Shown: piece by piece, positions 1 through 64,000 of the stretch | Numbering within the stretch: position 1 is the stretch's first letter | How the letters are laid out: each line of letters begins with the position of its first letter | DNA from: Thiohalospira halophila DSM 15071 | GTDB taxonomy: Bacteria > Pseudomonadota > Gammaproteobacteria > Thiohalospirales > Thiohalospiraceae | Length of the DNA stretch: 64,000 nucleotides | Assembly (NCBI RefSeq): GCF_900112605.1 | Contig: NZ_FOMJ01000002.1 | Location: forward strand, 124,001 to 188,000 | Direction: 5' to 3' | The notes under the pieces: generated by a model | What the model was told of the DNA's origin: nothing | The model's database searches: none | What the model saw: the letters and a program-made list of their open reading frames with translations, nothing else | Translations under genes and position numbers: made by a program

Positions 1-1033
1 AGAGGGTCGCCGGATCGCTCGCGGTCAGGATCTGCTCGGACCAGGCAAGCAGGGCATCGCTGTCCGCGGCCTCGATGGTTGCCCGGTACTGCTCAGCGAC
101 CTCGCGCCCGAACTTGCGCTCGAGCTGGCGGAGCAGGAGGGTGGCTTCCCCCTCGCGCAGGCCTTCCTGACGCCCTTCCTGGCGCCCTTCCTTCAGTCCC
201 TGCTCGAGCCCCTGTTCTAGTCCCTGTTCGATGCCCTGCTCGAGCCCCTGTTCAAGACCTTGCTGGAGTCCCTTCTGCTTCCACTGCTCTTCCCATTCCT
301 TTACGCGTTCGGACAGCATGCTCTCCATCTCCTGAAGATCGTTGGTGGGTGGCGGTGCCTGCTCCCCGAATCGGCCGGGGAGCAGGACTCGTCCCAGCCA
401 GACGCTGAAGGCCCGCCGGATCGAGCGTTGTTCGGGGGCTGCCAGCCACTCCCGGAGGCGCTGGACCACGGCCTGGAGGTCTTCCGGGTTCCGGCTGTGC
501 TCCAGCCGGAAGATGGCCGCCGCCAGATTGCGATCGGGCAGCTCCCCTGCACGGAACGCCCCCTCGTCGATAATCAGGTACCGGAAATCGGGGCGATAGG
601 CCTCCAGTCCGCCCGGTACCGGCGCGATGAGGTCGGCGACCTCCCGGGGCGCGGTCCAGCGCCTGTCCCCATTATAGAGGACCAGGGGCAGGACGGGAGG
701 GAGCTGGCCGTTGTCCGTGGTCTCCCCGGCCCGGAGCAGGTCCTGGTAGAGCAGCCCCAGATAGGTCATCAGCCGGATGGCCATGGAGCGGTCCACGGTG
801 GACTGGAACTCCAGGAGGAGGTAGACGTAGCACCAGCCCTCGCCCCAGGGGGCGCGCCATAGGAGGTCGTCCTCCCGCTGGCGCAGGTCGTCGCTGACGA
901 AACCGGCGTTGACTCGTTCCAGGCGGTCGAGGTCGAGCCGGTCCACCCACGGCTCGTGGACAAAGCCGCGCAGGAGGTCGGCGACGAGTTCGGGGTGGCT
1001 GAAGAGGTGCTTGTAGGCGCCGTCGTGTTCCAT
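1..1033 (-). CDS. Rpn-family recombination-promoting nuclease / PD-(D/E)XK transposase-like protein, 3' end off the window
   Basis: The protein reads from ATG at 1033 (beginning MEHDGAYKHLFSHPELVADL) to the window edge, 344 codons without a stop. The N-terminal ~250 residues resemble the Rpn/PDDEXK_2 family: the opening KHLFSHPE, then LLLEFQSTVDRSMAIRL near residues 72-88, and YRPDFRYLIIDEG further on. A charged Gln-Gly-Leu-Glu repeat linker follows. The visible end (LLLRQLERKFG) looks like the start of the DUF4351 tail that often ends these proteins. Rpn proteins are DNA endonucleases linked to RecA-independent recombination and phage defence. The family is well supported; the activity here is inferred. 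The gene stands alone, convergent with nothing, upstream of the porin terminator. Confidence 0.8.
   Translation of the reverse strand, partial: MEHDGAYKHLFSHPELVADLLRGFVHEPWVDRLDLDRLERVNAGFVSDDLRQREDDLLWRAPWGEGWCYVYLLLEFQSTVDRSMAIRLMTYLGLLYQDLLRAGETTDNGQLPPVLPLVLYNGDRRWTAPREVADLIAPVPGGLEAYRPDFRYLIIDEGAFRAGELPDRNLAAAIFRLEHSRNPEDLQAVVQRLREWLAAPEQRSIRRAFSVWLGRVLLPGRFGEQAPPPTNDLQEMESMLSERVKEWEEQWKQKGLQQGLEQGLEQGIEQGLEQGLEQGLKEGRQEGRQEGLREGEATLLLRQLERKFGREVAEQYRATIEAADSDALLAWSEQILTASDPATL
199..270. repeat. Six imperfect 12-bp tandem units inside the Rpn-like gene
   Basis: Six consecutive 12-base units, each close to cctgctcgagcc, lie at 199-210, 211-222, 223-234, 235-246, 247-258 and 259-270. On the minus strand they encode a Glu-Gln-Gly-(Leu/Ile) tetrapeptide repeat, a hydrophilic linker common in Rpn-family proteins. 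The unit number is likely to vary between strains through slippage; that is inference. Confidence 0.8.
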
Positions 1034-1114
1034 GGGTCCCCTTCCCTGGGTACCGGATGTGGCGACCAGCGTACCACTGCCGGGGAGCGGGGAGTGAGCC
1101 CGACAGGGGCCGGA

Positions 1115-1144
1115 AACGAAAGAACCCCGGCCGGGGCCGGGGTT
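1115..1144 (-). terminator. Rho-independent terminator of the porin gene
   Basis: A perfect 10-bp inverted repeat (arms 1123-1132 and 1135-1144, aaccccggcc / ggccggggtt) lies 47 bases past the porin stop. Read on the minus strand the stem is followed by a T-rich stretch (ctttcgttt). This is the expected geometry for a terminator of the minus-strand gene. Confidence 0.8.
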
Positions 1145-1191
1145 CGGGGCGCCCATCGGGGGGATGGGCGCGGATTCAGCGGGCGGGAGCC

Positions 1192-2358
1192 CTAGAAGCT
1201 GTAGTGGGCGCCCACGGTGAAGGCGGAGCCGCCGTGCTGAGACACAGTATCCTCTTCGTAGGCGACCGGGGAGAAGCCGCCGCCCTCGTCCTCGTAGTAC
1301 TCGGCGAAGAACTTCATGGCCTCGGAGGCGTTGTAGTCGACGCCGAGGTGGACGAATTCACCCGTGGCGCCTTCGGCCTCACCGAACTTGGCCTTGTACT
1401 TGAAGTCGCCCGCGGTGTAGCCGGCGTAGAGGTTGTAGACGGTGGCATCCTCCTCGAGGTAGGCCGTACCGTCATAATTGCTAGCGCGGTTGCCATCGGC
1501 ATCGACGTAGAAGTCGCCGTCAGACGCCTTTTCGACACCGTCGGTGACCTGCTCGAACTGGGCAGCGAGGTCGAGGTTGCCGAGGTCGGCGCTGATGGCG
1601 CCACCTACTAGAGCTGACTCGTAATCGGGCTCACCCGCGGCCACATCCACACTATCCTGCTCGGAGTTACGCATCTCGTAACCCAGGCTGGCGGTCAGCG
1701 GACCGCCGGACCACGTGCCGGTGAAGGTGTAGACGTTGCCACCGCCCGAGGTACTGTCGTACGCGCCGTTGGAATCCTGACCCTTCCCGAAGGTGTATCC
1801 ATCCGATTCGGTGCCCTTGGCAAAACTCACTCCAGCATCGAACTGGAAGCCGCCCATCTCCGGGGTGGAGTAGACCAGCGTATCGGAGGTGCGGAAGAGG
1901 GCGTAGGTGGACCAGCCGGCGTAGTAGGAGCTGTACATGTCCGTGGGATAGGCGATGGCATTGTAGAAGACGCCCCACATCTTGCCGGCGTGGACGGAGC
2001 CCCAGTCGCCGGAGAGGCCGATCTTGGAGACGCGGGCCTGTTTGTTGCCGTACGCGCCATCCTTGTCGAAGTTCAGCGTGGAGATCTCGCCGGTGGTGGA
2101 GTCGACGCCCAGCTCGTAGGTGAAGGAGCCGGTGAGGCCGTCGGCGACCTCGGCGGAGCCGGTGAGGCCGATGCGGGTGTAGGCGTCACGAAGGCCGACG
2201 CGGTCATTGTAGTCCTCGCCGGGGCCGTCCGGGGAGACGTATTCGATGCCCTGACGCAGGGAGCCGTAGATGGAGAGGTTGTCGTTGACCTCCACGGCCT
2301 GGGCCTGGGGCGCGACGATGGCCGCGGCGGCCGCGGCGATGAGCGTCTTGCGATACAT
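1192..2358 (-). CDS. Gram-negative porin (Porin_4-like)
   Basis: A 388-residue outer-membrane beta-barrel of the general porin type. The N-terminus (MYRKTLIAAAAAAIVAPQAQA) is a clear signal peptide ending in AQA. The mature start VEVNDNLSIYGSLRQGIEYV is typical of proteobacterial porins, and the last residue is Phe (HYSF), the C-terminal aromatic read by the BAM machinery. Alternating aromatic and polar residues and acidic loops (DDEGGGF, EEDTVS) fit a barrel. The ATG at 2370 has its purine-rich AGAAGG directly abutting it, so the ATG at 2358, about 11 bases past AAGGA, is preferred. It lies downstream of proVWX on the same strand and is separated from it by two inverted repeats. Substrate unknown. 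Confidence 0.85.
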   Translation of the reverse strand: MYRKTLIAAAAAAIVAPQAQAVEVNDNLSIYGSLRQGIEYVSPDGPGEDYNDRVGLRDAYTRIGLTGSAEVADGLTGSFTYELGVDSTTGEISTLNFDKDGAYGNKQARVSKIGLSGDWGSVHAGKMWGVFYNAIAYPTDMYSSYYAGWSTYALFRTSDTLVYSTPEMGGFQFDAGVSFAKGTESDGYTFGKGQDSNGAYDSTSGGGNVYTFTGTWSGGPLTASLGYEMRNSEQDSVDVAAGEPDYESALVGGAISADLGNLDLAAQFEQVTDGVEKASDGDFYVDADGNRASNYDGTAYLEEDATVYNLYAGYTAGDFKYKAKFGEAEGATGEFVHLGVDYNASEAMKFFAEYYEDEGGGFSPVAYEEDTVSQHGGSAFTVGAHYSF

Positions 2359-2400
2359 GGCGGTTGTCATCCTTCTAGTAACGATGGATGGGACGGGATG

Positions 2401-2474
2401 GCACAGGGGGGTTACGGAATCGTCGGCAGAACCTCCCTGTGCCGAGGAGTGGCCCCCGGTGGAACACGGGGGCC
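2401..2474. repeat. Two consecutive perfect inverted repeats between proX and the porin gene
   Basis: gcacaggg (2401-2408) pairs with ccctgtgc (2435-2442), and ggcccccg (2451-2458) pairs with cgggggcc (2467-2474). Neither is followed by a T-run on either strand, so they are not convincing intrinsic terminators. They may stabilise the proVWX 3' end or attenuate read-through into the porin gene. Confidence 0.5.
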
Positions 2475-2491
2475 GGAGTCGGGGCGGGGCG

Positions 2492-3355
2492 TTACAGCTC
2501 GCCGGTCACCCAGTAGTCGACGTACTGCGACTGTTCCTCCATGAAGGCGTCCACGGCCTCCTCGTAGGAGGACTCGCGGGCCTGGTACATGTAGTCCTGG
2601 AGCATCTCCAGCGGGATCTGGATCCGGGAGACGACGCTGGCCACCTCGACGTGGTCCTGGTAGAAGCCCTTTCGGGTCAGGGCGTCGATGTGCTCGGCGC
2701 CGCCCAGGGAGCCCTCCGGATCCTCGAGATAGCGCAGGTCGTAGGCGCCGAACTTCCAGTGGGGGCTCCAGCCGGTGACCACGATCCACTCGTCACGCCG
2801 GGTGGCGCGGTCCAGGGCGGCGGTCATGGCCGCGCCGCTGGAGGTCTGCAGGTCGTAGCCGTCCAGGCCGTAGTCCTCCACCGCCTGCTTGGACAGGCGG
2901 GTGAGGCCGGCGCCCGGGTCGATGCCGGTGATGGTGCCGTCCAGCTTCTCGCGCACCGAGTCCTTCTTCAGGTCCTCGATGGAGGAGAGCTCGCTCTCCG
3001 GGACGTAGGTCGGGACGATCCAGCCCAGGCGCGCGTGGGTGTAGAGCGGCCCCAGGTTCACGAAGTCCCCGGCGTGCTTCTCGATGTAGTCGGCGTGGGT
3101 GCCGGGCTGCCAGGACATGAGCATCATGTCGATGTCACTGCCGGCCAGGCCCTGGTACTGCGGGGCGATGTCGGTCTGGGTGAGTTCGACCTCCTGGTCC
3201 AGGCGCTCCTCGAGGATGCGCTTGGTCAGCTTGGTGACGAACTCGGCGTCGGACCAGGCGGTCCAGCCGATCTTCACGGTCTCGGCCTGGGCCGAGAAGG
3301 CCAGGCCGACGCCGACCATGGCGCCGGTGGCCCACTTCAGGGACTGCTTCAACAT
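2492..3355 (-). CDS. proX: Glycine betaine/proline ABC transporter substrate-binding protein
   Basis: A 287-residue periplasmic binding protein of the OpuAC/ProX family. Its signal peptide (MLKQSLKWATGAMVGVGLAF...AQA, cut before ETVKIGW) is followed by the family pattern KIGWTAWSDAEFVTKLTKRI, then DIAPQYQGLAGSDIDMMLMSW and VTGWSPHWKFGAYDLRYLEDP near the C-terminus. Trp and Tyr residues in these blocks form the aromatic cage that binds quaternary amines in characterised homologues. It is the last gene of proV-proW-proX, 57 bases after proW, with a strong ribosome site (AAAGGAGAAA) before its ATG. The role is osmoprotectant uptake; the exact ligand (betaine, proline betaine or choline) cannot be read. 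Confidence 0.93.
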   Translation of the reverse strand: MLKQSLKWATGAMVGVGLAFSAQAETVKIGWTAWSDAEFVTKLTKRILEERLDQEVELTQTDIAPQYQGLAGSDIDMMLMSWQPGTHADYIEKHAGDFVNLGPLYTHARLGWIVPTYVPESELSSIEDLKKDSVREKLDGTITGIDPGAGLTRLSKQAVEDYGLDGYDLQTSSGAAMTAALDRATRRDEWIVVTGWSPHWKFGAYDLRYLEDPEGSLGGAEHIDALTRKGFYQDHVEVASVVSRIQIPLEMLQDYMYQARESSYEEAVDAFMEEQSQYVDYWVTGEL

Positions 3356-3412
3356 GCCGTTTCTCCTTTCTGGCTTGCGATAACCGTAGTCTGGTTGATT
3401 TTTCCAGCTTTG

Positions 3413-4303
3413 CTACCCGCGCCCGATGAGCCTGCGCAGGAATCCGCCGAGACCGCCGCTGCTGCGACGCTCGCCGAAACTCTGGGTGATGCGGTCGAGG
3501 AGGATGGCGAGGATGACCACCCCCAGCCCGCCCTCGAAGCCGAGGCCGACATTCAGCCGCTGGATGCCGGTGAGCACGGTGTTGCCCAGGCCGCCGGCGC
3601 CGATCATGGAGGCGATGACCACCATGGACAGGGCCAGCATGATGGTCTGGTTGATGCCCGCCATGATGGAGGGCATGGCCAGGGGCAGCTGGACCTTCCA
3701 CAGGAGCTGGCGCTCGGTACAGCCGAAGGCGAGCCCTGCCTCCACGTGCTCCCGGGAGACCTGGCGGATGCCGAGGTTGGTCAGCCGTACCGCCGGCGGC
3801 ATGGCGAAGACCACCGTGGCGATGGTGCCGGGGACCTTGCCCAGGCCGAAGAAGATGGCCGCCGGGATGAGGTAGACGAAGGGCGGCATGGTCTGCATGA
3901 GGTCCAGCAGTGGGCGGACCGAGGCCTCGACCTTGTCGCTGCGCGCCATGGCCACGCCCACCGGCAGCCCCAGGACTAGGGCGACCACGCTGGCAGAGAG
4001 CACCAGGGCCAGGGTGGACATGGTCTCCGCCCACAGCCCCATGCTGAAGAGCACCAGCATGGAGATGGCGGCGAAGAGGCCGAAGCGCCAGCTCACCCGC
4101 CACCACGCCAGGGCGACGAGGATCACGGCCATGAGCTCCGGCGGAGCGCCGCGCAGGATGTCCTCGAAGCCGTTGGAGAGGAAGCCGATGACATCGGAGA
4201 TGCCGTCGAGGAGCGGCTGGAGGTTGACCAGGATCCAGTCCACCAGGGCCTCGACCCAGCCGCCGATATCGATGTTTTCCTGGAGAAAATCTTTGATATT
4301 CAT
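3413..4303 (-). CDS. proW: Glycine betaine/proline ABC transporter permease
   Basis: A 296-residue inner-membrane permease. About six transmembrane segments are visible, from LMAVILVALAWWRVSWRFG through LALVLSASVVALVLGLPVG to the C-terminal GGLGVVILAILLDRITQ. The EAA loop that docks on the ATPase reads EAGLAFGCTERQLLWKVQLP, and GINQTIMLALSMVVIASMIG is highly typical of ProW/OpuAB. A roughly 90-residue amphipathic N-terminal extension precedes the core, as in ProW. ATG at 4303 lies 6 bases after the proV stop, so the pair is translationally close. It forms the translocation pathway for proX-delivered compatible solutes. Confidence 0.93.
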   Translation of the reverse strand: MNIKDFLQENIDIGGWVEALVDWILVNLQPLLDGISDVIGFLSNGFEDILRGAPPELMAVILVALAWWRVSWRFGLFAAISMLVLFSMGLWAETMSTLALVLSASVVALVLGLPVGVAMARSDKVEASVRPLLDLMQTMPPFVYLIPAAIFFGLGKVPGTIATVVFAMPPAVRLTNLGIRQVSREHVEAGLAFGCTERQLLWKVQLPLAMPSIMAGINQTIMLALSMVVIASMIGAGGLGNTVLTGIQRLNVGLGFEGGLGVVILAILLDRITQSFGERRSSGGLGGFLRRLIGRG

Positions 4304-4309
4304 GTCGGT

Positions 4310-5503
4310 TTATCCGGTCCGGTCCAGGGTTTCGAGCAGCGCCTTGCGGGAGATGACGCCGAGGTAGCGGCCGTTATCGTCCACCACCGGTACCGGCCAG
4401 CGGGCGGCGGCCACCATGGAGAGCACGTCGGTGAGCGGCATGTCCTGGCCGGCGGTCTCGATATCCTTGAGGAAGGCCTCGGCGTAGCGGGTTTCCCCCT
4501 CGCCCTTCATGGCCTCCATGAGGCTGTCGACGCTGATCATCCCCAGGTACTTCTGGTTCTTGTCGAGGATCACCGCCGCGTCGCTGGTGGCGCGCTTGAG
4601 CTGCTGCAGCGCGGTATTCACGTCCACCCCGGGCCGCTCGATGACGGTGACCGCATCCCGCCGGGCGATGTCCCCGGCGGAGAAGACCTGGCTGACGTCC
4701 ACGCCGTAGAAGAAGGAGCGGACGTAGTCATTGGCCGGGTTGGTGACGATCTCCTCCGGCGTGCCCACCTGGACCACCTCGCCGCCCTGCATGATGGCGA
4801 TGCGATCGCCGATGCGCATGGCCTCGTCCAGGTCGTGGGAGATGAAGACCACGGTGCGGGCGTGCTTCTCCTGGAGAGAGATGAGCTCGTCCTGCATCTC
4901 GGTGCGGATGAGCGGGTCCAGGGCAGAGAAGGCCTCGTCCATGAGGAGGATGGAGGGGTCCACGGCCAGCGCCCGGGCCAGGCCCACGCGCTGCTGCATA
5001 CCGCCGGAGAGTTCGCTGGGGTAGCTGTTGGCGTTGCTCTTGAGCCCCACCGTCTCCAGCGCCTCCAGCGCGCGCTCCTCGCGCTTGGCGCGGTCGGCGC
5101 CGCTGATCTCCAGGCCGAAGGCGGTATTCTCGAGGACGGTGCGGTGAGGGAGGAGGGCAAAGGACTGGAAGACCATGGACATGTCCCGTCGCCGCAGCTC
5201 GATGAGCTCCTTGCGGCTCATCTTCGTCACGTCGTGGCCGTCGACCTTTACCGACCCGCGAGTGGGCTCGATGAGCCGGTTGAGCAGGCGGACCATGGTG
5301 GACTTGCCGGATCCCGACAGCCCCATGATGACGAAGACCTCGCCCTCCTGAATGGCGAAGTTGGCGTCCTTGACGCCGACGGTGTTGCCGGTCTTCTCGA
5401 AGATGGCGTCCTTGTCCTGGCCCTGGTCCATGAGCTCGAAGGCCTCATCGGGGTCGGGGCCGAATATCTTGTACAGATTCTCAACGACGATCTTGTCGGT
5501 CAT
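4310..5503 (-). CDS. proV: Glycine betaine/proline ABC transporter ATP-binding protein with CBS domains
   Basis: A 397-residue ABC ATPase. Walker A is [22 protein letters not shown]-loop [16 protein letters not shown], signature [16 protein letters not shown], Walker [14 protein letters not shown], and the switch His is in [10 protein letters not shown]. An insertion between the N-terminus and Walker A (residues 15-40, [23 protein letters not shown]) is characteristic of ProV. The last ~120 residues form two CBS repeats ([15 protein letters not shown] and [15 protein letters not shown]). CBS modules in OpuA sense ionic strength or nucleotides, so osmotic gating is likely. ATG at 5503 is chosen; a TTG two codons upstream is possible. 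First gene of the operon, preceded by a sigma-70-like promoter about 180 bases away. Confidence 0.94.
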
Positions 5504-5680
5504 GGGCAAGCATCACGTGCGGTGTGAGTGGAAGGGTAGTGTCACAAAGGGGCAACACCGCCCAGTTTCGGGCATAACGACCCGAAAGGAATTGATTTGG
5601 CGCATTCAACCCCGCGCTTGGTGCGCGAAAAATGAACTGCCATGCGGGACACAGGAAACCGGTCCCGATGTTGCTCATGC

Positions 5681-5710
5681 AGTATAAGACAAATTTTTCG
5701 GCTTGCCCAA
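5681..5710 (-). promoter_or_regulatory. Candidate sigma-70 promoter for proVWX
   Basis: On the minus strand TTGGGC (5705-5710) and TATACT (5681-5686) are separated by 18 bases in an AT-rich island that stands out from the GC-rich surroundings. The start point would fall near 5674, leaving a leader of about 170 bases before proV. The 387-base interval 5504-5890 holds this promoter and the repeat element at 5756-5876, and no gene that I can support. Confidence 0.5.
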
Positions 5711-5755
5711 ATTTTGGACCGGTCGGTCAGGAAGGTGGCCGACGTGGACCCGTTT

Positions 5756-5876
5756 CCGTCATTCCCGCGGAGGCGGGAATCTCGATGGCGGAGCCCCGGA
5801 TCGGATGGCTGCTCCGGGCGCTGCGGGCCTGTTCTCGGGGTTCCGGACTGGCGCTACGCGCCATCCGGAATGACGG
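5756..5876. repeat. 121-bp REP/MITE-like element with 10-bp terminal inverted repeats
   Basis: The element opens with ccgtcattcc (5756-5765) and closes with its exact inverse ggaatgacgg (5867-5876). Inside are two hairpins: attcccgc / gcgggaat (5761-5768 and 5773-5780), and ttccggactggcgc paired with gcgccatccggaa (5841-5870, one bulge). The right-hand ~53 bases, read on the minus strand, recur at 14490-14544 with about four differences. It sits between the proVWX promoter and ispH and encodes nothing. This structure suits a dispersed palindromic repeat family or a small non-autonomous element. Confidence 0.7.
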
Positions 5877-5890
5877 GGGCCAGGGTTGTT

Positions 5891-6868
5891 CTAGGGCTGT
5901 TCGGCGGCCTCGCCGCGCTGGAGGAGTTCCCGGGGCAGGGAGAAGACCACTTCCTCCTTCGGCCCCTCCAGGGTCTCCGGGGCCGTGGCGCCCCATTCCT
6001 GGAGCTGCTCGATGACGCCGTTCACCAGGACCTCCGGGGCGGAGGCGCCGGCGGTGACGCCGATGCGCTGGATGCCATCGAACCAGTCCCGCTGCAGGTC
6101 CTCGGCGCCGTCCACCAGCCAGGCCTGGCAGCCGGCGCGCTCGGCCACCTCGCGCAGGCGGTTGGAGTTGGAGCTGTTGGGCGAGCCCACCACCAGCACG
6201 GCATCGGCCTCCTCGGCCAGCCGCTTCACGGCATCCTGCCGGTTCTGGGTGGCGTAGCAGATGTCCTCCTTGCGCGGCGTCTCCACGGTGGGGAAGCGCT
6301 GGCGGATGGCGTCGACGATGGCGGCGGTATCATCCATGGAGAGCGTCGTCTGGGTAACAAAGGCGAGGCGGTCGGGGTCGGTCACCTCCAGGTTCTCGAC
6401 ATCCGCCGGCGTCTCCACCAGGTACATGCCGCCGTCGCCGCCCTCGCGCTCGTACTGGCCCAGGGTGCCCTCCACCTCGGGGTGGCCGGCGTGGCCGATG
6501 AGGAGGCATTCGCGCCCCTCCCGGGCGTAGCGCACCACCTCCAGGTGGACCTTGGTGACCAGGGGGCAGGTGGCGTCGAAGACCGTCAGGCCCCGCCGTT
6601 CCGCCTCCCGCCGGACGGCGGGGGAGACGCCGTGGGCGGAGAAGATCACCGTGGCGCCGTCGGGGACCTCGTCGAGCTCCTCCACGAAGCGGGCGCCCTT
6701 CTCCCGCAGACTGTCCACCACGTAGCGGTTGTGGACCACCTCGTGGCGGACCCAGATGGGGGCGCCGAAGGCGTCCAGGGCGCGGTCAACGATCTCGATG
6801 GCGCGGTCCACGCCGGCGCAGAAGCCGCGCGGGCTGGCCAGGAGGATGCGGGGGGCGGTTTCGGTCAT
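5891..6868 (-). CDS. ispH: 4-hydroxy-3-methylbut-2-enyl diphosphate reductase
   Basis: A 325-residue [4Fe-4S] enzyme of the last MEP-pathway step, making IPP and DMAPP from HMBPP in the cytoplasm. The three cluster cysteines are in [13 protein letters not shown] (Cys17), [12 protein letters not shown] and [11 protein letters not shown]. The substrate-binding motifs [32 protein letters not shown] and [11 protein letters not shown] are all present, and length matches the family. ATG at 6868 overlaps the fkpB stop by four bases (ATGA). The fkpB-ispH pairing is also seen in E. coli and other gammaproteobacteria. Confidence 0.97.
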
Positions 6869-7326
6869 GCGTCCTCCGGAGCCGGCTCCACCGCCACCAC
6901 CTCTACGTCGAAGGTGAGAGTGTGGCCGGCCAGGGGGTGGTTGAAGTCGACGCGGACCTGGTCTCCCTGGATGTCCAGGATGGTCCCCGGAACCTCCTCG
7001 CCGTTGGGGACACTGAAGCCGACGATGAGCCCCGGCTGGGGGTCGACGTCGTCGGGGAAGCGGTCGCGCTCGACGAAGTGGATGTTGCCCACGTCGGGGT
7101 AGCCGAAGCCCTCGCGCGGGTCGATCTGGAGGCATTCGCGATCCCCGGGGGCGAGGCCGCGCACCACCGCCTCCAGCCCCTCGATGAGGGTGCCGTCGCC
7201 CACGGTGAAGGTCAGTGGATCGAAGCCCTCGGTGGTCTCCACCACCGTGCCGTCCTCCAGGGCGAGGGTGTAGCGCAGCGTCGCCTGCATGCCGGGGGCG
7301 ACGGTGGTCGGGTTCTCTTCGGTCAC
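6865..7326 (-). CDS. fkpB: FKBP-type peptidyl-prolyl cis-trans isomerase (SlpA-like)
   Basis: A 153-residue cytoplasmic FKBP with the SlyD/SlpA architecture. The FKBP core ([45 protein letters not shown]) is split by the chaperone-type insert-in-flap ([25 protein letters not shown]) and closes with [22 protein letters not shown], the family signature. Unlike SlyD there is no His-rich tail. It starts at GTG 7326, supported by GGAGG seven bases upstream; the next ATG is 12 codons in and would cut the fold. It overlaps ispH by four bases, and the two are probably cotranscribed. Confidence 0.93.
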
Positions 7327-7471
7327 GGATGCCTCCGTCTCAATTTTCCTGTCAGTCTACGCCCGCGGCGGGCGTCATTTAAGCCACCCACGGCGGGGGA
7401 GATCCCGGCCCGGGGTGGCCGCGTTTTTGTGCGCTGGTTCACAGAACGGGGTATTGAGGCCGGAACGCGGT

Positions 7472-7497
7472 TCAAGCTCTGCCCGAACTGGACGATA
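7472..7497 (+). promoter_or_regulatory. Candidate sigma-28 (FliA) flagellar promoter
   Basis: TCAAG (7472-7476), 14 bases, then GACGATA (7491-7497) differs at one base from the TCAAG-N14-GCCGATA pattern known for FliA promoters of Pseudomonas-type gammaproteobacteria. It lies 56 bases upstream of the only nearby plus-strand start codon, that of the YjfB-like motility protein. Motif and gene function support each other. Confidence 0.55.
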
Positions 7498-7552
7498 CTA
7501 TTGGAGCCGACGGCTCAATGCCGACACCCACATCCATCAGGAGGCTACATCC

Positions 7553-7762
7553 ATGGATATCAGCTCCGGCATGCAGGCGGCGGCCCTGGATCAGTACAGC
7601 ACGCGCACGGGGGATGCAGTGACCACCACCATGATGAGCAAGGTGATGGACATGCAGGCCCAGAACGGTGCCCAGCTCATTCAGGGGATCGAGGAGAGTT
7701 CCCAGGCCATTCAGGAAGCCCTCCCCGATAACGTCGGTAACAACGTCAATACCGTCGTCTGA
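7553..7762 (+). CDS. Small YjfB-like putative motility protein
   Basis: A 69-residue acidic protein (MDISSGMQAAALDQYSTRTG at the N-terminus, ending NVNTVV). It is Met/Gln/Ala/Ser rich with no signal peptide or membrane span. It resembles the short YjfB-type putative motility proteins often found among flagellar genes. The ATG at 7553 is preceded by CAGGAGG at 7538-7544 (about 8 bases). A FliA-like promoter lies upstream and a textbook terminator downstream, so it is a single-gene transcription unit. Biochemical role unknown; the family assignment rests on overall composition and the N-terminal pattern. Confidence 0.65.
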   Translation: MDISSGMQAAALDQYSTRTGDAVTTTMMSKVMDMQAQNGAQLIQGIEESSQAIQEALPDNVGNNVNTVV

Positions 7763-7785
7763 GACGCTCCCGTCCGCGGGAGTTA

Positions 7786-7833
7786 CGGGGTCGCCCCGGG
7801 TCCATCGGGCCCGGGGCGACCCCGTTTTTCTTT
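7786..7833 (+). terminator. Rho-independent terminator after the YjfB-like gene
   Basis: A perfect 15-bp stem (7786-7800 cggggtcgccccggg, 7810-7824 cccggggcgaccccg) with a 9-base loop is followed directly by tttttcttta. It is among the strongest terminators in the window. It closes the plus-strand unit before the convergent gene ending at 7842. Confidence 0.93.
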
Positions 7834-7841
7834 ATACCCGC

Positions 7842-8612
7842 TCAGCCCGTCTGGCGGGCGTGGAGTTCCCGCAGCTTGGGCACGGCCAGGCCGGCGGCAT
7901 CGGCGTGCTCGATGGCGCGCGCCAGGCGTACCGGGGCGGAGCGGCCGGTGTTCTTGTGCTCCGGGTCGCCTTCGAAGGCCTCCACCATGCCGTTGATGAG
8001 CGCCTCCCGGTCCAGCTCCTCGCCGGTGAGCCAGGCCTGGATGTCCATGACCTCGTCGGCCACCGTCCGCGCCAGCTCCTGGTGGTCCCGCCACAGGTCG
8101 GTAACGGTCCCGCCGCACTCCAGGCCGGCGATGTTGGTGGTGAGGATGTAGACGTTCTTGCGCACCAGCTCGAAGCGCATGGTCGCCGCGTCGGTCACCT
8201 CGCGCGCCGGGATCCCCAGGCCGTTGAGGGCCTCCACGAGCATCCCCGCCGCCGGCCCGTGGGCCGGGGAGGGGATGACCACCTTGTGGTCCTGCCCCGG
8301 CTTCTTCTCGAACCAGGCGGCGATGACGGTGGGGTTGTCGACCCCGTGGGCCTCCCAGTCCCGCGGCAGCAGCTCGTTCTGCAACAGCCCCACCCGCTGG
8401 CGCCACGCCCCGGGCATGGCCTCCAGCGCCGGGTGGAGGTCGGCCTCGCCCACGGTGAGCATCACCAGGGCCGGCTCGGGGTACTCGGCCTCGACCTGGC
8501 GGGGGTCCATGTCGCGGGTAACGGGGTAGACGGGGTGGCCGGCGCGCAGCAGGGCGCGAGCGAAGACGCCGCCCAGCTCGCCGACGCCCTGCAGGATCAC
8601 GGGTTCTTTCAT
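7842..8612 (-). CDS. NAD(P)-binding, ketopantoate-reductase-like protein of unknown substrate
   Basis: A 256-residue cytoplasmic protein. It begins with a Rossmann-type segment (ILQGVGELGGVFARALLRAGHPVYPVTRD), where the classical GxGxxG is relaxed to GVGELGG. LLQNELLPRDWEAHGVDNPTVIAAWFEKK and the helical C-terminal half resemble the ApbA/PanE layout. I do not recognise a specific enzyme, and the usual ketopantoate-reductase Lys/Asn/Asp set cannot be assigned with confidence. It is a monocistronic minus-strand gene, 45 bases before the HIT gene's stop. Confidence 0.55.
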   Translation of the reverse strand: MKEPVILQGVGELGGVFARALLRAGHPVYPVTRDMDPRQVEAEYPEPALVMLTVGEADLHPALEAMPGAWRQRVGLLQNELLPRDWEAHGVDNPTVIAAWFEKKPGQDHKVVIPSPAHGPAAGMLVEALNGLGIPAREVTDAATMRFELVRKNVYILTTNIAGLECGGTVTDLWRDHQELARTVADEVMDIQAWLTGEELDREALINGMVEAFEGDPEHKNTGRSAPVRLARAIEHADAAGLAVPKLRELHARQTG

Positions 8613-8657
8613 GGCTCGCCTCCTGTTCGGGTGTGCGTGGCCCGATCCTACCAGTCT

Positions 8658-9110
8658 TCAGCCCTGCTCCAGCAGCAGTTCCGGCGGGGCGTGGGGGAGC
8701 AGGGCGTGGACGAAGGCGGTGACGCCCCCGGCGGCGTAGGGCTGGCGTTCGCCGTGGCCCCAGACCGGTGCCGGCCAGGCCGCGTCGTCCTGGTAGCGGG
8801 CCACCAGGTGGACATGGAGCTGCGGCACCTGGTTGCCCAGGGTCGCGATATTGACGCGGTCCGGCTCGAAGGCCGCGCGCAGGGCCAGCCCCAGGGCCTG
8901 TACCTCCTCGTTGAGCTGGCGTCGGGCCCGGTCGCTCAGATCGAAGGGCTCGATGATGTCCGGCTGGGCCGGGATCACCAGCAGCCAGGGGAAGCGGGCA
9001 TCATCCATGAGCCGTACCCGGGAGAGGGTCATCCGGCCCACCGGGTGGCTGTCCCCCGCCAGGCGGGGGTGGAGCTCGAAGCCAGTGGAGGATTGAGGAG
9101 GGTGGCTCAC
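8658..9110 (-). CDS. HIT-domain nucleotide hydrolase
   Basis: A 150-residue HIT-superfamily protein. The active-site segment reads NQVPQLHVHLVARYQDDAAWPAPVWG, with the two histidines of H-x-H; the first histidine of the classic triad is replaced by Gln. The rest (FPWLLVIPAQPDIIEPFDLSD, RVNIATLGN) matches the compact proteobacterial HIT group. Starts at GTG 9110, overlapping the DUF2007 gene by four bases (GTGA); no closer in-frame start keeps the fold. HIT proteins hydrolyse or transfer nucleotidyl groups; the substrate is not evident. Confidence 0.85.
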   Translation of the reverse strand: MSHPPQSSTGFELHPRLAGDSHPVGRMTLSRVRLMDDARFPWLLVIPAQPDIIEPFDLSDRARRQLNEEVQALGLALRAAFEPDRVNIATLGNQVPQLHVHLVARYQDDAAWPAPVWGHGERQPYAAGGVTAFVHALLPHAPPELLLEQG

Positions 9111-9439
9111 GGGGGCGCTCCTCCCTCTTCGGGGTGAGGGGTGTTGCAGTTCCAGCAGCGGTCCAGGAAGCCGTCCACCGTCTCGCCGCAGTTGGGGCAG
9201 ATCCAGTCGGGCTCGTCGGGCTCCGGTTCCGCCAGGTAGGCGGCCACCCGGGCGCGGGCAGCCTCGGCCTCGCGGTCGTCCAGCACCCAGACCTCGGGCC
9301 AGACCTCGGTGGGCGGCAGCTCGCCGGCGGCCCCGCCCAGGTAGTAGTTGCGCACGGTGACGCCGAAACCCTCCGCCTCCAGGCGGGCGGCGATCCAGCC
9401 GGCGTGGATGGGGTCGCGGTCGGTGTGAACGGCCTGCAT
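9107..9439 (-). CDS. DUF2007 protein with C-terminal zinc ribbon
   Basis: A 110-residue protein in two parts. Residues 1-70 resemble the DUF2007 'putative signal transducing' fold (HAGWIAARLEAEGFGVTVRNYYLGG, EVWVLDDREAEAARARVAAYL), related to PII-like ferredoxin folds. Residues 79-100 form a four-Cys ribbon (CPNCGETVDGFLDRCWNC). It lies between the diguanylate cyclase gene, whose stop is 2 bases upstream of its ATG, and the HIT gene. Function unknown. The domain calls are reasonably secure. Confidence 0.75.
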   Translation of the reverse strand: MQAVHTDRDPIHAGWIAARLEAEGFGVTVRNYYLGGAAGELPPTEVWPEVWVLDDREAEAARARVAAYLAEPEPDEPDWICPNCGETVDGFLDRCWNCNTPHPEEGGAPP

Positions 9440-9441
9440 GA

Positions 9442-11094
9442 TCAGTCGGTCTCCTCCGGGGAGAAGCAGTGCACCTGATTGCGACCGGCATCCTTGGCGG
9501 CGTAGAGCGCATCATCCAGCCGCCTGATGAAGGGGTCGGTCCCCTCGCCGGGCCGGTACTCGGAGCAGCCGATACTCATGGTGACCCGGCCGACCTCGGG
9601 CATGTCCTCCCCCTCCAGCGCGTGGCGCAGGTCCTCGGCCACCTGCCGGGCACCCCCGAGATCGGTATGGGGGAGGATGACCAGGAATTCCTCCCCGCCC
9701 CAGCGGCCGGCGATATCGGTCTCGCGCAGGCGGTGGTGCAGGAGCCTTGCCAGGCGGCGCAGGACCTCGTCCCCTGCCGCGTGGCCGTAGTCGTCGTTGA
9801 CCTGCTTGAAGTGGTCCAGGTCGAAGAGCAGGCCGCTCAGTTCGCCGCCGTAGCGGTCCACCTCCTTCGCGGCGTGGAGGGTGGCGCGTTCCACGTGGCT
9901 GCGGTTGAACAGGCCGGTAAGGGCGTCGTGGCTGGCCTCGTGGGCCAGCTGGGCCTCCAGTGCCTTGCGCTCGGTGATGTCGGTGATGGTGCCGATGAGG
10001 CCGATGGCGTGGCCATCCTTCCCGGTGAGCAATGCCTTGTCGAAGAGGACGTCCCGCCGCTCGCAGTCGCCTTTCTCTACCTGGGTCTCGTAGCGCTGGC
10101 GCCCGCCACTGGCCAGGAGTTCGTCATCGGCCTCGCGGTAGCGCCGCGCCAGGTCCGGGGGCCAGATCTCGTCCACCGTCCGCCCGATGACGCTGCCATG
10201 GTCCTTGCCTACCAGGTCCAGGAAGGCCTGGTTGCAACCCTGGTAACGGCCCTGGGCATCCTTGTAGAAGATGGGGTTGGGGATGGTCTCGATAAGGGTG
10301 TCCAGGAAGTTCCGCTGTTCCCACTCGCGCCGTTCGGCGGCGGAGAGCCTCTCCAGGATCCGGGAGAGGTGGCCGATCTCGTCGCGCCGGGTCAGTGAGG
10401 CCGACAGGTCCGGCGCCGAATCCCCGCGCTGGTCGATGGCCCGGCCGATGGCGTAGAGGGGGGCGAGCACGCGCCAGCGGATGACCCCGTACCCCAGTGT
10501 GACCAGCAGGAGAACGGCGATGGCGAAGCCGATGGCGAAGTGACGTGCCTCGGCCCGGGCGTGCTGGAGGGCCGGCCCCGCGTCGTAGGTGAGCAGCGCG
10601 GCGCCCCGGGGGATCTCGCCGTTGTCCATGCCCATGAGCCGAGTCAGATGGAGGGGCAGCGCGACGTCGATGTAGTCGTTGCGGTCCTCGTAAGCCACCT
10701 TCGGTTCGACCCCGCCCGCCGCCTCGTCGAGCAGGCGGGGGGCCGACTTCAGCGGGAGTTCGGAGAGGCTCAGCCCGCGCCAGGCCACGCGGTGGGCAGC
10801 GAGCACGCGCATGGGGTTGCCGTGCACGACGATGACCCGCCGGATGCGGGACTCTGCCCCCAGGACCGTGGTGAAGCGTTCCAGCGGCTCCGCCTGGGGA
10901 TTGGCCTCGGCAGCGAGGATCACGGTGCGGGCCAGCCGTTCCGCGTGGTTGGCCAGGTCGGTGCGAGCGGTAGACAGGTGCTGCTGGTAGAGGGCGAGCC
11001 CACCCGCGATGGCCGCCAGTGTCCCCACCAGAAGCAGCGGTAGCAGGAGCTGGGTCGCCAGGGACCGGGCCGGGTTGATGGAGAGGGCGTTCAT
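9442..11094 (-). CDS. Membrane-bound PAS-GGDEF diguanylate cyclase
   Basis: A 550-residue sensor. Two transmembrane segments (about residues 12-35 and 187-205) bracket a ~150-residue periplasmic domain. A HAMP-like region (RVLAPLYAIGRAIDQRG), a PAS domain (about 265-375, FLDTLIETIPNPIFYKDAQGRYQGCNQAFLDLVG) and a GGDEF domain follow. The active site is intact, GGEEF at 466-470. The inhibitory I-site RETD (457-460) sits the canonical five residues upstream, so it should make c-di-GMP and be product-inhibited. No EAL domain. Its ATG overlaps the upstream lipoprotein stop by one base (TGATG). That tight coupling suggests the lipoprotein supplies the periplasmic signal. Confidence 0.93.
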   Translation of the reverse strand: MNALSINPARSLATQLLLPLLLVGTLAAIAGGLALYQQHLSTARTDLANHAERLARTVILAAEANPQAEPLERFTTVLGAESRIRRVIVVHGNPMRVLAAHRVAWRGLSLSELPLKSAPRLLDEAAGGVEPKVAYEDRNDYIDVALPLHLTRLMGMDNGEIPRGAALLTYDAGPALQHARAEARHFAIGFAIAVLLLVTLGYGVIRWRVLAPLYAIGRAIDQRGDSAPDLSASLTRRDEIGHLSRILERLSAAERREWEQRNFLDTLIETIPNPIFYKDAQGRYQGCNQAFLDLVGKDHGSVIGRTVDEIWPPDLARRYREADDELLASGGRQRYETQVEKGDCERRDVLFDKALLTGKDGHAIGLIGTITDITERKALEAQLAHEASHDALTGLFNRSHVERATLHAAKEVDRYGGELSGLLFDLDHFKQVNDDYGHAAGDEVLRRLARLLHHRLRETDIAGRWGGEEFLVILPHTDLGGARQVAEDLRHALEGEDMPEVGRVTMSIGCSEYRPGEGTDPFIRRLDDALYAAKDAGRNQVHCFSPEETD

Positions 11095-12071
11095 CAGTGG
11101 AAGTTCGCCGCCTCGATGATCCGGGGCGTCACCAGGCGTTCGGGAGCCACGGTCTCGAGATGGCTGCTGCCGGAGCGGGCGAGGATGTCCCGGGCCAGTG
11201 CCACGGCCTGCCGGGCGCGGCCGTCCGCCATGACCGCCTGCTCGTTGCCCCCGAGGAGGTGAATCCCGTCCAGCGTGGAGGCCAGTTCGGCCTCGCTCAG
11301 ACCCTGCACACGGGCCATGTAGGGATAGGTGCCCGCCGGGTCGGCGCGGATCTCCTCAACGGCCCGGTGGAAGGCCTCGGCGATGGCGACCAGGTCTCGC
11401 CGCCGGCTCTCCAGGAGTTCGGCATCGGTCATGAGGAAGTCGATGACGCCCCCGGGGGTGGTGCTGGTATCGAAGATCCGGTGGAAGCCCTTCAGCTCCT
11501 CGACCCGGCTCGCCGTGGGCGGATAGCTCACCGCCGCATCGATGCGACCGTCCACGAGTGCGGCGGGGGTATCGGTCTGGGCCACCCCCTTCAGGATGAC
11601 GTCATCCAGGTCCAGTCCGGCCTCCTTCAGGGCGAGGGCCAGGACCATCCGGTCCAGGGACTGGGGTTCCACCCCGACGCGCTGGCCCTCCAGATCGGCC
11701 ACGGCCTCGATATCGGTCCGGGCATAGATCCGATCGCCCCCCTCGGACCAGTCAGCGGCGTAGAAGGCGCGCGGCTCGCGCTGGTCGTTGTGCGCCGCCA
11801 GGACCAGCTCCGCGGCGGTGCCGCCGAAGATGTCCACCTGCCCGCGTTCGAAGGCGCGGCGGGTATGGGCCAGGGAGGTGACATCCACCAGCTCCACCTC
11901 GATGCCGGCCTCGGCGAAGTAGCCGCGCTCTTGAGCCAGGTGGAGGACACCGTGGTAGCCGGGCCAGGGATTGAGGGCAATGCGCAGCGGATCCGGCCCC
12001 TCCGGACCGCAGCCGGCGAGCAGGATAAGCAGGGCCGCAAGGAGGGACCGCAGGGGGCGTTCCATGGTCAT
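11094..12071 (-). CDS. NMT1/SsuA-like substrate-binding lipoprotein
   Basis: A 325-residue periplasmic binding protein anchored as a lipoprotein: the signal LLAALLILLAGC gives a lipobox with Cys21. The mature part starts like SsuA/ThiY/NMT1 proteins (LRIALNPWPGYHGVLHLAQERGYFAEAGIEVELVDV), with DIFGGTAAELVLA and GQRVGVEPQSLDRMVLALAL in the two lobes. No permease or ATPase gene accompanies it. Instead it is translationally coupled to a diguanylate cyclase, so it may act as a ligand sensor instead of a transporter part. The ligand cannot be read. A second ATG at codon 3 is an alternative start. Confidence 0.85.
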   Translation of the reverse strand: MTMERPLRSLLAALLILLAGCGPEGPDPLRIALNPWPGYHGVLHLAQERGYFAEAGIEVELVDVTSLAHTRRAFERGQVDIFGGTAAELVLAAHNDQREPRAFYAADWSEGGDRIYARTDIEAVADLEGQRVGVEPQSLDRMVLALALKEAGLDLDDVILKGVAQTDTPAALVDGRIDAAVSYPPTASRVEELKGFHRIFDTSTTPGGVIDFLMTDAELLESRRRDLVAIAEAFHRAVEEIRADPAGTYPYMARVQGLSEAELASTLDGIHLLGGNEQAVMADGRARQAVALARDILARSGSSHLETVAPERLVTPRIIEAANFH

Positions 12072-12147
12072 GGCCGCATCGTACAGGAGCCCCGGAGGGG
12101 CGACCAGCGCACCTCACTTAGAGAAGCGAAGCCTCTCGGCCGATGAG

Positions 12148-12166
12148 GAATGAGAATCGTTGTTTT
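12148..12166. promoter_or_regulatory. Fur-box-like site upstream of the TonB receptor
   Basis: Within the 239-base gap 12072-12310, the stretch aatgagaatcgttgtt matches about 12 of 16 positions of the Fur consensus AATGATAATCATTATC. It lies in one of the few AT-rich segments here, about 145 bases before the receptor start. The remainder of the gap holds nothing else I can support. Confidence 0.5.
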
Positions 12167-12310
12167 TGACAATTTCGCAAAGGTTCCCTTGCCCTCTGTC
12201 CGTGGAATCCCACTACCAAGTTGTTTAGTCTCTGCGCAGATAGGGGAGAGCGTGGGGATTGCATCGCCGAGTCTTACCGCTCGTTGTGCACGCATGCAAG
12301 GGGTACCGAA

Positions 12311-14422
12311 ATGGGGAACTTCCACCGCAGGCTCGTCGGCAGCCTCGTCACCACCGCCGTGGCCGGTACCGCCGCCGCCCAGGGCACGGCGGAACTGGAG
12401 GGGGTGACGGTCACCGCCAAGGGCTACGAGGCGCCGGCGGCGGAGACGCCGCGCTCGGTGACCGTGCTCGACGCCGAGACCATCCAGCGCCGGGAGGCGC
12501 GCTCGGTGGGCGATCTCCTGCGCGGTGAGCCCGGCCTGGCCACGGCCGTGGATGGCTCCGTGGGCGTGGACCCGGTGATCCGCGGCCTCAAGCGCGACCA
12601 GATCCTGGTCCTGGTGGACGGGGTTCGCGTCAACGCCATGCAGCCGCCGGCGCGCGGGTCCCTGGCCAGCTACGTCAACGTCGACCTCATCGAGCGCATC
12701 GAGGTGGTCCGCGGCCCCGGCTCGGTCCTCTACGGCGCCGGCGCCATGGGCGGGGTCATCAACATCATCACCAAGGGCGGCGACTTCCGCGACGAGCCGG
12801 GCACCAGCGGCTGGACCCGCCTGGGCGTGAGCTCCGTGGACAGCGGCACCCGGGGCGCCTTCGGCCTCACCGCCGCCGACGAGAAGACGGCGCTCTCCCT
12901 CTCCGCGGCCCACCTGAACGTCGACGACTACGAGACCGGGCACGGTGAGGCGCTCAAGGATTCCGGCACCAGCCAGGCGAGCTTTCACCTCCAGGCCCGG
13001 CGCAAGCTCGGCGACGACCACGTGATCAGCGCCCGGCTCCAGCGGGACCGGCGGGAGGAGGTCTGGTACCTGGCATCGCGGGATGATGTCGAGAAGGCCG
13101 GGCGGCGAGAGCCGGATGGCCTGAATACCCATTACTCCCCCTACCAGACCCGGGACCGCTACGAGCTGGCCTGGCAGGGGGACTTCGCCGGCGCCTGGGC
13201 GCCGCGGGCCGAGGCTACGGTCTATCGCCAGCGGCTGGAGCGCGGCAACTACGACTACAACGAGGAGCGCAAGACCGATTTCCGCAAGTCGGACACCGAG
13301 TTCGTAACCGACGGCGCCCGCGCCCAGGTGGAGCTGGTGCCCTCGGCCAGCCAGGTCCTCCTGGTGGGCGCGGAGGCGTGGGAGACCCGGGCCAGTCCGG
13401 TCTCCCATATCGGCCTGCAGCCGAACTACGATCCCGGTGATAGGCGGATGGAGTTGATCGACGATGCCGTCATCCAGTCGGTGGGCGCCTTCGTCCAGGA
13501 GGAGATCCGGCTGGGCGATGTCATGGTCACCGCCGGGGCCCGTTACGACACGGTGGAGGGGACGGCTGATGGGCGCGTTAATAGCCAGGGAGGGATGAAG
13601 ACCGACGGCCTAGACAGCACTGACTACAACCTCTCCTGGTCCCTGGGGGCCAACTGGTCGCTGGCCAGGGCCTTCCGTCCCTATGCGAGCCTGGCCGAGG
13701 GCTATCGCTCCGCCTCCCTCATCGAGCGATATCTGAACTATCAGCAGGGGGGCGGTTATGCGCTGCTGCCGGACGCGCAGCTGGATCCCGAACGCAATCT
13801 CTCCCTGGAACTCGGGGCCCGAGGCGATGCCGGGCCGGTGAGCTACCAGGTGGCCGCCTACGAGAGCCGCATCCGCGACTATATCGGTGCCCGCATCATC
13901 GATCCGAACAACAATATCAAGCAGATGGTCAACCTCGACGAGGCGCGCATCCGCGGCTTCGAGACCAGCCTGGATGTGCGCCTGGGTGGCGGCGCAACGG
14001 CCTTCCTGAATGGGACCTGGATCCAGGGGGAGAACGAGGACGACCGCTTCGACGAGCCCCTCTACCAGATGCCGGCCCCCGAGGCGACCCTGGGCGTGGA
14101 GCGGCGCGCGGATACCGGCTGGCAGGGCCGGGCGGCCGTGCGCGCCGTGGACCAGCAGGACCGCTTGGCCGACCAGTTCAGTAATGACTCGGAGCGGGAG
14201 ACCGCCGGCTACGCCACCCTGGACCTCTCCGTGGGCTGGCGGACTGCTGGTGATGGCCTCTGGAAGACCAGCGAGTGGACCCTGGCCGTCCACAACGCCC
14301 TGGACAAGGGCTACCGCGAGCACATCAACGAGATGACCGCCAAACGGGCCGAAAAGGACCGTGTCCAGGACCTCTGGGCCCCCGGCCGCAACATCGCCCT
14401 GACCTGGTACGCCGAGTTCTGA
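12311..14422 (+). CDS. TonB-dependent outer-membrane receptor, probably for heme or a siderophore
   Basis: A 703-residue receptor. A signal peptide (MGNFHRRLVGSLVTTAVAG...AAAQ) is followed by a TonB-box-like ELEGVTVTAKG and a plug domain: VTVLDAETIQRREARSVGDLL, RGLKRDQILVLVDGVRV, IERIEVVRGPGSVLYGAGAMGGVINIITK. The 22-strand barrel ends LTWYAEF with C-terminal Phe. ATG at 12311 is chosen because it begins the signal peptide; an upstream in-frame codon at 12221 would add a non-signal extension. The Fur-like site suggests iron control. It is monocistronic and followed by a repeat-rich gap. The ligand is not identifiable from sequence. Confidence 0.88.
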   Translation: MGNFHRRLVGSLVTTAVAGTAAAQGTAELEGVTVTAKGYEAPAAETPRSVTVLDAETIQRREARSVGDLLRGEPGLATAVDGSVGVDPVIRGLKRDQILVLVDGVRVNAMQPPARGSLASYVNVDLIERIEVVRGPGSVLYGAGAMGGVINIITKGGDFRDEPGTSGWTRLGVSSVDSGTRGAFGLTAADEKTALSLSAAHLNVDDYETGHGEALKDSGTSQASFHLQARRKLGDDHVISARLQRDRREEVWYLASRDDVEKAGRREPDGLNTHYSPYQTRDRYELAWQGDFAGAWAPRAEATVYRQRLERGNYDYNEERKTDFRKSDTEFVTDGARAQVELVPSASQVLLVGAEAWETRASPVSHIGLQPNYDPGDRRMELIDDAVIQSVGAFVQEEIRLGDVMVTAGARYDTVEGTADGRVNSQGGMKTDGLDSTDYNLSWSLGANWSLARAFRPYASLAEGYRSASLIERYLNYQQGGGYALLPDAQLDPERNLSLELGARGDAGPVSYQVAAYESRIRDYIGARIIDPNNNIKQMVNLDEARIRGFETSLDVRLGGGATAFLNGTWIQGENEDDRFDEPLYQMPAPEATLGVERRADTGWQGRAAVRAVDQQDRLADQFSNDSERETAGYATLDLSVGWRTAGDGLWKTSEWTLAVHNALDKGYREHINEMTAKRAEKDRVQDLWAPGRNIALTWYAEF

Positions 14423-14489
14423 GCCCCTTCGCCCGGTAAGCCCCTGAAATCCGTCGTTCCGGCTGGAAGGACGTAGCCTCTCCCCGCCT

Positions 14490-14544
14490 CCGTCGTTCCG
14501 GATGGCGCGTCAGCGCCAGTCCGGAACCTCGAGAACAGGCCCGT
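14490..14544 (+). repeat. Second copy of the 53-55-bp dispersed palindromic repeat
   Basis: This segment matches the right-hand part of the 5756-5876 element in inverted orientation, with about four differences including one inserted base. Its core ttccggatggcgc / gcgccagtccggaa forms the same hairpin. A related imperfect hairpin (cgtcgttcc / ggaaggacg) starts at 14451. The 14423-14675 gap otherwise carries only the presumed promoter of the RND operon, where TATAAT occurs at 14637-14642 with a weak -35. Confidence 0.7.
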
Positions 14545-14675
14545 ACCGCCGGTTCGGTCTGCCCGGAACGAATACCTTCCTCGCGAGTCCTACCGAAGAC
14601 CGGCCCGCACCGGGTTTTTCGAGCCCACTGTGCCTGTATAATCGGGCCTTAACCATTCGGTCAGGAAGGAACGCC

Positions 14676-15848
14676 ATGCGCCCCATATCCGCCCTCCGCG
14701 CCCCCGCAGTCGCCCTCGCCGGGTTGCTGATGACGCTGGCCCTGCCCATGGGCCACGCCCAGCAGGGCGGGGATCGTCCGCCGCCGGAGGTGGGCGTGGT
14801 GGAGCTGGAGACGCGGGACGTGGAGCGGGTCACCGAGCTCCCCGGCCGCACCGCCGCCTACCAGGTGGCCGATATCCGGCCCCAGGTTACCGGGGTGCTG
14901 CGGAAGCGGCGCTTCGAGGCCGGTGAAAAGGTGGAGAAGGGCCAGACCCTCTACGAGATCGACCCGCGCCGCTACCAGGCCGCCGTCCAGCGGGCCGAGG
15001 CGGCGCTGGTGCAGGCGCAGGCGCGCCTGGAGAACCTCCGCCGCAAGGAGGAGCGCTACGCCGACCTGGTGGCCCAGAACTCGGTGAGCCAGCAGGAGTA
15101 CGACGACGTCCGCGCCAACCTTGAGGAGCAGGAGGCGGCGGTGCAGGTGTCCCGCGCGGAGCTGGCCACCGTCCGGCTCGACCGCGAGTACGCCAGCATC
15201 GACGCCCCCATCGCGGGGCGCGTGAGCCAGCCCTTCATTACCGTGGGCGAACTGGTCACCGCCAACCAGGCCGAGGCGCTGACCCGGGTGACCCGGCTGC
15301 ACCCCATCTACGTGGACATCCAGCGCGGGGCCAAGGAGGTCCTGCGGCTCCAGCGCGCCCACCGGCGCGGGGCACTGGAGACCGGCGAGGAGGGCCAGCC
15401 CCGCGTGGAGGTAAAACTCCCCGACGGCTCCCGGCACGACCAGGCCGGCCGGCTCTCCTTCTCCGGCGTGAACGTGGACGAGGGCACCGGGACCGTGACC
15501 CTGCGCGCTACTATTCCCAATCCGGAGGGGACCCTGCTGCCGGGGATGTTCGTCCGCGCCCGGATCAGCGAGGGTACCAACGCCGACGCCCTGCTGGTGC
15601 CCCAGCAGGGGGTGAGCCGTAACCGCCAGGGCCAGCCCACGGCGCTGGTGGTCAATGCCGACGACGAGGTGGAGCGCCGCGTCCTGGAGGTGGATCGTAC
15701 CCACGGCGCCTTCTGGGTGGTCACCTCCGGCCTGGCCGCCGGGGACCGGGTGATGGTCTCCGGCCTGCAGAAGGCCAACCCCGGTGACCAGGTGAAGCCG
15801 GTGGCCGCGGATCTCCCCGAGGAGGCCGAGGGCGACACCAATGGTTGA
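14676..15848 (+). CDS. RND efflux periplasmic adaptor (MexA/AcrA family)
   Basis: A 390-residue membrane-fusion protein. A signal peptide ending GHAQ is followed by [31 protein letters not shown], the lipoyl half-motifs, and a coiled-coil hairpin ([33 protein letters not shown]...). The beta-barrel and membrane-proximal parts follow ([41 protein letters not shown]). It lacks the usual lipobox Cys. The ATG at 14676 follows AGGAAGGA by 5 bases. It overlaps the transporter gene by eight bases. It bridges the inner-membrane pump to an outer-membrane channel, which is not encoded here. Confidence 0.93.
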
Positions 15849-18800
15849 TTTCTTCTTCAAGCGCCCGGTCTTCGCCTGGGTCCTGGCCATCGCCACCATG
15901 CTCACCGGGGTGCTGGCCATGCAGAACCTGCCGGTGCAGCGCTACCCCACGGTGGCGCCGCCGGCGGTGCAGATCGAGGCGACCTATCCCGGCGCCTCGG
16001 CGGAGACGGTTTCGGACACGGTGGTGCAGGTCATCGAGCAGCAGATGACCGGGGTGGACGATCTCATCTACATGGAGTCCACCGGCAGCTCCGCCGGGCG
16101 CGCCTCCATCACCCTGACCTTCGAGCCGGGGACCGACCCCGACATCGCCCAGGTGCAGGTCCAGAACAAGCTCAAGCAGGCCGAGCCCATGCTCCCGGCG
16201 CCGGTGCAGCGCCAGGGGCTGACCACGGAACGGGCCAACAGCTCCTTCCTGATGGTCACGGCCTTCCTCTCCACCGACGGCCGCCTGGCCAAGGAGGATC
16301 TGGCGGACTTCGTCGCCTCGGAGATCGCCGAGCCGGTGGGCCGTGTGCCCGGGGTGGGCAAGGTCCAGGTCTTCGGCTCCCAGTACGCCATGCGGATCTG
16401 GCTGGATGCCGGGGCGCTCCAGGACTACGAGCTCACCGTCGCCGATATCCGCGCCGCCCTCCAGGACCAGAACACCGTGGTTACCGCCGGGGAGCTCGGC
16501 GGTCTGCCGGCGGTGGAGGGCCAGCAGCTCAACGCCACCGTGAACGCCCAGGGCCTGCTGCAGACCAAGGAGGACTTCCGGGAGGTCCTGCTCAAGACCA
16601 CCGATGACGGTGCCCGGGTGCGGCTGAGCGATGTCGCCCGGGTGGAGCTGGGGGCGGAGTCCGCCGCCATCCAGACCTTCTACAATGACAAGCCGGCCTC
16701 CGGCATGGGGATCAACCTTGCACCGGGGGCCAATGCCCTGGACACCGCCAAGCGGGTGGAGGCGAAGCTGGCGGAACTCTCGCCCTTCTTCCCCGAGGGG
16801 GTCGAGGTCCGCTACCCCTATTCCACCGCCCCCTTCGTGGAGGCCTCCATCGAGCAGGTGATCCACACCCTGGTGGAGGCGGTGATCCTGGTGGTGGCGG
16901 TGATGCTGCTCTTCCTCCAGAGCTGGCGGGCCACGCTGGTACCGACCCTGGCCATCCCGGTGGTCCTGCTGGGGACCTTCGCCGTCATGGCCGCTACCGG
17001 TTTCTCCATCAACATGCTCACCATGTTCGGCATGGTGCTCGCCATCGGGCTGCTGGTGGACGACGCCATCGTGGTAGTGGAGAACGTCGAGCGGATCATG
17101 CACGAGGAGGACGTGGGGCCGGTGGAGGCCACCCGTCGCTCCATGCGCCAGATCACCGGCGCCCTGGTGGGGATCGGCGTGGTGCTCTCCGCCGTCTTCA
17201 TACCCATGGCCTTCTTCCCCGGCTCCACCGGCGCCATCTATCGCCAGTTCTCCATCACCATCGTCACCGCCATGGCGCTGTCGGTGCTGGTGGCGCTGAT
17301 CCTCAGTCCCACCGTCTGCGGCGGCGTCCTGCGCCGGCAGGACCACGAGGGTGCCTGGCACCAGAAGGCCTTCGGCTGGTTCAACCGGCTGGTGGAGGCC
17401 GCCACCCGTGGCTATGTCGGCTCGGTGCGGCGGATCCTCAACCACCCCTGGATCGGCATGGGCGCTTTCCTGGCCATCGTCGGGGTGCTGGCGGTGCTCT
17501 TCGTGCGCGTCCCCGGCGGCTTCCTCCCCCAGGAGGACCAGGGCGTGGTCATCACCCAGTTCCAGCTCCCCGCCGGGGCCACCCAGGAGCGGACCCTGGA
17601 GACGGTGGACAAGATCGAGGAATACTACCTGGACCAGCCGGAGGTGAACGGGATCTTCGCCGTGGCCGGCTTCAGCTTCACCGGCCGGGCGCAGAACGTC
17701 GGCATTGCCTTCGTCAACCTCAAGCCCTGGGCGGAGCGGGGGCCGGGACAGGGCGTCCAGGCGCTGCTGGGCCGGGCCAACAAGGAGCTGGCCGGGATCG
17801 TCCGCGACGGCCAGGTCTTCGCCTTCAACATCCCGCCCATCCCGGCGCTGGGCAACGCCGGCGGCTTCGACCTGCGCCTGCAGGACCGGGGCGGCCTGGG
17901 CCACGATGCCCTCATGGCGGCCCAGGGACAGTTCCTCCAGGCGGCGGCGCAGAGCCCCGTCCTCGCCGGAGTACGGCCCAACGGCCTGGCCGACAATCCG
18001 CAGTACAACCTGGACATCGACCGGGAGAAGGCGCGCGCCCTGGGCGTGCCGCTGCCGGCGCTGAACCAGCTCCTCTCCACCGGCTGGGGCTCCGGCTACG
18101 TCAACGACTTCCTCCACCAGGGCCGCATCAAGCGGGTCTACATCCAGGGGCAGGCGGAGGACCGCATGGTCCCCGAGGACCTGCGGGAGTGGTACGTCCG
18201 CAACGACGCCGGCGAGATGGTGCCGGTGGGCGAGGTGGTCGAGGGCAGCTGGGGCTACGGCTCCCCACGGCTGGAGCGCTACAACGGCGTGCCCGCCCGC
18301 TCCATCGCCGGCGGCCCCGCCCCCGGCTACTCCACCGGCGAGGCCATGGCCGAGGCGGAGCGGATCGTCGAGGAGGAGCTCCCCGACGGTATCGGCCACG
18401 CCTGGTCCAGCCTCTCCTACCAGGAGCGTGAGGCGGGGAATCAGGCCGGGATGCTCTACGCCCTGTCGCTGGTCGTGGTGCTGCTAGCCCTGGCCGCCCT
18501 CTACGAGAGCTGGACCATCCCCTTCGCCGTGGTCCTGGCGGTGCCGCTGGGCGTCATCGGCGCCGTGGCAGCCGCCCTGCTGCGCGGGATCCCCAACGAC
18601 GTCTTCTTCCAGGTGGGGATCCTCACCACCCTGGGGCTGACGGCGAAGAACGCCATCCTCATCGTGGAGTTCGCCCGGGATCTGGAGGGCAAGGGCATGG
18701 CCCTGCGGGACGCCACCCTGGAGGCGGTGCGGATCCGGCTGCGGCCCATCCTAATGACCTCCCTGGCCTTCAGCATGGGCGTCATCCCGCTAGCCCTGGC

Positions 18801-18954
18801 CACCGGCGCCGGGGCGGCCAGCCAGGCCGCCATCGGGACCGCCGTCCTCGGCGGGATGGTCTCGGCCACCTTCCTGGCGATCTTCTTCATCCCGCTGTTC
18901 TATGTGGTGGTCCGGCGGGTCACCGATCGCCTGAAGGGGGTGTCGGCCGCCTGA
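15841..18954 (+). CDS. RND multidrug efflux transporter (AcrB/MexB, HAE1 family)
   Basis: A 1037-residue, 12-TM proton-driven pump of normal HAE1 length. The N-terminus [22 protein letters not shown] and the duplicated TM/periplasmic halves are typical. The proton-relay Asp pair lies in [18 protein letters not shown], and Lys in the TM10 segment [21 protein letters not shown]. Porter loops such as [31 protein letters not shown] are intact. It starts inside the adaptor gene, so translation is coupled. Substrates are unknown. A two-component system begins about 100 bases downstream and could regulate it, though a regulatory link is only inferred from position. Confidence 0.96.
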
Positions 18955-19054
18955 CCGGTCCCTCCCTGCTATCGGGGCTGCTGGCGGGCGTTCTGTGGTA
19001 CCTTCCCCCCGCGACTGTGGGGGAGTCAAAGGAGCCAGGGGGATAGGGACGCGC

Positions 19055-21016
19055 ATGGCTTGCAGGCCGGAAAGGAACCGAGGAGCGGGAATCGCCGAGC
19101 GACGCTCCGGCCGCCTGGTCGATTGGCTTGGCCGGCTGGTTCGAAGGCTGATCCCCACCCGTGATCCCGATCTTGCCGAGACCATCCTGGCTCAGACCGG
19201 TGAACTCATTCGGGTCGTGGATCGGGAAGGCCGGATCGAATTCCTCAACGCGGCCCTTGCGGCTCGGCTTGGTTGCCCCCCCGGGAAACTGCTTGGGGTT
19301 TCGCTTTTCGACCTCCTCGAAGAGGATGGCGGTGAAGGGGATGTGGATGCCGTGGCCTTGGAGCAGGCCCTGGGGCGGGAGCACCCGCTTCGCGGCCGCA
19401 TTCATAGCCGGTTCCCGGGCGGGGAGCGCCTCCACGAGGACTGGGAGGTGCGTCCTCTGGTGGACGCGGATGGCACAGCGCGCCGCTTCCTTATCACCGG
19501 TCGGGAACTCGGTGCGCGTGGCGGAGAACGGAGGTGTCCCCATCACCTCCTGCAGCTCCCCCAGGAGGGGGTTCACTGCGAACTCGAACGGAATCTGGAG
19601 CGGGCCGGTATCGGGCTGGTGACCACGGATGACCACGGTATGGTGCGGTCCAGCAATCAGGCCGCCCGGACCATGCTGGTGGGGGGCGCGGACCTCCCGG
19701 AATCGCCCGCCCTGTGGAGCCACGTCCTCACGACCCTGGATCCGGAGAACGGTTTTCCCCTCCTCTCCGCCCGGGACCCTATCCGGCGGGCCCTGCGGGG
19801 AGAGGCGGTGGAGAATGCAGAGGTCGAGGTTGCGACCTCCGTGGGCCAGCGGCGCCTCAAGATCAATGGGGGATCCTCGCCCGAACCTTCCGGGGCGGAC
19901 CGCGCCCTGGTGGTCCTCCAGGACATTACCGAATTCCGCGGCACCATGGATGCCCTCGCCGCTAGCGAGGCGCGCTTCCGGGGGATGACCGCGAATCTGC
20001 CCGGGGCAGTCTTCGAGGTCTGGGCGGGACAGGATGGGTTCCCCCGTTTCCGTTTCCTCAGTGAAGGGGCGAAGGAGCTCTTCGAGCGGCCCAGTCAGGC
20101 TATTGTGGCCGAACCGGGGGTCTTTTCGTCCCTGCTCGACGTTCGGGATAGTGAGCGTTTCACGGAGACCATGCATCACTCCGCGCAGACCGGCACGGTT
20201 TGGAACTGGGAGGGACGCCTGCGCTTCGGTCAGCGGCGCGTGAAGTGGATCAACTGGCGTGCTATCCCGCGGCCCGAGCAGGATGGGCCGGTGTGGTACG
20301 GGGTGGCCCTCAACATTACCGAGAGCCGGGAGGCGACTGATGAGCTGGCCCGGATGAGAGACCGGTTGAGGGAGCTGCATGCCAGCCGCGAGGAGGTTCA
20401 GGAGGCCGAGCGCAAGGCTATTGCCCGGGAGATCCACGACGAACTGGGAAGCCAGCTGACCGTGGTCAAGATGAATGCGGCCTCTCTCGTCCAGCAGTCG
20501 GAGGGCCTGTCGGAGCGTAGCCGGGAACAGGTGGAGGCCATGAGCAGCCTGGTGGACCAGGCCATCGAGACGATGCGGCGTGTGGCCGCCGAACTGCGCC
20601 CGCGGATCCTGGATGACTTCGGGATCGTTGCCGCCCTCAAGTGGCGGGCCACGGATTTCGAGCGGCACAGTGGTATTGCCATCGATCTCACCACCCCGGT
20701 GGAGGAGTCGACGGTGCCCCCCTCGCTGGAGACGACCCTGTATCGCGTCTTCCAGGAGGCGCTGACGAATATCGCCAAGCATTCCGCGGCCACGCAGGTT
20801 GATGCCGTTCTGGAAGAGCGCGAGGGCCGGGTCGTTCTGTGCATTCGCGACAATGGCGTAGGATTCGCGCTGGAATCCCTGGACGATTCCCATCACAACG
20901 GCATATTCGGTATGCGCGAGCGGGTAATCGCACACGGGGGAGAGTTCGAGATCAACGGGGCGCCCGACAGGGGGGTCGTACTCTGTATCCGTATACCGCT
21001 GGCCAGACGAGAGTAG
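19055..21016 (+). CDS. PAS-containing sensor histidine kinase, NarX/UhpB (HisKA_3) type
   Basis: A 653-residue cytoplasmic kinase with no clear membrane span. Three PAS-like modules are visible: about 40-150 (LAQTGELIRVVDREGRIEFLNAAL), about 185-300, and about 310-430 (SEARFRGMTANLPGAVFEVW, ending GVALNITESRE). The dimerisation helix carries the phospho-acceptor His461 in AREIHDELGSQLTVVKMN. The HATPase_c domain has EALTNIAKHS (N-box), DNGVGF (G1) and GIFGMRERVIAHGG. ATG 19055 is preferred over a GTG 20 codons upstream. Its stop lies 4 bases before the regulator gene, so the two form a cognate pair. Confidence 0.9.
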   Translation: MACRPERNRGAGIAERRSGRLVDWLGRLVRRLIPTRDPDLAETILAQTGELIRVVDREGRIEFLNAALAARLGCPPGKLLGVSLFDLLEEDGGEGDVDAVALEQALGREHPLRGRIHSRFPGGERLHEDWEVRPLVDADGTARRFLITGRELGARGGERRCPHHLLQLPQEGVHCELERNLERAGIGLVTTDDHGMVRSSNQAARTMLVGGADLPESPALWSHVLTTLDPENGFPLLSARDPIRRALRGEAVENAEVEVATSVGQRRLKINGGSSPEPSGADRALVVLQDITEFRGTMDALAASEARFRGMTANLPGAVFEVWAGQDGFPRFRFLSEGAKELFERPSQAIVAEPGVFSSLLDVRDSERFTETMHHSAQTGTVWNWEGRLRFGQRRVKWINWRAIPRPEQDGPVWYGVALNITESREATDELARMRDRLRELHASREEVQEAERKAIAREIHDELGSQLTVVKMNAASLVQQSEGLSERSREQVEAMSSLVDQAIETMRRVAAELRPRILDDFGIVAALKWRATDFERHSGIAIDLTTPVEESTVPPSLETTLYRVFQEALTNIAKHSAATQVDAVLEEREGRVVLCIRDNGVGFALESLDDSHHNGIFGMRERVIAHGGEFEINGAPDRGVVLCIRIPLARRE

Positions 21017-21020
21017 GGTG

Positions 21021-21662
21021 ATGCCGGGCATGACACGGGTCATGATCGTCGATGACCACGCGGTGGTCCGCGAAGGGCTGAAGATGATCCTGGAGGGGCA
21101 GGAAGATATCAGCGTCGTTGCCGAGGCCGGCGACGACGCCGGCACCCTGACCCGGGCCCGGGAGCAGCCCATGGACGTGATCCTGCTGGATGTCTCGTTG
21201 CCAGGACGCAGTGGCCTGGAGATTCTCAAGCAGCTCCGGTACCAGTATCCCGACCTGGCCGTGCTCATGCTCAGCATCCACCCCGAGGACCAGTACGCCG
21301 TCCGTTTCCTTCGGGCCGGTGCCAGCGGCTACATGACCAAGGAAACGGCCCCGGCGGAGCTGGTGGCCGCCATCCGCAAGGTCGCCAACGGCGGCCGCTA
21401 CGTCAGCCAGGTGCTGGCGGAGTGTCTGGTGGAGGAGCTGGAAAGACCCGATACCGCGGAGCCGCACACCCGGCTCTCGGATCGCGAGTATCAACTCCTC
21501 GTTCGCATCGGGCAGGGCCTGAAACCTGCCCAGATCGCGGAAGAGCTCCACGTCAGCACCAAGACCATCAGTACCTACCGGTCTCGTCTGCTGGAGAAGA
21601 TGGGGCTCTCCAGCAACGCCGAACTGGTCCAGTACGCGGTGCGCCAGGGGTTGGTGGACTGA
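21021..21662 (+). CDS. NarL/FixJ-family response regulator
   Basis: A 213-residue two-domain regulator. The receiver (1-120) has the acidic pair DD in MIVDDHAVVREG, phospho-acceptor Asp57 in ILLDVSLPGRSG and Lys in GYMTKE. The LuxR-type helix-turn-helix (about 145-210) reads LSDREYQLLVRIGQGLKPAQIAEELHVSTKTISTYRSRLLEKMG. It is the partner of the upstream kinase. Its gene ends just before a gap carrying four phased repeats ahead of the chemotaxis operon, so it is a natural candidate for binding them. The ATG three codons further in is also possible. Confidence 0.93.
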   Translation: MPGMTRVMIVDDHAVVREGLKMILEGQEDISVVAEAGDDAGTLTRAREQPMDVILLDVSLPGRSGLEILKQLRYQYPDLAVLMLSIHPEDQYAVRFLRAGASGYMTKETAPAELVAAIRKVANGGRYVSQVLAECLVEELERPDTAEPHTRLSDREYQLLVRIGQGLKPAQIAEELHVSTKTISTYRSRLLEKMGLSSNAELVQYAVRQGLVD

Positions 21663-21700
21663 GCACCGCGCCCCGAACTTGATCCTCGTGTAGGGCTTTT

Positions 21701-21776
21701 CCCGACACCCTGTCCGCCTTTCCCCGATATCCCCCCTCGGCCTCCTCCCGACATCAATCACGTCTTCTCCCCGACT
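21701..21776. repeat. Four phased CCCGAYW direct repeats upstream of the chemotaxis operon
   Basis: The heptamers cccgaca (21701), cccgata (21723), cccgaca (21747) and cccgact (21770), each after a pyrimidine run, recur every 22, 24 and 23 bases in the 195-base gap 21663-21857. The spacing is close to two helical turns, so all four face the same side of the DNA. A fifth weaker copy (cccgaac, 21672) lies upstream. They look like operator sites for a dimeric or oligomeric regulator. Confidence 0.5.
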
Positions 21777-21857
21777 GTCACCAGACCGGTCCACCGGAGA
21801 GACTGTACACCGATTCATTCTTCCGCCGGTGGAGCGGTTGCAGGAGTGACGGTGACG

Positions 21858-23054
21858 ATGAAGATGGATGCTCAGGCAGAGGCGGCGAGCGCGCAGGTTC
21901 CCTTCTGGCGAATGGCCGCCATGCCCGTGCTGACCGGTGCGGTCGGGACGCTGCTCCTGGTCCTGGAGGAGCACTACGCGGTGGGAGCGCTGCCGCTGCT
22001 GCTGGGTCTCGTGGCAAGCGTCCCGCTCTATCGCTGGTGGTCCAACGCGCTGGCGGCACCGGCCGCGGAAGAGCAGGTTACACCTGCCGAGGAGAGTGTC
22101 CCCGTCGAGCACATGGCCTCCCTGGAGGAGGCCTGCATCGAGGTCAGCTCCATCGGCGGTCGCAACGTCGAGACCGCCCGCGACCAGACCGAAGAGGCCA
22201 TTACCGACCTCTCCCAGCGCTTCTCCCAGCTGGTGGACCGGCTCACGAACACTGTCGAGGCCTCGGAGAACGCCACCAGCGGCGAGCAGGGCCTGGTCCA
22301 GGCCTTCGAGGCCTCCCGCAGCGAACTCAACGAGATCGTCAGCAGCATGAAGGTGGCCATGGAGACCCGCGACACCATGCTGGAACAGGTGCGCGAACTC
22401 ACCGGCTACACCGAGGACCTCAAGGAGATGGCCACCTCCGTGGAGGACGTGGCCTCCCGCACCAACCTCCTGGCGCTGAACGCCGCCATCGAGGCGTCCC
22501 GGGCCGGCGAGGCGGGCCGCGGCTTCGCCGTGGTCGCCGACGAGGTCCGCAGCCTCTCCCAGCGCTCCGGTGAGGCGGGCTCCCGGATCAGTGACATGGT
22601 CAATCGGGTGGGCGATGCCATGCACCGGACGCTGGAGAACGCCGAGCTCTCCGCCAGTCGCGACGCCGACATGACCTGGCAGGCCGAGGAGACCATCCAG
22701 GGCGTGCTGGAGCGCCTGCGCGGCGTGGCCGACGGCCTCTCCGATTCCACCGGCCTGCTGCAGCAGGAGGGCCGGGGCATCCGCGACGAGATCGCCGAGA
22801 TCCTGGTCAGCCTGCAGTTCCAGGACCGCGTCAGCCAGATCCTGACGCAGGTGCGGGACTCCTTCGATGAATTCGGGACCGAGGTCTCCGACCGCGCCGA
22901 GCAGCGGCGCCTCTCGGGACGGTCCGAACCGGTGCACGCCGATGCCATCCGGCAGCGCCTGGAGCGCGGTTACACCACCGATGAACAGCGCCGGAACCAC
23001 TCGGCGAACGAGAGCGCCGCCGATGATGGCGGTGACGACATCGTCTTCTTCTGA
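21858..23054 (+). CDS. Receptor-like chemotaxis protein with MCP signalling hairpin and CheZ-like C-terminal motif
   Basis: A 398-residue protein with two short hydrophobic segments near the N-terminus (about 15-60) and no periplasmic sensor domain. Its centre holds a methyl-accepting signalling tip ([42 protein letters not shown], near residues 203-245). After a further helix comes [14 protein letters not shown], where Asp323 and Gln327 reproduce the D-x-x-x-Q of the CheZ phosphatase (FQDLTGQ). No methylation pentapeptide is obvious at the C-terminus. It is the first gene of the che cluster, directly before cheY. AGGAG at 21842-21846 precedes ATG 21858; GTG 21852 or 21846 are alternatives. 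Confidence 0.8.
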
Positions 23055-23073
23055 ACCACTCCCGGAGGCAGCC

Positions 23074-23439
23074 ATGAGCAAGACCATCCTTATCGTCGAC
23101 GATTCCGCATCCCTGCGGCAGGTGGTGGCCATCGCCCTCAAGGGGGCGGGCTACGAGGTCATCGAGGCCGGCGACGGCCAGCAGGGCCTGGACGCGCTCA
23201 AGGGCCAGAAGGTCCACCTCATCGTCAGCGACGTGAACATGCCGAACATGGACGGCCTGAGCATGGTGACGGAGATCAAGAAGGACCCGAACTACAAGTT
23301 CACGCCGGTGATTATGCTCACCACCGAGTCCCAGGAAGAGACCAAGAAGAAGGGCAAGGAGATCGGCGTCAAGGCCTGGATGGTGAAGCCGTTCAAGCCG
23401 GAGCAGATGCTCGACGCCGTCTCCAAGCTGGTGGGTTAG
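23074..23439 (+). CDS. cheY: CheY-type single-domain response regulator
   Basis: A 121-residue receiver domain without output domain. Acidic pair Asp9-Asp10, phospho-acceptor Asp53 (LIVSDVNMPNMDG), switch Thr in IMLTTESQEE and conserved Lys in WMVKPFKPEQ are all present. The KKKGKEIGVKAWMVKPFKPEQ pattern groups it with the CheY proteins of CheA-linked clusters. It carries the phosphoryl signal from CheA to a motor or other target. GGAGG precedes the ATG, 19 bases after the receptor-like gene. Confidence 0.94.
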   Translation: MSKTILIVDDSASLRQVVAIALKGAGYEVIEAGDGQQGLDALKGQKVHLIVSDVNMPNMDGLSMVTEIKKDPNYKFTPVIMLTTESQEETKKKGKEIGVKAWMVKPFKPEQMLDAVSKLVG

Positions 23440-23451
23440 GGGAGTCCGGCC

Positions 23452-23802
23452 GTGAATATCGAGGTATCGGAGGCCGCCGATGGCGGCTGCCGCCTGACGG
23501 TGGCGGGCGAGGTGAATATCTACGTCGCCGCCGATTTCCGGGCGGAAATGGACGCGAAGATGGCCGGCTGTTCCGCCCTGGAGATGGATCTCTCCGGCGT
23601 CAGCGACCTGGACACCACCGGCGTTCAGGTCCTGATGGCCGCCAAGCGCCAGTGCCAGGCCGAGGACCGGGAGCTGCGCCTGGTCGCGCACAGCCCGGCG
23701 GTGCTGGATGTCTTTGAACTCTACGGTCTGGACCGCTTCTTCGGTGATCCGCTGCTGCTTGCGGGCGAGGATGGGACGGTAACGGAGGATCGCCATGAGT
23801 GA
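23452..23802 (+). CDS. STAS-domain protein (anti-anti-sigma-like)
   Basis: A 116-residue single STAS domain. TVAGEVNIYVAADFRAEMDAKMAG and ALEMDLSGVSDLDTTGVQVLMAAKRQC show the SpoIIAA pattern, with Thr-Thr at the usual phosphorylated-Ser position (DLDTTGVQ). It starts at GTG 23452 behind GGGGAG and overlaps cheA by eight bases. Such proteins recur between cheY and cheA in environmental chemotaxis clusters; their partner is generally unknown. Possibly it tunes receptor or kinase assembly; this is inference. Confidence 0.85.
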   Translation: MNIEVSEAADGGCRLTVAGEVNIYVAADFRAEMDAKMAGCSALEMDLSGVSDLDTTGVQVLMAAKRQCQAEDRELRLVAHSPAVLDVFELYGLDRFFGDPLLLAGEDGTVTEDRHE

Positions 23803-26008
23803 CCGCCCACAGGACGCCTTCAACGCCGAGGCCACCGAACTCCTCCAGCAGATGGAGGATGGCCTCCTGGCACTGGAGGACGGCACCCAGGACCCGGAAC
23901 AGGTGAACACCCTCTTCCGGGCAGCCCACACCATCAAGGGGACGGCCGGGGTCTTCGGCTTCGACGCCGTGGAGCACTTCACCCACGTCGTCGAGAACCT
24001 CCTGGAACAGGCCCGCTCCGGCGAGCTGACCATCGGTCGCGACCTGGTCTCCCTGCTCCTGCGGGCACGGGACCACATGGCGGTGCTGGTGGCCGAGGCG
24101 GTGGAGGAGGCCGATCCCGATCCGGCGACCCCGGCCACCGGCGAGGCCCTGGCGGAGGAGCTGCGCGCCTACCTCGATGACGGGGGCGAGACCGATGTCG
24201 AACCGGAGGAGCCGGTGGCCGAGGGCTCGGTGGAGGTCATGAACGATGGCCACCCGGTCGCCTCCGAGGACTGGCACATCTCCCTGCGCTTCGAGCCGGA
24301 TGTCCTGCGCCACGGCATGGACCCCCTGGCCTTCCTGCGCTACCTGCGCAAGCTCGGGGAGATCGTCCATGTCACCACGCTGGATGATGCCCTGCCGGGG
24401 CTCGGCGAGCTGGACCCGGAGGTCCTCTATCTCGGCTTCGAGGTGGAGTTCCGCAGCGAGACCGCCGACAAGGCGGCCATCGAGGAGGTCTTCGAGTTCG
24501 TCGAGGACGACTGCGAACTCCACATCCTGCCGCCGCAGGCCTACATCCACAGCTACGCGGAGATGATTCGGGGCCTGCCCGAGGATGACCTGCGCATCGG
24601 CGAGATCCTGGTCCGCAGCGGGGCGCTTACCCGGCAAGAACTGGACGAGGCCCTGCGGGAGCAGGACAGCCGCCGGAGCGAGGGCGGCGGCAAGACCGCC
24701 CCCCTGGGCGAGGTCCTGGTTGACCAGCAGAGCGTCCACCAGGAGGTGGTGGACACCGCGGTGGAGAAGCAGACCCAGAACCGGGAGGCCCGGTCCACGG
24801 CCGCCAGCTCCCTGCGCGTGGATGCCGACAAGCTCGACGCCCTCATCAACCAGGTGGGGGAGCTTGTCATCGCCGGGGCCACCACCAACCTGCTGGCCCA
24901 GCAGTCCGGCGACGAGCAGCTGGGCGAGTCCATCTCGGTGATGGCCCGGCTGGTGGAGGAGATCCGGGACAGCTCCCTGCGCCTGCGCATGGTTCCCATC
25001 GGCGAGACCTTCAACCGCTTCCGGCGGGTGGTCCGCGACGTCAGCGCCGAGCTGGGCAAGGACATCGCGCTCACCATCGAGGGCGCCGATACCGAGCTGG
25101 ACAAGACCGTGGTCGAGCAGATCGGCGACCCCCTCATGCACCTGGTCCGTAACGCCATGGACCACGGTATCGAGAGCGCCGAACAGCGCCAGGCCGTGGG
25201 CAAGCACGCCCAGGGCCAGCTGCGGCTCAACGCCTACCACGAGTCCGGCAGCATCGTCATCGAGGTCGCCGACGACGGCGGCGGCCTGAACTCGGACAAG
25301 ATCCTGGCCAAGGCGCGGGACCGCGGGGTGGTCACTCCGGGCCAGGAGCTCTCCGAGGCGGAGATCCACCGGCTCATCTTCGAGCCCGGCTTCTCCACCG
25401 CCGGCGAGGTCACCAACCTCTCCGGCCGCGGGGTCGGCATGGACGTGGTGAAGAAGAACATCGAGTCCCTGCGCGGCAGCGTCGACGTGGAGAGCCGCTA
25501 CGGCGAGGGCTCCATCATCCGCATCCGGCTGCCGCTGACCCTGGCCATCGTCGACGGCTTCCTGGTTACCGTCGCCGGGGCCAGCTACGTCATCCCGCTG
25601 GATTCGGTGCTGGAGTGCGTCGAGCTAACCGACAACGACGCCCGGGATGCCGGCGAGCAGGGCTACATCAACCTGCGCGGCGAGGTGCTGCCCTTCATCC
25701 GCCTGCGGCGGATGTTCGAGCGGGATGCCGGTTACGCCGAGCGGGAGGCCATCGTCGTCGTCCAGATCAGCGGCCAGAAGGTCGGCCTGGTGGTGGACGA
25801 ACTCCTGGGCGAATTCCAGACCGTCATCAAGCCCCTGGGCCAGCTCTTCCGGGAGCTGGATGGCGTCAGCGGCGCCACCATCCTGGGCAGCGGGGAGGTC
25901 GCCATGATCCTCGACGTCCCCGGCCTTATCCACCGCGTCGACTGGAAGAACGGCGAGGGCCGACCCGGGCACGCCCCGGCGCTGGAAGCCGACCGTCACG
26001 ACCAATAA
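23795..26008 (+). CDS. cheA: Chemotaxis histidine kinase CheA with an MshEN-like insert
   Basis: A 737-residue kinase. The HPt domain carries phospho-acceptor His45 (RAAHTIKGTAGVFGF). An unusual middle region (about 165-330) replaces a standard P2. It contains a ferredoxin-like part (SLRFEPDVLRHGMDPLAFLRYL) and then two tandem 24-residue motifs at 267-290 (RIGEILVRSGALTRQELDEA, ending LREQ) and 303-326. Dimerisation (LDALINQVGELVIAGA), HATPase (HLVRNAMDHGIE, GRGVGMDVV) and CheW-like domains (ITVAGASYVIPLDSVLE) complete it. It overlaps the STAS gene by eight bases. It phosphorylates CheY and CheB. Confidence 0.95.
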   Translation: MSDRPQDAFNAEATELLQQMEDGLLALEDGTQDPEQVNTLFRAAHTIKGTAGVFGFDAVEHFTHVVENLLEQARSGELTIGRDLVSLLLRARDHMAVLVAEAVEEADPDPATPATGEALAEELRAYLDDGGETDVEPEEPVAEGSVEVMNDGHPVASEDWHISLRFEPDVLRHGMDPLAFLRYLRKLGEIVHVTTLDDALPGLGELDPEVLYLGFEVEFRSETADKAAIEEVFEFVEDDCELHILPPQAYIHSYAEMIRGLPEDDLRIGEILVRSGALTRQELDEALREQDSRRSEGGGKTAPLGEVLVDQQSVHQEVVDTAVEKQTQNREARSTAASSLRVDADKLDALINQVGELVIAGATTNLLAQQSGDEQLGESISVMARLVEEIRDSSLRLRMVPIGETFNRFRRVVRDVSAELGKDIALTIEGADTELDKTVVEQIGDPLMHLVRNAMDHGIESAEQRQAVGKHAQGQLRLNAYHESGSIVIEVADDGGGLNSDKILAKARDRGVVTPGQELSEAEIHRLIFEPGFSTAGEVTNLSGRGVGMDVVKKNIESLRGSVDVESRYGEGSIIRIRLPLTLAIVDGFLVTVAGASYVIPLDSVLECVELTDNDARDAGEQGYINLRGEVLPFIRLRRMFERDAGYAEREAIVVVQISGQKVGLVVDELLGEFQTVIKPLGQLFRELDGVSGATILGSGEVAMILDVPGLIHRVDWKNGEGRPGHAPALEADRHDQ

Positions 26009-26059
26009 TTACTCAGCAACCCGAGCCAACGCCGTTGGTCTCACGAGGAGGACACCGTC

Positions 26060-28063
26060 ATGGTGCGTTTCAAGAATCTGTCCCTAGCCAAGAAGCTCTC
26101 CTTGGGCTTCGGTCTGGTCCTGGCGCTGCTGGCCATTATCAGCGTCGTGGCCTTCAACTCCCTCTCCACGAGCAGTGACGGCTTCGCGGAGTATCGCGAG
26201 ACCGCTCTGAGTACCAAGACCAGCGGTGAGGCCCAGGCCAACCTCCTGGAGGCGCGTATGGCCGCGCTCAAGTTCGTTAATGACGGTTCCGAAGCCGCCT
26301 CGGAGGCCGAGCACGAGCGCCACGAGGCGACCCTGGAGTTCCTGGACAAGGCCGAGCAGTACATCCACGACCCCGACCAGCAGGCGCGGCTGACCGAGGC
26401 CCGGGAGAAGACCCAGCAGTACGGTGAGGCCTTTGCCCAGGTCGAGGAGTACAAGGCGGAGCGCAACCGCCTCTTTGACGAGGTCCTCGCCGTGGAGGGC
26501 CCGATCATGGAGCAGCGCCTTACCGATATCATGCGCTCCGCCAAGGACGACGGCGACGCCAGTGCCGCCTACGTGGCCGGTCAGGCCATGCGCAATCTCC
26601 TGCTGGCGCGGCTCTATGTGGTGAAGTTCCTGGAGGATAACAGTCAGTCCGCCGTGGATCGGGTTAACAGCGAGTTCGGCGAGTTTGACCAGCGCATGGC
26701 CACCCTGGACCAGGAGCTCCAGAATCCCGAGCGGCGGCGGCTCATGCAGGAGGTGAACAACCTCAAGGACGTGTATACCCAGGCCTTTGACAAGACCGTG
26801 GAGACCATCCTGGCCCGCAACGAGGTCAAAGAGGGCACCATGGATGTGGTGGGCCCGGAGGTCGCCGACATCCTGGAAGATATCAAGATCGCCAACGGCA
26901 AGGTCCAGGACGAGATCGGCCCCCGCGTCCAGGGCGCCAACGAGCGCGCCATGGCCACCGTGCCGGTGGTGAGCCTGGTCGCCCTGGTGGTGGGCGTCTT
27001 CATGGCCTGGGTGATCACCCGGGCGGTGACCCGGCCGGTGGCGCGGGTGACCGAATTCGTCGAGCGCTTCGGCGAGGGCGATCTCACCGCCGACCTCACC
27101 GTGGACAGCGAGGACGAGGTGGGCCGGATGAGCCGCGCCCTGAGCAACGCCGTGGGCCGGGTCCGCAAGGCGCTGGTGGATGTCAGTCAGGCCACCTCGG
27201 CCCTGGCCTCCGCCTCCGAGGAGGTGAGCGCTACCTCCCAGAGCCTGAGCCAGGGCGCCACCGAGCAGGCCTCCTCCGTGGAGGAGACCAGCGCCACGGT
27301 GGAGCAGGCGCGTTCCTCCATCCAGCAGAACACCGAGAACGCCAAGTCCACCGACGAGATCGCCACCGGCGCCTCGAAGAAGGCCACCGAGGGCGGCGAG
27401 GCGGTGCGCGAGACCGTCACGGCCATGAACAACATCGCCGACAAGGTCACCCTCATCGAGGACATCGCCTACAAGACCAACCTCCTGGCGCTGAACGCCG
27501 CCATCGAGGCGGCCCGGGCCGGGGAGCACGGCAAGGGCTTCGCCGTGGTGGCCGAAGAGGTGCGCAAGCTCGCCGAGCGGAGCCAGTCCTCCGCCGGGGA
27601 GATCAGCGAGATGGCCGGCGAGAGCGTGAAGGTGGCCGAGCGGGCCGGCGGCCTCATCGACGAGGTGGTCCCGGAGATCCGCCGCACCGCCGACCTGGTG
27701 CAGGAGATCTCCGCCTCCTCGGAGGAGCAGGCCACCGGCGCCAACCAGCTCGCCCAGGCCATCGAGCAGCTGGACACCGTGGCCCAGCAGAACGCCTCCT
27801 CCTCGGAGGAGCTGGCCTCCACCTCGGAGGAGATGAGCTCCCAGGCCCAGCAGCTCCAGGAGACCGTGAGCTTCTTCGAGCTCGGCGAGGACAGTACCGA
27901 GGGGACGGCTGCTCGGGGCGGCACCAGCCGCGGGACCCAGCACGCCGGCCACCAGGGCTCGACCAACAGGGCCGGCCAGGCTTCGGCCTCTCACGGTGTC
28001 AGCAAGCCGGCTCCGGCCGAGGGCGAGGCGGTGGACGAGAGCGAGTTCCAGCGCTTCTCCTGA
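26060..28063 (+). CDS. Methyl-accepting chemotaxis protein (transmembrane chemoreceptor)
   Basis: A 667-residue receptor. TM1 (about 17-37, [20 protein letters not shown]) and TM2 (about 300-322, [17 protein letters not shown]) flank a ~260-residue helical periplasmic sensor of the HBM (helical bimodular) type. HAMP follows ([22 protein letters not shown]). The signalling tip reads [40 protein letters not shown]. The C-terminal tail is Gly/Ser/His rich. HBM receptors sense TCA intermediates or aromatic acids in characterised cases; the ligand here is unknown. GAGGAGG lies before the ATG. It sits between cheA and cheW and so serves this array. Confidence 0.94.
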
Positions 28064-28091
28064 TTCCCACGGTGGCCGGGAGTAGAGCCCG

Positions 28092-28664
28092 ATGAGTGAG
28101 CAAGAACTGAGCCCGGCGACGGCGGGCGAGAGCGGGGCGGGGGCGCTGGCCCCCGTGGACTCCGCGGATTCAGGCGGGGAGGGGACCTCGGATGCCAACC
28201 AGTACCTGACCTTCCGCGTGGAGGGTCAGACCTACGGGGTCTCCATACTCCGGGTCAAGGAGATCATCGAGCACGGCTCCCTGACCCGCGTGCCGCTGAC
28301 CCCGGACTACATCCGGGGCGTGGTGAACCTGCGCGGCAAGGTGGTACCCATAGTCGACCTCGCCGTGCGCCTGGGCCGGCCATCGGAGCCGGCAGGCAAG
28401 CGGACCTGCAATATTATTGTTGAGATGGCCGAGAGTGCCGGGGGCACCATGGACCTGGGCTTCATGGTCAGTGCCATCGACGAGGTGGTGGGGCTGCCGG
28501 CGGAGGATATCGAGGCCTCCCCCAGCTTCGGGGCCGATGTGCCGGCGGATTTCATCGCCGGCATGGGGCGCCGGGAGAACGGCTTCATCACGCTGCTGGA
28601 CCTGGATGTGGTGCTCTCCGTCGACGAACTGTCCCGCTTTCGTGCCGCCCTGAATAGCGGTTGA
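28092..28664 (+). CDS. cheW: CheW adaptor (first copy)
   Basis: A 190-residue CheW-like SH3 protein with a ~35-residue acidic, low-complexity N-terminal extension. The core starts QYLTFRVEGQTYGVSILRVKEIIEH and contains VPLTPDYIRGVVNLRGKVVPIVDLAVRLG and GLPAEDIEASPSFGAD. It couples CheA to receptors in the baseplate. It is 28 bases after the receptor gene. Its closest relative in the window is the second CheW at 32403. Confidence 0.95.
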   Translation: MSEQELSPATAGESGAGALAPVDSADSGGEGTSDANQYLTFRVEGQTYGVSILRVKEIIEHGSLTRVPLTPDYIRGVVNLRGKVVPIVDLAVRLGRPSEPAGKRTCNIIVEMAESAGGTMDLGFMVSAIDEVVGLPAEDIEASPSFGADVPADFIAGMGRRENGFITLLDLDVVLSVDELSRFRAALNSG

Positions 28665-28678
28665 ACGGGGGGCATGTG

Positions 28679-29269
28679 ATGGAGACCAGTCTCGAGCTGG
28701 TCAGCGCCGCCCATGAGCGCCTGAAGGAGGTGATGCGGGCGGTCCGGCAGCTCTACATGCGCGCCGTCAACGCCATGCTTAACGCCCGCCGCGTGGGGGT
28801 GCAGGCAGCCGGCTACCAGGCCGTGACCCTGGAGCTGCGCCGCTTCAGTCAGCAGATCGACAGCTCGGCGGACGAACTCCAGGCCCGGATCCGGGAGCTG
28901 GTCTACTGCGGGGCCGAGCGCCGCCGCCAGTTCCGGCGTCTCCGGCGGCTGGAACAGGGGGCCGACAGGGCGGATTCGGGGGGCCGGGAGGCGGCCCGGA
29001 AAGGGATCGAGGGCCTGCAACAGCGGCTGCAGCAGCAGGACGACGACATTGAACGTCTGGTGCGGGAGGTGCAGGGCATTCGGGTCCGGATTGGTCGGCT
29101 CGCGGAGACTGGTCGTAATCTGGGTCTGATGCTGCGGACCGAGGCCGTGGTGAACGAGGCGCTGGCCGATGGCATCGGCGACGAGGTCAATGAACTCATG
29201 GATCGCGTGAATCGCGATGTGGACGCCATCGGCGGGCACATGGAACGTCTGAGCGAGGCCGGCGAATGA
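28679..29269 (+). CDS. Cytoplasmic coiled-coil protein with a degenerate receptor-tip motif
   Basis: A 196-residue, almost fully helical protein with no membrane segment. Around residues 30-60, AVNAMLNARRVGVQAAGYQAVTLELRRFS aligns with the MCP hairpin tip [31 protein letters not shown], keeping the Asn-Ala, the Gly and the E-L-R spacing. The remainder is two long heptad-rich helices (about 100-150 and 155-195). I know of no named family for it. It lies between cheW and the di-iron sensor gene and overlaps the latter by four bases. A role as a short CheW/CheA-binding partner of the neighbouring sensor is inferred. Confidence 0.6.
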   Translation: METSLELVSAAHERLKEVMRAVRQLYMRAVNAMLNARRVGVQAAGYQAVTLELRRFSQQIDSSADELQARIRELVYCGAERRRQFRRLRRLEQGADRADSGGREAARKGIEGLQQRLQQQDDDIERLVREVQGIRVRIGRLAETGRNLGLMLRTEAVVNEALADGIGDEVNELMDRVNRDVDAIGGHMERLSEAGE

Positions 29270-30006
29270 AACAGTCCGTAGTACTCTACGAGAACGGCGA
29301 CCACCGCTGGCTGGTCCTGGCCCGGGATCCGGAACGGCCGGACTACGTCATCGATACCAATGAATACGTGGTGGAATCCGGCGGCGACGCCCTGATGACC
29401 GACCCCGGCGGCATGGAGATCTTCCCCGCGGTCTTCTCCGCGGTGAGCGAGCGCGTGGACCCCAAGCGGATCGGGCGGCTCTTCGCCTCCCACCAGGACC
29501 CGGACATCATCTCCTCCCTGGGGCTGTGGATGGACTTCAATCCCGGGATCCGCTGCTACCTGAGCCGCCTCTGGGCCACCTTCGTGCCCCACTTCGGCGG
29601 CGATGACACCACCTTCCACCTGCTGGACGACGCCGGCGAGCCCATCCAGGTGGGCAGCCAGACTCTGGAGGCGATGCCGGCGCACTACCTCCACTCCTCG
29701 GGGAACTTCCACCTCCACGACCCCCGGGCGAAGCTCCTGTTCACCGGGGACGTGGGGGCGGCCATGCTGCCGCCGGAGGAGGACGAGGTCTTCGTCTCCG
29801 ATTTCGACCGCCACATCCGCCACGCGGAGGGCTTCCACCGCCGCTGGATGGGGTCGAACACCGCCAAGCGTGACTGGTGCGAGCGGGCGGCGAAGCTCGA
29901 CCTGGACCTGCTCTGCCCCCAGCACGGGGCCATCTATCAGGGAGACGACGTCATGCGCTTCATCAACTGGTTCGATGAGCTGGAAGTGGGGCGGACCTGG
30001 CAATGA
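29266..30006 (+). CDS. Oxygen-binding di-iron protein (ODP) homologue, metallo-beta-lactamase fold
   Basis: A 246-residue soluble protein with the flavodiiron-type metallo-beta-lactamase fold and no flavodoxin domain. Candidate ligands are His76, Asp78 and Asp80 (FASHQDPDI), His140 and His143 (MPAHYLHS), Asp162 (LFTGDVGA) and a C-terminal His in LLCPQHGAIYQGDD. ODP of Treponema denticola, encoded beside a receptor, binds O2 at a di-iron site and modulates CheA. Position inside this che operon between the coiled-coil protein and cheR argues for the same job. It overlaps both neighbours by four bases. Confidence 0.85.
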   Translation: MKQSVVLYENGDHRWLVLARDPERPDYVIDTNEYVVESGGDALMTDPGGMEIFPAVFSAVSERVDPKRIGRLFASHQDPDIISSLGLWMDFNPGIRCYLSRLWATFVPHFGGDDTTFHLLDDAGEPIQVGSQTLEAMPAHYLHSSGNFHLHDPRAKLLFTGDVGAAMLPPEEDEVFVSDFDRHIRHAEGFHRRWMGSNTAKRDWCERAAKLDLDLLCPQHGAIYQGDDVMRFINWFDELEVGRTWQ

Positions 30007-30842
30007 CCACCAACAGCCCGGCGGCCAGGCTGGAGATCAGCGATCGGGAGTTCAGCCAGCTCAGTGCCATCATGCAGGAGCAGGCCGGAATCCATCTCCC
30101 GCCGGGGAAGAAGGCCCTGGTGGTGGGGCGGCTGAGCAAGCGCCTGCGCCACCACGGGCTCAAGAGCTTCACCGAGTACCACCGCTTCGTCACCCGGGAG
30201 GATGCGGACGGCTCGGAGCTCCAGACCATGGTGGACCTGCTGACCACCAACGAGACCTATTTCTTCCGGGAGGCGGACCACTTCGACACCCTGCGCAACC
30301 GGATCCTGCCGGAGCTGGATCAGTCCCGGGAGCTGAAGTTCTGGAGCGCCGCCTGCTCCTCCGGCGAGGAGGTCTACACCCTCGCCATGGTGCTGGCCGA
30401 CGCCCTGGGGGAGAAGGCGGCCTGGTCCATCTTCGGCAGCGACATCAGTACCGAGGTAGTGGCCCGGGCCCGGCGCGCGGTCTACCCCATGGGGGCGGCC
30501 GAGAAGATCCCGCGGGAGTACCTGCGCCGGTTCTGCCTGGAGGGGACCGGCAGCCAGGAGGGGCGCTTCCTGGTGGACCGGAGCCTGCGGGAGCGGGCGC
30601 GCTTCGATACCGTAAACCTGAACGCCGCCGACTGGCGCGCGCCGGGGGGGCGGTTCGACGTGATCTTCCTGCGCAACATCATGATCTACTTCAACGCCGC
30701 CACCAAGCAGCAGCTGGCGGACCGGCTGGCGGGGGCGTTGAATCCGGGGGGCTGGCTCATCGTCGGCCATTCGGAGACCCTCAACGGCGTCAGCGACCGT
30801 TTCGAGTGCATCAAGCCCTCGGTCTACCGGAGGAAGGCATGA
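30003..30842 (+). CDS. cheR: Chemoreceptor glutamate methyltransferase
   Basis: A 279-residue SAM-dependent methyltransferase. The N-terminal helical domain (FSQLSAIMQEQAGIHLPPGKKALVVGRLSKRLR) and LLTTNETYFFREADHFDTL are family hallmarks. The SAM pocket is ELKFWSAACSSGEEVYTLAMVL, and VIFLRNIMIYFNAATKQQL closes the core. It methylates receptor glutamates for adaptation. ATGA overlaps on both sides link it to the ODP and cheD genes. Confidence 0.96.
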   Translation: MTTNSPAARLEISDREFSQLSAIMQEQAGIHLPPGKKALVVGRLSKRLRHHGLKSFTEYHRFVTREDADGSELQTMVDLLTTNETYFFREADHFDTLRNRILPELDQSRELKFWSAACSSGEEVYTLAMVLADALGEKAAWSIFGSDISTEVVARARRAVYPMGAAEKIPREYLRRFCLEGTGSQEGRFLVDRSLRERARFDTVNLNAADWRAPGGRFDVIFLRNIMIYFNAATKQQLADRLAGALNPGGWLIVGHSETLNGVSDRFECIKPSVYRRKA

Positions 30843-31330
30843 ATCGGTCGGACTGCATCTACCTGCGCCCCGGGGAACTCCACTTCGGCTCGGCGCCGGG
30901 CCGGATCCGGACCCTGCTGGGTTCCTGCGTGGCGGCCACGCTCTGGCATCCCCGGCGCCGGATGGGCGGGATGTGCCACGTGGTCCTCCCGGAGCATCCG
31001 GAGGGCACCTGCGACGACCGCTATGCCGACTGCGTCATGCGCAGCTTCATGGAGGCCCTGGCCCGCGGCGCGGGGCAACCGAAGGAGTACCAGGTCGGGG
31101 TCTTCGGCGGTGGCCACATGTTCCCCGGCATCGCCGAGGGCAAGGGGCCGGCCATCGGCGACCGCAACGCCGAGTGCATGCAGGAGCTCCTGCGCAGGAA
31201 CGGCTTTCGTATCGCTCGCCTGGAGGTGGGGGATTACCTCTACCGCCACGTGGAGCTGGATCTGGCGACCGGGGAGCTGGAGGTGACGGCCACCTCGGTG
31301 AATGCGACGAACAACGCAGGGGGGCAGTGA
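30839..31330 (+). CDS. cheD: Chemoreceptor glutamine deamidase CheD
   Basis: A 163-residue CheD. The catalytic Cys is in TLLGSCVAATLWHPRRRMGGMCHVVLP and the paired His in CHVV; VGVFGGGHMFPG and LRRNGFRIARLEVGDYLYRHVELD complete the fold. It deamidates receptor Gln to Glu and often works with CheC or CheY-P; no cheC is present. ATG at 30839 lies in GGAGGAAGGCATGA, overlapping cheR. Confidence 0.95.
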   Translation: MNRSDCIYLRPGELHFGSAPGRIRTLLGSCVAATLWHPRRRMGGMCHVVLPEHPEGTCDDRYADCVMRSFMEALARGAGQPKEYQVGVFGGGHMFPGIAEGKGPAIGDRNAECMQELLRRNGFRIARLEVGDYLYRHVELDLATGELEVTATSVNATNNAGGQ

Positions 31331-32406
31331 TGGCGGGCAAGCCCAGGGTTCTCGTGGTGGACGACTCGGCGGTGATCCGGCAGGTGCTCTCCAAGATCAT
31401 CGAGGCCGACCCGGACCTGGAACTCCTGGGCGTTGCCGGGGATCCCATCCTGGCCCGGCGCCGCATGGAGAAGACCTGGCCGGACGTCATCGTGCTGGAC
31501 GTGGAAATGCCCCGGATGGACGGCCTGACCTTCCTGCGGGAGATCATGGCCGAGCATCCGACGCCGGTGGTGATGTGCTCCACCCTGACCCAGCATGGTG
31601 CCGATACCACCATGCAGGCCCTCGCCGCCGGTGCGGTGGAGGCCATCGGCAAGCCGAAGGTCGATCCGCGCGGCGGGCTGCAGGAGGCCTCCGCCCCCTT
31701 CCTGGCGGCGGTGAAGGCGGCGGCCGGGGCCCAGGTGAAGCGGCAGGCCGGGCCGGCGGCGGCCCGCTCGGCGGTGCCCTCGACCCCGGCTCCTGCCACC
31801 CGGCAGCAGGCCGGCACCGGCCGGATCCTCGCCCTGGGCGCCTCCACTGGCGGCACCAATGCCCTGGAGACCGTCCTCTCGGCCCTGCCGGCCACCGCGC
31901 CGGGGCTGGTCATCGTCCAGCACATGCCGGCGGGCTTCACTACCGCCTTTGCCGCGCGGCTGGACCGGGCCTCGGCCCTGGAGGTCCGGGAGGCAGCGGA
32001 CGGCGACCAGGTGCGTCCCGGTCGCGCGCTCATCGCCCCCGGCGATCGCCACATGCGAATCAAGCGGCGGGGGCCCGGCTATCAGGTCACGGTGGGGGAT
32101 GGTCCCCTGGTCAGCCGTCACCGGCCGTCGGTGGATGTCCTCTTCCAGTCCGTGGCCAAGGAGGCGCGTGACCAGGCCATGGGCGTCATCATGACCGGCA
32201 TGGGGGACGACGGGGTCAACGGCCTGGACGAGATGCGCCGGGCGGGCGCCCCCACCCTGGCCCAGGACGAGGCCACCTGCGTCGTCTACGGCATGCCGCG
32301 GGAGGCGGTGAACCGGGGGGCGGCGGTGGAGACCGTGCCCCTGACCGGGATCCCGGAACGGCTTCTCGCCTTTGCCATGGCCAATGGATCCCGGACCACA
32401 ACATGA
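31330..32406 (+). CDS. cheB: Protein-glutamate methylesterase CheB
   Basis: A 358-residue two-domain enzyme. The receiver (1-120) has the DD pair (VLVVDDSAVIRQ) and phospho-Asp in VIVLDVEMPRMDG. A Pro/Ala linker (about 135-160) is followed by the esterase domain with catalytic Ser in LGASTGGTNAL, His in VIVQHMPAGFT and Asp in VIMTGMGDDGVNG. It demethylates receptors opposite to CheR. It overlaps cheD by one base and the second cheW by four. Confidence 0.96.
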   Translation: MAGKPRVLVVDDSAVIRQVLSKIIEADPDLELLGVAGDPILARRRMEKTWPDVIVLDVEMPRMDGLTFLREIMAEHPTPVVMCSTLTQHGADTTMQALAAGAVEAIGKPKVDPRGGLQEASAPFLAAVKAAAGAQVKRQAGPAAARSAVPSTPAPATRQQAGTGRILALGASTGGTNALETVLSALPATAPGLVIVQHMPAGFTTAFAARLDRASALEVREAADGDQVRPGRALIAPGDRHMRIKRRGPGYQVTVGDGPLVSRHRPSVDVLFQSVAKEARDQAMGVIMTGMGDDGVNGLDEMRRAGAPTLAQDEATCVVYGMPREAVNRGAAVETVPLTGIPERLLAFAMANGSRTTT

Positions 32407-33011
32407 ACCCGGCACCCGAATCAGTACAACCAATCAGTGAGGCGGCCATGAACGAGCTTGCAGCGTCGGTCCCCGGCACAGAGGCGACGGGCAACCAGGA
32501 GGCGAAGTACCTCGCCGTGAAACTCGGTGATGATGCCTACGGCATCACCATCATGCGGGTGAAGGAGATCATCGAGTACAGCCACGTGACCCCGGTGCCC
32601 CTGATGCCCGAATCCATCCGCGGGGCCATCAATCTCCGGGGCCACATGGTTCCCATCGTGGACCTGGCCCGGCGGCTGGGGGTGGGAGAGACGGCCATCA
32701 CCCGCTGGACCTGCGTGGTCATCGTCGAGGTGCGGGTGGGCGAGCAGTGCCTGGACGTGGGCCTGACCGCGGATGCGGTCAGCCGGGTCTGGGATGTCTC
32801 CCCGTTGGATATCGAGGCCGCCCCGAACTTCGGCGGCCAGATCCGGACCGACTTCATCGAGGGCATGGCCAAGGTCGGCGAGGACGGCTTCGTCATCCTC
32901 CTGGATATCGACCGCATGCTCTCCATGGAGGACGTGGAGCAGCTCGGCCGGATGGCGGGCCAGGTGGATTCAGCCTCCATCCCGCCGGCCAGTGAGGAAG
33001 AGTCCGGCTGA
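32403..33011 (+). CDS. cheW: CheW adaptor (second copy)
   Basis: A 202-residue CheW protein, last gene of the cluster. The core (KYLAVKLGDDAYGITIMRVKEIIEYSHVTPVPLMPESIRGAINLRG, SPLDIEAAPNFGGQIRTDFI) is close to the first copy, so the pair probably arose by duplication. ATG 32403 overlaps cheB by four bases; an ATG 15 codons in with GAGG before it is an alternative. It converges with parA, with 7 bases between stops. Confidence 0.93.
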   Translation: MNPAPESVQPISEAAMNELAASVPGTEATGNQEAKYLAVKLGDDAYGITIMRVKEIIEYSHVTPVPLMPESIRGAINLRGHMVPIVDLARRLGVGETAITRWTCVVIVEVRVGEQCLDVGLTADAVSRVWDVSPLDIEAAPNFGGQIRTDFIEGMAKVGEDGFVILLDIDRMLSMEDVEQLGRMAGQVDSASIPPASEEESG

Positions 33012-33018
33012 AGGCGGC

Positions 33019-33693
33019 TCAGCCCCGCGTGGTCGCCGGCTCCGCTGCGAGGAAGTCGAGGATCGGTGCCCACTGCTCCACATCCGCCGCCGCGGCCCCC
33101 GGGGCCAGGTCGTGAATCCCCAGCCCCTGGTCGGCGGCGGTGAGGTAGTTGCGTGACTCCCGCAGGGTGGTCAGGAAGGGCATGCCCAGGGCCCCCAGGA
33201 AGCGCTCCAGGTCGCGGTAGCTGAGCATCCGGGTCCGCGCCCGGTTGGCGACTACTGCGATGCGGGTGCGCTGGCGGGAGACGCGGTCGTTGATGAGCAG
33301 CTCGTGGATGAAGTGGGCCGCCGCGCGAATATCCATGGGCGAGGGCAGGACCGGGACGAGGATGGTATCGGCCCGGGCCAGCTCACCGCGCAGCGCCGCA
33401 TTCCGATGGCCGCCCGGGGTATCCAGGATCAGGGTGTCGGTCTCCGGTGGCCGTTGCGGCGCCCGTTCGGAGACCGCCATCCCCCGGATGGCGGGGAAGC
33501 TGCGCGGCCTTGCCCGCAGCCACTCCAGGCTGGAGCGCTGGGCATCCATGTCCGCCAGGGTAACCCGCTGGCCCTGCCGGGCCAGCGCCGCGGCAAGGTT
33601 GGTTGCCACTGTGCTCTTGCCCGCACCGCCCTTGGCATTGGCCACGGCTATCCGCAGCAGCGGGGGGGCTGAATGTTCGTCTTGTGAAGCCAT
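33019..33693 (-). CDS. Orphan ParA/MinD-like ATPase
   Basis: A 224-residue P-loop ATPase. The deviant Walker A is VANAKGGAGKSTVATNLAAAL, switch I is LADMDAQRSSLEWLRAR, and Walker B is DTLILDTPGG. It lacks the N-terminal DNA-binding domain of plasmid ParA and has no ParB partner nearby. Orphan ParA-like ATPases next to che genes (ParC of Vibrio, PpfA of Rhodobacter) place chemoreceptor arrays. The adjacency here is convergent, so this role is plausible but not proven. ATG 33693 is chosen. It is divergent from the GAF-protein gene across an AT-rich 96-base gap. Confidence 0.88.
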   Translation of the reverse strand: MASQDEHSAPPLLRIAVANAKGGAGKSTVATNLAAALARQGQRVTLADMDAQRSSLEWLRARPRSFPAIRGMAVSERAPQRPPETDTLILDTPGGHRNAALRGELARADTILVPVLPSPMDIRAAAHFIHELLINDRVSRQRTRIAVVANRARTRMLSYRDLERFLGALGMPFLTTLRESRNYLTAADQGLGIHDLAPGAAAADVEQWAPILDFLAAEPATTRG

Positions 33694-33789
33694 GACCCGG
33701 ATCCTATCAGGAATGCGCTGGGGGCGGCCGAATGGATTAGTGCACAATAATTACATGTTTACCAAGAGAGTCGGGTGGACGAGGAGCGA
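33694..33789. promoter_or_regulatory. Shared AT-rich divergent promoter region
   Basis: Between the divergent parA-like and GAF/PAS genes, positions 33731-33762 (ggattagtgcacaataatta onward) are strongly AT-rich against a GC-rich background and contain aataat/taatta hexamers usable as -10 elements. No clear -35 or operator palindrome stands out. Confidence 0.35.
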
Positions 33790-35226
33790 ATGAGTCACGA
33801 TCAGAGCCTGATGCGGCTGGCCGCGCTGGCCGCCGGCAATGCCGAAAACGAAGAGCCCCTCCTGGACGCCATGCTGGCGGAGATTGCAAGGGCGATCGGG
33901 GTCTCGCGGGCGGGGATCTGGCTCTTGGATCCCCGGGCGGAATGGTTGGTACTTCGGGCCCTCCATGTGGTTGGAGACGAGAGTACCGATGTCGTCGACC
34001 TCCGGGGCGTCCAGTGTCCGGAGTACTTTCGCCACATCGCTTCGGGGGAGACGCTGGAGCTATCCCGGCTGGAGGGTCTGGAGAGTGGTATAGGGACACG
34101 GCTGGAGGTCGCTAGGAGTGCAGGCATGGACGCCCTGCTGGATGTACCGCTCTTCATGGGAGGGCAGTGGATCGGTGTCCTGTTCTGTGAGTATCGGGGT
34201 GGGTCCCGGCACTGGAGCGCTGCAGAGCGCACCTTCCTGGGAAGTGCGGATGATCTTGTGGCGCTGGTGCTGGAGGCGGAGCGTTATCGAAGCGGCGAAC
34301 AGCAGCAGGAGCGCCAGCATGCCCGGCTCCGGGCGTTGAGCGACGCCCTGCGCAGTGGAGTTACCATAGAGAACGAGGTTGGCCGGGTCGTCCATGCCAA
34401 CCCGGTGGCGCAGGCCTTCATGGAGTCGGCCGGAATCGAGGAGCCTGTGGGGATGTTGTGCGAGGAGATCGTGAAGCATCTCGCACCTCTTGTTGCCGAA
34501 GAGGAGGGCTGGAGCGCGCGGATCATGGGGATCATCCACACCGGGGAGCCTGTGCATGGGATGCCGCTCCACCTCCGGGATGGTCGGGAATTCGAGGTCG
34601 ACCACGTTCCGGTAAACGATGACGCCGGACAGCCCCTCGGGCACATCTGGCAGTATCACGAAGTTACGCCCTATCGGCGGGCGGAGGGCTCCCTGCGCCG
34701 CCAGCGGAATCTCTACCATGCCCTTAGCGAGATGCACCGCGGTATCCTCCACAGCAAGGGGATCGAGTTCCCTCTAGAGCTGGCCTGTCGGGTAGCCGTG
34801 GAATACGCCGGCCTGACGCTGGCCTGGATAGGTGAGGTGGACCCGGAGACCCTGTGGGTGAAGGTCGTCACGGCGTACGGGAAGGCCAGCGATTATGCGA
34901 GGAGCATCCGTATCTCCGCCGATCCTGCGAAACCGGAGGGACGGGGCCCGGGTGGGCGCGCGCTGAACTCGTGGGAGACGGTGGTCATTGGCGATATCGG
35001 GGAGGATCGCCGCCTCGCACCGTGGCACCCGTATACGGAGCGCTACGAGCTGCGAAGCGTCGCCTCCATTCCCATGCCCACGCCCCCCAGCCGGGGACCC
35101 ATGGTCTTCAATGTCTATGCCGCCGAACCGGGCTATTTCGACAGTGCCACCATTGCGCTGGTCGAGGGTCTGGCCGGTAGCGTGGTCGAGGCGTTCGCCG
35201 GGCGCCAGGTTAATGCCCCGGACTGA
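33790..35226 (+). CDS. GAF-PAS-GAF sensory protein without output domain
   Basis: A 478-residue cytoplasmic protein. GAF1 spans about 10-165 (LAEIARAIGVSRAGIWLLDP, LLDVPLFMGGQWIGVLFCEYRG, HWSAAERTFLGSADD). A PAS-like domain spans about 180-300 (LRSGVTIENEVGRVVHANPVAQAF). A second GAF-like domain is at about 315-470 (CRVAVEYAGLTLAWIGEVDPETLWVKVV, FDSATIALVEGLAGSVV). No GGDEF, kinase or methyl-accepting domain follows before the stop. ATG 33790 has GAGGAG 4 bases upstream. Possibly it modulates a partner in trans. Confidence 0.8.
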   Translation: MSHDQSLMRLAALAAGNAENEEPLLDAMLAEIARAIGVSRAGIWLLDPRAEWLVLRALHVVGDESTDVVDLRGVQCPEYFRHIASGETLELSRLEGLESGIGTRLEVARSAGMDALLDVPLFMGGQWIGVLFCEYRGGSRHWSAAERTFLGSADDLVALVLEAERYRSGEQQQERQHARLRALSDALRSGVTIENEVGRVVHANPVAQAFMESAGIEEPVGMLCEEIVKHLAPLVAEEEGWSARIMGIIHTGEPVHGMPLHLRDGREFEVDHVPVNDDAGQPLGHIWQYHEVTPYRRAEGSLRRQRNLYHALSEMHRGILHSKGIEFPLELACRVAVEYAGLTLAWIGEVDPETLWVKVVTAYGKASDYARSIRISADPAKPEGRGPGGRALNSWETVVIGDIGEDRRLAPWHPYTERYELRSVASIPMPTPPSRGPMVFNVYAAEPGYFDSATIALVEGLAGSVVEAFAGRQVNAPD

Positions 35227-35232
35227 GTATCA

Positions 35233-35871
35233 CTACCCCTCCCAGTACTCGGTGTGGACCAGCTCCTCCAGCGGGCGGCGTCGGTCCCAGCCCTCCTGCT
35301 CCAGCATGGGCCGGTCGTAGAAGGCCTCCACGTGGCCCAGGCAGAGCAGGGCCACGGGCCGGCCGCCCTCGGGGATGGCCAGTTCCCGGCGCAGCGCCTC
35401 GGGGTCGAAGAGGGAGACCCAGCCCATGCCGAGCCCCTCGGCCCGGGCGGCCAGCCAGAGGTTCTGGATGGCGCAGGCCACCGAGGCCAGGTCCATCTCC
35501 GGTAGCGTCCGCCGACCGAAGATGTGCCCCTCCCGGTCCGGCATCAGCGCGGCGGCCAGAAGCTCGCCGGATTCCCGCACCCCCTCCACCTTGAGCCGCA
35601 GGAACTCGTCCCGGCGCTCGTCCAGGGCGTCTGCGGTGCGCTGGCGCTCCGCCTCCACCAGGGCGTGGATGGCCTCCCGCCGGTCCGGGTCGGTGATCCG
35701 GATGAACCGCCAGGGCTGCATGTAGCCCACGCTCGGGGCCCGATGGGCCGCCTCCAGCAGCCGCTGCAGGGTCTCCGGATCCACCGGGTCGGGCCGGAAG
35801 TGGCGCATGTCCCGCCGCTCCTCGATGGCGCGGTAGACGGCGGCGCGTTCGTCGTCGCTGAAATCGGTCAT
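35233..35871 (-). CDS. bluB: 5,6-dimethylbenzimidazole synthase
   Basis: A 212-residue flavin-destructase of the nitroreductase fold. ERRDMRHFRPDPVDPETLQRLLEAAHRAPSVGYMQPWRFIRI and GMGWVSLFDPEALRRELAIPEGGRPVALLCLGHVEAFYDRP distinguish BluB from ordinary nitroreductases; it lacks an obvious NAD(P)H site. BluB makes DMB, the lower ligand of cobalamin, from FMNH2 and O2. The gene overlaps the thioredoxin-like gene by four bases and belongs to the riboswitch-controlled operon starting at 38527. The requirement for O2 fits the CobG-type pathway next door. Confidence 0.93.
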   Translation of the reverse strand: MTDFSDDERAAVYRAIEERRDMRHFRPDPVDPETLQRLLEAAHRAPSVGYMQPWRFIRITDPDRREAIHALVEAERQRTADALDERRDEFLRLKVEGVRESGELLAAALMPDREGHIFGRRTLPEMDLASVACAIQNLWLAARAEGLGMGWVSLFDPEALRRELAIPEGGRPVALLCLGHVEAFYDRPMLEQEGWDRRRPLEELVHTEYWEG

Positions 35872-36377
35872 GGGGCTGGGTGGTCTCCTTGCTGGCCCGG
35901 GGTGAGAGGAGGGCAGTGGATCCCCTGGGCGGCGAGCCAGGGCAGGAGGTCCGGGAGGCGGACATAGCCGCGCAGGCGATGGGTGACCCGGCCCTCCGCG
36001 TCGACGAAGAGGGTCCACGGGGTAGCGGGGACCCCGCCCACGGCAGCGACCAGGCCCTCGCTACCACCCACCGCCGGGAGTTCCACCTCGGCGGCCCGGA
36101 GGACGCGCCGGTAGCCGGGGCGGTCGCCGTGGATCCCCACGCCCACCGCCCGGATCGCCTCCGGGCAGGCGGCGGTGAGCCGGTCCACCGCCCGGAGCTG
36201 ACGTACGCACCACGGGCAGCGGGGCTCGAAGAGGACCACCAGGGCGGGGCCGCGGGCCAGCGAGCGGAGGTCCCGCCGCTCGCCGTCCCGAAGGTCGGGC
36301 AGGGCCAGCGCCGGTAGCTCCGCCGCGGGGACGGGGGTCGCCGCCAGCAGGAGCAGGACGGCGAGGAGGCGTCGCAT
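35868..36377 (-). CDS. Periplasmic TlpA/thioredoxin-like protein with CPWC motif
   Basis: A 169-residue exported protein. The signal peptide MRRLLAVLLLLAATPVPAAE is followed by a thioredoxin fold, with the redox pair Cys54-Pro-Trp-Cys57 (VVLFEPRCPWCVRQL) and the cis-Pro region GVPATPWTLFVDAEGRVTHRL. It overlaps the TonB receptor stop by one base (TGATG) and the bluB start by four, so it is translated with both. The upstream receptor carries its own Cys81-x-x-Cys84 in the plug, making that receptor an attractive redox partner; this is inference. Confidence 0.85.
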   Translation of the reverse strand: MRRLLAVLLLLAATPVPAAELPALALPDLRDGERRDLRSLARGPALVVLFEPRCPWCVRQLRAVDRLTAACPEAIRAVGVGIHGDRPGYRRVLRAAEVELPAVGGSEGLVAAVGGVPATPWTLFVDAEGRVTHRLRGYVRLPDLLPWLAAQGIHCPPLTPGQQGDHPAP

Positions 36378-38527
36378 CAGAATTCCGCCCGCAGCCCCGC
36401 GTAGACCACCCGGCCACGGAGCGGCGCGTAGATGTGGGCAACGTCGAAGGCGGCCTCCTCGCCACTGCCAGCCTCGCCCTCGTAGAAGAGCGGGGTCTCT
36501 TCATCGCCGGCCTGGGTGTAGTCGAAGAGGTTGTTTACGCCCAGGTAGGCCGAGAAGGTCTCATCCAGCTCCCGGGCCAGCCGCAGGTCGATGGTGAACC
36601 AGGCCGGGGCGTCGGTCTCCTTGGGATCGCGGAGTTCGCCTTCGTCGACTTCGCCGTTGTCGTTGGCGTCGTCCCAGCGGTTGTAGCGGCCACCGTAACC
36701 GTAATCGGTCAGATCCCGCTCGCCGACCACGTTGAGACTGCCGTTGAAGGACCAGGCACTGCCCTGCCAGGCGGTCTCCAGCCGCAGGCGGTCCTCCACC
36801 GGGGCGACAGCGAAGGTCTCCTTGTAGTCGTCGCCGTAGGCGAAGTGGGCCAGACTCCCATCCACGCGCCATCCGGCCCCCAGCTGCGCCCCGGCCGAGA
36901 GATCGGCGGTGGTGACCCGGGCGGGGTCGTCGGAATTGACCAGCGTGGGCCGGCCTCCGCCCCCCACGGCGCTGTCGATGTAGGCGAGATCCTCCACCCG
37001 GGTGTGGGCCAGGGAGAGGGTGGCCGCCCGGGTCTCGTCGCGGTAGCTCAGGGCGTAGCTGGCCGACTGCGAGGTTTCCACCTTGTCGATGTCGATGTCG
37101 AAGCCCTCTTCCAAGATCCCGTGCTCCGACTCGAAGAAGGTGAGCGGGGCGCGGTAGCCGCGACCGGCACCGAAGCGGGAGGTCCAGTGGTCGGTGTGGC
37201 GCCAGCGCACATGGGCCCGGGGGGCGAAGACTTCGGTGTCGATCTCGTCGCCCTCCGCCGTCTTCTCCGTCCAGTCGGTACGGATCCGATCGAGGCGGGC
37301 GGCGAGCTTGACCTCCAGGTCGGCGGTGGGGGTCCAGATGTCCTGGAGATAGAGGCCGGTGTCCCGGTGGTCGAAGGCGTCGCCGGCGATGTCGTTGCGG
37401 TCCATGAAGTCGGACTCGGAGGTCATGCGCTCGTCGGTGTGGTCCAGACCGACGGTGAGGAAGTGTTCCAGGCCCAGCGCCCGCTCCCAGCGCAGGTCGC
37501 CGAAGTGGGTGGTGTCGTCGTTGGCGTAGTCGAAGCCCTCGTAGAAGGAGTCCTGGGTGTGGTCCACCCGGCTTCCGGTGGCGATGATCCGGCCGCCGTC
37601 GGCCAGGTCGTGGCGCCAGCGCAGGGTGTACTCGTCGCGCTGGGTGTCGATGGTCTCCAGGGTCTCCCAGGGCTGGCCGGTCCACTCCCGGCGGACGTCG
37701 CCGCCGGCGAAGTAGTCGGCGCTGCTGTCGGAGGCGCCATCGGCCTCGGTGCGGATCCCGGCCATCTCCGAGATCCCGGTGGGCCCGCCCAGGGTGGTGG
37801 AGCGGAAGCTGGCCACCCGCAGCTCCACCGTGTCGTTGGCGTCCAGGTCCCGGGCCAGGTGGGTGGTGAGAGAGCGGTTGTCCCGTGCCGGGTTCTCGGC
37901 CACCCCGTTGTCGTCAGCGTCGAATCGGTCCTGCTCGTCGAACTGCCCGGCGATGGTGGCCCGCGTGGCGCCATCATCGGCCACCGCCGTTCCCTCCAGA
38001 GAGACGCGGCGGTAGCCGTGCTCGCCGCCGGAGAGGTCGACGGAGACGCCGTCGCGTTCGGCCCGTTTGGTGATGACGTTGATGGTGCCGCCGATGGCCT
38101 CCGGGGCGATGAGGGAGGCGCCGGCGCCGCGGGCGATCTCCACCCGCTCGATACCGGCGGCGGTGACGGCATCCATGCCGTAGTAGCTGGAGACCACCGA
38201 GTGCATGGGCACGCCGTCCACCAGGATGGTGGTGTGCTCCCCCTTGAGGCCGTTGAGCATGACGCGCTTGATGGCGCACATGGAGCACTCGTTGTTCACG
38301 TGGACGCCGGGCTCGTTCTCCACGGCGTCGGCGAGGGTGTTGGCCTGCTTGCGCCGCAGGCGCTCGGCGGTGATCACCTCGGTCTGCTGGATGGTGGCGG
38401 CCTGCTCGCCGGCGCGATGCTCCCCGCCGGCGCCGCCGTGGACCTGGACGGTATCCAGTTCCTCGGCGGCGAGTTCGGGAGTGACGGCCAGGGCGGTGAG
38501 CAGGGGGATGAGCGCCTTGCGTGGCAT
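36377..38527 (-). CDS. TonB-dependent receptor under cobalamin riboswitch control, with plug CSMC motif
   Basis: A 716-residue outer-membrane receptor. The signal peptide (MPRKALIPLLTALAVTPELA) and TonB-box-like ELDTVQVHG are followed by a plug with VNNECSMCAIKRVMLNGLKG (Cys81, Cys84), HTTILVDGVPMHS and IERVEIARGAGASLIAPEAIGGTINVIT. The barrel is rich in Asp/Glu loops and ends AGLRAEF. ATG 38527 follows AAAGGAG and starts the signal peptide. An in-frame ATG at 38644 with its own AGGAGA would add 39 non-signal residues. The upstream B12 aptamer points to a corrinoid or cobalt ligand, but no BtuB-specific residue can be claimed. First gene of an operon with the thioredoxin-like protein and bluB. 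Confidence 0.9.
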   Translation of the reverse strand: MPRKALIPLLTALAVTPELAAEELDTVQVHGGAGGEHRAGEQAATIQQTEVITAERLRRKQANTLADAVENEPGVHVNNECSMCAIKRVMLNGLKGEHTTILVDGVPMHSVVSSYYGMDAVTAAGIERVEIARGAGASLIAPEAIGGTINVITKRAERDGVSVDLSGGEHGYRRVSLEGTAVADDGATRATIAGQFDEQDRFDADDNGVAENPARDNRSLTTHLARDLDANDTVELRVASFRSTTLGGPTGISEMAGIRTEADGASDSSADYFAGGDVRREWTGQPWETLETIDTQRDEYTLRWRHDLADGGRIIATGSRVDHTQDSFYEGFDYANDDTTHFGDLRWERALGLEHFLTVGLDHTDERMTSESDFMDRNDIAGDAFDHRDTGLYLQDIWTPTADLEVKLAARLDRIRTDWTEKTAEGDEIDTEVFAPRAHVRWRHTDHWTSRFGAGRGYRAPLTFFESEHGILEEGFDIDIDKVETSQSASYALSYRDETRAATLSLAHTRVEDLAYIDSAVGGGGRPTLVNSDDPARVTTADLSAGAQLGAGWRVDGSLAHFAYGDDYKETFAVAPVEDRLRLETAWQGSAWSFNGSLNVVGERDLTDYGYGGRYNRWDDANDNGEVDEGELRDPKETDAPAWFTIDLRLARELDETFSAYLGVNNLFDYTQAGDEETPLFYEGEAGSGEEAAFDVAHIYAPLRGRVVYAGLRAEF

Positions 38528-38556
38528 AACGACTCCTTTCCGTAGGGGATTTAGTA

Positions 38557-38582
38557 AATGGGAATCGTACTCATTACGATTA
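38557..38582. promoter_or_regulatory. Fur-like AT-rich site between the riboswitch and the receptor
   Basis: The segment aatgggaatcgtactcatta, continuing AT-rich to 38589, matches about 10 of 16 Fur-consensus positions and contains an imperfect AATG...CATT inverted repeat. It lies between the aptamer and the receptor's ATG, so it could serve a second, internal promoter. The rest of 38528-38764 is the riboswitch expression platform and leader, where no clear terminator hairpin was identified. Confidence 0.35.
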
Positions 38583-38764
38583 ACAAATGTCCAGTCCCGC
38601 TGGTGCAGCCGGGCGCTCCTGCTGGGTCGGTGGGAGTTCTTCATGGGCCTCTCCTGTGCACACCCGCACGGGCGACAGCAAGGGAGGACGGAGAGGGACC
38701 CGGGTCGGCGGAAGGGGGAGCCGGCCCGGAGCCCGGCACCGCCCTCCGCAGTGCCGTAGCCGGA

Positions 38765-38970
38765 CCCCAGGCCGGTCTCCGGGCTGGCGAGCTGGCATTC
38801 CGGCCCTTCCGGAAGCCGGGACGACCGCCTTCCCGCGCTCGCGCGCAGTGGCTCATCGGTCGTCCCATCACTCGCCTACCGTTGCGGGGGCAGCGCCGGC
38901 TCGACCCGTCGTGGGCCTACCGGACTTCCCGTTTCACCCCGTGGACTGCCGATCCGCGGGGCACCTGGGG
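38765..38970 (-). promoter_or_regulatory. Cobalamin (AdoCbl-type) riboswitch, proximal copy
   Basis: Read on the minus strand, all the conserved aptamer blocks appear in order: caggtgcc (38960-38967), ggtgaaacgggaagtccgg, ctgcccccgcaacggta, the B12-box core gccactg, gggaaggc, and agcccggagaccggcctgg at the 3' end. It lies between a promoter at 39018-39046 and the TonB-receptor gene. High cobalamin should shut off receptor, thioredoxin and bluB expression. Confidence 0.95.
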
Positions 38971-39017
38971 CGGGTAGGTCGAATTGTCAGCGGCTCGATG
39001 GCCGCCAGGAGCGCGGA

Positions 39018-39046
39018 ATCCTAAGAGGCACCCCCGTCGGGGTCAA
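39018..39046 (-). promoter_or_regulatory. Sigma-70-like promoter for the riboswitch-receptor operon
   Basis: On the minus strand TTGACC (39041-39046) and TAGGAT (39018-39023) are 17 bases apart, a good sigma-70 match. The -35 overlaps the cobM stop codon (39043-39045). Transcription would start near 39011 and run straight into the aptamer. Confidence 0.6.
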
Positions 39047-39801
39047 TCCATGCCGCGGAAGCGCCGGACGTGCGCGGGGTCGTAGAGGGCGCTGTCGCGG
39101 AACTCGCCGGGCTCCAGGGCCGGCCCCACCAGGATGAGGGCGGTGCGGCGGGTCTCCAGGGCCTCTGCCTGGCCGGCGATGGTCTCCAGGCGGCCGGTGA
39201 GAACGGTCTCGTCGGGCCAGCTGGCGCGCAGGATCACGGCCGCGGGGCAGTCGGCGCCGTAGTAGGGGGTCAGCCGCGCCACTACGTCCTCGATATTGTG
39301 CAGGGAGAGATGGACGGCCAGTGTGGAGCCGGTGGCGGCGAAGGCCTCCAGGGTCTCGCCGCAGGGCATGGAGGAGGCTCGCCCCTGGGTCCGGGTGAGG
39401 ACCACCGACTGGGCCACCTCCGGGACGGTGAGCTCCCGGCCCAGGGTGGCGGCGGCGGCGGAGAAGGCCGGGACGCCGGGGGTGATGGTGTAGTCGATGC
39501 CGGCGGCCTCCAGGCGGCGGACCTGTTCGCTCAGGGCGCTGTAGACGGAGAGGTCCCCGGAGTGGAGGCGGGCGACGTCCTGGCCGGCGGCGTGGGCCGC
39601 CTCGATCTCGGCCATGATCTCGTCGAGGGTCATGGGCGCGGTGTTGACCACGCGGGCATCGGCCGGGGCGTGGGCCAGGACCTCCTCGGGGACCAGGGAG
39701 CCGGCGTAGAGACAGACCGGGCAGGCCGCGATGCGATCGCGCCCGCGCAGGGTGAGCAGGTCGGGGGCGCCGGGGCCGGCGCCGATGAAGTGGACGGTCA
39801 T
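39043..39801 (-). CDS. cobM: Precorrin-4 C11-methyltransferase
   Basis: A 252-residue SAM methyltransferase of the corrin-ring family. [20 protein letters not shown] is the GAGPG N-terminal loop, [13 protein letters not shown] and [15 protein letters not shown] are the CobM/CbiF blocks, and [41 protein letters not shown] is diagnostic for C11 methylation. Last gene of the long cob run, with ATG at 39801 overlapping cobE by four bases. Confidence 0.95.
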
Positions 39802-40208
39802 GGTTCCTCCCGATGATTGAATGCGGTGTCGTGGCCGCCGCGGGCGGCGGCGCAGGTGGCGCCGCCGCTGGTCGTGCGGCCCGTAAGCAGTGTCGCGTCG
39901 GGGCCGGCCGCGGCCAGGGCGGCGGCCTCGGCCACCGAGGCGAGGCCCACGGCGGCCTCCGCCGCGGCGGAGGGGGTTCGGCCGGGCTGGAAGGGGGCCA
40001 GGTCCGGGGGCTCCAGGTAGACCGGCTCCAGCCCCATTTGGCGGGCCGCCGCCTCCAGCAGTCCGCTGTCGCGCTTGTGGGCCAGGGTGGCGATTCGGCC
40101 GCCGTCCCGCCGGGCGTCGGCCGGCAATGCCTGCCACACCCCGGTGGCCAGCTCGACCAGGTCCCGCGCTTCGCAGCGGGAGCTGAAACCCACCCCCAGG
40201 GCGATCAT
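39798..40208 (-). CDS. cobE: CobE / CbiG C-terminal-domain cobalamin biosynthesis protein
   Basis: A 136-residue protein matching CobE, the stand-alone equivalent of the CbiG C-terminal domain: [83 protein letters not shown]. Its exact chemistry is unsettled even in characterised systems; it is found beside cobM and cbiG. It overlaps cobL and cobM by four bases each. Confidence 0.85.
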
Positions 40209-41440
40209 TCCGCCACCAGGGACCAGAGGGTGACCGGCCGCAGGGGCGCCCAGCCGGTAAAGCCACCCAGGGGTTCGGCGCGCTCCACGGCGAGCCGGGA
40301 GAGCTCCCCGCCGTAGCGGTCGGCGGCGGCGGCCAGGGCCGCGTCCCCCTCCACCGTGACGCTGGTGGCCACCAGGCGGCCGCCGGTGGGGAGCGCCGCG
40401 TGGCAGCGCTCCAGCAGGCCCGGGGAGGTCAGACCGCCGCCGATGAAGATGGCATCCGGATCGGGCAGGCCGGCCAGGGCGTCCGGGGCCCGGCCCTGGA
40501 TGCACTCCAGGTCCGGGACCCCGAATTCCCGGGCGTTGGCGGCGATGTTCTCCAGCCGGTCGGTGCGGTGCTCCACCGCCACGGCGTGGTTCGCCGGGTC
40601 GGTGAGCATCCACTCCACGCCCACGGCGCCGGAGCCGGCGCCGAGATCCCACAGCCGCTCGCCGCTCTCCGGCGCCAGTCGGGCCAGGGCCACGGCCCGC
40701 ACCTCCCGCTTGGTGATGTTGCCGTCGTGGTGGAAGGCGGACTCCGGCCGCCCCGGGCTGCGCGGGATGATCCGGGCACCGGGCTCCGCCCGGCACTCCA
40801 CGGCCACGGTGTTCAGGGCGGCGGTTTCCGGCTCGCTCCAGTCGGCGGCGCGGGTCGTACGGCGGTCCTCGGCGGTCCCGCCCAGGTGTTCCAGCACGGT
40901 GAGCCGGGAGCCGCCGAAGCCGCGCTCGGTGAGCCGCTGCGCCAGCGCCGCCGGGGTGGTGCCGTCCCAGCTCAGTACCAGCAGCCGGGCGCCCTCCTGG
41001 AGCCAGGGATGGATGCGCTCCAGGGCGCGGCCGTGGAGGGAGAGGCAGCGGGTCTCCTGCAACGGCCAGCCCAGCCGGGCCGCGGCCAGGCTGAAGGCCG
41101 ACGGTGCCGGCACCACCTCCATCTCCGCCGCCGGCAGGTGGCGGGCGAGGGTGGCGCCGATGCCGTACCAGAAGGGGTCGCCGCTGGCCAGGACGCAGAC
41201 CGGCCGGCCGCGGCGCGCCTCGATCCAGGGCAGCGCTTCGGTCAGCGGCGACGGCCACGGGATCCGCTCCTGGCCGGACTGCTCCGGCAGGAGCCCCAGG
41301 TGGCGCTCGCCGCCGAAGACCGTCCCGGCCTCTTCCACCAGGGAACGGGCGCGGGGGGCCAGCCCCGCCGGGCCGTCATCGCCCAGCCCCACCACCGCCA
41401 GCCATGGCGCTGGCGTGCCGTCCGCGTTTACGCTGTCCAT
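40205..41440 (-). CDS. cobL: Precorrin-6Y C5,15-methyltransferase (decarboxylating), CbiE-CbiT fusion
   Basis: A 411-residue bifunctional enzyme. Residues 1-210 are the CbiE-type methyltransferase ([42 protein letters not shown]). Residues 225-411 are the CbiT-type decarboxylating methyltransferase ([58 protein letters not shown]). It methylates C5 and C15 and removes the C12 acetate carboxyl. It is divergent from cobK across a 26-base gap, which must hold both start regions. Confidence 0.95.
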
Positions 41441-41466
41441 CCGTTTGTACCTCCCGGAGGGAATCC

Positions 41467-42246
41467 ATGCACGTCCTCCTGCTCGCCGGCACCGCCGAGG
41501 CGCGGGAGCTGGCCGGCCTGCTCGCCGATCATCCCCGGCTGCAGGCGACCGCCTCCCTGGCCGGCCGGGTCCGGCGCGCCGCCGATCTGCCGGTGACCGT
41601 GCGCACCGGCGGCTTCGGCGGTATTGACGGCCTGGCCGCCTGGCTGCGCGAGCAGGCGGTGGGGGCGGTGGTCGATGCCACCCACCCCTTCGCCGCCGGG
41701 ATCAGCGCCAACGCCGCCGCGGCCGCCCGCGCCGCCGACATCCCCCTGGCGGCGCTGGTCCGCCCCGCCTGGGAGCCGCGTCCGGGGGACGACTGGCGGC
41801 CGGTGGCCGATCTCGATGCCGCCGTGGCGGCGTTGCGCCCCCTGGGGGAGCGGGTGCTGGTGACCACCGGGCGCAACGAGCTCGCCCCCTTCGAGGCGGC
41901 GCCGGAGAAGGACTACGTCATCCGCACCATCGATCCGCCGGAGCCGCCGCCGGCGCTGCCCCGCGCCCGCTATATCCAGGCGCGCGGCCCCTTCGATGCC
42001 GCCTCGGAGGCGGCGCTCATGGCCGAGCACGATATCCAGGCGCTGGTGACCAAGGCCAGCGGCGGGGAGGCCACCCGCGGCAAGCTCGACGCCGCCCGGG
42101 AGCGCGGGATCCCGGTGGTCATGGTGGAACGGCCGCCCCTGCCGGCGGGCGTGCACCGCCACTGTACCACCCCCGGGGAGGCGCTGGCGTGGCTGGAGGG
42201 CCTGGCCGCCGGTCACGACAGCCCCTCGTGCCAGCGCGGGGTGTAG
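41467..42246 (+). CDS. cobK: Precorrin-6A reductase
   Basis: A 259-residue NADPH-dependent reductase of the CobK/CbiJ family: LLLAGTAEARELAGLLADHP at the N-terminus, VRTGGFGGIDGLAAWL, VVDATHPFAAGISANAAAAA, RVLVTTGRNELAPF and LVTKASGGEATRGKLDAARERGIPVVMVERPP. It is the only cob gene on the plus strand. It starts 26 bases from the divergent cobL start and runs 34 bases into the 3' end of cobJ. It therefore needs its own promoter in the cobL-cobK gap and produces transcript antisense to the cob mRNA. Confidence 0.93.
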   Translation: MHVLLLAGTAEARELAGLLADHPRLQATASLAGRVRRAADLPVTVRTGGFGGIDGLAAWLREQAVGAVVDATHPFAAGISANAAAAARAADIPLAALVRPAWEPRPGDDWRPVADLDAAVAALRPLGERVLVTTGRNELAPFEAAPEKDYVIRTIDPPEPPPALPRARYIQARGPFDAASEAALMAEHDIQALVTKASGGEATRGKLDAARERGIPVVMVERPPLPAGVHRHCTTPGEALAWLEGLAAGHDSPSCQRGV

Positions 42247-42983
42247 ACCCGCTCGCTCCCGTCGGGTGCCGTGATCCGGCGGGTGGTGGAGGCGCCGATG
42301 ATGAGCAGGGTGCTCATGTCGGCCTGCTCCGGGGCGGCCTCGGCCAGGGTCGTGGTGACCACGCGCTCCTTCTCCCCGCGGCCCACCGCCGTGCCCAGCA
42401 CCACCGGGGTGGCGGGGGCCCGGACCGCGCGCAACAGCTCCAGGGCGGCGCCCAGCTGCCAGGGGCGGGCGCGGGAGATGGGGTTGTAGAGGGCGATGGC
42501 GAAGTCGGCCTCCGCCGCCAGCCGCAGCCGGTGCTCGATGAGCGCCCAGGGCTTGAGGTTGTCGGAGAGGGAGATGGCGCAGAAGTCGTTGCCCAGGGGG
42601 GCCCCGGCGCGGGCGGCCACCGCCTGCAGGGCGGAGAGTCCCGGGACCACGCCCACCCCCACCCCGTCCCAGCGGCCGGGCTCGCCGCCCTCCAGCGCCT
42701 CCAGGACCGCCGCCGCCATGGCGAAGATCCCGGGGTCGCCGCCGGAGATGACCGCCACCCGGGCGCCGTCGGCGGCCATGTCCAGGGCATGGGCGGCACG
42801 GTCCAGCTCCTCCCGGTTGTCGGAGGCGTGGCGGCGCTGGCCCGCGGTCTCCACCCGGTCCAGGTAGGGGCCGTAGCCCACCAGGTCGGTGGCCCCGGCG
42901 ACCACCGCATCCGCCTCCGGCGTGGTCCAGGACGCCGGCCCGGGGCCGACGCCGACGATCTTCACCCAGCCCGCACCGCTCAT
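42213..42983 (-). CDS. cobJ: Precorrin-3B C17-methyltransferase
   Basis: A 256-residue ring-contracting methyltransferase. VKIVGVGPGPASWTTPEADAVV, LVGYGPYLDRV, VAVISGGDPGIFAMAAAVLEAL and the diagnostic GNDFCAISLSDNLKPWALIEHRL are present, followed by FAIALYNPISRARPWQLGAALELL. It overlaps cobI by four bases. Its last 34 bases overlap the convergent cobK. Confidence 0.96.
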   Translation of the reverse strand: MSGAGWVKIVGVGPGPASWTTPEADAVVAGATDLVGYGPYLDRVETAGQRRHASDNREELDRAAHALDMAADGARVAVISGGDPGIFAMAAAVLEALEGGEPGRWDGVGVGVVPGLSALQAVAARAGAPLGNDFCAISLSDNLKPWALIEHRLRLAAEADFAIALYNPISRARPWQLGAALELLRAVRAPATPVVLGTAVGRGEKERVVTTTLAEAAPEQADMSTLLIIGASTTRRITAPDGSERVYTPRWHEGLS

Positions 42984-43714
42984 CGCCGCACCCCCTCGCC
43001 GGGGATCAGGATCTGGGAGAAGTAGGGGGCCTTCTCCCGCGCTACTTCGGCCAGCGGCAGGATCCGCTCACCGGCGCCGCTGGCCGACTCCACGTACCAG
43101 GCGCGCGAGGTGAGGTCCAGCTCGTCCAGGAGCCCGGCGATGCGCGGCAGGTTGGTGCCCACCTTCATGATGGCGACGGCATCTCCTTCGGTGAGGGCCG
43201 CGCGCAACCGCTCCGTGGGCAGGGTGCCGGGGATGACGTGGAGGGCGTCGTCGCGCATGACCAGCGGCCGGGGCAGGCCCGCCGCGGCGGCCTGGGTGGA
43301 GGTGACCCCCGGGACGACCGCCACCGGGTGGCGCCCCTGCAGGCGGAGCTGCAGGTGCATGAAGGAGCCGTAGTAGAAGGGATCGCCCTCGTTGAGGGCC
43401 GCCACGTCCCGGCCGGCGGCCAGGTGGGCGGCGACCTCCTCGGCGGCCTGGTCGAAGAAGGCCTCGATGCGCTCCCGGTACTCGGGGCTGTCGTGGGGCA
43501 GCTCCGTGGTCACCGGGTAGGTGAGCGCCAGCTCCGTGGCTGAGGCCGGGATGTGGGTCTCGGCGATGGCGCGCGCCTGGCCGGAGCCGCCGCGCCGGCA
43601 GAAGTAGGCGACCACCGGGCTCGCCTGTAGCAGGCGGACCGCCTTGAGCGTCATCAGCTCCGGGTCGCCGGGGCCGACGCCGAGGCCCCAGAGGGTTCCG
43701 CTGTTCGTGCTCAT
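42980..43714 (-). CDS. cobI: Precorrin-2 C20-methyltransferase
   Basis: A 244-residue SAM methyltransferase: GTLWGLGVGPGDPELMTLKAVRLLQ, VVAYFCRRGGSGQARAIAETHI, VAALNEGDPFYYGSFMHL, VVPGVTSTQAAAAGLPRPL, AIMKVGTNLPRIAGLLDE. These match CobI/CbiL. ATG 43714 overlaps cobH by four bases. Confidence 0.95.
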   Translation of the reverse strand: MSTNSGTLWGLGVGPGDPELMTLKAVRLLQASPVVAYFCRRGGSGQARAIAETHIPASATELALTYPVTTELPHDSPEYRERIEAFFDQAAEEVAAHLAAGRDVAALNEGDPFYYGSFMHLQLRLQGRHPVAVVPGVTSTQAAAAGLPRPLVMRDDALHVIPGTLPTERLRAALTEGDAVAIMKVGTNLPRIAGLLDELDLTSRAWYVESASGAGERILPLAEVAREKAPYFSQILIPGEGVRR

Positions 43715-44358
43715 TCCGGCTCTCCTGCCAGGGCGTTCACGGCCGAGGCGGCCATGGCGCTGCCGCCGCGCCGACCGTGGACGGTGAGGTAGGGGATCTC
43801 CCAGGGGTTCTCCGCCAGCGCGGCCTTGCTCTCCACGGCGCCGACGAAGCCCACCGGGATACCGACGATGGCCGCCGGTGGCGGCGCCCCCTCGGCCAGG
43901 AGTTCCAGCAGCCGGAAGAGGGCCGTGGGGGCGTTGCCGATGGCGACCACCGCGCCCTTCAGCTCGGATCGCCACAGCTCCAGGGCGGCGGCGGAGCGGG
44001 TATTGCCGATTTCCGCCGCCAGCGCCGGCACGCGCTCGTCGCGCAGGGTGCAGACCACCCGGTTGGCCGCCGCCAGGCGGGCCCGGGTGATGCCGTGGGC
44101 GACCATCTCGCTGTCACAGAGGATGGGGGCGCCACCAACCAGCGCTGACCGGACCGCCTCGGCCACGCCGGGCGAGAAGCCGACGGCGTCGGCGATGTCG
44201 GGCATGCCGCAGCCGTGGATCATGCGTACCACCGCCGTCTCCAGGGCCGCCGGGAAGCGCTTCAGGTCGCTCTCGGCGCGGATGGTGGCGAAGGATTCGC
44301 GGTAGATGGCGGCGCCATCGTGCTCGTACTCCGGAATCGAGAAGTCACTCGGGGTCAC
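43711..44358 (-). CDS. cobH: Precorrin-8X methylmutase
   Basis: A 215-residue isomerase moving the C11 methyl to C12 to give hydrogenobyrinic acid. IYRESFATIRAESDL, VVRMIHGCGMPDIADAVGFSPG (catalytic His), ILCDSEMVAHGITRARL and AIVGIPVGFVGAVESKAAL are family signatures. It overlaps cobG by 14 bases at its start. Confidence 0.96.
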   Translation of the reverse strand: MTPSDFSIPEYEHDGAAIYRESFATIRAESDLKRFPAALETAVVRMIHGCGMPDIADAVGFSPGVAEAVRSALVGGAPILCDSEMVAHGITRARLAAANRVVCTLRDERVPALAAEIGNTRSAAALELWRSELKGAVVAIGNAPTALFRLLELLAEGAPPPAAIVGIPVGFVGAVESKAALAENPWEIPYLTVHGRRGGSAMAASAVNALAGEPE

Positions 44359-45691
44359 TGGCTTCCTCCAGCCATGTTCGCAGGAATTCGGGGCCCAGCC
44401 GGGCCAGGGTCGTGCCGGTTCCCTCGCCGTTTTGGCGGTGGTGGCGCAGGGCGGCGTCTAGGGCCGCCAGCGTGGCGGGGACGGCGGCCGGATCCAGCCC
44501 TGCCCGGAGGACGGGGCCGTCGGCGCTGCCCAGGGCGAGGGTATAGTGTCCGGCCTCGGCGACCAGGGTCAGGGCGGGTTGCGTCGGGGCGCCGCATGCC
44601 TTGTCGCAGCCGGCGACGTGGAGGCGACCGCCGGCGGCGATGAGTGCCGGCACGGCCGCCCCGGCGGCGGTGGCATCGGGGCGCGTGGCGGTGGTGCCGG
44701 CGCTGCACCCGGCCCGGCCGGGGCACGCCTCCAGCGCCAGCCGCGGGTCGCCGGGGTCGAGGATGGCGCCCCCGGGGGCGAGTTCCGCCTCTGCCCCCGG
44801 CAGGGGGTCCGTCAGGGCCAGCGTCCGCCAGGGTGTGACCCGCAGGGTTCCCCCCGGCCCCAGCAGTTCGGCCAGCCGTCGCAGCTGCCTCGCCTCCAGG
44901 ACGCCGAAGGGGAAGGCGGCCCCCAGCCAGCCGTTCTGGGGGCCAAGCACCCGCTCCAGGCTAACCGGCTCCAACGGCCGGTCCGCCACGGGCCCCAGTG
45001 CGTCGCCGGCCGCCTCGATGAAGGGCGCGGTCCCGTAACGGCTCACGGCCGCTGCCACCCGTCCCGGTGGGTACGGGTCGGCGTCGCGCAGCGCCAGGAA
45101 GCGATGGAGCAGCCGGCTCACCAGGGCCGGTGCAGCCTCCACGGCCACGCTGCCCAGGGGCTCGGCGTCGGCCGCCGTCCCCCCCAGGGCGACCCGGAAC
45201 CGACCGGGGTCCACCGCCTCCAGGCGCAGGTCGCCGGTGACCTCGCCCACGTGGGCGCCACCCCCGCCATCCACCACGACCCCCACCTTGGGCGGCAGGG
45301 CCTGCAGGGCCGGGTCGGCGGTGAGGGTATTGGCGACGGCCTCGGCAACGGCGGTGATGTCCGCGGCCGCGGCGGGATCGCGGTCGGCCAGCGGCGCGGC
45401 CACGACATTGCGCACCGCCTCCCGGCCGGCGTCGGACTCGGCCAGGCCGGCGGCGACCAGCCGCCCGTGCGCGGCCTCCGCCCGTTGGGGGGCGATACCG
45501 CGCAGCTGGAGCCCGGCGCGCATGGTCAGCTCCAGGGTGCCGGAGCCGTGCGCCTCGGCGGCCTCCGCCACGGCCCGGGCTGCCGACGCGGTGAGCCCGG
45601 CCAGGGGCTGGCGCAGGCGCAGCAGCAGGCCGTCGCCGGTGGCCATGGGGGCGGCCACCCCCGGGCAGGCGTTGCGGATCACCCCGCTCAT
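44345..45691 (-). CDS. cobG: Precorrin-3B synthase (aerobic, Fe-S)
   Basis: A 448-residue protein of the nitrite/sulfite-reductase fold. ACPGRAGCSAGTTATRPDA and LHVAGCDKACGAPTQPALTLV supply the four cluster cysteines, and RLRQPLAGLTASAARAVAEAAEAHGSGTLELTMRAGLQLRG is the ferredoxin-like start. CobG hydroxylates precorrin-3A with O2, marking the aerobic route. ATG 45691 overlaps the ABC permease stop by four bases. Confidence 0.93.
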   Translation of the reverse strand: MSGVIRNACPGVAAPMATGDGLLLRLRQPLAGLTASAARAVAEAAEAHGSGTLELTMRAGLQLRGIAPQRAEAAHGRLVAAGLAESDAGREAVRNVVAAPLADRDPAAAADITAVAEAVANTLTADPALQALPPKVGVVVDGGGGAHVGEVTGDLRLEAVDPGRFRVALGGTAADAEPLGSVAVEAAPALVSRLLHRFLALRDADPYPPGRVAAAVSRYGTAPFIEAAGDALGPVADRPLEPVSLERVLGPQNGWLGAAFPFGVLEARQLRRLAELLGPGGTLRVTPWRTLALTDPLPGAEAELAPGGAILDPGDPRLALEACPGRAGCSAGTTATRPDATAAGAAVPALIAAGGRLHVAGCDKACGAPTQPALTLVAEAGHYTLALGSADGPVLRAGLDPAAVPATLAALDAALRHHRQNGEGTGTTLARLGPEFLRTWLEEASDPE

Positions 45692-46457
45692 GCCTTGATC
45701 CTCACACCCCGGGCGACCAGGTACCAGGCGAGCCAGCCCACCACCACCGTGGCGGCGGCGAGGACGGCAAAGGTGGTGGTCCACGCCACCGGGCTGGCGC
45801 CCAGGAGGCCGTGGCGGAAGCCCTCGATGATGTAGTGCATGGGGTTGGCGGCGGCGACGGTATCCCACGGCTCCGGCAGTCGGGAGACGGGGTAGAAGAG
45901 CCCGCCCAGGTAGATGAGCGGGGTAAGGACGAAGGTGTTCACCACCGAGGTGTGGTCAAAGCTGCGCGCGAAGACGCCGTTGATCAGGCCCGCCAGGGAG
46001 AAGAGCAGCGCCGTGAGCACGGCGATGCCGGCGGTGGCGCCGATGTGGTGCAGCGCCAGATCGGTGAAGGGGAGGGCGATGGCCAGCACCAGCGCCCCGG
46101 CGAGCAGCCCGCGCAGCAGCCCGCCGGTGGCGAAGCCGGCCACCACCAGCCACGCCGGCATGGGGGCGACCAGGATCTCCTCGATGTGGCGCTGCAGCCG
46201 TGCGCCGTATACCGCCAGGGTGACGTTGCTGTAGGCGTTGGTGATCACCGCCAGCATTACCAGGCCGGGGAGGATGAAGTCGGCGTAGGCGACGCCGCCC
46301 ATCCCGCCCAGCTCCCGCCCCACCAGGTGGCCGAAGACCACCAGGAAGAGGGTGGCGGTGACCACCGAGGGCAGGAGGTTCTGGACCCAGGCGCGCAGGA
46401 AGCGGCGCACCTGCTTGACCACCAGGCCGCGGTAGGCGAACCAGTGGAGGGCGATAT

Positions 46458-46461
<4 letters not shown>
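45688..46461 (-). CDS. ABC-2 type transporter permease (YadH-like)
   Basis: A 257-residue permease with six predicted membrane segments (from VVTATLFLVVFGHLV to TTFAVLAAATVVVGWLAWYLV). The ABC-2 signature region is GLFYPVSRLPEPWDTVAAANPMHYIIEGFRHGLLG, and RHIEEILVAPMPAWLVVAG matches the YadH/NodJ group. It overlaps both the ATPase gene and cobG by four bases, so it is expressed with the cob genes. ABC-2 systems normally export; no role in B12 metabolism is established for this pair. Confidence 0.9.
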
Positions 46462-47377
<916 letters not shown>

Positions 47378-47381
<4 letters not shown>

Positions 47382-48505
47382 ACGCCGACCTCCGGGGCGA
47401 GGCCCACCTGCTCGCCGTTGCGGTCGACGGCGCAGACCTCGATCCCGGTGCCGGCGGGCAGGTAGGCGCCGGCGCGGTCGCGGGCCAGCGTAGCGATGCG
47501 ATTCCCCAGGGGGACTCCGGCCTCGCGACAGGCGTCGAGCGCCTCAATGCTGGTGTTGCTGGCGGTGATCCGCTCACACAGCGCCGCGTCGGCGCTGGCC
47601 TCCGCCGCCTGCCGGGCCAGGAAGTCGAGATCGATGGCCGACTTGCGGCTGTGGGTGTCCAGGTGGCCGGCGGCGAACTTGCTCAGCTTGCCGAAGCCGG
47701 CGACCAGGAGGAGGGCGGGCAGCGGCCGGCGGCGCAGGTATTTCAGGACGGCGCCGAAGGCGTCCCCCATCTCGATGAGGGCGAGATCCTCGAGGCCGTA
47801 CTGGCGCCGAGCGAAGTCCTCGCTGGTGCCGCCGGTACAGGCCGCGACCCGCTGCAGGCCGTTGCTGCGGGCGACCTCGATGGCCTGGTGGATGGAGGCG
47901 ATATAGGCGCTGCAGGAGAACGGGCGGACGATGCCGGTGGTCCCCAGTATCGATATCCCGCCCCGGATCCCCAGGCGCGGATTCATGGTCCGCTCGGCGA
48001 TGCGCTCGCCGTCGTCGACCCCCACGGTAACCTCGAAGCCGCCGGGGTGGCCGGCCTCCGCCGCCACCCGCTCCAGGTGCTCGGTGAGCATCCGGCGCGG
48101 TACCGGGTTGATGGCTGGCTCTCCCGCCGGGACGGGGAGGCCGGGCCGGGTGACGGTGCCCACGCCGGCGCCGGCGAGGAAGGCGATCCCGGCGTCCGGG
48201 GTGGCGCGGACCCGCGCCCAGACCCGGGCGCCGTGGGTGGCGTCGGGGTCGTCCCCGGCATCCTTGATGGTCCCGGCCTCGCCGGCACCTTCCAGGGCGC
48301 GGCTATCGTGCAGGGGCAGGGTGACCGCCTCGCCGCGGGGCAGGGTCACGGGCACCGGGTCCGGGGCGCGCTGGCCCAGGGCGAGGCGCGCGGCGGCCAC
48401 GGCCGCGGCGGTGGCGCAGACTCCGGTGGTGAGGCCGGTACGCAGGGTAGCAGTCTCCACCTTCGGCCCCGGCCCCGCCGCGTGCGGCTCGCCTTCCACC
48501 GTCAT
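47378..48505 (-). CDS. cbiD: Cobalt-precorrin-5B C1-methyltransferase CbiD
   Basis: A 375-residue methyltransferase. TLRTGLTTGVCATAAAVAAARLALG, VGTVTRPGLPVPAGEPAINPVPRRML, LGIRGGISILGTTGIVRPFSCSAYIASIHQAIEVA and the C-terminal EVCAVDRNGEQVG are typical. CbiD is classed with the anaerobic pathway but replaces CobF in several CobG-containing bacteria such as Pseudomonas aeruginosa; no cobF is present. It overlaps cobA by four bases. Confidence 0.95.
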
Positions 48506-49293
48506 TCGCCCGGTTTCTCCCCGGCATCCACGGCAGCCGGACCCAGGGTGGACTGCAGGTTGACCACCTCGCCGACGATGAGCACCGCCGGCGACTGCAG
48601 CTCCAGACCCTCCGCCCGGGCCGGGAGGCCGCCCAGGGTGCCGGTGACCACCCGCTGGGTCTCCAGGGTGCCGTGCTCCACCAGAGCGGCGGGCATGGTG
48701 GCCGGCGCCCCGGCGGCGACCATCTCGTGGCAGACCCGCTCCAGGCCGTGGAGCCCCATGTAGACCACTACCGTCTGCTGCGGCCGGACCAGGGCGGCCC
48801 AGTCCAGCTCGGTGCCGCCCTCGCGGCGGTGGGCGGTGACGAACTGGCAGCGGTAGGCGTGGTCACGGTGGGTCAGCGGGATCCCGGCGTAGGCGGCGCA
48901 GCCGCCGGCGGCGGTGATCCCGGGGATGACCCGAACCGGGATCCCCTCGGCGGCCAGGGCGGCGGCCTCCTCGCCGCCGCGGCCGAAGACGAAGGGGTCG
49001 CCCCCCTTGAGGCGGACCACGTAGCGGCCCTCCCGCGCCCGGGCCACCATGAGTTCGTTGAGGGCATCCTGGCGGTAGTGGTGCCGGGCCCGCGCCTTGC
49101 CCACGTAGACCCGTTCGGCCTCCGGGTTGGCCATGTCCAGGATGGCCTCCGGGATCAGCCGGTCATGCAGCAGGACCTCGGCCTGTCGCAGGGCGTCGGC
49201 GGCGTGGAGGGTGAGCAGCCCGGGGTCGCCGGGGCCGGCGCCCACCAGGTCCACGCGACCGGGTTCGATGGAGGGTGTGGTCGGATCGGTCAT
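48502..49293 (-). CDS. cobA: Uroporphyrinogen-III C-methyltransferase
   Basis: A 263-residue SUMT without the CysG oxidase/ferrochelatase extension. VDLVGAGPGDPGLLTLHAADALRQAEVLLHDRL, VVRLKGGDPFVFGRGGEEAAAL, VIPGITAAGGCAAYAGIPLTHRDHA and VVYMGLHGLERV are the classic blocks. It commits uroporphyrinogen III to precorrin-2. It overlaps cobB and cbiD by four bases. Confidence 0.97.
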   Translation of the reverse strand: MTDPTTPSIEPGRVDLVGAGPGDPGLLTLHAADALRQAEVLLHDRLIPEAILDMANPEAERVYVGKARARHHYRQDALNELMVARAREGRYVVRLKGGDPFVFGRGGEEAAALAAEGIPVRVIPGITAAGGCAAYAGIPLTHRDHAYRCQFVTAHRREGGTELDWAALVRPQQTVVVYMGLHGLERVCHEMVAAGAPATMPAALVEHGTLETQRVVTGTLGGLPARAEGLELQSPAVLIVGEVVNLQSTLGPAAVDAGEKPGE

Positions 49294-50582
49294 GGCGCAA
49301 ACAGGGCGGCGATGGCCTCCGGGTTGGAGGGGAACCAGGCGTGGAGGTAGGTGGCGGTGAGCCGGCCGTCGCGGTAGACGGCCTCGGCGGCGGAGCCGCC
49401 GTCCCGGGCGCGGCGGCAGTGGGCGATGGGCTCCAGGCCCACCTCGGCGCGGCTGTGGTGGAAGGTGTGGCCGCGCAGGTCGCCCTCGGGCAGCGGCGCC
49501 TCCTGCAGGCCCAGCCCCTGGAGCTTGCCGGCCATCTCCCCCCGTCCCTGCAGGAGCCCGGCCATGGCGGCGGCGTGGCCCTCGGTGTCCGCCAGCTCCT
49601 CCAGCAGGTAGAGCAGGCCGCCACACTCGGCGAGCAGGGGGCGGCCGGCGGCGTGGTGTTCCCGCAGGTCGGCCTTCAGGCCCTCGTTGGCGGCCAGGGC
49701 GTCCAGGTGGAGTTCCGGGTAGCCGCCGGGGATCCAGACGGCATCGGCGGCGGGCAGGCGATCCCCGGCCACGGGGGAGAAGAAGACCGTCTCCACCCCC
49801 ATGGCCTCCAGTAGCGCCAGGTTGCCGGGGTAGAGGAAGGCAAAGGCGGCATCCCGTGCGATGGCGATGCGCACGCCCTCCAGCCGGGGCACCGGCTCGA
49901 CCTCCGGGCCGGGCTCGAAGGCCACCGGTTCCGGAAGGTCGGTGATCCCGGCGGCCTCGATGGCGGCCGCGGCCGCCTCCAGGCGCTGGTCCAGGTCGTC
50001 GATCTCGCCGGCCTGGACCAGGCCCAGGTGGCGGTCGGGGACGTGGAGCCCCTCGTCCCGGGGGAGGGCGCCGAAGAAGGGGACTCCTGCCGGGGTGGCC
50101 GCCTCCAGCATGCGGCCGTGGCCGGCGGAGCCGGTGCGGTTGGCGATGACGCCGGCCATGGTGAGGTCGTCCCGCCAGGTGGCCAGGCCGTGGACCATGG
50201 CGCCGAAGGTCTGACCCATGCCGCTGGCGTCCACCAGGGCCATTACCGGCAGGCCGAAGGCCACGGCGAGATCGGCGCCGGAGGGGTCGCCGTCGAACAG
50301 GCCCATGGAGCCCTCCACCAGGATGAGGTCGGCCTCCTCGGCGGCCTCGGCCAGCATCCGGCGGCACGCCTCTTCCCCGACCATCCACAGGTGCAGCGGC
50401 TCCACCGGATGGCCGGCGGCGCGCTCCAGGACCATGGGATCCAGGAAGTCGGGGCCGGTCTTGAAGACCCGCACCCGCCGGCCCTGGTTGCGGTGGTAGC
50501 GGGCCAGCCCGGCGGTGACGGTGGTCTTGCCGTGGCCGGAGCCGGGGGCGGCGATGAAGGCGGCGGGGCAGGAGCGGCTCAT
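49290..50582 (-). CDS. cobB: Cobyrinic/hydrogenobyrinic acid a,c-diamide synthase
   Basis: A 430-residue amidotransferase. P-loop FIAAPGSGHGKTTVTAGLARYH, then LVEGSMGLFDGDPSGADLA, and a class-I GATase domain with the catalytic Cys in RPLLAECGGLLYLLEEL and YPELHLDALAANEGLK. ATG 50582 is chosen; the frame opens 20 codons further upstream with an Arg/Pro-rich stretch that lacks family similarity. It overlaps cobA by four bases and is separated from the Uma2 gene by 25 bases. Confidence 0.95.
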   Translation of the reverse strand: MSRSCPAAFIAAPGSGHGKTTVTAGLARYHRNQGRRVRVFKTGPDFLDPMVLERAAGHPVEPLHLWMVGEEACRRMLAEAAEEADLILVEGSMGLFDGDPSGADLAVAFGLPVMALVDASGMGQTFGAMVHGLATWRDDLTMAGVIANRTGSAGHGRMLEAATPAGVPFFGALPRDEGLHVPDRHLGLVQAGEIDDLDQRLEAAAAAIEAAGITDLPEPVAFEPGPEVEPVPRLEGVRIAIARDAAFAFLYPGNLALLEAMGVETVFFSPVAGDRLPAADAVWIPGGYPELHLDALAANEGLKADLREHHAAGRPLLAECGGLLYLLEELADTEGHAAAMAGLLQGRGEMAGKLQGLGLQEAPLPEGDLRGHTFHHSRAEVGLEPIAHCRRARDGGSAAEAVYRDGRLTATYLHAWFPSNPEAIAALFAP

Positions 50583-50607
50583 GCGGCCACCCCCCGGCCG
50601 GCGTAGT

Positions 50608-51189
50608 TCAGCCGGCCTCGGGCTCCGGCCCCGGCGGGGCATCCTCGAAGATGGTCGCCTCCTCCAGGGTGCAGGCGACGCTGGCCAGGCTCACCGCCTC
50701 CCCGGGCCCGTGGGCGTGCAGGACCCAGTGGTCCGCCTCGTCCCGCCGGTAGAGTTCCACGCTCCCCTGCGCCGGGTCGATGAGCAGGTACTCCTGCAGC
50801 GAGGGGAGTTGGCGATAGGCGGCGAACTTCTGCCCCCGGTCGAAGGCCTCCGTGGAGGGAGAGAGGACCTCCGCAATCAGTGTCGGTGCGGTCTTGTAAT
50901 GGCTGCGCTCCCGGTCGGCCGGGTCGCAGGTGACCAGGACATCGGGATAGAAGAAGGCGTCCGCTGCGTCGACGCGGACCTTCATGTCCGCCATGAAACT
51001 GCGACAGGGGCCGCCCCGCAGATGATCGCGAAGTGCCGACGCGATATTCAGCGAGATCGTGGCATGGCGATCCGACGCCCCGCCCATGGCGAAGGCCTCC
51101 CCGGCCACGAATTCGTGCTTGCCGGGCTGTTCCGCCTCCCAGGCCAGGAACTCCTCGCTGGTAAAAGTCGTGCTCGCTGCCTCGCCCAT
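50608..51189 (-). CDS. Uma2-family (DUF820) restriction-endonuclease-fold protein
   Basis: A 193-residue PD-(D/E)XK nuclease-fold protein. FTSEEFLAWEAEQPGKHEFVAGEAFAMGGAS, HATISLNIASALRDHLRG, FFYPDVLVTCDP (catalytic Asp) and LIAEVLSPSTEAFDRGQKFAAYRQLPSLQEYLLID (Glu...Lys) are the DUF820 pattern. ATG 51189 has GGGAGG at about -10. It has no known link to B12 and breaks the cobO-cobB order. A short direct repeat lies just upstream of it. Uma2 proteins are very common in cyanobacteria and halophiles and are thought to spread with mobile DNA. Confidence 0.9.
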   Translation of the reverse strand: MGEAASTTFTSEEFLAWEAEQPGKHEFVAGEAFAMGGASDRHATISLNIASALRDHLRGGPCRSFMADMKVRVDAADAFFYPDVLVTCDPADRERSHYKTAPTLIAEVLSPSTEAFDRGQKFAAYRQLPSLQEYLLIDPAQGSVELYRRDEADHWVLHAHGPGEAVSLASVACTLEEATIFEDAPPGPEPEAG

Positions 51190-51216
51190 GGTCGTCCCTC
51201 CCGGTACCCGACGCAT

Positions 51217-51242
51217 CGATTGTAGCAGCCCCGATTGTAGCA
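51217..51242. repeat. 11-bp direct repeat upstream of the Uma2 gene
   Basis: cgattgtagca occurs at 51217-51227 and again at 51232-51242, 15 bases apart, between cobO and the Uma2 gene. It may be a remnant of the insertion that brought the Uma2 gene in, or simply local duplication. Confidence 0.5.
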
Positions 51243-51267
51243 ACGCCGGCCACGGGATTCGCCGGGA

Positions 51268-51873
51268 TCACAGCTCGACCCCCTTCTGCGCCTTCACCCC
51301 CGCCTCGAAGGCGTGCTTCTCCTTGCGCATGTCGGTGACGGTGTCGGCGATCTCGATGAGGTCCTGCGGCGCGCCGCGGCCGGTGATGACCACGTGCTGC
51401 ATGGGCGGGCGGTTGGCCAGGTCCTCCAGCACCGTGGGCAGGTCGAGGAAGTCCTTCTTCAGGGCGATGTTCAGCTCGTCGAGCAGCACCAGGTCGATGG
51501 TCTCATCCTGGAGCAGGGCGCGGGCCTGGGCCCAGGCGGCCTCGGCCATCTCCACGTCCCGGCTGCGGTCCTGGGTCTCCCAGGTGTAGCCCTCGCCCAT
51601 GACGTGGTAGGTCACGTTGTCGAACTGGCGGAAGAAGGCCTCCTCGCCGGTGGCGAACTGGCCCTTGATGAACTGGACGATGCCCACCCGCTGGCCGTGG
51701 CCCAGGGCGCGGGCCACCATGCCGAAGCCGGCGCTGCTCTTGCCCTTGCCGGTGCCGGTGTTGACGATGATGACGCCGCGCTCGTCGCTGGCCTCACGGA
51801 TGCGAGCGTCCATGATCTCCTTCTTCTTCTGCATGCGCTCGCGGTAGCGGGCGTCGGTCTGCTCTTCGCTCAT
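51268..51873 (-). CDS. cobO: Cob(I)yrinic acid a,c-diamide adenosyltransferase, CobO/BtuR type
   Basis: A 201-residue ATP-dependent adenosyltransferase. P-loop IVNTGTGKGKSSAGFGMVARAL, then IVQFIKGQFATGEEAFF, LVLLDELNIALKKDFLD and VVITGRGAPQDLIEIADTVTDMRKEKHAFEAGVKAQKGVEL match CobA/CobO/BtuR throughout. It attaches the upper adenosyl ligand in de novo synthesis and salvage. A second, unrelated adenosyltransferase (PduO type) is encoded in the same operon at 57064. Confidence 0.96.
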   Translation of the reverse strand: MSEEQTDARYRERMQKKKEIMDARIREASDERGVIIVNTGTGKGKSSAGFGMVARALGHGQRVGIVQFIKGQFATGEEAFFRQFDNVTYHVMGEGYTWETQDRSRDVEMAEAAWAQARALLQDETIDLVLLDELNIALKKDFLDLPTVLEDLANRPPMQHVVITGRGAPQDLIEIADTVTDMRKEKHAFEAGVKAQKGVEL

Positions 51874-51912
51874 GTCGGTTCCCTGGTTGAGGGCGGTGGT
51901 TCGTGGGGCTGT

Positions 51913-52233
51913 TTACTCGTTCCCCCGGTCCTGCCCGCCCTGGATCATGATCAGCTTGCCGGTCTCGGGATCGCGGTAGACCTGGCCCATGCGCTCGAAG
52001 CCGGAGCCGGCGTCGCCGGCCCCCTCGGGGACCTCGGGTAGCTCCCGGCCCTGGGTGACCTCCTGGCGGGAGAGTTCCTCGAGGGGGTGGTCCTGGCCGT
52101 TCTGGCTGGCGGCGAGGGCGGCGATGAGGCCCACGGCGAAGACCAGCATGATGTCCACCAGGTTGGCCATGGGGCCCATGGGCTCGGCGTCGGCCTCGTC
52201 GAAGCGGCCCCGCGCCCAGTCACGCCCGGCCAC
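51913..52233 (-). CDS. DUF2149 membrane protein, ExbD/TolR-like
   Basis: A 106-residue protein with one N-terminal membrane segment (MANLVDIMLVFAVGLIAALAA, about 22-42) and a short periplasmic tail. Asp27 inside the segment mirrors the proton-binding Asp of ExbD/TolR (VDxMLV pattern). It starts at GTG 52233 behind GGAGG and overlaps the ExbB-like gene by 14 bases. DUF2149 proteins are regularly encoded next to MotA/TolQ/ExbB-type proteins and CobN-like chelatases. With that neighbour it probably forms a proton-driven energiser; this is inference from family and position. Confidence 0.85.
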   Translation of the reverse strand: MAGRDWARGRFDEADAEPMGPMANLVDIMLVFAVGLIAALAASQNGQDHPLEELSRQEVTQGRELPEVPEGAGDAGSGFERMGQVYRDPETGKLIMIQGGQDRGNE

Positions 52234-52672
52234 GGTCGCCCTCCAGCGCGTCCAGCAGGTGATCGTACCAGCGCCGGCGCACCCGGCCGAGGATGAAGCC
52301 GACGATGCCCACCAGCAGGCCCATGACGGTGGTGTCGAAGGCCACCGTCACCGCCTGGGCGAGGGTCTGCAGCTCGCCGCGACCCAGGGCGGCCAGGCCG
52401 GGGCCCAGCGGGATGAGCGTGCCCATGAGGCCGAGCATGGGGCCGACCCGCGCGATGAGGTCGGCGCGCTCGATGCGCCCCCGGCCCACCCGGGAGGCGA
52501 TGGCCGCATTGCCGGCCTGGCGGAGCCGCCGGATCCCGCTGAAGCCCTCGCCCAGGGCCTGGCCCACCTCCCACACCGCCAGGGCCACCAGCAGCGCCAG
52601 GGCGGCGAGCACCGGCTCCAGGAGCCAGCTCACCCCGGCGTGGACCCACTGCACCAGTACGCCATCAAACAT
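52220..52672 (-). CDS. MotA/TolQ/ExbB proton-channel family protein
   Basis: A 150-residue inner-membrane protein with three membrane helices (about 15-36, 75-95 and 112-130). RVGPMLGLMGTLIPLGPGLAAL and VTVAFDTTVMGLLVGIVGFIL are the conserved TolQ/ExbB helix 2 and 3 blocks. It is shorter than E. coli ExbB. It overlaps the CobN-like gene by eight bases and the DUF2149 gene by 14, so the three are co-translated. That coupling suggests this energiser serves the membrane-anchored CobN-like protein, perhaps in addition to TonB. Confidence 0.9.
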   Translation of the reverse strand: MFDGVLVQWVHAGVSWLLEPVLAALALLVALAVWEVGQALGEGFSGIRRLRQAGNAAIASRVGRGRIERADLIARVGPMLGLMGTLIPLGPGLAALGRGELQTLAQAVTVAFDTTVMGLLVGIVGFILGRVRRRWYDHLLDALEGDRGRA

Positions 52673-55600
52673 GGTTGCCTCCGCTTCGCATCCCGTTGTA
52701 GAGGCCGCCCGCCAGCAGGAGCAGTGCCAGGCCCCCCGTGGCCCACAGGAACCAGGGCAGGTGGCTGTCCCGCTGCTGCTCCTGTTGCCGTTCCCGTTGC
52801 TGTTCGGCCTGTTGCTGCCCCTGGCGCTCGGGCGATGCGCCGGTTTCCTCGCGGGCCACCTCGGCCGCCGAACGGCTGGACTGTTGCTCCGGGGGCTGGC
52901 GGACCTCGGTCACCGACGTCACGCCGCCCTCGGCTCCCTGCGGCTGGGCGCCGCCGGCGGCCCGGAGCCGCTGGTCCAGGGCCCGGGCCAGGTCGTCCCC
53001 GATCTGCGCCTTTACGTGGTCGAAGACCGGGTGCTTCGGCCGGGTGTGGCCGGAGCCGGGCAGGCCGTTCTCGACCACCGCCTTCGCCAGCTTCTCGGCC
53101 AGCTCCTTTTGGGTCGCCTGGGAGGCGTCCCAGAACTCTTTCTGGATGGCCACGTTCATGATGGCGAGCATGTTGGTGCGCACGTGGGCGCGGTTGCCCT
53201 CGGCCAGGAACTCGTCGAGCTGGAGGTCGTGCTTGTCGTCCATGTAGACCGACTTCACCTCCTGCCACACCCAGTCGTCGATGATCCGGGGATTGGTGAC
53301 CTGCCAGCCCCACAGGTACTCCATGAACTTGGAGCCCATGGTGCGGGCGCCGGCGTAGCCGTGCTCCATCTGGCCCTTGAGCCAGGCGGGGTTGAGGTAG
53401 CGGCCGCGCAGCTCCTGGAGCAGGGCGCTCTCCAGCCCCTGCATCTGCGGGTCATCCGGGTTCGAGTGGTCGATGATGCGATTGTCCGGCGCGGTGCCGG
53501 AGACCGCCTCCACGGCCATGGAGAGCCCGCCCAGGTAGTCGAAGGCGTCGTTGTTGTCCATGAGGCCGTAGAGGTTGGAGGCCCGCCCCAGGTAGGTGCG
53601 CTCAACGCGGCCCAGGTTGCGGGTCAGGCCGTCGTGGGCCGATTCGCCGCCGGCCTCGGCGCCGTAGACGTGGCCCATGCGGCGTCGGTAGGCATCGGCG
53701 ATCTCGCCGCGCTCCTTCCAGGAGCCGGAGCGCTCCGCCATGCGGTTGACGCCGGCGCCGTAGCTCCCCGGGGCGTCGCCGTAGATGCGGTAGATGGCGT
53801 CCTGGCCGGCGGCGGCCGGATCGGCGCCCTGGTCCACGGCCTCCCGGGTATCGGCGACCCAGTGGGCGGCCACGAGGTTGCGCGCCAGGGATTCGGTGCC
53901 GGCGTCGCGCAGCTCGCCCAGGGGCTTCAGGGCCGCCTCCAGGGCGGGTGTGAGCGCCGGGTGCTTCTCGCGGATGGTCTGGCTGGCGCCGTCCAGGGCC
54001 AGGCGCACCGACTGGTCCAGCCAGCCGTTGAGCTGGCCGTAGAGGTCGCGGAAGAGGCCGGAGGTGGTGAAGAGGACGTCGCGGCGGTAGCGGCCGGACT
54101 CCAGCGGCTGGCGCTGGATGCCCTCGACGATACCGCGGCTGTTCCAGACCGGCTTGATGCCCAGCATGTCCAGGCCGAAGGCCACCATCGCACCCTCGTC
54201 ACGCACCGTGTCCGAGGCCCAGAGGACCACCGCCTCGCTGCCCTTCGGCGCACCGTCGCTCCCCTCTTCCCGGGCGTTCTCGGCCATGCGCACGCCCATC
54301 TCCCAGCCCACCCGGCTGGGTAGCAGGTTGCCGTTAAGACCGAAGAAGTTGCGCCCGGTGGGCAGCACCTCCGGGGTGCGGATGGGGTCGTTGCCCTTGC
54401 CCGGGGCGACGAACTCGCCGTCCAGGCCAGCCAGCAGGGCGTCCATCTCCCTCTGCGGCGAGACGCGCAGCTTGCGTCGCCACTCGTCGCGGACCTCGCC
54501 GGCCCCGGCCATGGACTGGAGCATCATGCGCCGTTCCTCCGCCGCCCAGTCGGTGCCGAAGATGTGCAGCCCGCGGGGCATGAACTCCTCCTGCATCTCG
54601 GTGAGGTGGTGGCCCACCTCGTGGACCAGGAGGTCGCCGCCCACCTTGTCCAGGGTGAGATCCGGGTTATTGCGCTCGGCGCGCAGTTCCGACTCCAGCT
54701 CGCCGGCCATGTCCAGCTCGGCGATCTTGGCGCGGATCCGCTCCAGGGCGCGCTCGCGGGCGGCGGTGCTGCCCTGGCCCTCCGCCGACTCGAAGCTCTC
54801 CACCAGGCCGCGCAGTTGCAGGAGCTGGTCGTAGAGGGGCGTGGTGGAAAGCGGCGGGGTGAGGTGGTCCACCATCACCGCCAGGCCGCGGCGCTTGGCC
54901 TGCAGGCCCTCGCCCACCCCGTCGACGATGTAGGGGTAGATCCCGGGCACGCTGCCGGCGATGAGCCGGGGATAGTCGGTGTCGGTGAGCCCCACCCGGC
55001 GCCGGGGCAGGAATTCGTAGGTGGAGTGGCGGCCCAGGTGGACCAGGGCGTCGACCTCGAACTCGTCCCTGAGCCAGTGGTAGTAGCCCAGGTACTGGTG
55101 GGGCGGCGGCACGGCCAGGTTGGCGTGCAGCAGCTCCTCGTTCACCTCCCACCCCCGGGGCGGCTGGGGGCCGATCCAGACATTGCCGAAGCGCAGGCCG
55201 GGCAGGAGCAGGTCGTCGTCGTGGACCATGACCCGCCCCGGGGCCTCGCCCCAGCCGTGGAGGCCCTCGATGCCGGTGTCACGCAGGCCGGACACCAGCT
55301 CCTCGGCCTGCTCCCAGCTGGCATCGGCCTTCTCCGCCAGCAGGGCCTCGTACTCGGCGCGCAGCTGGTCCAGCAGGTCGCGGGCGCGCTCGGTGGCGGG
55401 GTGGTCGGCGCCCTCCAGCAGGTGGCGCAGGTCGCCGTGCATGCGGCCCAGTAGACCGCGGCCCAGGTCGGGGCGGCCGGCCCTTTCCGCCTCGTGCAGG
55501 GTCTGGTGGAGGTAGCCCAGGGGGCCGTCGGTCATCTCGGCGCGGACGGCGTCGGGGAGGGTGTCGAACCACTCGCGGTAGTCGGCTGCCGAGAGGGTGG

Positions 55601-57059
55601 GCACCTTGGCGTGCAGGCGCTCCTGCTCGGCGCGATTCTCCGGCAGGTTCACGCCGCGCTCCTGCATGCGGTCCAGAAGGGCCTCGTGGGACTCCGGCAG
55701 CGGGCCGGTGGTGTAGCCGGCCCGTTTCAGGTTGCGCAGGATGGCCATGAGGGAGCGCGGCACGTCCAGGTTGTCGGCGCCAATGTTGTGCCGGCCCGGC
55801 GGGTGGTTGTAGTAGAGGAGGCCGATGCGCTTGTCGGCGTTGGGCTTGTTCCGCAGCCGGATCCAGTTCGCGGCCCGCTCGGCCATCACCGCCACCTCGC
55901 CGTCCAGGGGGCGGGTGGTGGCAAAGCGCAGGCCGGTGCGCGGGTCGGTGTGCTCGGGCTCGGTGGCGGCCAGGACCAGGGGCTGGCTGGCGCCCTGCAG
56001 CTCCGGCATGCCCACCCGGTAGTGGATGGAGTCCTGGGGCAGGCCGTCGGCGGAGACCCGCCACTCCTGGCGGGTGCGGTCGGTGAGGCGGATGCCCTTG
56101 AGCACCGGCACATCCAGCTCGGTGAGCAGCTCGGTCACCGCCTTGCGGCCGTCGCTGCCGCCCACTACGAAGTTCTGCAGGCTGACCACCGCCCCCAGCT
56201 CGGCCGGGGCGCTGACCTCCTCCAGCCGCGCCACCGCTTGCTGGCTGGCCTCCCCCCAGCGCGCCAGGACCGTGAAGCAGGCCGGCCCCTGGTCCTCGAC
56301 GGCGGCACAGAGGCCATCCAGCAGCTCGCGCTGGCCGGCCTGGTCGCCGTCGTCGTAGGCCAGCACCGCCACCGCCGGCTCGTCCGCGGGCAGGTCCAGT
56401 TCGTCGGCGGCCACCACCTCGCCGTTCTGGTAATAGCGCAGCGGTGCTGCCGGTTGCGGCTCGCCGGCGGTGACCTCCGCCCCGCCCTGGTCGAGGAGCC
56501 AGGCCAGGAGGTTGGCGGCGTTCTCCGCCCCCCGGCCGCGCCAGTAGGCCCGGCCGCGCAGCCAGTCGGCCTGCGCCGGGTGCTCGGCGGCCAGCTCCCG
56601 GGTGAAGGCCAGGGGGTCCTCGTCGGCGGCGGGATCGGCGCGGATCACCTCCAGGTCGTCGCCGGCGAGATCGGCCAGGGGCCGTTCGCCATCGAAGCGG
56701 GAGGCCCGGACCACCGAACGGGCGCTGCTGACGATGAGCACCGGCGCGCCCTCCGGCGGCGGCGCCTGCTGGAGCAGCCGGCGCAGACGCGGGGCGGCGT
56801 CGCCGAAGATGCCGGCCATGAAGACGGCGTCGGCGTCCGCCCACAGACTGGCCACCTGTTCATCCGAGAGCTCGGCGAGCTGGGCGCGGGTGCGCAGAAC
56901 CACCTCGTGGCCGGGGTGGGCGTCCAGATAGCGGTGGGCCCCGGCGGCCAGGGTGGCCGCCGAGCGCTCCGAGACCACGCCCACCAGCTTCGCGGCCTGG
57001 GCGGGGAGGGCCGTGAGCAGGAGGGTGAGCAGGATCAGGTGGGCGGTCCTTCGCAGCAT
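52665..57059 (-). CDS. Exported, membrane-anchored CobN-like chelatase subunit
   Basis: A 1464-residue CobN/ChlH-family protein. The core blocks are HNIGADNLDVPRSLMAILRN, HHLTEMQEEFMPRGLHIFG, LNGNLLPSRVGWEMGVRMAE, LGIKPVWNSRGIVEGIQRQP, DVLFTTSGLFRDLYGQLNGW, RIYGDAPGSYGAGVNRMAER, SNLYGLMDNNDAFDYLGGLS and HGYAGARTMGSKFMEYLWGW. Unlike cytoplasmic CobN it begins with a Sec signal peptide (MLRRTAHLILL...PAQA, cut before AKLVGVV). It ends with a Gln/Glu-rich linker and a single membrane helix (WFLWATGGLALLLLAGGLYN). The bulk should therefore face the periplasm. ATG 57059, 4 bases after the pduO stop and behind GGAG, is chosen over an ATG 13 codons earlier that precedes the signal. No cobS/cobT accompany it. 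It may insert or remove metal from tetrapyrroles taken up by BtuB. Confidence 0.9.
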   Translation of the reverse strand: MLRRTAHLILLTLLLTALPAQAAKLVGVVSERSAATLAAGAHRYLDAHPGHEVVLRTRAQLAELSDEQVASLWADADAVFMAGIFGDAAPRLRRLLQQAPPPEGAPVLIVSSARSVVRASRFDGERPLADLAGDDLEVIRADPAADEDPLAFTRELAAEHPAQADWLRGRAYWRGRGAENAANLLAWLLDQGGAEVTAGEPQPAAPLRYYQNGEVVAADELDLPADEPAVAVLAYDDGDQAGQRELLDGLCAAVEDQGPACFTVLARWGEASQQAVARLEEVSAPAELGAVVSLQNFVVGGSDGRKAVTELLTELDVPVLKGIRLTDRTRQEWRVSADGLPQDSIHYRVGMPELQGASQPLVLAATEPEHTDPRTGLRFATTRPLDGEVAVMAERAANWIRLRNKPNADKRIGLLYYNHPPGRHNIGADNLDVPRSLMAILRNLKRAGYTTGPLPESHEALLDRMQERGVNLPENRAEQERLHAKVPTLSAADYREWFDTLPDAVRAEMTDGPLGYLHQTLHEAERAGRPDLGRGLLGRMHGDLRHLLEGADHPATERARDLLDQLRAEYEALLAEKADASWEQAEELVSGLRDTGIEGLHGWGEAPGRVMVHDDDLLLPGLRFGNVWIGPQPPRGWEVNEELLHANLAVPPPHQYLGYYHWLRDEFEVDALVHLGRHSTYEFLPRRRVGLTDTDYPRLIAGSVPGIYPYIVDGVGEGLQAKRRGLAVMVDHLTPPLSTTPLYDQLLQLRGLVESFESAEGQGSTAARERALERIRAKIAELDMAGELESELRAERNNPDLTLDKVGGDLLVHEVGHHLTEMQEEFMPRGLHIFGTDWAAEERRMMLQSMAGAGEVRDEWRRKLRVSPQREMDALLAGLDGEFVAPGKGNDPIRTPEVLPTGRNFFGLNGNLLPSRVGWEMGVRMAENAREEGSDGAPKGSEAVVLWASDTVRDEGAMVAFGLDMLGIKPVWNSRGIVEGIQRQPLESGRYRRDVLFTTSGLFRDLYGQLNGWLDQSVRLALDGASQTIREKHPALTPALEAALKPLGELRDAGTESLARNLVAAHWVADTREAVDQGADPAAAGQDAIYRIYGDAPGSYGAGVNRMAERSGSWKERGEIADAYRRRMGHVYGAEAGGESAHDGLTRNLGRVERTYLGRASNLYGLMDNNDAFDYLGGLSMAVEAVSGTAPDNRIIDHSNPDDPQMQGLESALLQELRGRYLNPAWLKGQMEHGYAGARTMGSKFMEYLWGWQVTNPRIIDDWVWQEVKSVYMDDKHDLQLDEFLAEGNRAHVRTNMLAIMNVAIQKEFWDASQATQKELAEKLAKAVVENGLPGSGHTRPKHPVFDHVKAQIGDDLARALDQRLRAAGGAQPQGAEGGVTSVTEVRQPPEQQSSRSAAEVAREETGASPERQGQQQAEQQRERQQEQQRDSHLPWFLWATGGLALLLLAGGLYNGMRSGGNHV

Positions 57060-57063
57060 GGTC

Positions 57064-57618
57064 TTACTCCGGGCGCTGGCCGGGCTGCCAGAGGACATCC
57101 TCGCAGCCGGCGTGCTGGTTGATGGCGCGGGCCGCGACGAAGAGGTAGTCGGAGAGGCGGTTGAGGTACTTGAGCCCCTCCGGGTTCACCTCCTCCTCGT
57201 GGGAGAGGGCGTAGACCCGGCGCTCGGCCCGGCGGCAGACGGTGCGCGCCAGGTGGGCCTCGGCCGCCGCGCGGGTGCCGCCGGGGAGGATGAAGTTCTC
57301 CAGCGGCGCCAGGTCGGCGTTGAGGGCGTCCAGGTCGCCCTCCAGCCGCTCGGTGTGGGCGGCCGTGACCATGGTGAAGCCGGGGACGGAGAGTTCGCCG
57401 CCCAGGTCGAAGAGGGTGTGGCGGACCTCCACCAGGGTCTGCGCGATGGCGGCGGACAGCTCGTGGGTGGCCAGGACGCCGATGGTGGCGTTGGTCTCGT
57501 CCACGGCGCCGAAGGCCTCCACCCGCAGGTGGTCCTTGGAGACCCGGGTGCCGTCGCCCAGGCCGGTGCGGCCCTCGTCGCCGGTACGGGTGTAGATCTT
57601 CGAGAGGCGATTGCCCAT
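57064..57618 (-). CDS. pduO: ATP:cob(I)alamin adenosyltransferase, PduO type
   Basis: A 184-residue four-helix-bundle adenosyltransferase. KIYTRTGDEGRTGLGDGTRVSKDHLRVEAFGAVDETNATIGVL is the ATP-binding N-terminus. LPGGTRAAAEAHLARTVCRRAERRVYAL and LNRLSDYLFVAARAINQHAG hold the conserved Arg/Asp/Asn set. It makes adenosylcobalamin from imported corrinoid. Located between tonB and the CobN-like gene in the uptake part of the operon, it probably serves salvage, while cobO serves synthesis. Confidence 0.95.
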   Translation of the reverse strand: MGNRLSKIYTRTGDEGRTGLGDGTRVSKDHLRVEAFGAVDETNATIGVLATHELSAAIAQTLVEVRHTLFDLGGELSVPGFTMVTAAHTERLEGDLDALNADLAPLENFILPGGTRAAAEAHLARTVCRRAERRVYALSHEEEVNPEGLKYLNRLSDYLFVAARAINQHAGCEDVLWQPGQRPE

Positions 57619-57684
57619 GGGAAACTCCTGCAGTAGCGGGCGACGGTCGTCGCCTAGTGGGTTCCTGTTCCGTTCGTGGGCCGG

Positions 57685-58491
57685 TCAGCCCTCCAGGCGG
57701 AAGACCACCGGTAGTTTCAGCTCCACCGATCGGCCCGGAGCCTCCAGTGGGGCGACGCGCTCCAGGGCCCGGCGGGCGGCGTCGTCCAGCATGGCGTGAC
57801 CGGAGCCCCGGGCGACCTGGATGTCGCGGATATCGCCCTCGGCGGTGACGCGGAAGGCGAGGCGGACCTCGCCCTCCCAGCCGCGGCGCACCGCCACCGG
57901 CGGGTAGCGGAAGTGCTCGCCCAGCGCCCCACGGGCCTCGGCGCGCAGGTGGCCGGGGTCGGCCTCCGGGTTGTTGCTGCCGCCGCCCGTTGTATCCGCG
58001 TCGCTGGCGTCCTTCGGGGTGGTGCCGGCCGGGTCGGTGGCCTCGCCGACATCCGCCCGTTCCGATGGGGTCTTCGTGCCGGCTTCGGCTTCTTCGTCGG
58101 GGGGTTCCGGGCTCGGCGCGGTCGCGATTGCCTTGGTGGTCTCGGTCCGTTGCGGCTCGGTGGACGCCTCGGGCTCGGGCGGCTCCGGTGCCGGCCGTTC
58201 CGCGGTGGTCCCGGTGGGCTCCTCCCGGGGTGCCGGTTCCTCGCGGGGTTCGGCCTCGGCCCGGGTAGCTGAGGCTTCTTCGGGGTCACCGCCCTCGGAG
58301 GCGTCCCCGGTCTCCCTCCCGGGGGCGCCTCCGGCGGCGGCGAGCTGGACGCTCATACCGGCCCCGCCGCCGGCCCCGCCGACGGGCTCCGTCGGCGAGC
58401 CGGCGATGAGCAGGGTCCCGGCGTGGGCGGCGGCGGAGAGGAAGACCGCCACCGCCAGGCCGCGCCCGGAGGGGCTCAGCGGAGCCGCCAT
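57685..58491 (-). CDS. tonB: TonB energy-transducing protein
   Basis: A 268-residue TonB. The single N-terminal membrane helix carries the S-x-x-x-H motif (Ser19...His23 in VAVFLSAAAHAGTLL) used to couple to ExbB/ExbD. A ~130-residue Pro/Glu/Thr-rich spacer crosses the periplasm. The C-terminal domain (FRYPPVAVRRGWEGEVRLAFRVTAEGDIRDIQVARGSGHAMLDDAARRALE) contains the YP motif that pairs with receptor TonB boxes. It overlaps btuB by 16 bases, so it is dedicated to the B12-regulated receptor(s). Confidence 0.95.
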   Translation of the reverse strand: MAAPLSPSGRGLAVAVFLSAAAHAGTLLIAGSPTEPVGGAGGGAGMSVQLAAAGGAPGRETGDASEGGDPEEASATRAEAEPREEPAPREEPTGTTAERPAPEPPEPEASTEPQRTETTKAIATAPSPEPPDEEAEAGTKTPSERADVGEATDPAGTTPKDASDADTTGGGSNNPEADPGHLRAEARGALGEHFRYPPVAVRRGWEGEVRLAFRVTAEGDIRDIQVARGSGHAMLDDAARRALERVAPLEAPGRSVELKLPVVFRLEG

Positions 58492-60272
58492 ACCACTTCG
58501 CCGTAGGCGGACTTGCCGGCGGTGTTGTAGCCGTCGGCGAGCTGGTAGTCCGCATCGGTGAGGTTCTCGATGCGGCTGCGCACGGTGAACTGCTCGGTAA
58601 TATCCCAGGCGGCGCGGACGCGGGCCAGGGTGTAAGCGCCCAGGGTGGCGGTGCCGTCGGAGCGGGAGCCCTGGTGTTCCAGGCCGCCGCCGAAGCGCCA
58701 GTCACCCACCCGGCGTTCACCCTCCACCCGCCAGGTGAGGTCGGCGCGCCGGTCCAGGGACTCCCCGGTCTCTTTGTTCTCGGTATCCAGGGAGGTGATG
58801 GAGAGGTCCAGGTCCCACTCCTCACCGGTGAGGCCGACCTCGGTCTCTACGCCGTGGATGCGGGCCTCGTTGACATTCGTGGTCTGAGAGAAGTCATCGG
58901 TGTAGTCGATGAGTTGGTCAACCTCGGTGCGGAAGGCAGTGACTGCGACACGGGCTGCCCCTTGGCGAAGCCGAATGCCGAAATCCGTGGTTCGGGATTC
59001 TTCCGCCTGTAGATCGGGATTGCCAGCGTATAGGCCGCCGAACCCGGGATAATAGAGGTCGTTGAAGGTCGGGGCCTTGAAGGCGGTCCCGTGGCTGGCG
59101 ATCAGCCGGGCACTCTCATTGAGGCGCCAGCCCAGGGCGGCCTGGCCGGTGGTTTGTTCGCCGTAGGCCTCGTTGTCGTCCCAGCGTCCACTAACCTGGA
59201 AGTCCAATCGTTGGCCCATCCACTGGTACTGGAGGTAGCCGGCACGGTTGTAGCGTCGGGTCTCCGCGAATTCTGTCGTACTCTCTTCAACGGAGTCCTC
59301 GTAGTAATCGAGGCCGGCCGTGAGCATCTGCCGGCCGGAGATCGTTAGATCATTCTGCCAGTGGGCCGTGGTCCGCTCGGTGGTAAAGGTGCTGCTGAAA
59401 GCACCGTCGCTGAACGTATCCTGATCGTCCCGATTCTGGCCAATACTCACTTCGCTCTGCCATACAGAGGCCGGACTGAACGCAATGTTGAGGTGGCCGG
59501 CATCGCGGATGGACTCCTGGTAGCTATTACCGCCGGCAAAGGGGTCATATTCGTTCTCGGCGTCGGTGCGGTAGTAGTCCAGGCCCAGCTCCAGCGGACC
59601 GAAGTCGTGGCCGGCGTGGAGGTTGAGGGAGCGGTTGTCGTAGCCATCGGCATCGTCGTTGCCGTTGGCCTGGTCCGTTTTGGCATCGAAGCCGTCAGTA
59701 CTAGCGAAGCTGGCGTCCATCCGCAGACGGGAATTTCCCTCCTGGATGCCCACGCCCATCGATGCCTCACGGGTGTTGTAGCGACCGCCACCTACGCGTA
59801 GATGAGCGGTCTCGCCCTGACGGGTGATGATGTTGACCACCCCGCCGATGGCGTCGGCGCCGTAGAGGCTGGCGCGGGGGCCGCGCACCACCTCCACGCG
59901 CTCGATGATCTCCGGCGGGATGTCCTGGAAGGCGGCACCACCCAGGGTGGCCGAACCCACTCGCTGGCCGTCGATGAGGAAGAGGGTGTGGTCACTGTTG
60001 GTGCCGCGCAGGAAGAGGCTGCTGCTCTTGCCGCGGCCGCCGTTGTGGCTGATCTGGATGCCGGTGCGGTTGGCCAGGAGTTCGGGCAGGTCGGCGGCCT
60101 GGGACTGTTCGATGTCCTCCCGGGTGAGGACGGTGACCGGGGCGAGGGTGGAGTCGACGGTCTCGGCGGTTCGGGTGGCGGTGACCACCACGGGTTCCTG
60201 GGTCTCGGCGGCGGCCGGGGTCGTGGCAATGGCCGCCGCGGCAGCGGCGATCAAGCGTCGCTGGAATGGCAT
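58476..60272 (-). CDS. btuB: BtuB-type TonB-dependent cobalamin receptor
   Basis: A 598-residue receptor, the size of E. coli BtuB (614). The signal peptide (MPFQRRLIAAAAAAIATTP) is followed by the TonB box EPVVVTATRTAETVDSTLAPVTVLTREDIEQSQAADLPELLANRTG, then FLRGTNSDHTLFLIDGQRVGSATLGGAAFQDIPPEIIERVEVVRGPRASLYGADAIGGVVNIIT. All are strongly BtuB-like. The barrel ends GEVVWRLR, without the usual terminal Phe. ATG 60272 has AAGGAGGAAC directly upstream. It is the first gene of the operon behind the distal cobalamin riboswitch, which supports corrinoid specificity. Confidence 0.94.
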   Translation of the reverse strand: MPFQRRLIAAAAAAIATTPAAAETQEPVVVTATRTAETVDSTLAPVTVLTREDIEQSQAADLPELLANRTGIQISHNGGRGKSSSLFLRGTNSDHTLFLIDGQRVGSATLGGAAFQDIPPEIIERVEVVRGPRASLYGADAIGGVVNIITRQGETAHLRVGGGRYNTREASMGVGIQEGNSRLRMDASFASTDGFDAKTDQANGNDDADGYDNRSLNLHAGHDFGPLELGLDYYRTDAENEYDPFAGGNSYQESIRDAGHLNIAFSPASVWQSEVSIGQNRDDQDTFSDGAFSSTFTTERTTAHWQNDLTISGRQMLTAGLDYYEDSVEESTTEFAETRRYNRAGYLQYQWMGQRLDFQVSGRWDDNEAYGEQTTGQAALGWRLNESARLIASHGTAFKAPTFNDLYYPGFGGLYAGNPDLQAEESRTTDFGIRLRQGAARVAVTAFRTEVDQLIDYTDDFSQTTNVNEARIHGVETEVGLTGEEWDLDLSITSLDTENKETGESLDRRADLTWRVEGERRVGDWRFGGGLEHQGSRSDGTATLGAYTLARVRAAWDITEQFTVRSRIENLTDADYQLADGYNTAGKSAYGEVVWRLR

Positions 60273-60397
60273 GGTTCCTCCTTGTGTGAACATCGTTCAG
60301 CGCACCCGCTGGGGGATCGTTCGCGGGGGAGGACAAGGCGGGAGGAACGTGCAGACGCCCCTGCCGCCCGGGGCCCTCCGCACCCGCGGCATCGAAG

Positions 60398-60604
60398 CTC
60401 CAGGCCGGTCTCCGGGCTCGCGAGCGGGGGATGGTTCCCGGGCCTGCGCGCCTTCCCGTGCCGGGCGGCACAGTGGCGTAGGGGCGCAGACTTGACTCGC
60501 CTACCGTTGCGGGGGCAGCGCCGGATTTGCCGCGCGGTGAGAATGCGCGGCGCACCGGTCTTCCCGTTTCACCCCGTCACCCTGTCGGGCTCTCGGGGCA
60601 CCTG
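60398..60604 (-). promoter_or_regulatory. Cobalamin (AdoCbl-type) riboswitch, distal copy
   Basis: On the minus strand the blocks caggtgcc (60597-60604), ggtgaaacgggaagaccgg, ctgcccccgcaacggta, the B12-box core gccactg, gggaaggc and agcccggagaccggcctgg follow in order. It resembles the proximal copy closely in the core but differs in the variable arms. A plausible promoter with a TTGTCC -35 (60638-60643) and an AT-rich -10 lies just upstream. The 125 bases to the btuB ATG form the expression platform; I could not identify a terminator there, so control may act at the ribosome site. Confidence 0.96.
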
Positions 60605-60654
60605 AAGAACTACATATTGTGCCGAAACGGGGGGCGTCGGACAAGGCAGGGGCC

Positions 60655-60691
60655 GGGGTTGCCCCGGGCGGGGCCACCCCGGAAGCCGGGG
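60655..60691. terminator. GC-rich hairpins downstream of the SH3-protein gene
   Basis: ggggttgcccc (60655-60665) pairs with ggggccacccc (60670-60680) with one wobble, and ccccgg / ccgggg (60677-60682, 60686-60691) forms an overlapping alternative hairpin. They follow the stop of the minus-strand gene ending at 60693. There is no U-run, so this is a weak or Rho-assisted terminator at best. Confidence 0.4.
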
Positions 60692-60692
60692 G

Positions 60693-61358
60693 TCAGAAGT
60701 CCCAGGTGCTGCTGCGGCGGCCGCGCAGGTGGGGAAGGATAATGCCGAGGATGAGGCCGGCCAGGAGGACGCCGGCGCCCACCAGGAACCAGTCGCGATT
60801 CTCGGTCCCCTCCAGGTCGGCGACCTCGGCCTGAAGCCGCTTGAGCTCGGTCTCCATCTCCTTGTTCTCGGTGCGCAGCTGTTCGTTCTGCTCGGCGAGT
60901 TCCAGGGGGCGCTCGGCGGCGGAGCGGGCCTCTTCCAGCTCGCTGCGCAGGGTCTCGATGGTGCCCTCCAGCTCCTCCACCTGGCTGGCCAGCTGGTCCC
61001 GCTCGCTGGTGACGGTCTCCAGCTCCGAGGCCAGTGCACCCCGGCGCTGGGTTACCTGGTCCAGCTCGGTGCGGACCTCGGCGAGCTTCTGGGCCGCGGT
61101 GCGCTCCTCGGAGAGGTACTGTTCCTGGATCCAGCCTTCCTGGCCGTCGTCGGTGCGGATGCGGACGTACTCGCCCTCGTCGCTCTCCTCGAGCTTCTCG
61201 ATGCCATCGCCGCTCTCCAGCACCGTGACCACGGGGTGCTGGCTCCCCGGACCGTCGCGGAGGGTGACGTAGAGGACGTCGCGGACCCAGTGGGTGGTCT
61301 GGGCCAGGGCGGGCTGGGCCCCCAGCAGGAGGACGAGCGCCAGCAGGAGATATCGCAT
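60693..61358 (-). CDS. SH3-domain coiled-coil membrane protein (YgiM/TIGR04211-like)
   Basis: A 221-residue envelope protein. The signal peptide MRYLLLALVLLLGAQPALAQ is followed by a bacterial SH3 domain (VRDVLYVTLRDGPGSQHPVVTVLESGDGIEKLEESDEGEYVRIRTDDGQEGWIQEQYL). A long heptad-rich coiled coil (about 85-185) leads to a C-terminal membrane helix (WFLVGAGVLLAGLILGIILPHL) and a short RGRRSS tail. This SH3-coil-TM layout is the TIGR04211 family, which includes E. coli YgiM. The molecular function is unknown; a cell-wall-related role is likely. In E. coli ygiM lies beside cca, and a probable cca 3' end lies about 2.5 kb away here. Confidence 0.88.
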   Translation of the reverse strand: MRYLLLALVLLLGAQPALAQTTHWVRDVLYVTLRDGPGSQHPVVTVLESGDGIEKLEESDEGEYVRIRTDDGQEGWIQEQYLSEERTAAQKLAEVRTELDQVTQRRGALASELETVTSERDQLASQVEELEGTIETLRSELEEARSAAERPLELAEQNEQLRTENKEMETELKRLQAEVADLEGTENRDWFLVGAGVLLAGLILGIILPHLRGRRSSTWDF

Positions 61359-61443
61359 CAAGCCTTCCTCTTTGCGGTGTGGGCGAAGATTCGGATCGCC
61401 CACAGGATAAACCGGTGTCCCGGCCGGGGGAATGTCGACCGGT

Positions 61444-62436
61444 TCACGTTTCCGTCATCGGGGGCGTACGCCGGGTCGGGGCCTCGAAGTCGAGCAGGGG
61501 CCCGGCCGGGACGATGCCGGTGGGATTGAGGCTGGGATGACTGCGGTAGTAGTGGTGCTTGATGTGGTCCATGCGCACCGTCTCCGCGATGCCCGGGGTC
61601 TGGTAGAGGGCGCGGGTGTAGTCCCACAGCTCCGGGTAGTCCATGAGCCGCCGGGCGTTGCACTTGAAGTGGCTGTAGTAGACGGCGTCGAAGCGCACCA
61701 GGGTGGTGAAGAGCCGCCAGTCCGCCTCGGTGACGCGACCGCCGGTGAGCCAGGTCTGCTCGCCCAGGTGCTCCTCCAGCCGGTCCAGGGCCTCGAACAG
61801 GCGCTCCCAGGCCGCCTCGTAGGCGTCCTGGGCGGTGGCGAAGCCGGCGCGGTAGACGCCGTTGTTCACGTCCTCGTAGATGAACTCGTTGAGGGCCTCG
61901 ATGGCCTCCTGCAGGTCCTCGGGGTAGAGGTCCAGGGGGCGGGCGTCCACGCCGTCGAAGGCGCTGCCGAGCATGCGCACCAGGTCGGCGGACTCGTTGT
62001 TGACGATGGTCCCGCGCTCCTTGTCCCAGAGGCAGGGGACGGTGACGATGCCGGTGACTTTCGGGTCGGCGCGCAGGTAGTTCTCGTAGAGATACTCGGC
62101 GCCGTTGACGGTGTCCCCGGTGGTGCCGGGGAAGTCGGTAGCGAAGTCCCAGCTCTTCGAGCCCATGACGGGATTGACCACGTCCACACTGATCATCGAC
62201 TCCAGCCCTTTCAGGGCGCGCACCGCCAGGACCCGGTGGGCCCAGGGGCAGGCGTAGGAGACGTAGAGGTGGTAGCGGCCGGCCTCGGCGGGGAAGCCGC
62301 CCTCACCGGTGGGGCCGGGACTCCCGTCCGGGGTGATCCAGTTGCGGAACGGCTGCGCCTTGCGGACGAACTCGCCGCCCTCCTGCTCCTGCTCCAGCCA
62401 GCCCTCGTGCAGCTCTCCCTCTACCAGTAGGCCCAT
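61444..62436 (-). CDS. yqjG: Glutathionyl-hydroquinone reductase (YqjG/PcpF family)
   Basis: A 330-residue Xi-class glutathione transferase. The catalytic Cys63 lies in YVSYACPWAHRVLAVRALKGL. VVNPVMGSKSWDF, VPCLWDKERGTIVNNESADLVRML, INxGVY-like DVNNGVYRAGFATAQDAYE and FNPTGIVP-like SLNPTGIVPAGP match the family. It reduces glutathionyl-hydroquinones in the cytoplasm. It starts one base after the aldehyde dehydrogenase stop codon, so the two are probably cotranscribed. Confidence 0.94.
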   Translation of the reverse strand: MGLLVEGELHEGWLEQEQEGGEFVRKAQPFRNWITPDGSPGPTGEGGFPAEAGRYHLYVSYACPWAHRVLAVRALKGLESMISVDVVNPVMGSKSWDFATDFPGTTGDTVNGAEYLYENYLRADPKVTGIVTVPCLWDKERGTIVNNESADLVRMLGSAFDGVDARPLDLYPEDLQEAIEALNEFIYEDVNNGVYRAGFATAQDAYEAAWERLFEALDRLEEHLGEQTWLTGGRVTEADWRLFTTLVRFDAVYYSHFKCNARRLMDYPELWDYTRALYQTPGIAETVRMDHIKHHYYRSHPSLNPTGIVPAGPLLDFEAPTRRTPPMTET

Positions 62437-62437
62437 G

Positions 62438-63802
62438 TCACTTCACCCAGACGGTCTTGGCGTTGACGAATTCCTGGATGCCGTGGCGGGAGAGCTCCCG
62501 GCCGAAGCCGGAGGCCTTCACCCCGCCGAAGGGCAGCCGCGGGTCGGATTTGACGATGCCGTTGACGAAGGCGGCGCCGCACTCCAGCCGGCGGGCGATG
62601 GCCTCGCCGCGCTGGCTGTCGGCGGTCCACACCGCCCCGCCCAGGCCGAAGCGGGAGCCGTTGGCCAGGTTCACGGCGTGTTCGGCATCGTCGGCACGCA
62701 GCACGATGGCCACCGGGCCGAAGAGCTCCTCCTCGAAGGCGCGCTGACCCTCGGCCACATGGTCGAGGATGGAGGGCGGGTAGAAGGCGCCCGGGCTGTC
62801 GGGGAGGGTGCAGCCGGTGACCACCTGGGCCCCGGCGCGGACGCTGTCCGCCACCTGGGTGTGGAGTTCATCGCGCAGGTCGGTGCGCGCCATGGGGCCG
62901 AGCTGGGTGGTCTCCGCGGCGGGATCGCCCACGGTCATCGCCTCCACCCGCCGGCGGAAGCGTTCCACGAAGTCGTCGGCGATGCCGGGGGTGAGGATGA
63001 AGCGCTTGGCGGCGATGCAGGACTGGCCGTTGTTGAGGAAGCGGGAGGTGGCCGCCGCCTCCACCGCCTGCTCCACGTCGGCGTCGTCCAGCACGATGAA
63101 GGGGTCGGAGCCGCCCAGCTCCAGCACCGCCTTCTTGATGTTGGCCGCCGCCCGGCTGGCCACGGCGCGGCCGGCGGGCTCGCTGCCGGTGAGGGTGACG
63201 GCGGCGATGCGCGGGTCGTCGATGACGGCGTCCACGTCGGCGGCCCGGATCATGAGGGTGCGGAAGGTGTCCGCCGGAAGGCCGGCGTCGCGGATGACCT
63301 CCTCGATGGCCAGGGCGGACTGCGGCACGTTGGAGGCGTGCTTGAGGACGCCGGTGTTGCCGGCCACCAGCGCCGGGGCGGCAAAGCGGAAGACCTGCCA
63401 GAAGGGGAAGTTCCAGGGCATGACGGCGAGCACCGTGCCCAGCGGCTGGTAGGCCACCAGGCTCTTCCCGGCATCGGTCTCGATGGGTTCGTCGGCCAGG
63501 AAGCCGGGGCCGTGGTCGGCGTAGTACTCGCAGACCCAGGCGCACTTCTCGATCTCCCCGCGCGCCTCGCGGTGGAGCTTGCCTACCTCGCGGGTGATCA
63601 GCGTGGCCAGCTCGTCGGCGCGACGGCGAAGTTCCCCGGCGATGGCGCGTACCGCCTCGGCCCGTTCGGCCACCGGCGTGGCGGCCCAGCCGGGAGTGGC
63701 GGCGGCGACGGCCGCCAGGGCGGCCTCGCGCTCGGCCTCGCCCCACGGCTCCATGTGGAAGAAAGTCTCGCCGGTGCTCGGGTCGATGGATTCGAACGCC
63801 AT
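62438..63802 (-). CDS. NAD(P)-dependent aldehyde dehydrogenase, succinate-semialdehyde type (Sad/YneI-like)
   Basis: A 454-residue ALDH, short like the Sad/YneI group. PLGTVLAVMPWNFPFWQVFRFAAPALVAGNTGVLKHA is the nucleotide-binding start, LTGSEPAGRAVASRAAANIKKAVLELGGSDPFIVL carries the catalytic Glu, and Cys262 is the nucleophile in FLNNGQSCIAAKRF. EEELFGPVAIVLRADD and LPFGGVKASGFGRELSRHGIQEFVNAKTVWV close the fold. Succinate semialdehyde is the likely substrate by family, not by direct evidence. ATG 63802; GGAGGG lies about 6 bases upstream. Confidence 0.92.
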   Translation of the reverse strand: MAFESIDPSTGETFFHMEPWGEAEREAALAAVAAATPGWAATPVAERAEAVRAIAGELRRRADELATLITREVGKLHREARGEIEKCAWVCEYYADHGPGFLADEPIETDAGKSLVAYQPLGTVLAVMPWNFPFWQVFRFAAPALVAGNTGVLKHASNVPQSALAIEEVIRDAGLPADTFRTLMIRAADVDAVIDDPRIAAVTLTGSEPAGRAVASRAAANIKKAVLELGGSDPFIVLDDADVEQAVEAAATSRFLNNGQSCIAAKRFILTPGIADDFVERFRRRVEAMTVGDPAAETTQLGPMARTDLRDELHTQVADSVRAGAQVVTGCTLPDSPGAFYPPSILDHVAEGQRAFEEELFGPVAIVLRADDAEHAVNLANGSRFGLGGAVWTADSQRGEAIARRLECGAAFVNGIVKSDPRLPFGGVKASGFGRELSRHGIQEFVNAKTVWVK

Positions 63803-63899
63803 GGTCGTTCCCTCCGGATGGCTGGGATCTCTCCCGATTCTGACCCCGGCGGGCGGTCCTGTCATCACCGGAGCGGCGGGCCGTTCCCGGGAGGGGGGA

Positions 63900-64000
63900 C
63901 TAGCGCCCCAGGGCCTCGGCGACGGCCTGGATCCGGGCGCGGCGAACGGCCTCGCCGATCTCGGGGCCCTTCAGGCCCTGTTCGGCGAAGGGGCGGGCCT
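63900..64000 (-). CDS. cca: C-terminal fragment, probably multifunctional CCA-adding enzyme
   Basis: The last 33 codons of a gene entering from beyond the window: RPFAEQGLKGPEIGEAVRRA followed by RIQAVAEALGR and TAG at 63900. The GLKGPEIGEAVRRARI pattern is found at the end of proteobacterial CCA tRNA nucleotidyltransferases. Too little is visible for certainty. Confidence 0.5.
   Translation of the reverse strand, partial: ARPFAEQGLKGPEIGEAVRRARIQAVAEALGR

Follow-up and report, generated by a model that had tools for sequence, protein, structure and literature searches.

A sensorless, receptor-shaped protein of F8-type chemotaxis clusters is a probable receptor-tethered CheY phosphatase with a CheZ-like site

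The window analyzed here, a stretch of 64,000 nucleotides from Thiohalospira halophila DSM 15071, contains a chemotaxis cluster whose first gene encodes a receptor-shaped protein of 398 residues. The features of this protein and of the genes that follow it are:

21858-23054, + strand: receptor-shaped protein with CheZ-like tail, 398 residues (translation)
21903-22052, + strand: two predicted transmembrane helices, residues 16-37 and 42-65 (sequence; AlphaFold2 helices)
22104-22916, + strand: MCP-type antiparallel helical hairpin, residues 83-353 (Pfam MCPsignal; AlphaFold2 helices 83-216 and 221-353)
22812-22844, + strand: [11 protein letters not shown], putative phosphatase site, residues 319-329 (alignment to CheZ; conservation)
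22971-23000, + strand: conserved [10 protein letters not shown] element, residues 372-381 (conservation; common to stand-alone relatives)
23034-23051, + strand: acidic C-terminal tail ending DDIVFF, proposed CheY docking peptide (conservation; disorder in AlphaFold2)
23074-23439, + strand: cheY, proposed substrate (cluster survey; conserved residues)
23452-23802, + strand: STAS-domain protein (Pfam STAS_2, E 1.1e-17)
23795-26008, + strand: cheA (Pfam scan)
26060-28063, + strand: cluster MCP with HAMP and 4HB sensor (Pfam scan)
28092-28664, + strand: cheW (Pfam scan)
28661-29269: short degenerate MCP-like protein, 202 residues (MCPsignal E 3e-4, below cut-off)
29266-30006: ODP-family di-iron gene (oxygen/iron sensor type), between cheW and cheR
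30003-30842, + strand: cheR (Pfam scan)
30839-31330, + strand: cheD (sequence; BLAST reference for relatives)
31330-32406, + strand: cheB (sequence)
32403-33011, + strand: second cheW-like gene (sequence)

For the first gene an alternative GTG start is possible at 21846. The original prediction had placed this gene immediately upstream of cheY, and the cheY start (MSKTILIVDD) at 23074 indeed lies only 19 bp past its stop. The same prediction held that the cluster has no cheZ, cheX or cheC. This is correct for the cluster, where none of the three was found, and for cheC and cheX it extends to the whole genome; one canonical cheZ (C1:787714-788349), however, adjoins another cheY elsewhere in the genome. 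Two further observations concern the neighboring genes. The degenerate MCP-like gene sits directly before the ODP gene, a pair seen again in several relatives, and the ODP di-iron gene also occurs in Gallionella, Chromatiales and other clusters. Residues 267-326 of the F8 CheA (24593-24772) form an extra segment resembling an MshE-type cyclic di-GMP-binding domain, with 35.6 bits against NF053729 (cut-off 38); the main text of a survey of CheA domain architectures does not mention such a segment (PMC10782961).

The MCP signalling domain (PF00015, E 1.8e-27) is the sole confident Pfam domain of the 398-residue protein, and Pfam scans of this protein and of family members found no ligand-binding, periplasmic sensor or HAMP domain, in agreement with the earlier description of an MCP hairpin devoid of a sensor. 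The family members carry the annotation methyl-accepting chemotaxis proteins. An AlphaFold2 model of the monomer (pLDDT 77.5, pTM 0.44) comprises two membrane helices, an antiparallel hairpin that is long like those of MCPs (residues 83-216 and 221-353) and two short helices containing the YTTxEQRxNH element, followed by a disordered acidic tail. Its closest fold match in the PDB is a chemoreceptor (2ch7). The hairpin tip at about residues 203-237 ([29 protein letters not shown]) is canonical and invariant in the family. In the model, D323 lies about 100 residues, or roughly 15 nm of helix, away from this tip towards the membrane end. D323 and Q327 are located on the helix face opposite to the hydrophobic stripe F321/V325/I328/V332 and are therefore unlikely to be core residues.

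The putative phosphatase site lies in the C-terminal helix where it had been predicted, with Asp323 encoded by 22824-22826 and Gln327 by 22836-22838. Across 57 non-redundant family sequences Q320, F321, Q322, D323, Q327 and F398 are 100% conserved and R324, Y372 and F397 98%, whereas most remaining positions on the same helix face as D323 and Q327 are variable. The element at residues 372-381 is likewise well preserved in these sequences (E376 and H381 95% each, in addition to Y372). Both D and Q are present in 109/109 proteins, all of which end in Phe and nearly all in FF. This C-terminal FF was considered as a CheR-binding pentapeptide and rejected, as its second position misfits x-[FWY]-x-x-[FWY]. 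The bare motif FQDxxxQ is not rare, a corresponding DNA pattern matching 8 times in the 2.7-Mb genome, and a plain motif scan was dropped as evidence for being too permissive.

The resemblance to CheZ was evaluated with profiles. Alignment of the C-terminal parts of the family with CheZ in hhalign yielded an ungapped local match of 64 columns (P 2.5e-4), in which D323 falls on Asp143 and Q327 on Gln147 of CheZ, and ordinary MCPs gave no such match. The score was reached by none of 150 column shuffles and by 6 of 150 shuffles of 7-column blocks. When the eight motif residues were masked, P fell to 0.06 with the register unchanged. A profile search of PDB sequences returned E. coli CheZ (1kmi chain Z, residues 131-167) in sixth place (E 0.36), again with D143/Q147 in register with D323/Q327, so that both searches bear out the residue correspondence proposed in the original prediction. 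The Pfam CheZ model (PF04344) matched residues 267-334 of the window protein at E 0.086 with 13.2 bits compared to a cut-off of 30.7. Allowing E values up to 1, it weakly matched 13/24 family members (best E 1.6e-4); in a scan of 24 ordinary MCPs, the 25 families listed do not include it. As the cut-off is not reached, we do not file the protein as a member of the CheZ family, even though we think that it works like CheZ. A profile of the tail (residues 276-398) found 25/27 CheZ proteins at E<0.01 but 0/11 ordinary MCP tails and 0/540 shuffled CheZ sequences; with a longer tail profile in which the motif was masked, 1/27 CheZ remained, near background. The profile comparison proposed earlier as a check thus supports the D143/Q147 register and the recognition of CheZ proteins, but its significance is lost once the motif is masked, and a CheZ homology extending past the motif is weak. 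Since most of the signal stems from the eight-residue motif, common descent and convergence are inseparable here. Judged by these comparisons, the tail is more similar to CheZ than to an MCP, chiefly through its active-site motif.

A 73-residue query around the motif had matches in 31 of 369 genomes of the class and in 29 after two non-members were removed, namely a flagellar-type protein (L053) and a true CheZ (G297, E 3.2e-4). A scan of genome contigs raised the size of the family to at least 536 loci in reference genomes; a search for viral copies found none. Among the best 80 of these 536 relatives the gene precedes cheY in an F8-type cluster in all 80 loci; within the extent of each contig, the arrangement is gene-cheY-STAS-cheA-MCP-cheW-(tMCP-ODP)-cheR-cheD-cheB. 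BLAST detected no cheZ in these 80 loci, although a distant one could escape such a search, CheZ being diverged. The F8 class is known from P. syringae pv. tomato (PMC11253619) and Methylomicrobium alcaliphilum (PMC7184735). The cluster probably belongs to this class, of which a 34H MCP and a cheR with a pentapeptide-binding insertion are markers. It also occurs in genomes of the Pseudomonas syringae group, which has an F8 cluster that includes the cheR PSPTO_0910 and the MCP PSPTO_0912 (PMC11253619). One record of actinobacterial origin, Amorphoplanes auranticolor (L128, NZ_BOQL01000044.1), has a Pseudomonas-like F8 cluster, which is probably a contamination of that assembly.

As the first searches contained the motif, its conservation could be circular. 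We therefore searched the same 369 genomes with the neighboring STAS protein and read the surroundings of the matches. In this motif-blind test the gene was present in 20 of 24 STAS-cheA clusters with cheY, and all 20 copies kept D and Q; one of them (L196) is strongly diverged (LQFQDITRQQ) and lies at the far end of its cluster. The gene was missing from the other four clusters with cheY and from all five STAS-cheA clusters without cheY, from which we conclude that it travels with cheY and not with the kinase. A CheZ is also encoded in 27 of the 29 gene-bearing genomes, so that the gene is an addition to CheZ rather than a genome-wide replacement.

The tail is not confined to receptors. A profile built from the final 90 residues (QFQDxxxQ, Y-T-T-x-E-R-x-x-H and the acidic tail with its final F) matched in 114 of 398 genomes of the phylum, and several of the matched proteins have no MCP hairpin, which argues for the tail as a functional module and not a structural receptor feature. 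The relatives include a protein of 163 residues (L238) encoded 21 bp upstream of a cheY, whose tail has D and Q; proteins of 190-231 residues with FYDKLTQ or FYDRLSQ and the tail DDIELF; proteins of about 580 residues that have Q[FY]DDIxxQ together with a second, degenerate copy; and proteins of 1,200-1,700 residues (e.g. about 1,240) that adjoin cheY and cheA and contain the module one or more times. D and Q are kept in at least one copy of every relative, an observation that is partly circular as the search profile held the motif. About half of 20 loci inspected fall in che clusters. The stand-alone modules scanned received no confident Pfam or NCBIfam name; the NCBIfam model of CheZ gave weak matches in two module proteins (E 0.008 and 0.004).

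Some of these relatives deserve separate mention. Three unnamed proteins of 190-231 residues (L240, about 6200-6770; L241, about 5560-6150; L242, about 6300-7000) are encoded away from che genes and combine FQFYDxLxQRL and YT/SLxxERKMF with the tail DDIELF; they are candidate stand-alone CheY phosphatases. The proteins of about 580 residues at L245, L248, L249, L255 and L257 have one intact Q[FY]DDIxxQ copy, and their degenerate second copy retains YTMxSER and a DDIELF-type tail. A protein of 1,715 residues (L244:1799-7373), encoded immediately ahead of cheY and cheA, carries the module in three or more copies and is adjoined by an ORF of 121 residues with another copy, a possible tandem array of CheY-binding or phosphatase modules. 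Tentatively, FQDxxxQ, Y[TSV][MT]xxER and an acidic Phe-ended tail might together define an unannotated superfamily of CheY phosphatases in receptor-fused, stand-alone, two-copy and tandem forms, of which the receptor-fused form might be gated by the signalling state of the array.

With regard to the proposed substrate, the F8 CheY keeps the equivalents of D57, N59, T87, E89 and K109 in 52/52 sequences and has Trp at position 106, where E. coli CheY has Tyr. Position 92 is mostly Glu or Asp and not Lys as in E. coli CheY, which counts against a CheZ-like mode of action. A charge swap between the residue following the Asp (Arg324) and Glu92 of CheY was considered and discarded, since 15 pairs revealed no clear covariation. 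In the F8 system of P. syringae, CheA1 was not seen to interact with CheY1, and cheA1 and cheY1 mutants had opposite biofilm traits (PMC11253619).

A cluster without cheZ, together with a receptor tail that carries the invariant Asp/Gln pair of CheZ beside cheY, suggests that the receptor is a CheY phosphatase, and probably the built-in one of this whole class of systems. The reading as a receptor-tethered phosphatase of phosphorylated CheY, raised as a possibility in the original prediction, is the best supported one: D and Q are invariant and in the register of CheZ, the adjacency to cheY is strict, the gene is absent where cheY is absent, and hairpin-free tails occur near cheY. We consider it likely that the protein acts like CheZ while standing outside the Pfam CheZ family, its activity being inferred from sequence. 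In CheZ, Gln147 enters the active site of CheY and orients a water molecule, and the acidic residue of CheZ-type phosphatases forms a salt bridge with the active-site lysine of the receiver (PMC3035606). By analogy, Gln327 would enter the active site of CheY and orient the attacking water, and Asp323 would pair with a CheY lysine. The membrane-anchored, sensorless hairpin would join the F8 chemoreceptor array and expose the phosphatase site outwards on its C-terminal helix, while the Phe-ended acidic tail would dock phosphorylated CheY. CheY phosphorylated by CheA at the baseplate could then lose its phosphoryl group within the same array, near the membrane and about 15 nm away from the tip. 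Tethering to the array would put phosphatase and kinase together and provide the F8 system with a phosphatase of its own, apart from the flagellar CheY/CheZ pair. Still, this CheY might also be a substrate of the canonical CheZ that the genome encodes elsewhere.

Alternatively, the tail could bind CheY without catalysis, for recruitment, sequestration or as a phosphate sink, with D and Q merely aiding the contact. Adjacency to cheY and co-absence with it fit binding as well as catalysis, and RapH can block phosphotransfer by binding even in variants that lack the catalytic Gln (PMC3035606). A docking surface, however, would not require exactly the DxxxQ pair, in CheZ register and 100% invariant, and D and Q persist across architectures with little else in common; we therefore regard docking without catalysis as unlikely. 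The canonical MCP fold and tip and the presence of cheR, cheD and cheB in the same operon would also suit an ordinary accessory chemoreceptor, with QFQDxxxQ as a structural part of the coiled coil near the membrane or as the place where CheD, CheR or CheB dock. This explanation appears somewhat more doubtful still, given that proteins lacking an MCP hairpin carry the tail too, that CheZ is not among the families listed for the 24 ordinary MCPs and that D323/Q327 point away from the hydrophobic stripe. That a short motif resembles CheZ by chance might be suspected from the eight genomic occurrences of the pattern, but this is highly improbable and already contradicted by its invariance in the family, including the 20/20 clusters found without use of the motif. 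The resemblance, in a segment that CheZ profiles also single out, is thus not fortuitous.

With CheZ (PF04344) the protein shares FQDxxxQ on the second of two hairpin helices, where it is predicted to face outwards, an ungapped alignment across 37-64 residues, a linker with an acidic Phe-ended tail, and the pairing with cheY. It differs from CheZ by scoring below the Pfam cut-off, by its fused transmembrane helices and MCP hairpin, by the extra YTTxEQRxxH element, and by its location in F8 clusters rather than in a flagellar cheY-cheZ pair; its tail ends in I-x-F-F instead of DDLLSSLGF, with only the acidity and the final Phe alike. With MCPs (PF00015) it has in common the canonical hairpin tip, the helical hairpin and two membrane helices, but it lacks a ligand-binding or HAMP domain and possesses a C-terminal helix with FQDxxxQ and a conserved C-terminal tail. 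Epsilon-proteobacterial CheZ is soluble and not fused to a receptor, and CheC, CheX and FliY have a different fold with an ExxN motif. The published CheZ logo AXXFQ-DXXXQ includes the FQ that precedes the DxxxQ pair here, and in CheZ two hairpins form a four-helix bundle, to which a linker and a separate C-terminal CheY-binding helix or segment are added (PMC7750401), an arrangement with which the hairpin topology of our model is compatible. DxxxQ is also found in HP0170 of H. pylori, described in a passage citing Lertsethtakarn and Ottemann 2010 as a remote, highly diverged CheZ orthologue with phosphatase function (PMC7750401). CheC, CheX and FliY likewise reach into the active site of CheY with two side chains, one an acid and the other an amide (PMC3035606).

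In the open-licence literature we found neither a report of a receptor-fused CheY phosphatase nor a paper that assigns a phosphatase to F8 systems, which occur widely in Pseudomonas and in further beta- and gammaproteobacteria. Given the annotation of family members as methyl-accepting chemotaxis proteins, a signal terminator is probably being counted among the receptors. The stand-alone relatives could fill gaps in other lineages where a phosphatase is missing. If gating by the array holds true, receptors would control the removal of phosphorylated CheY as well as its production.
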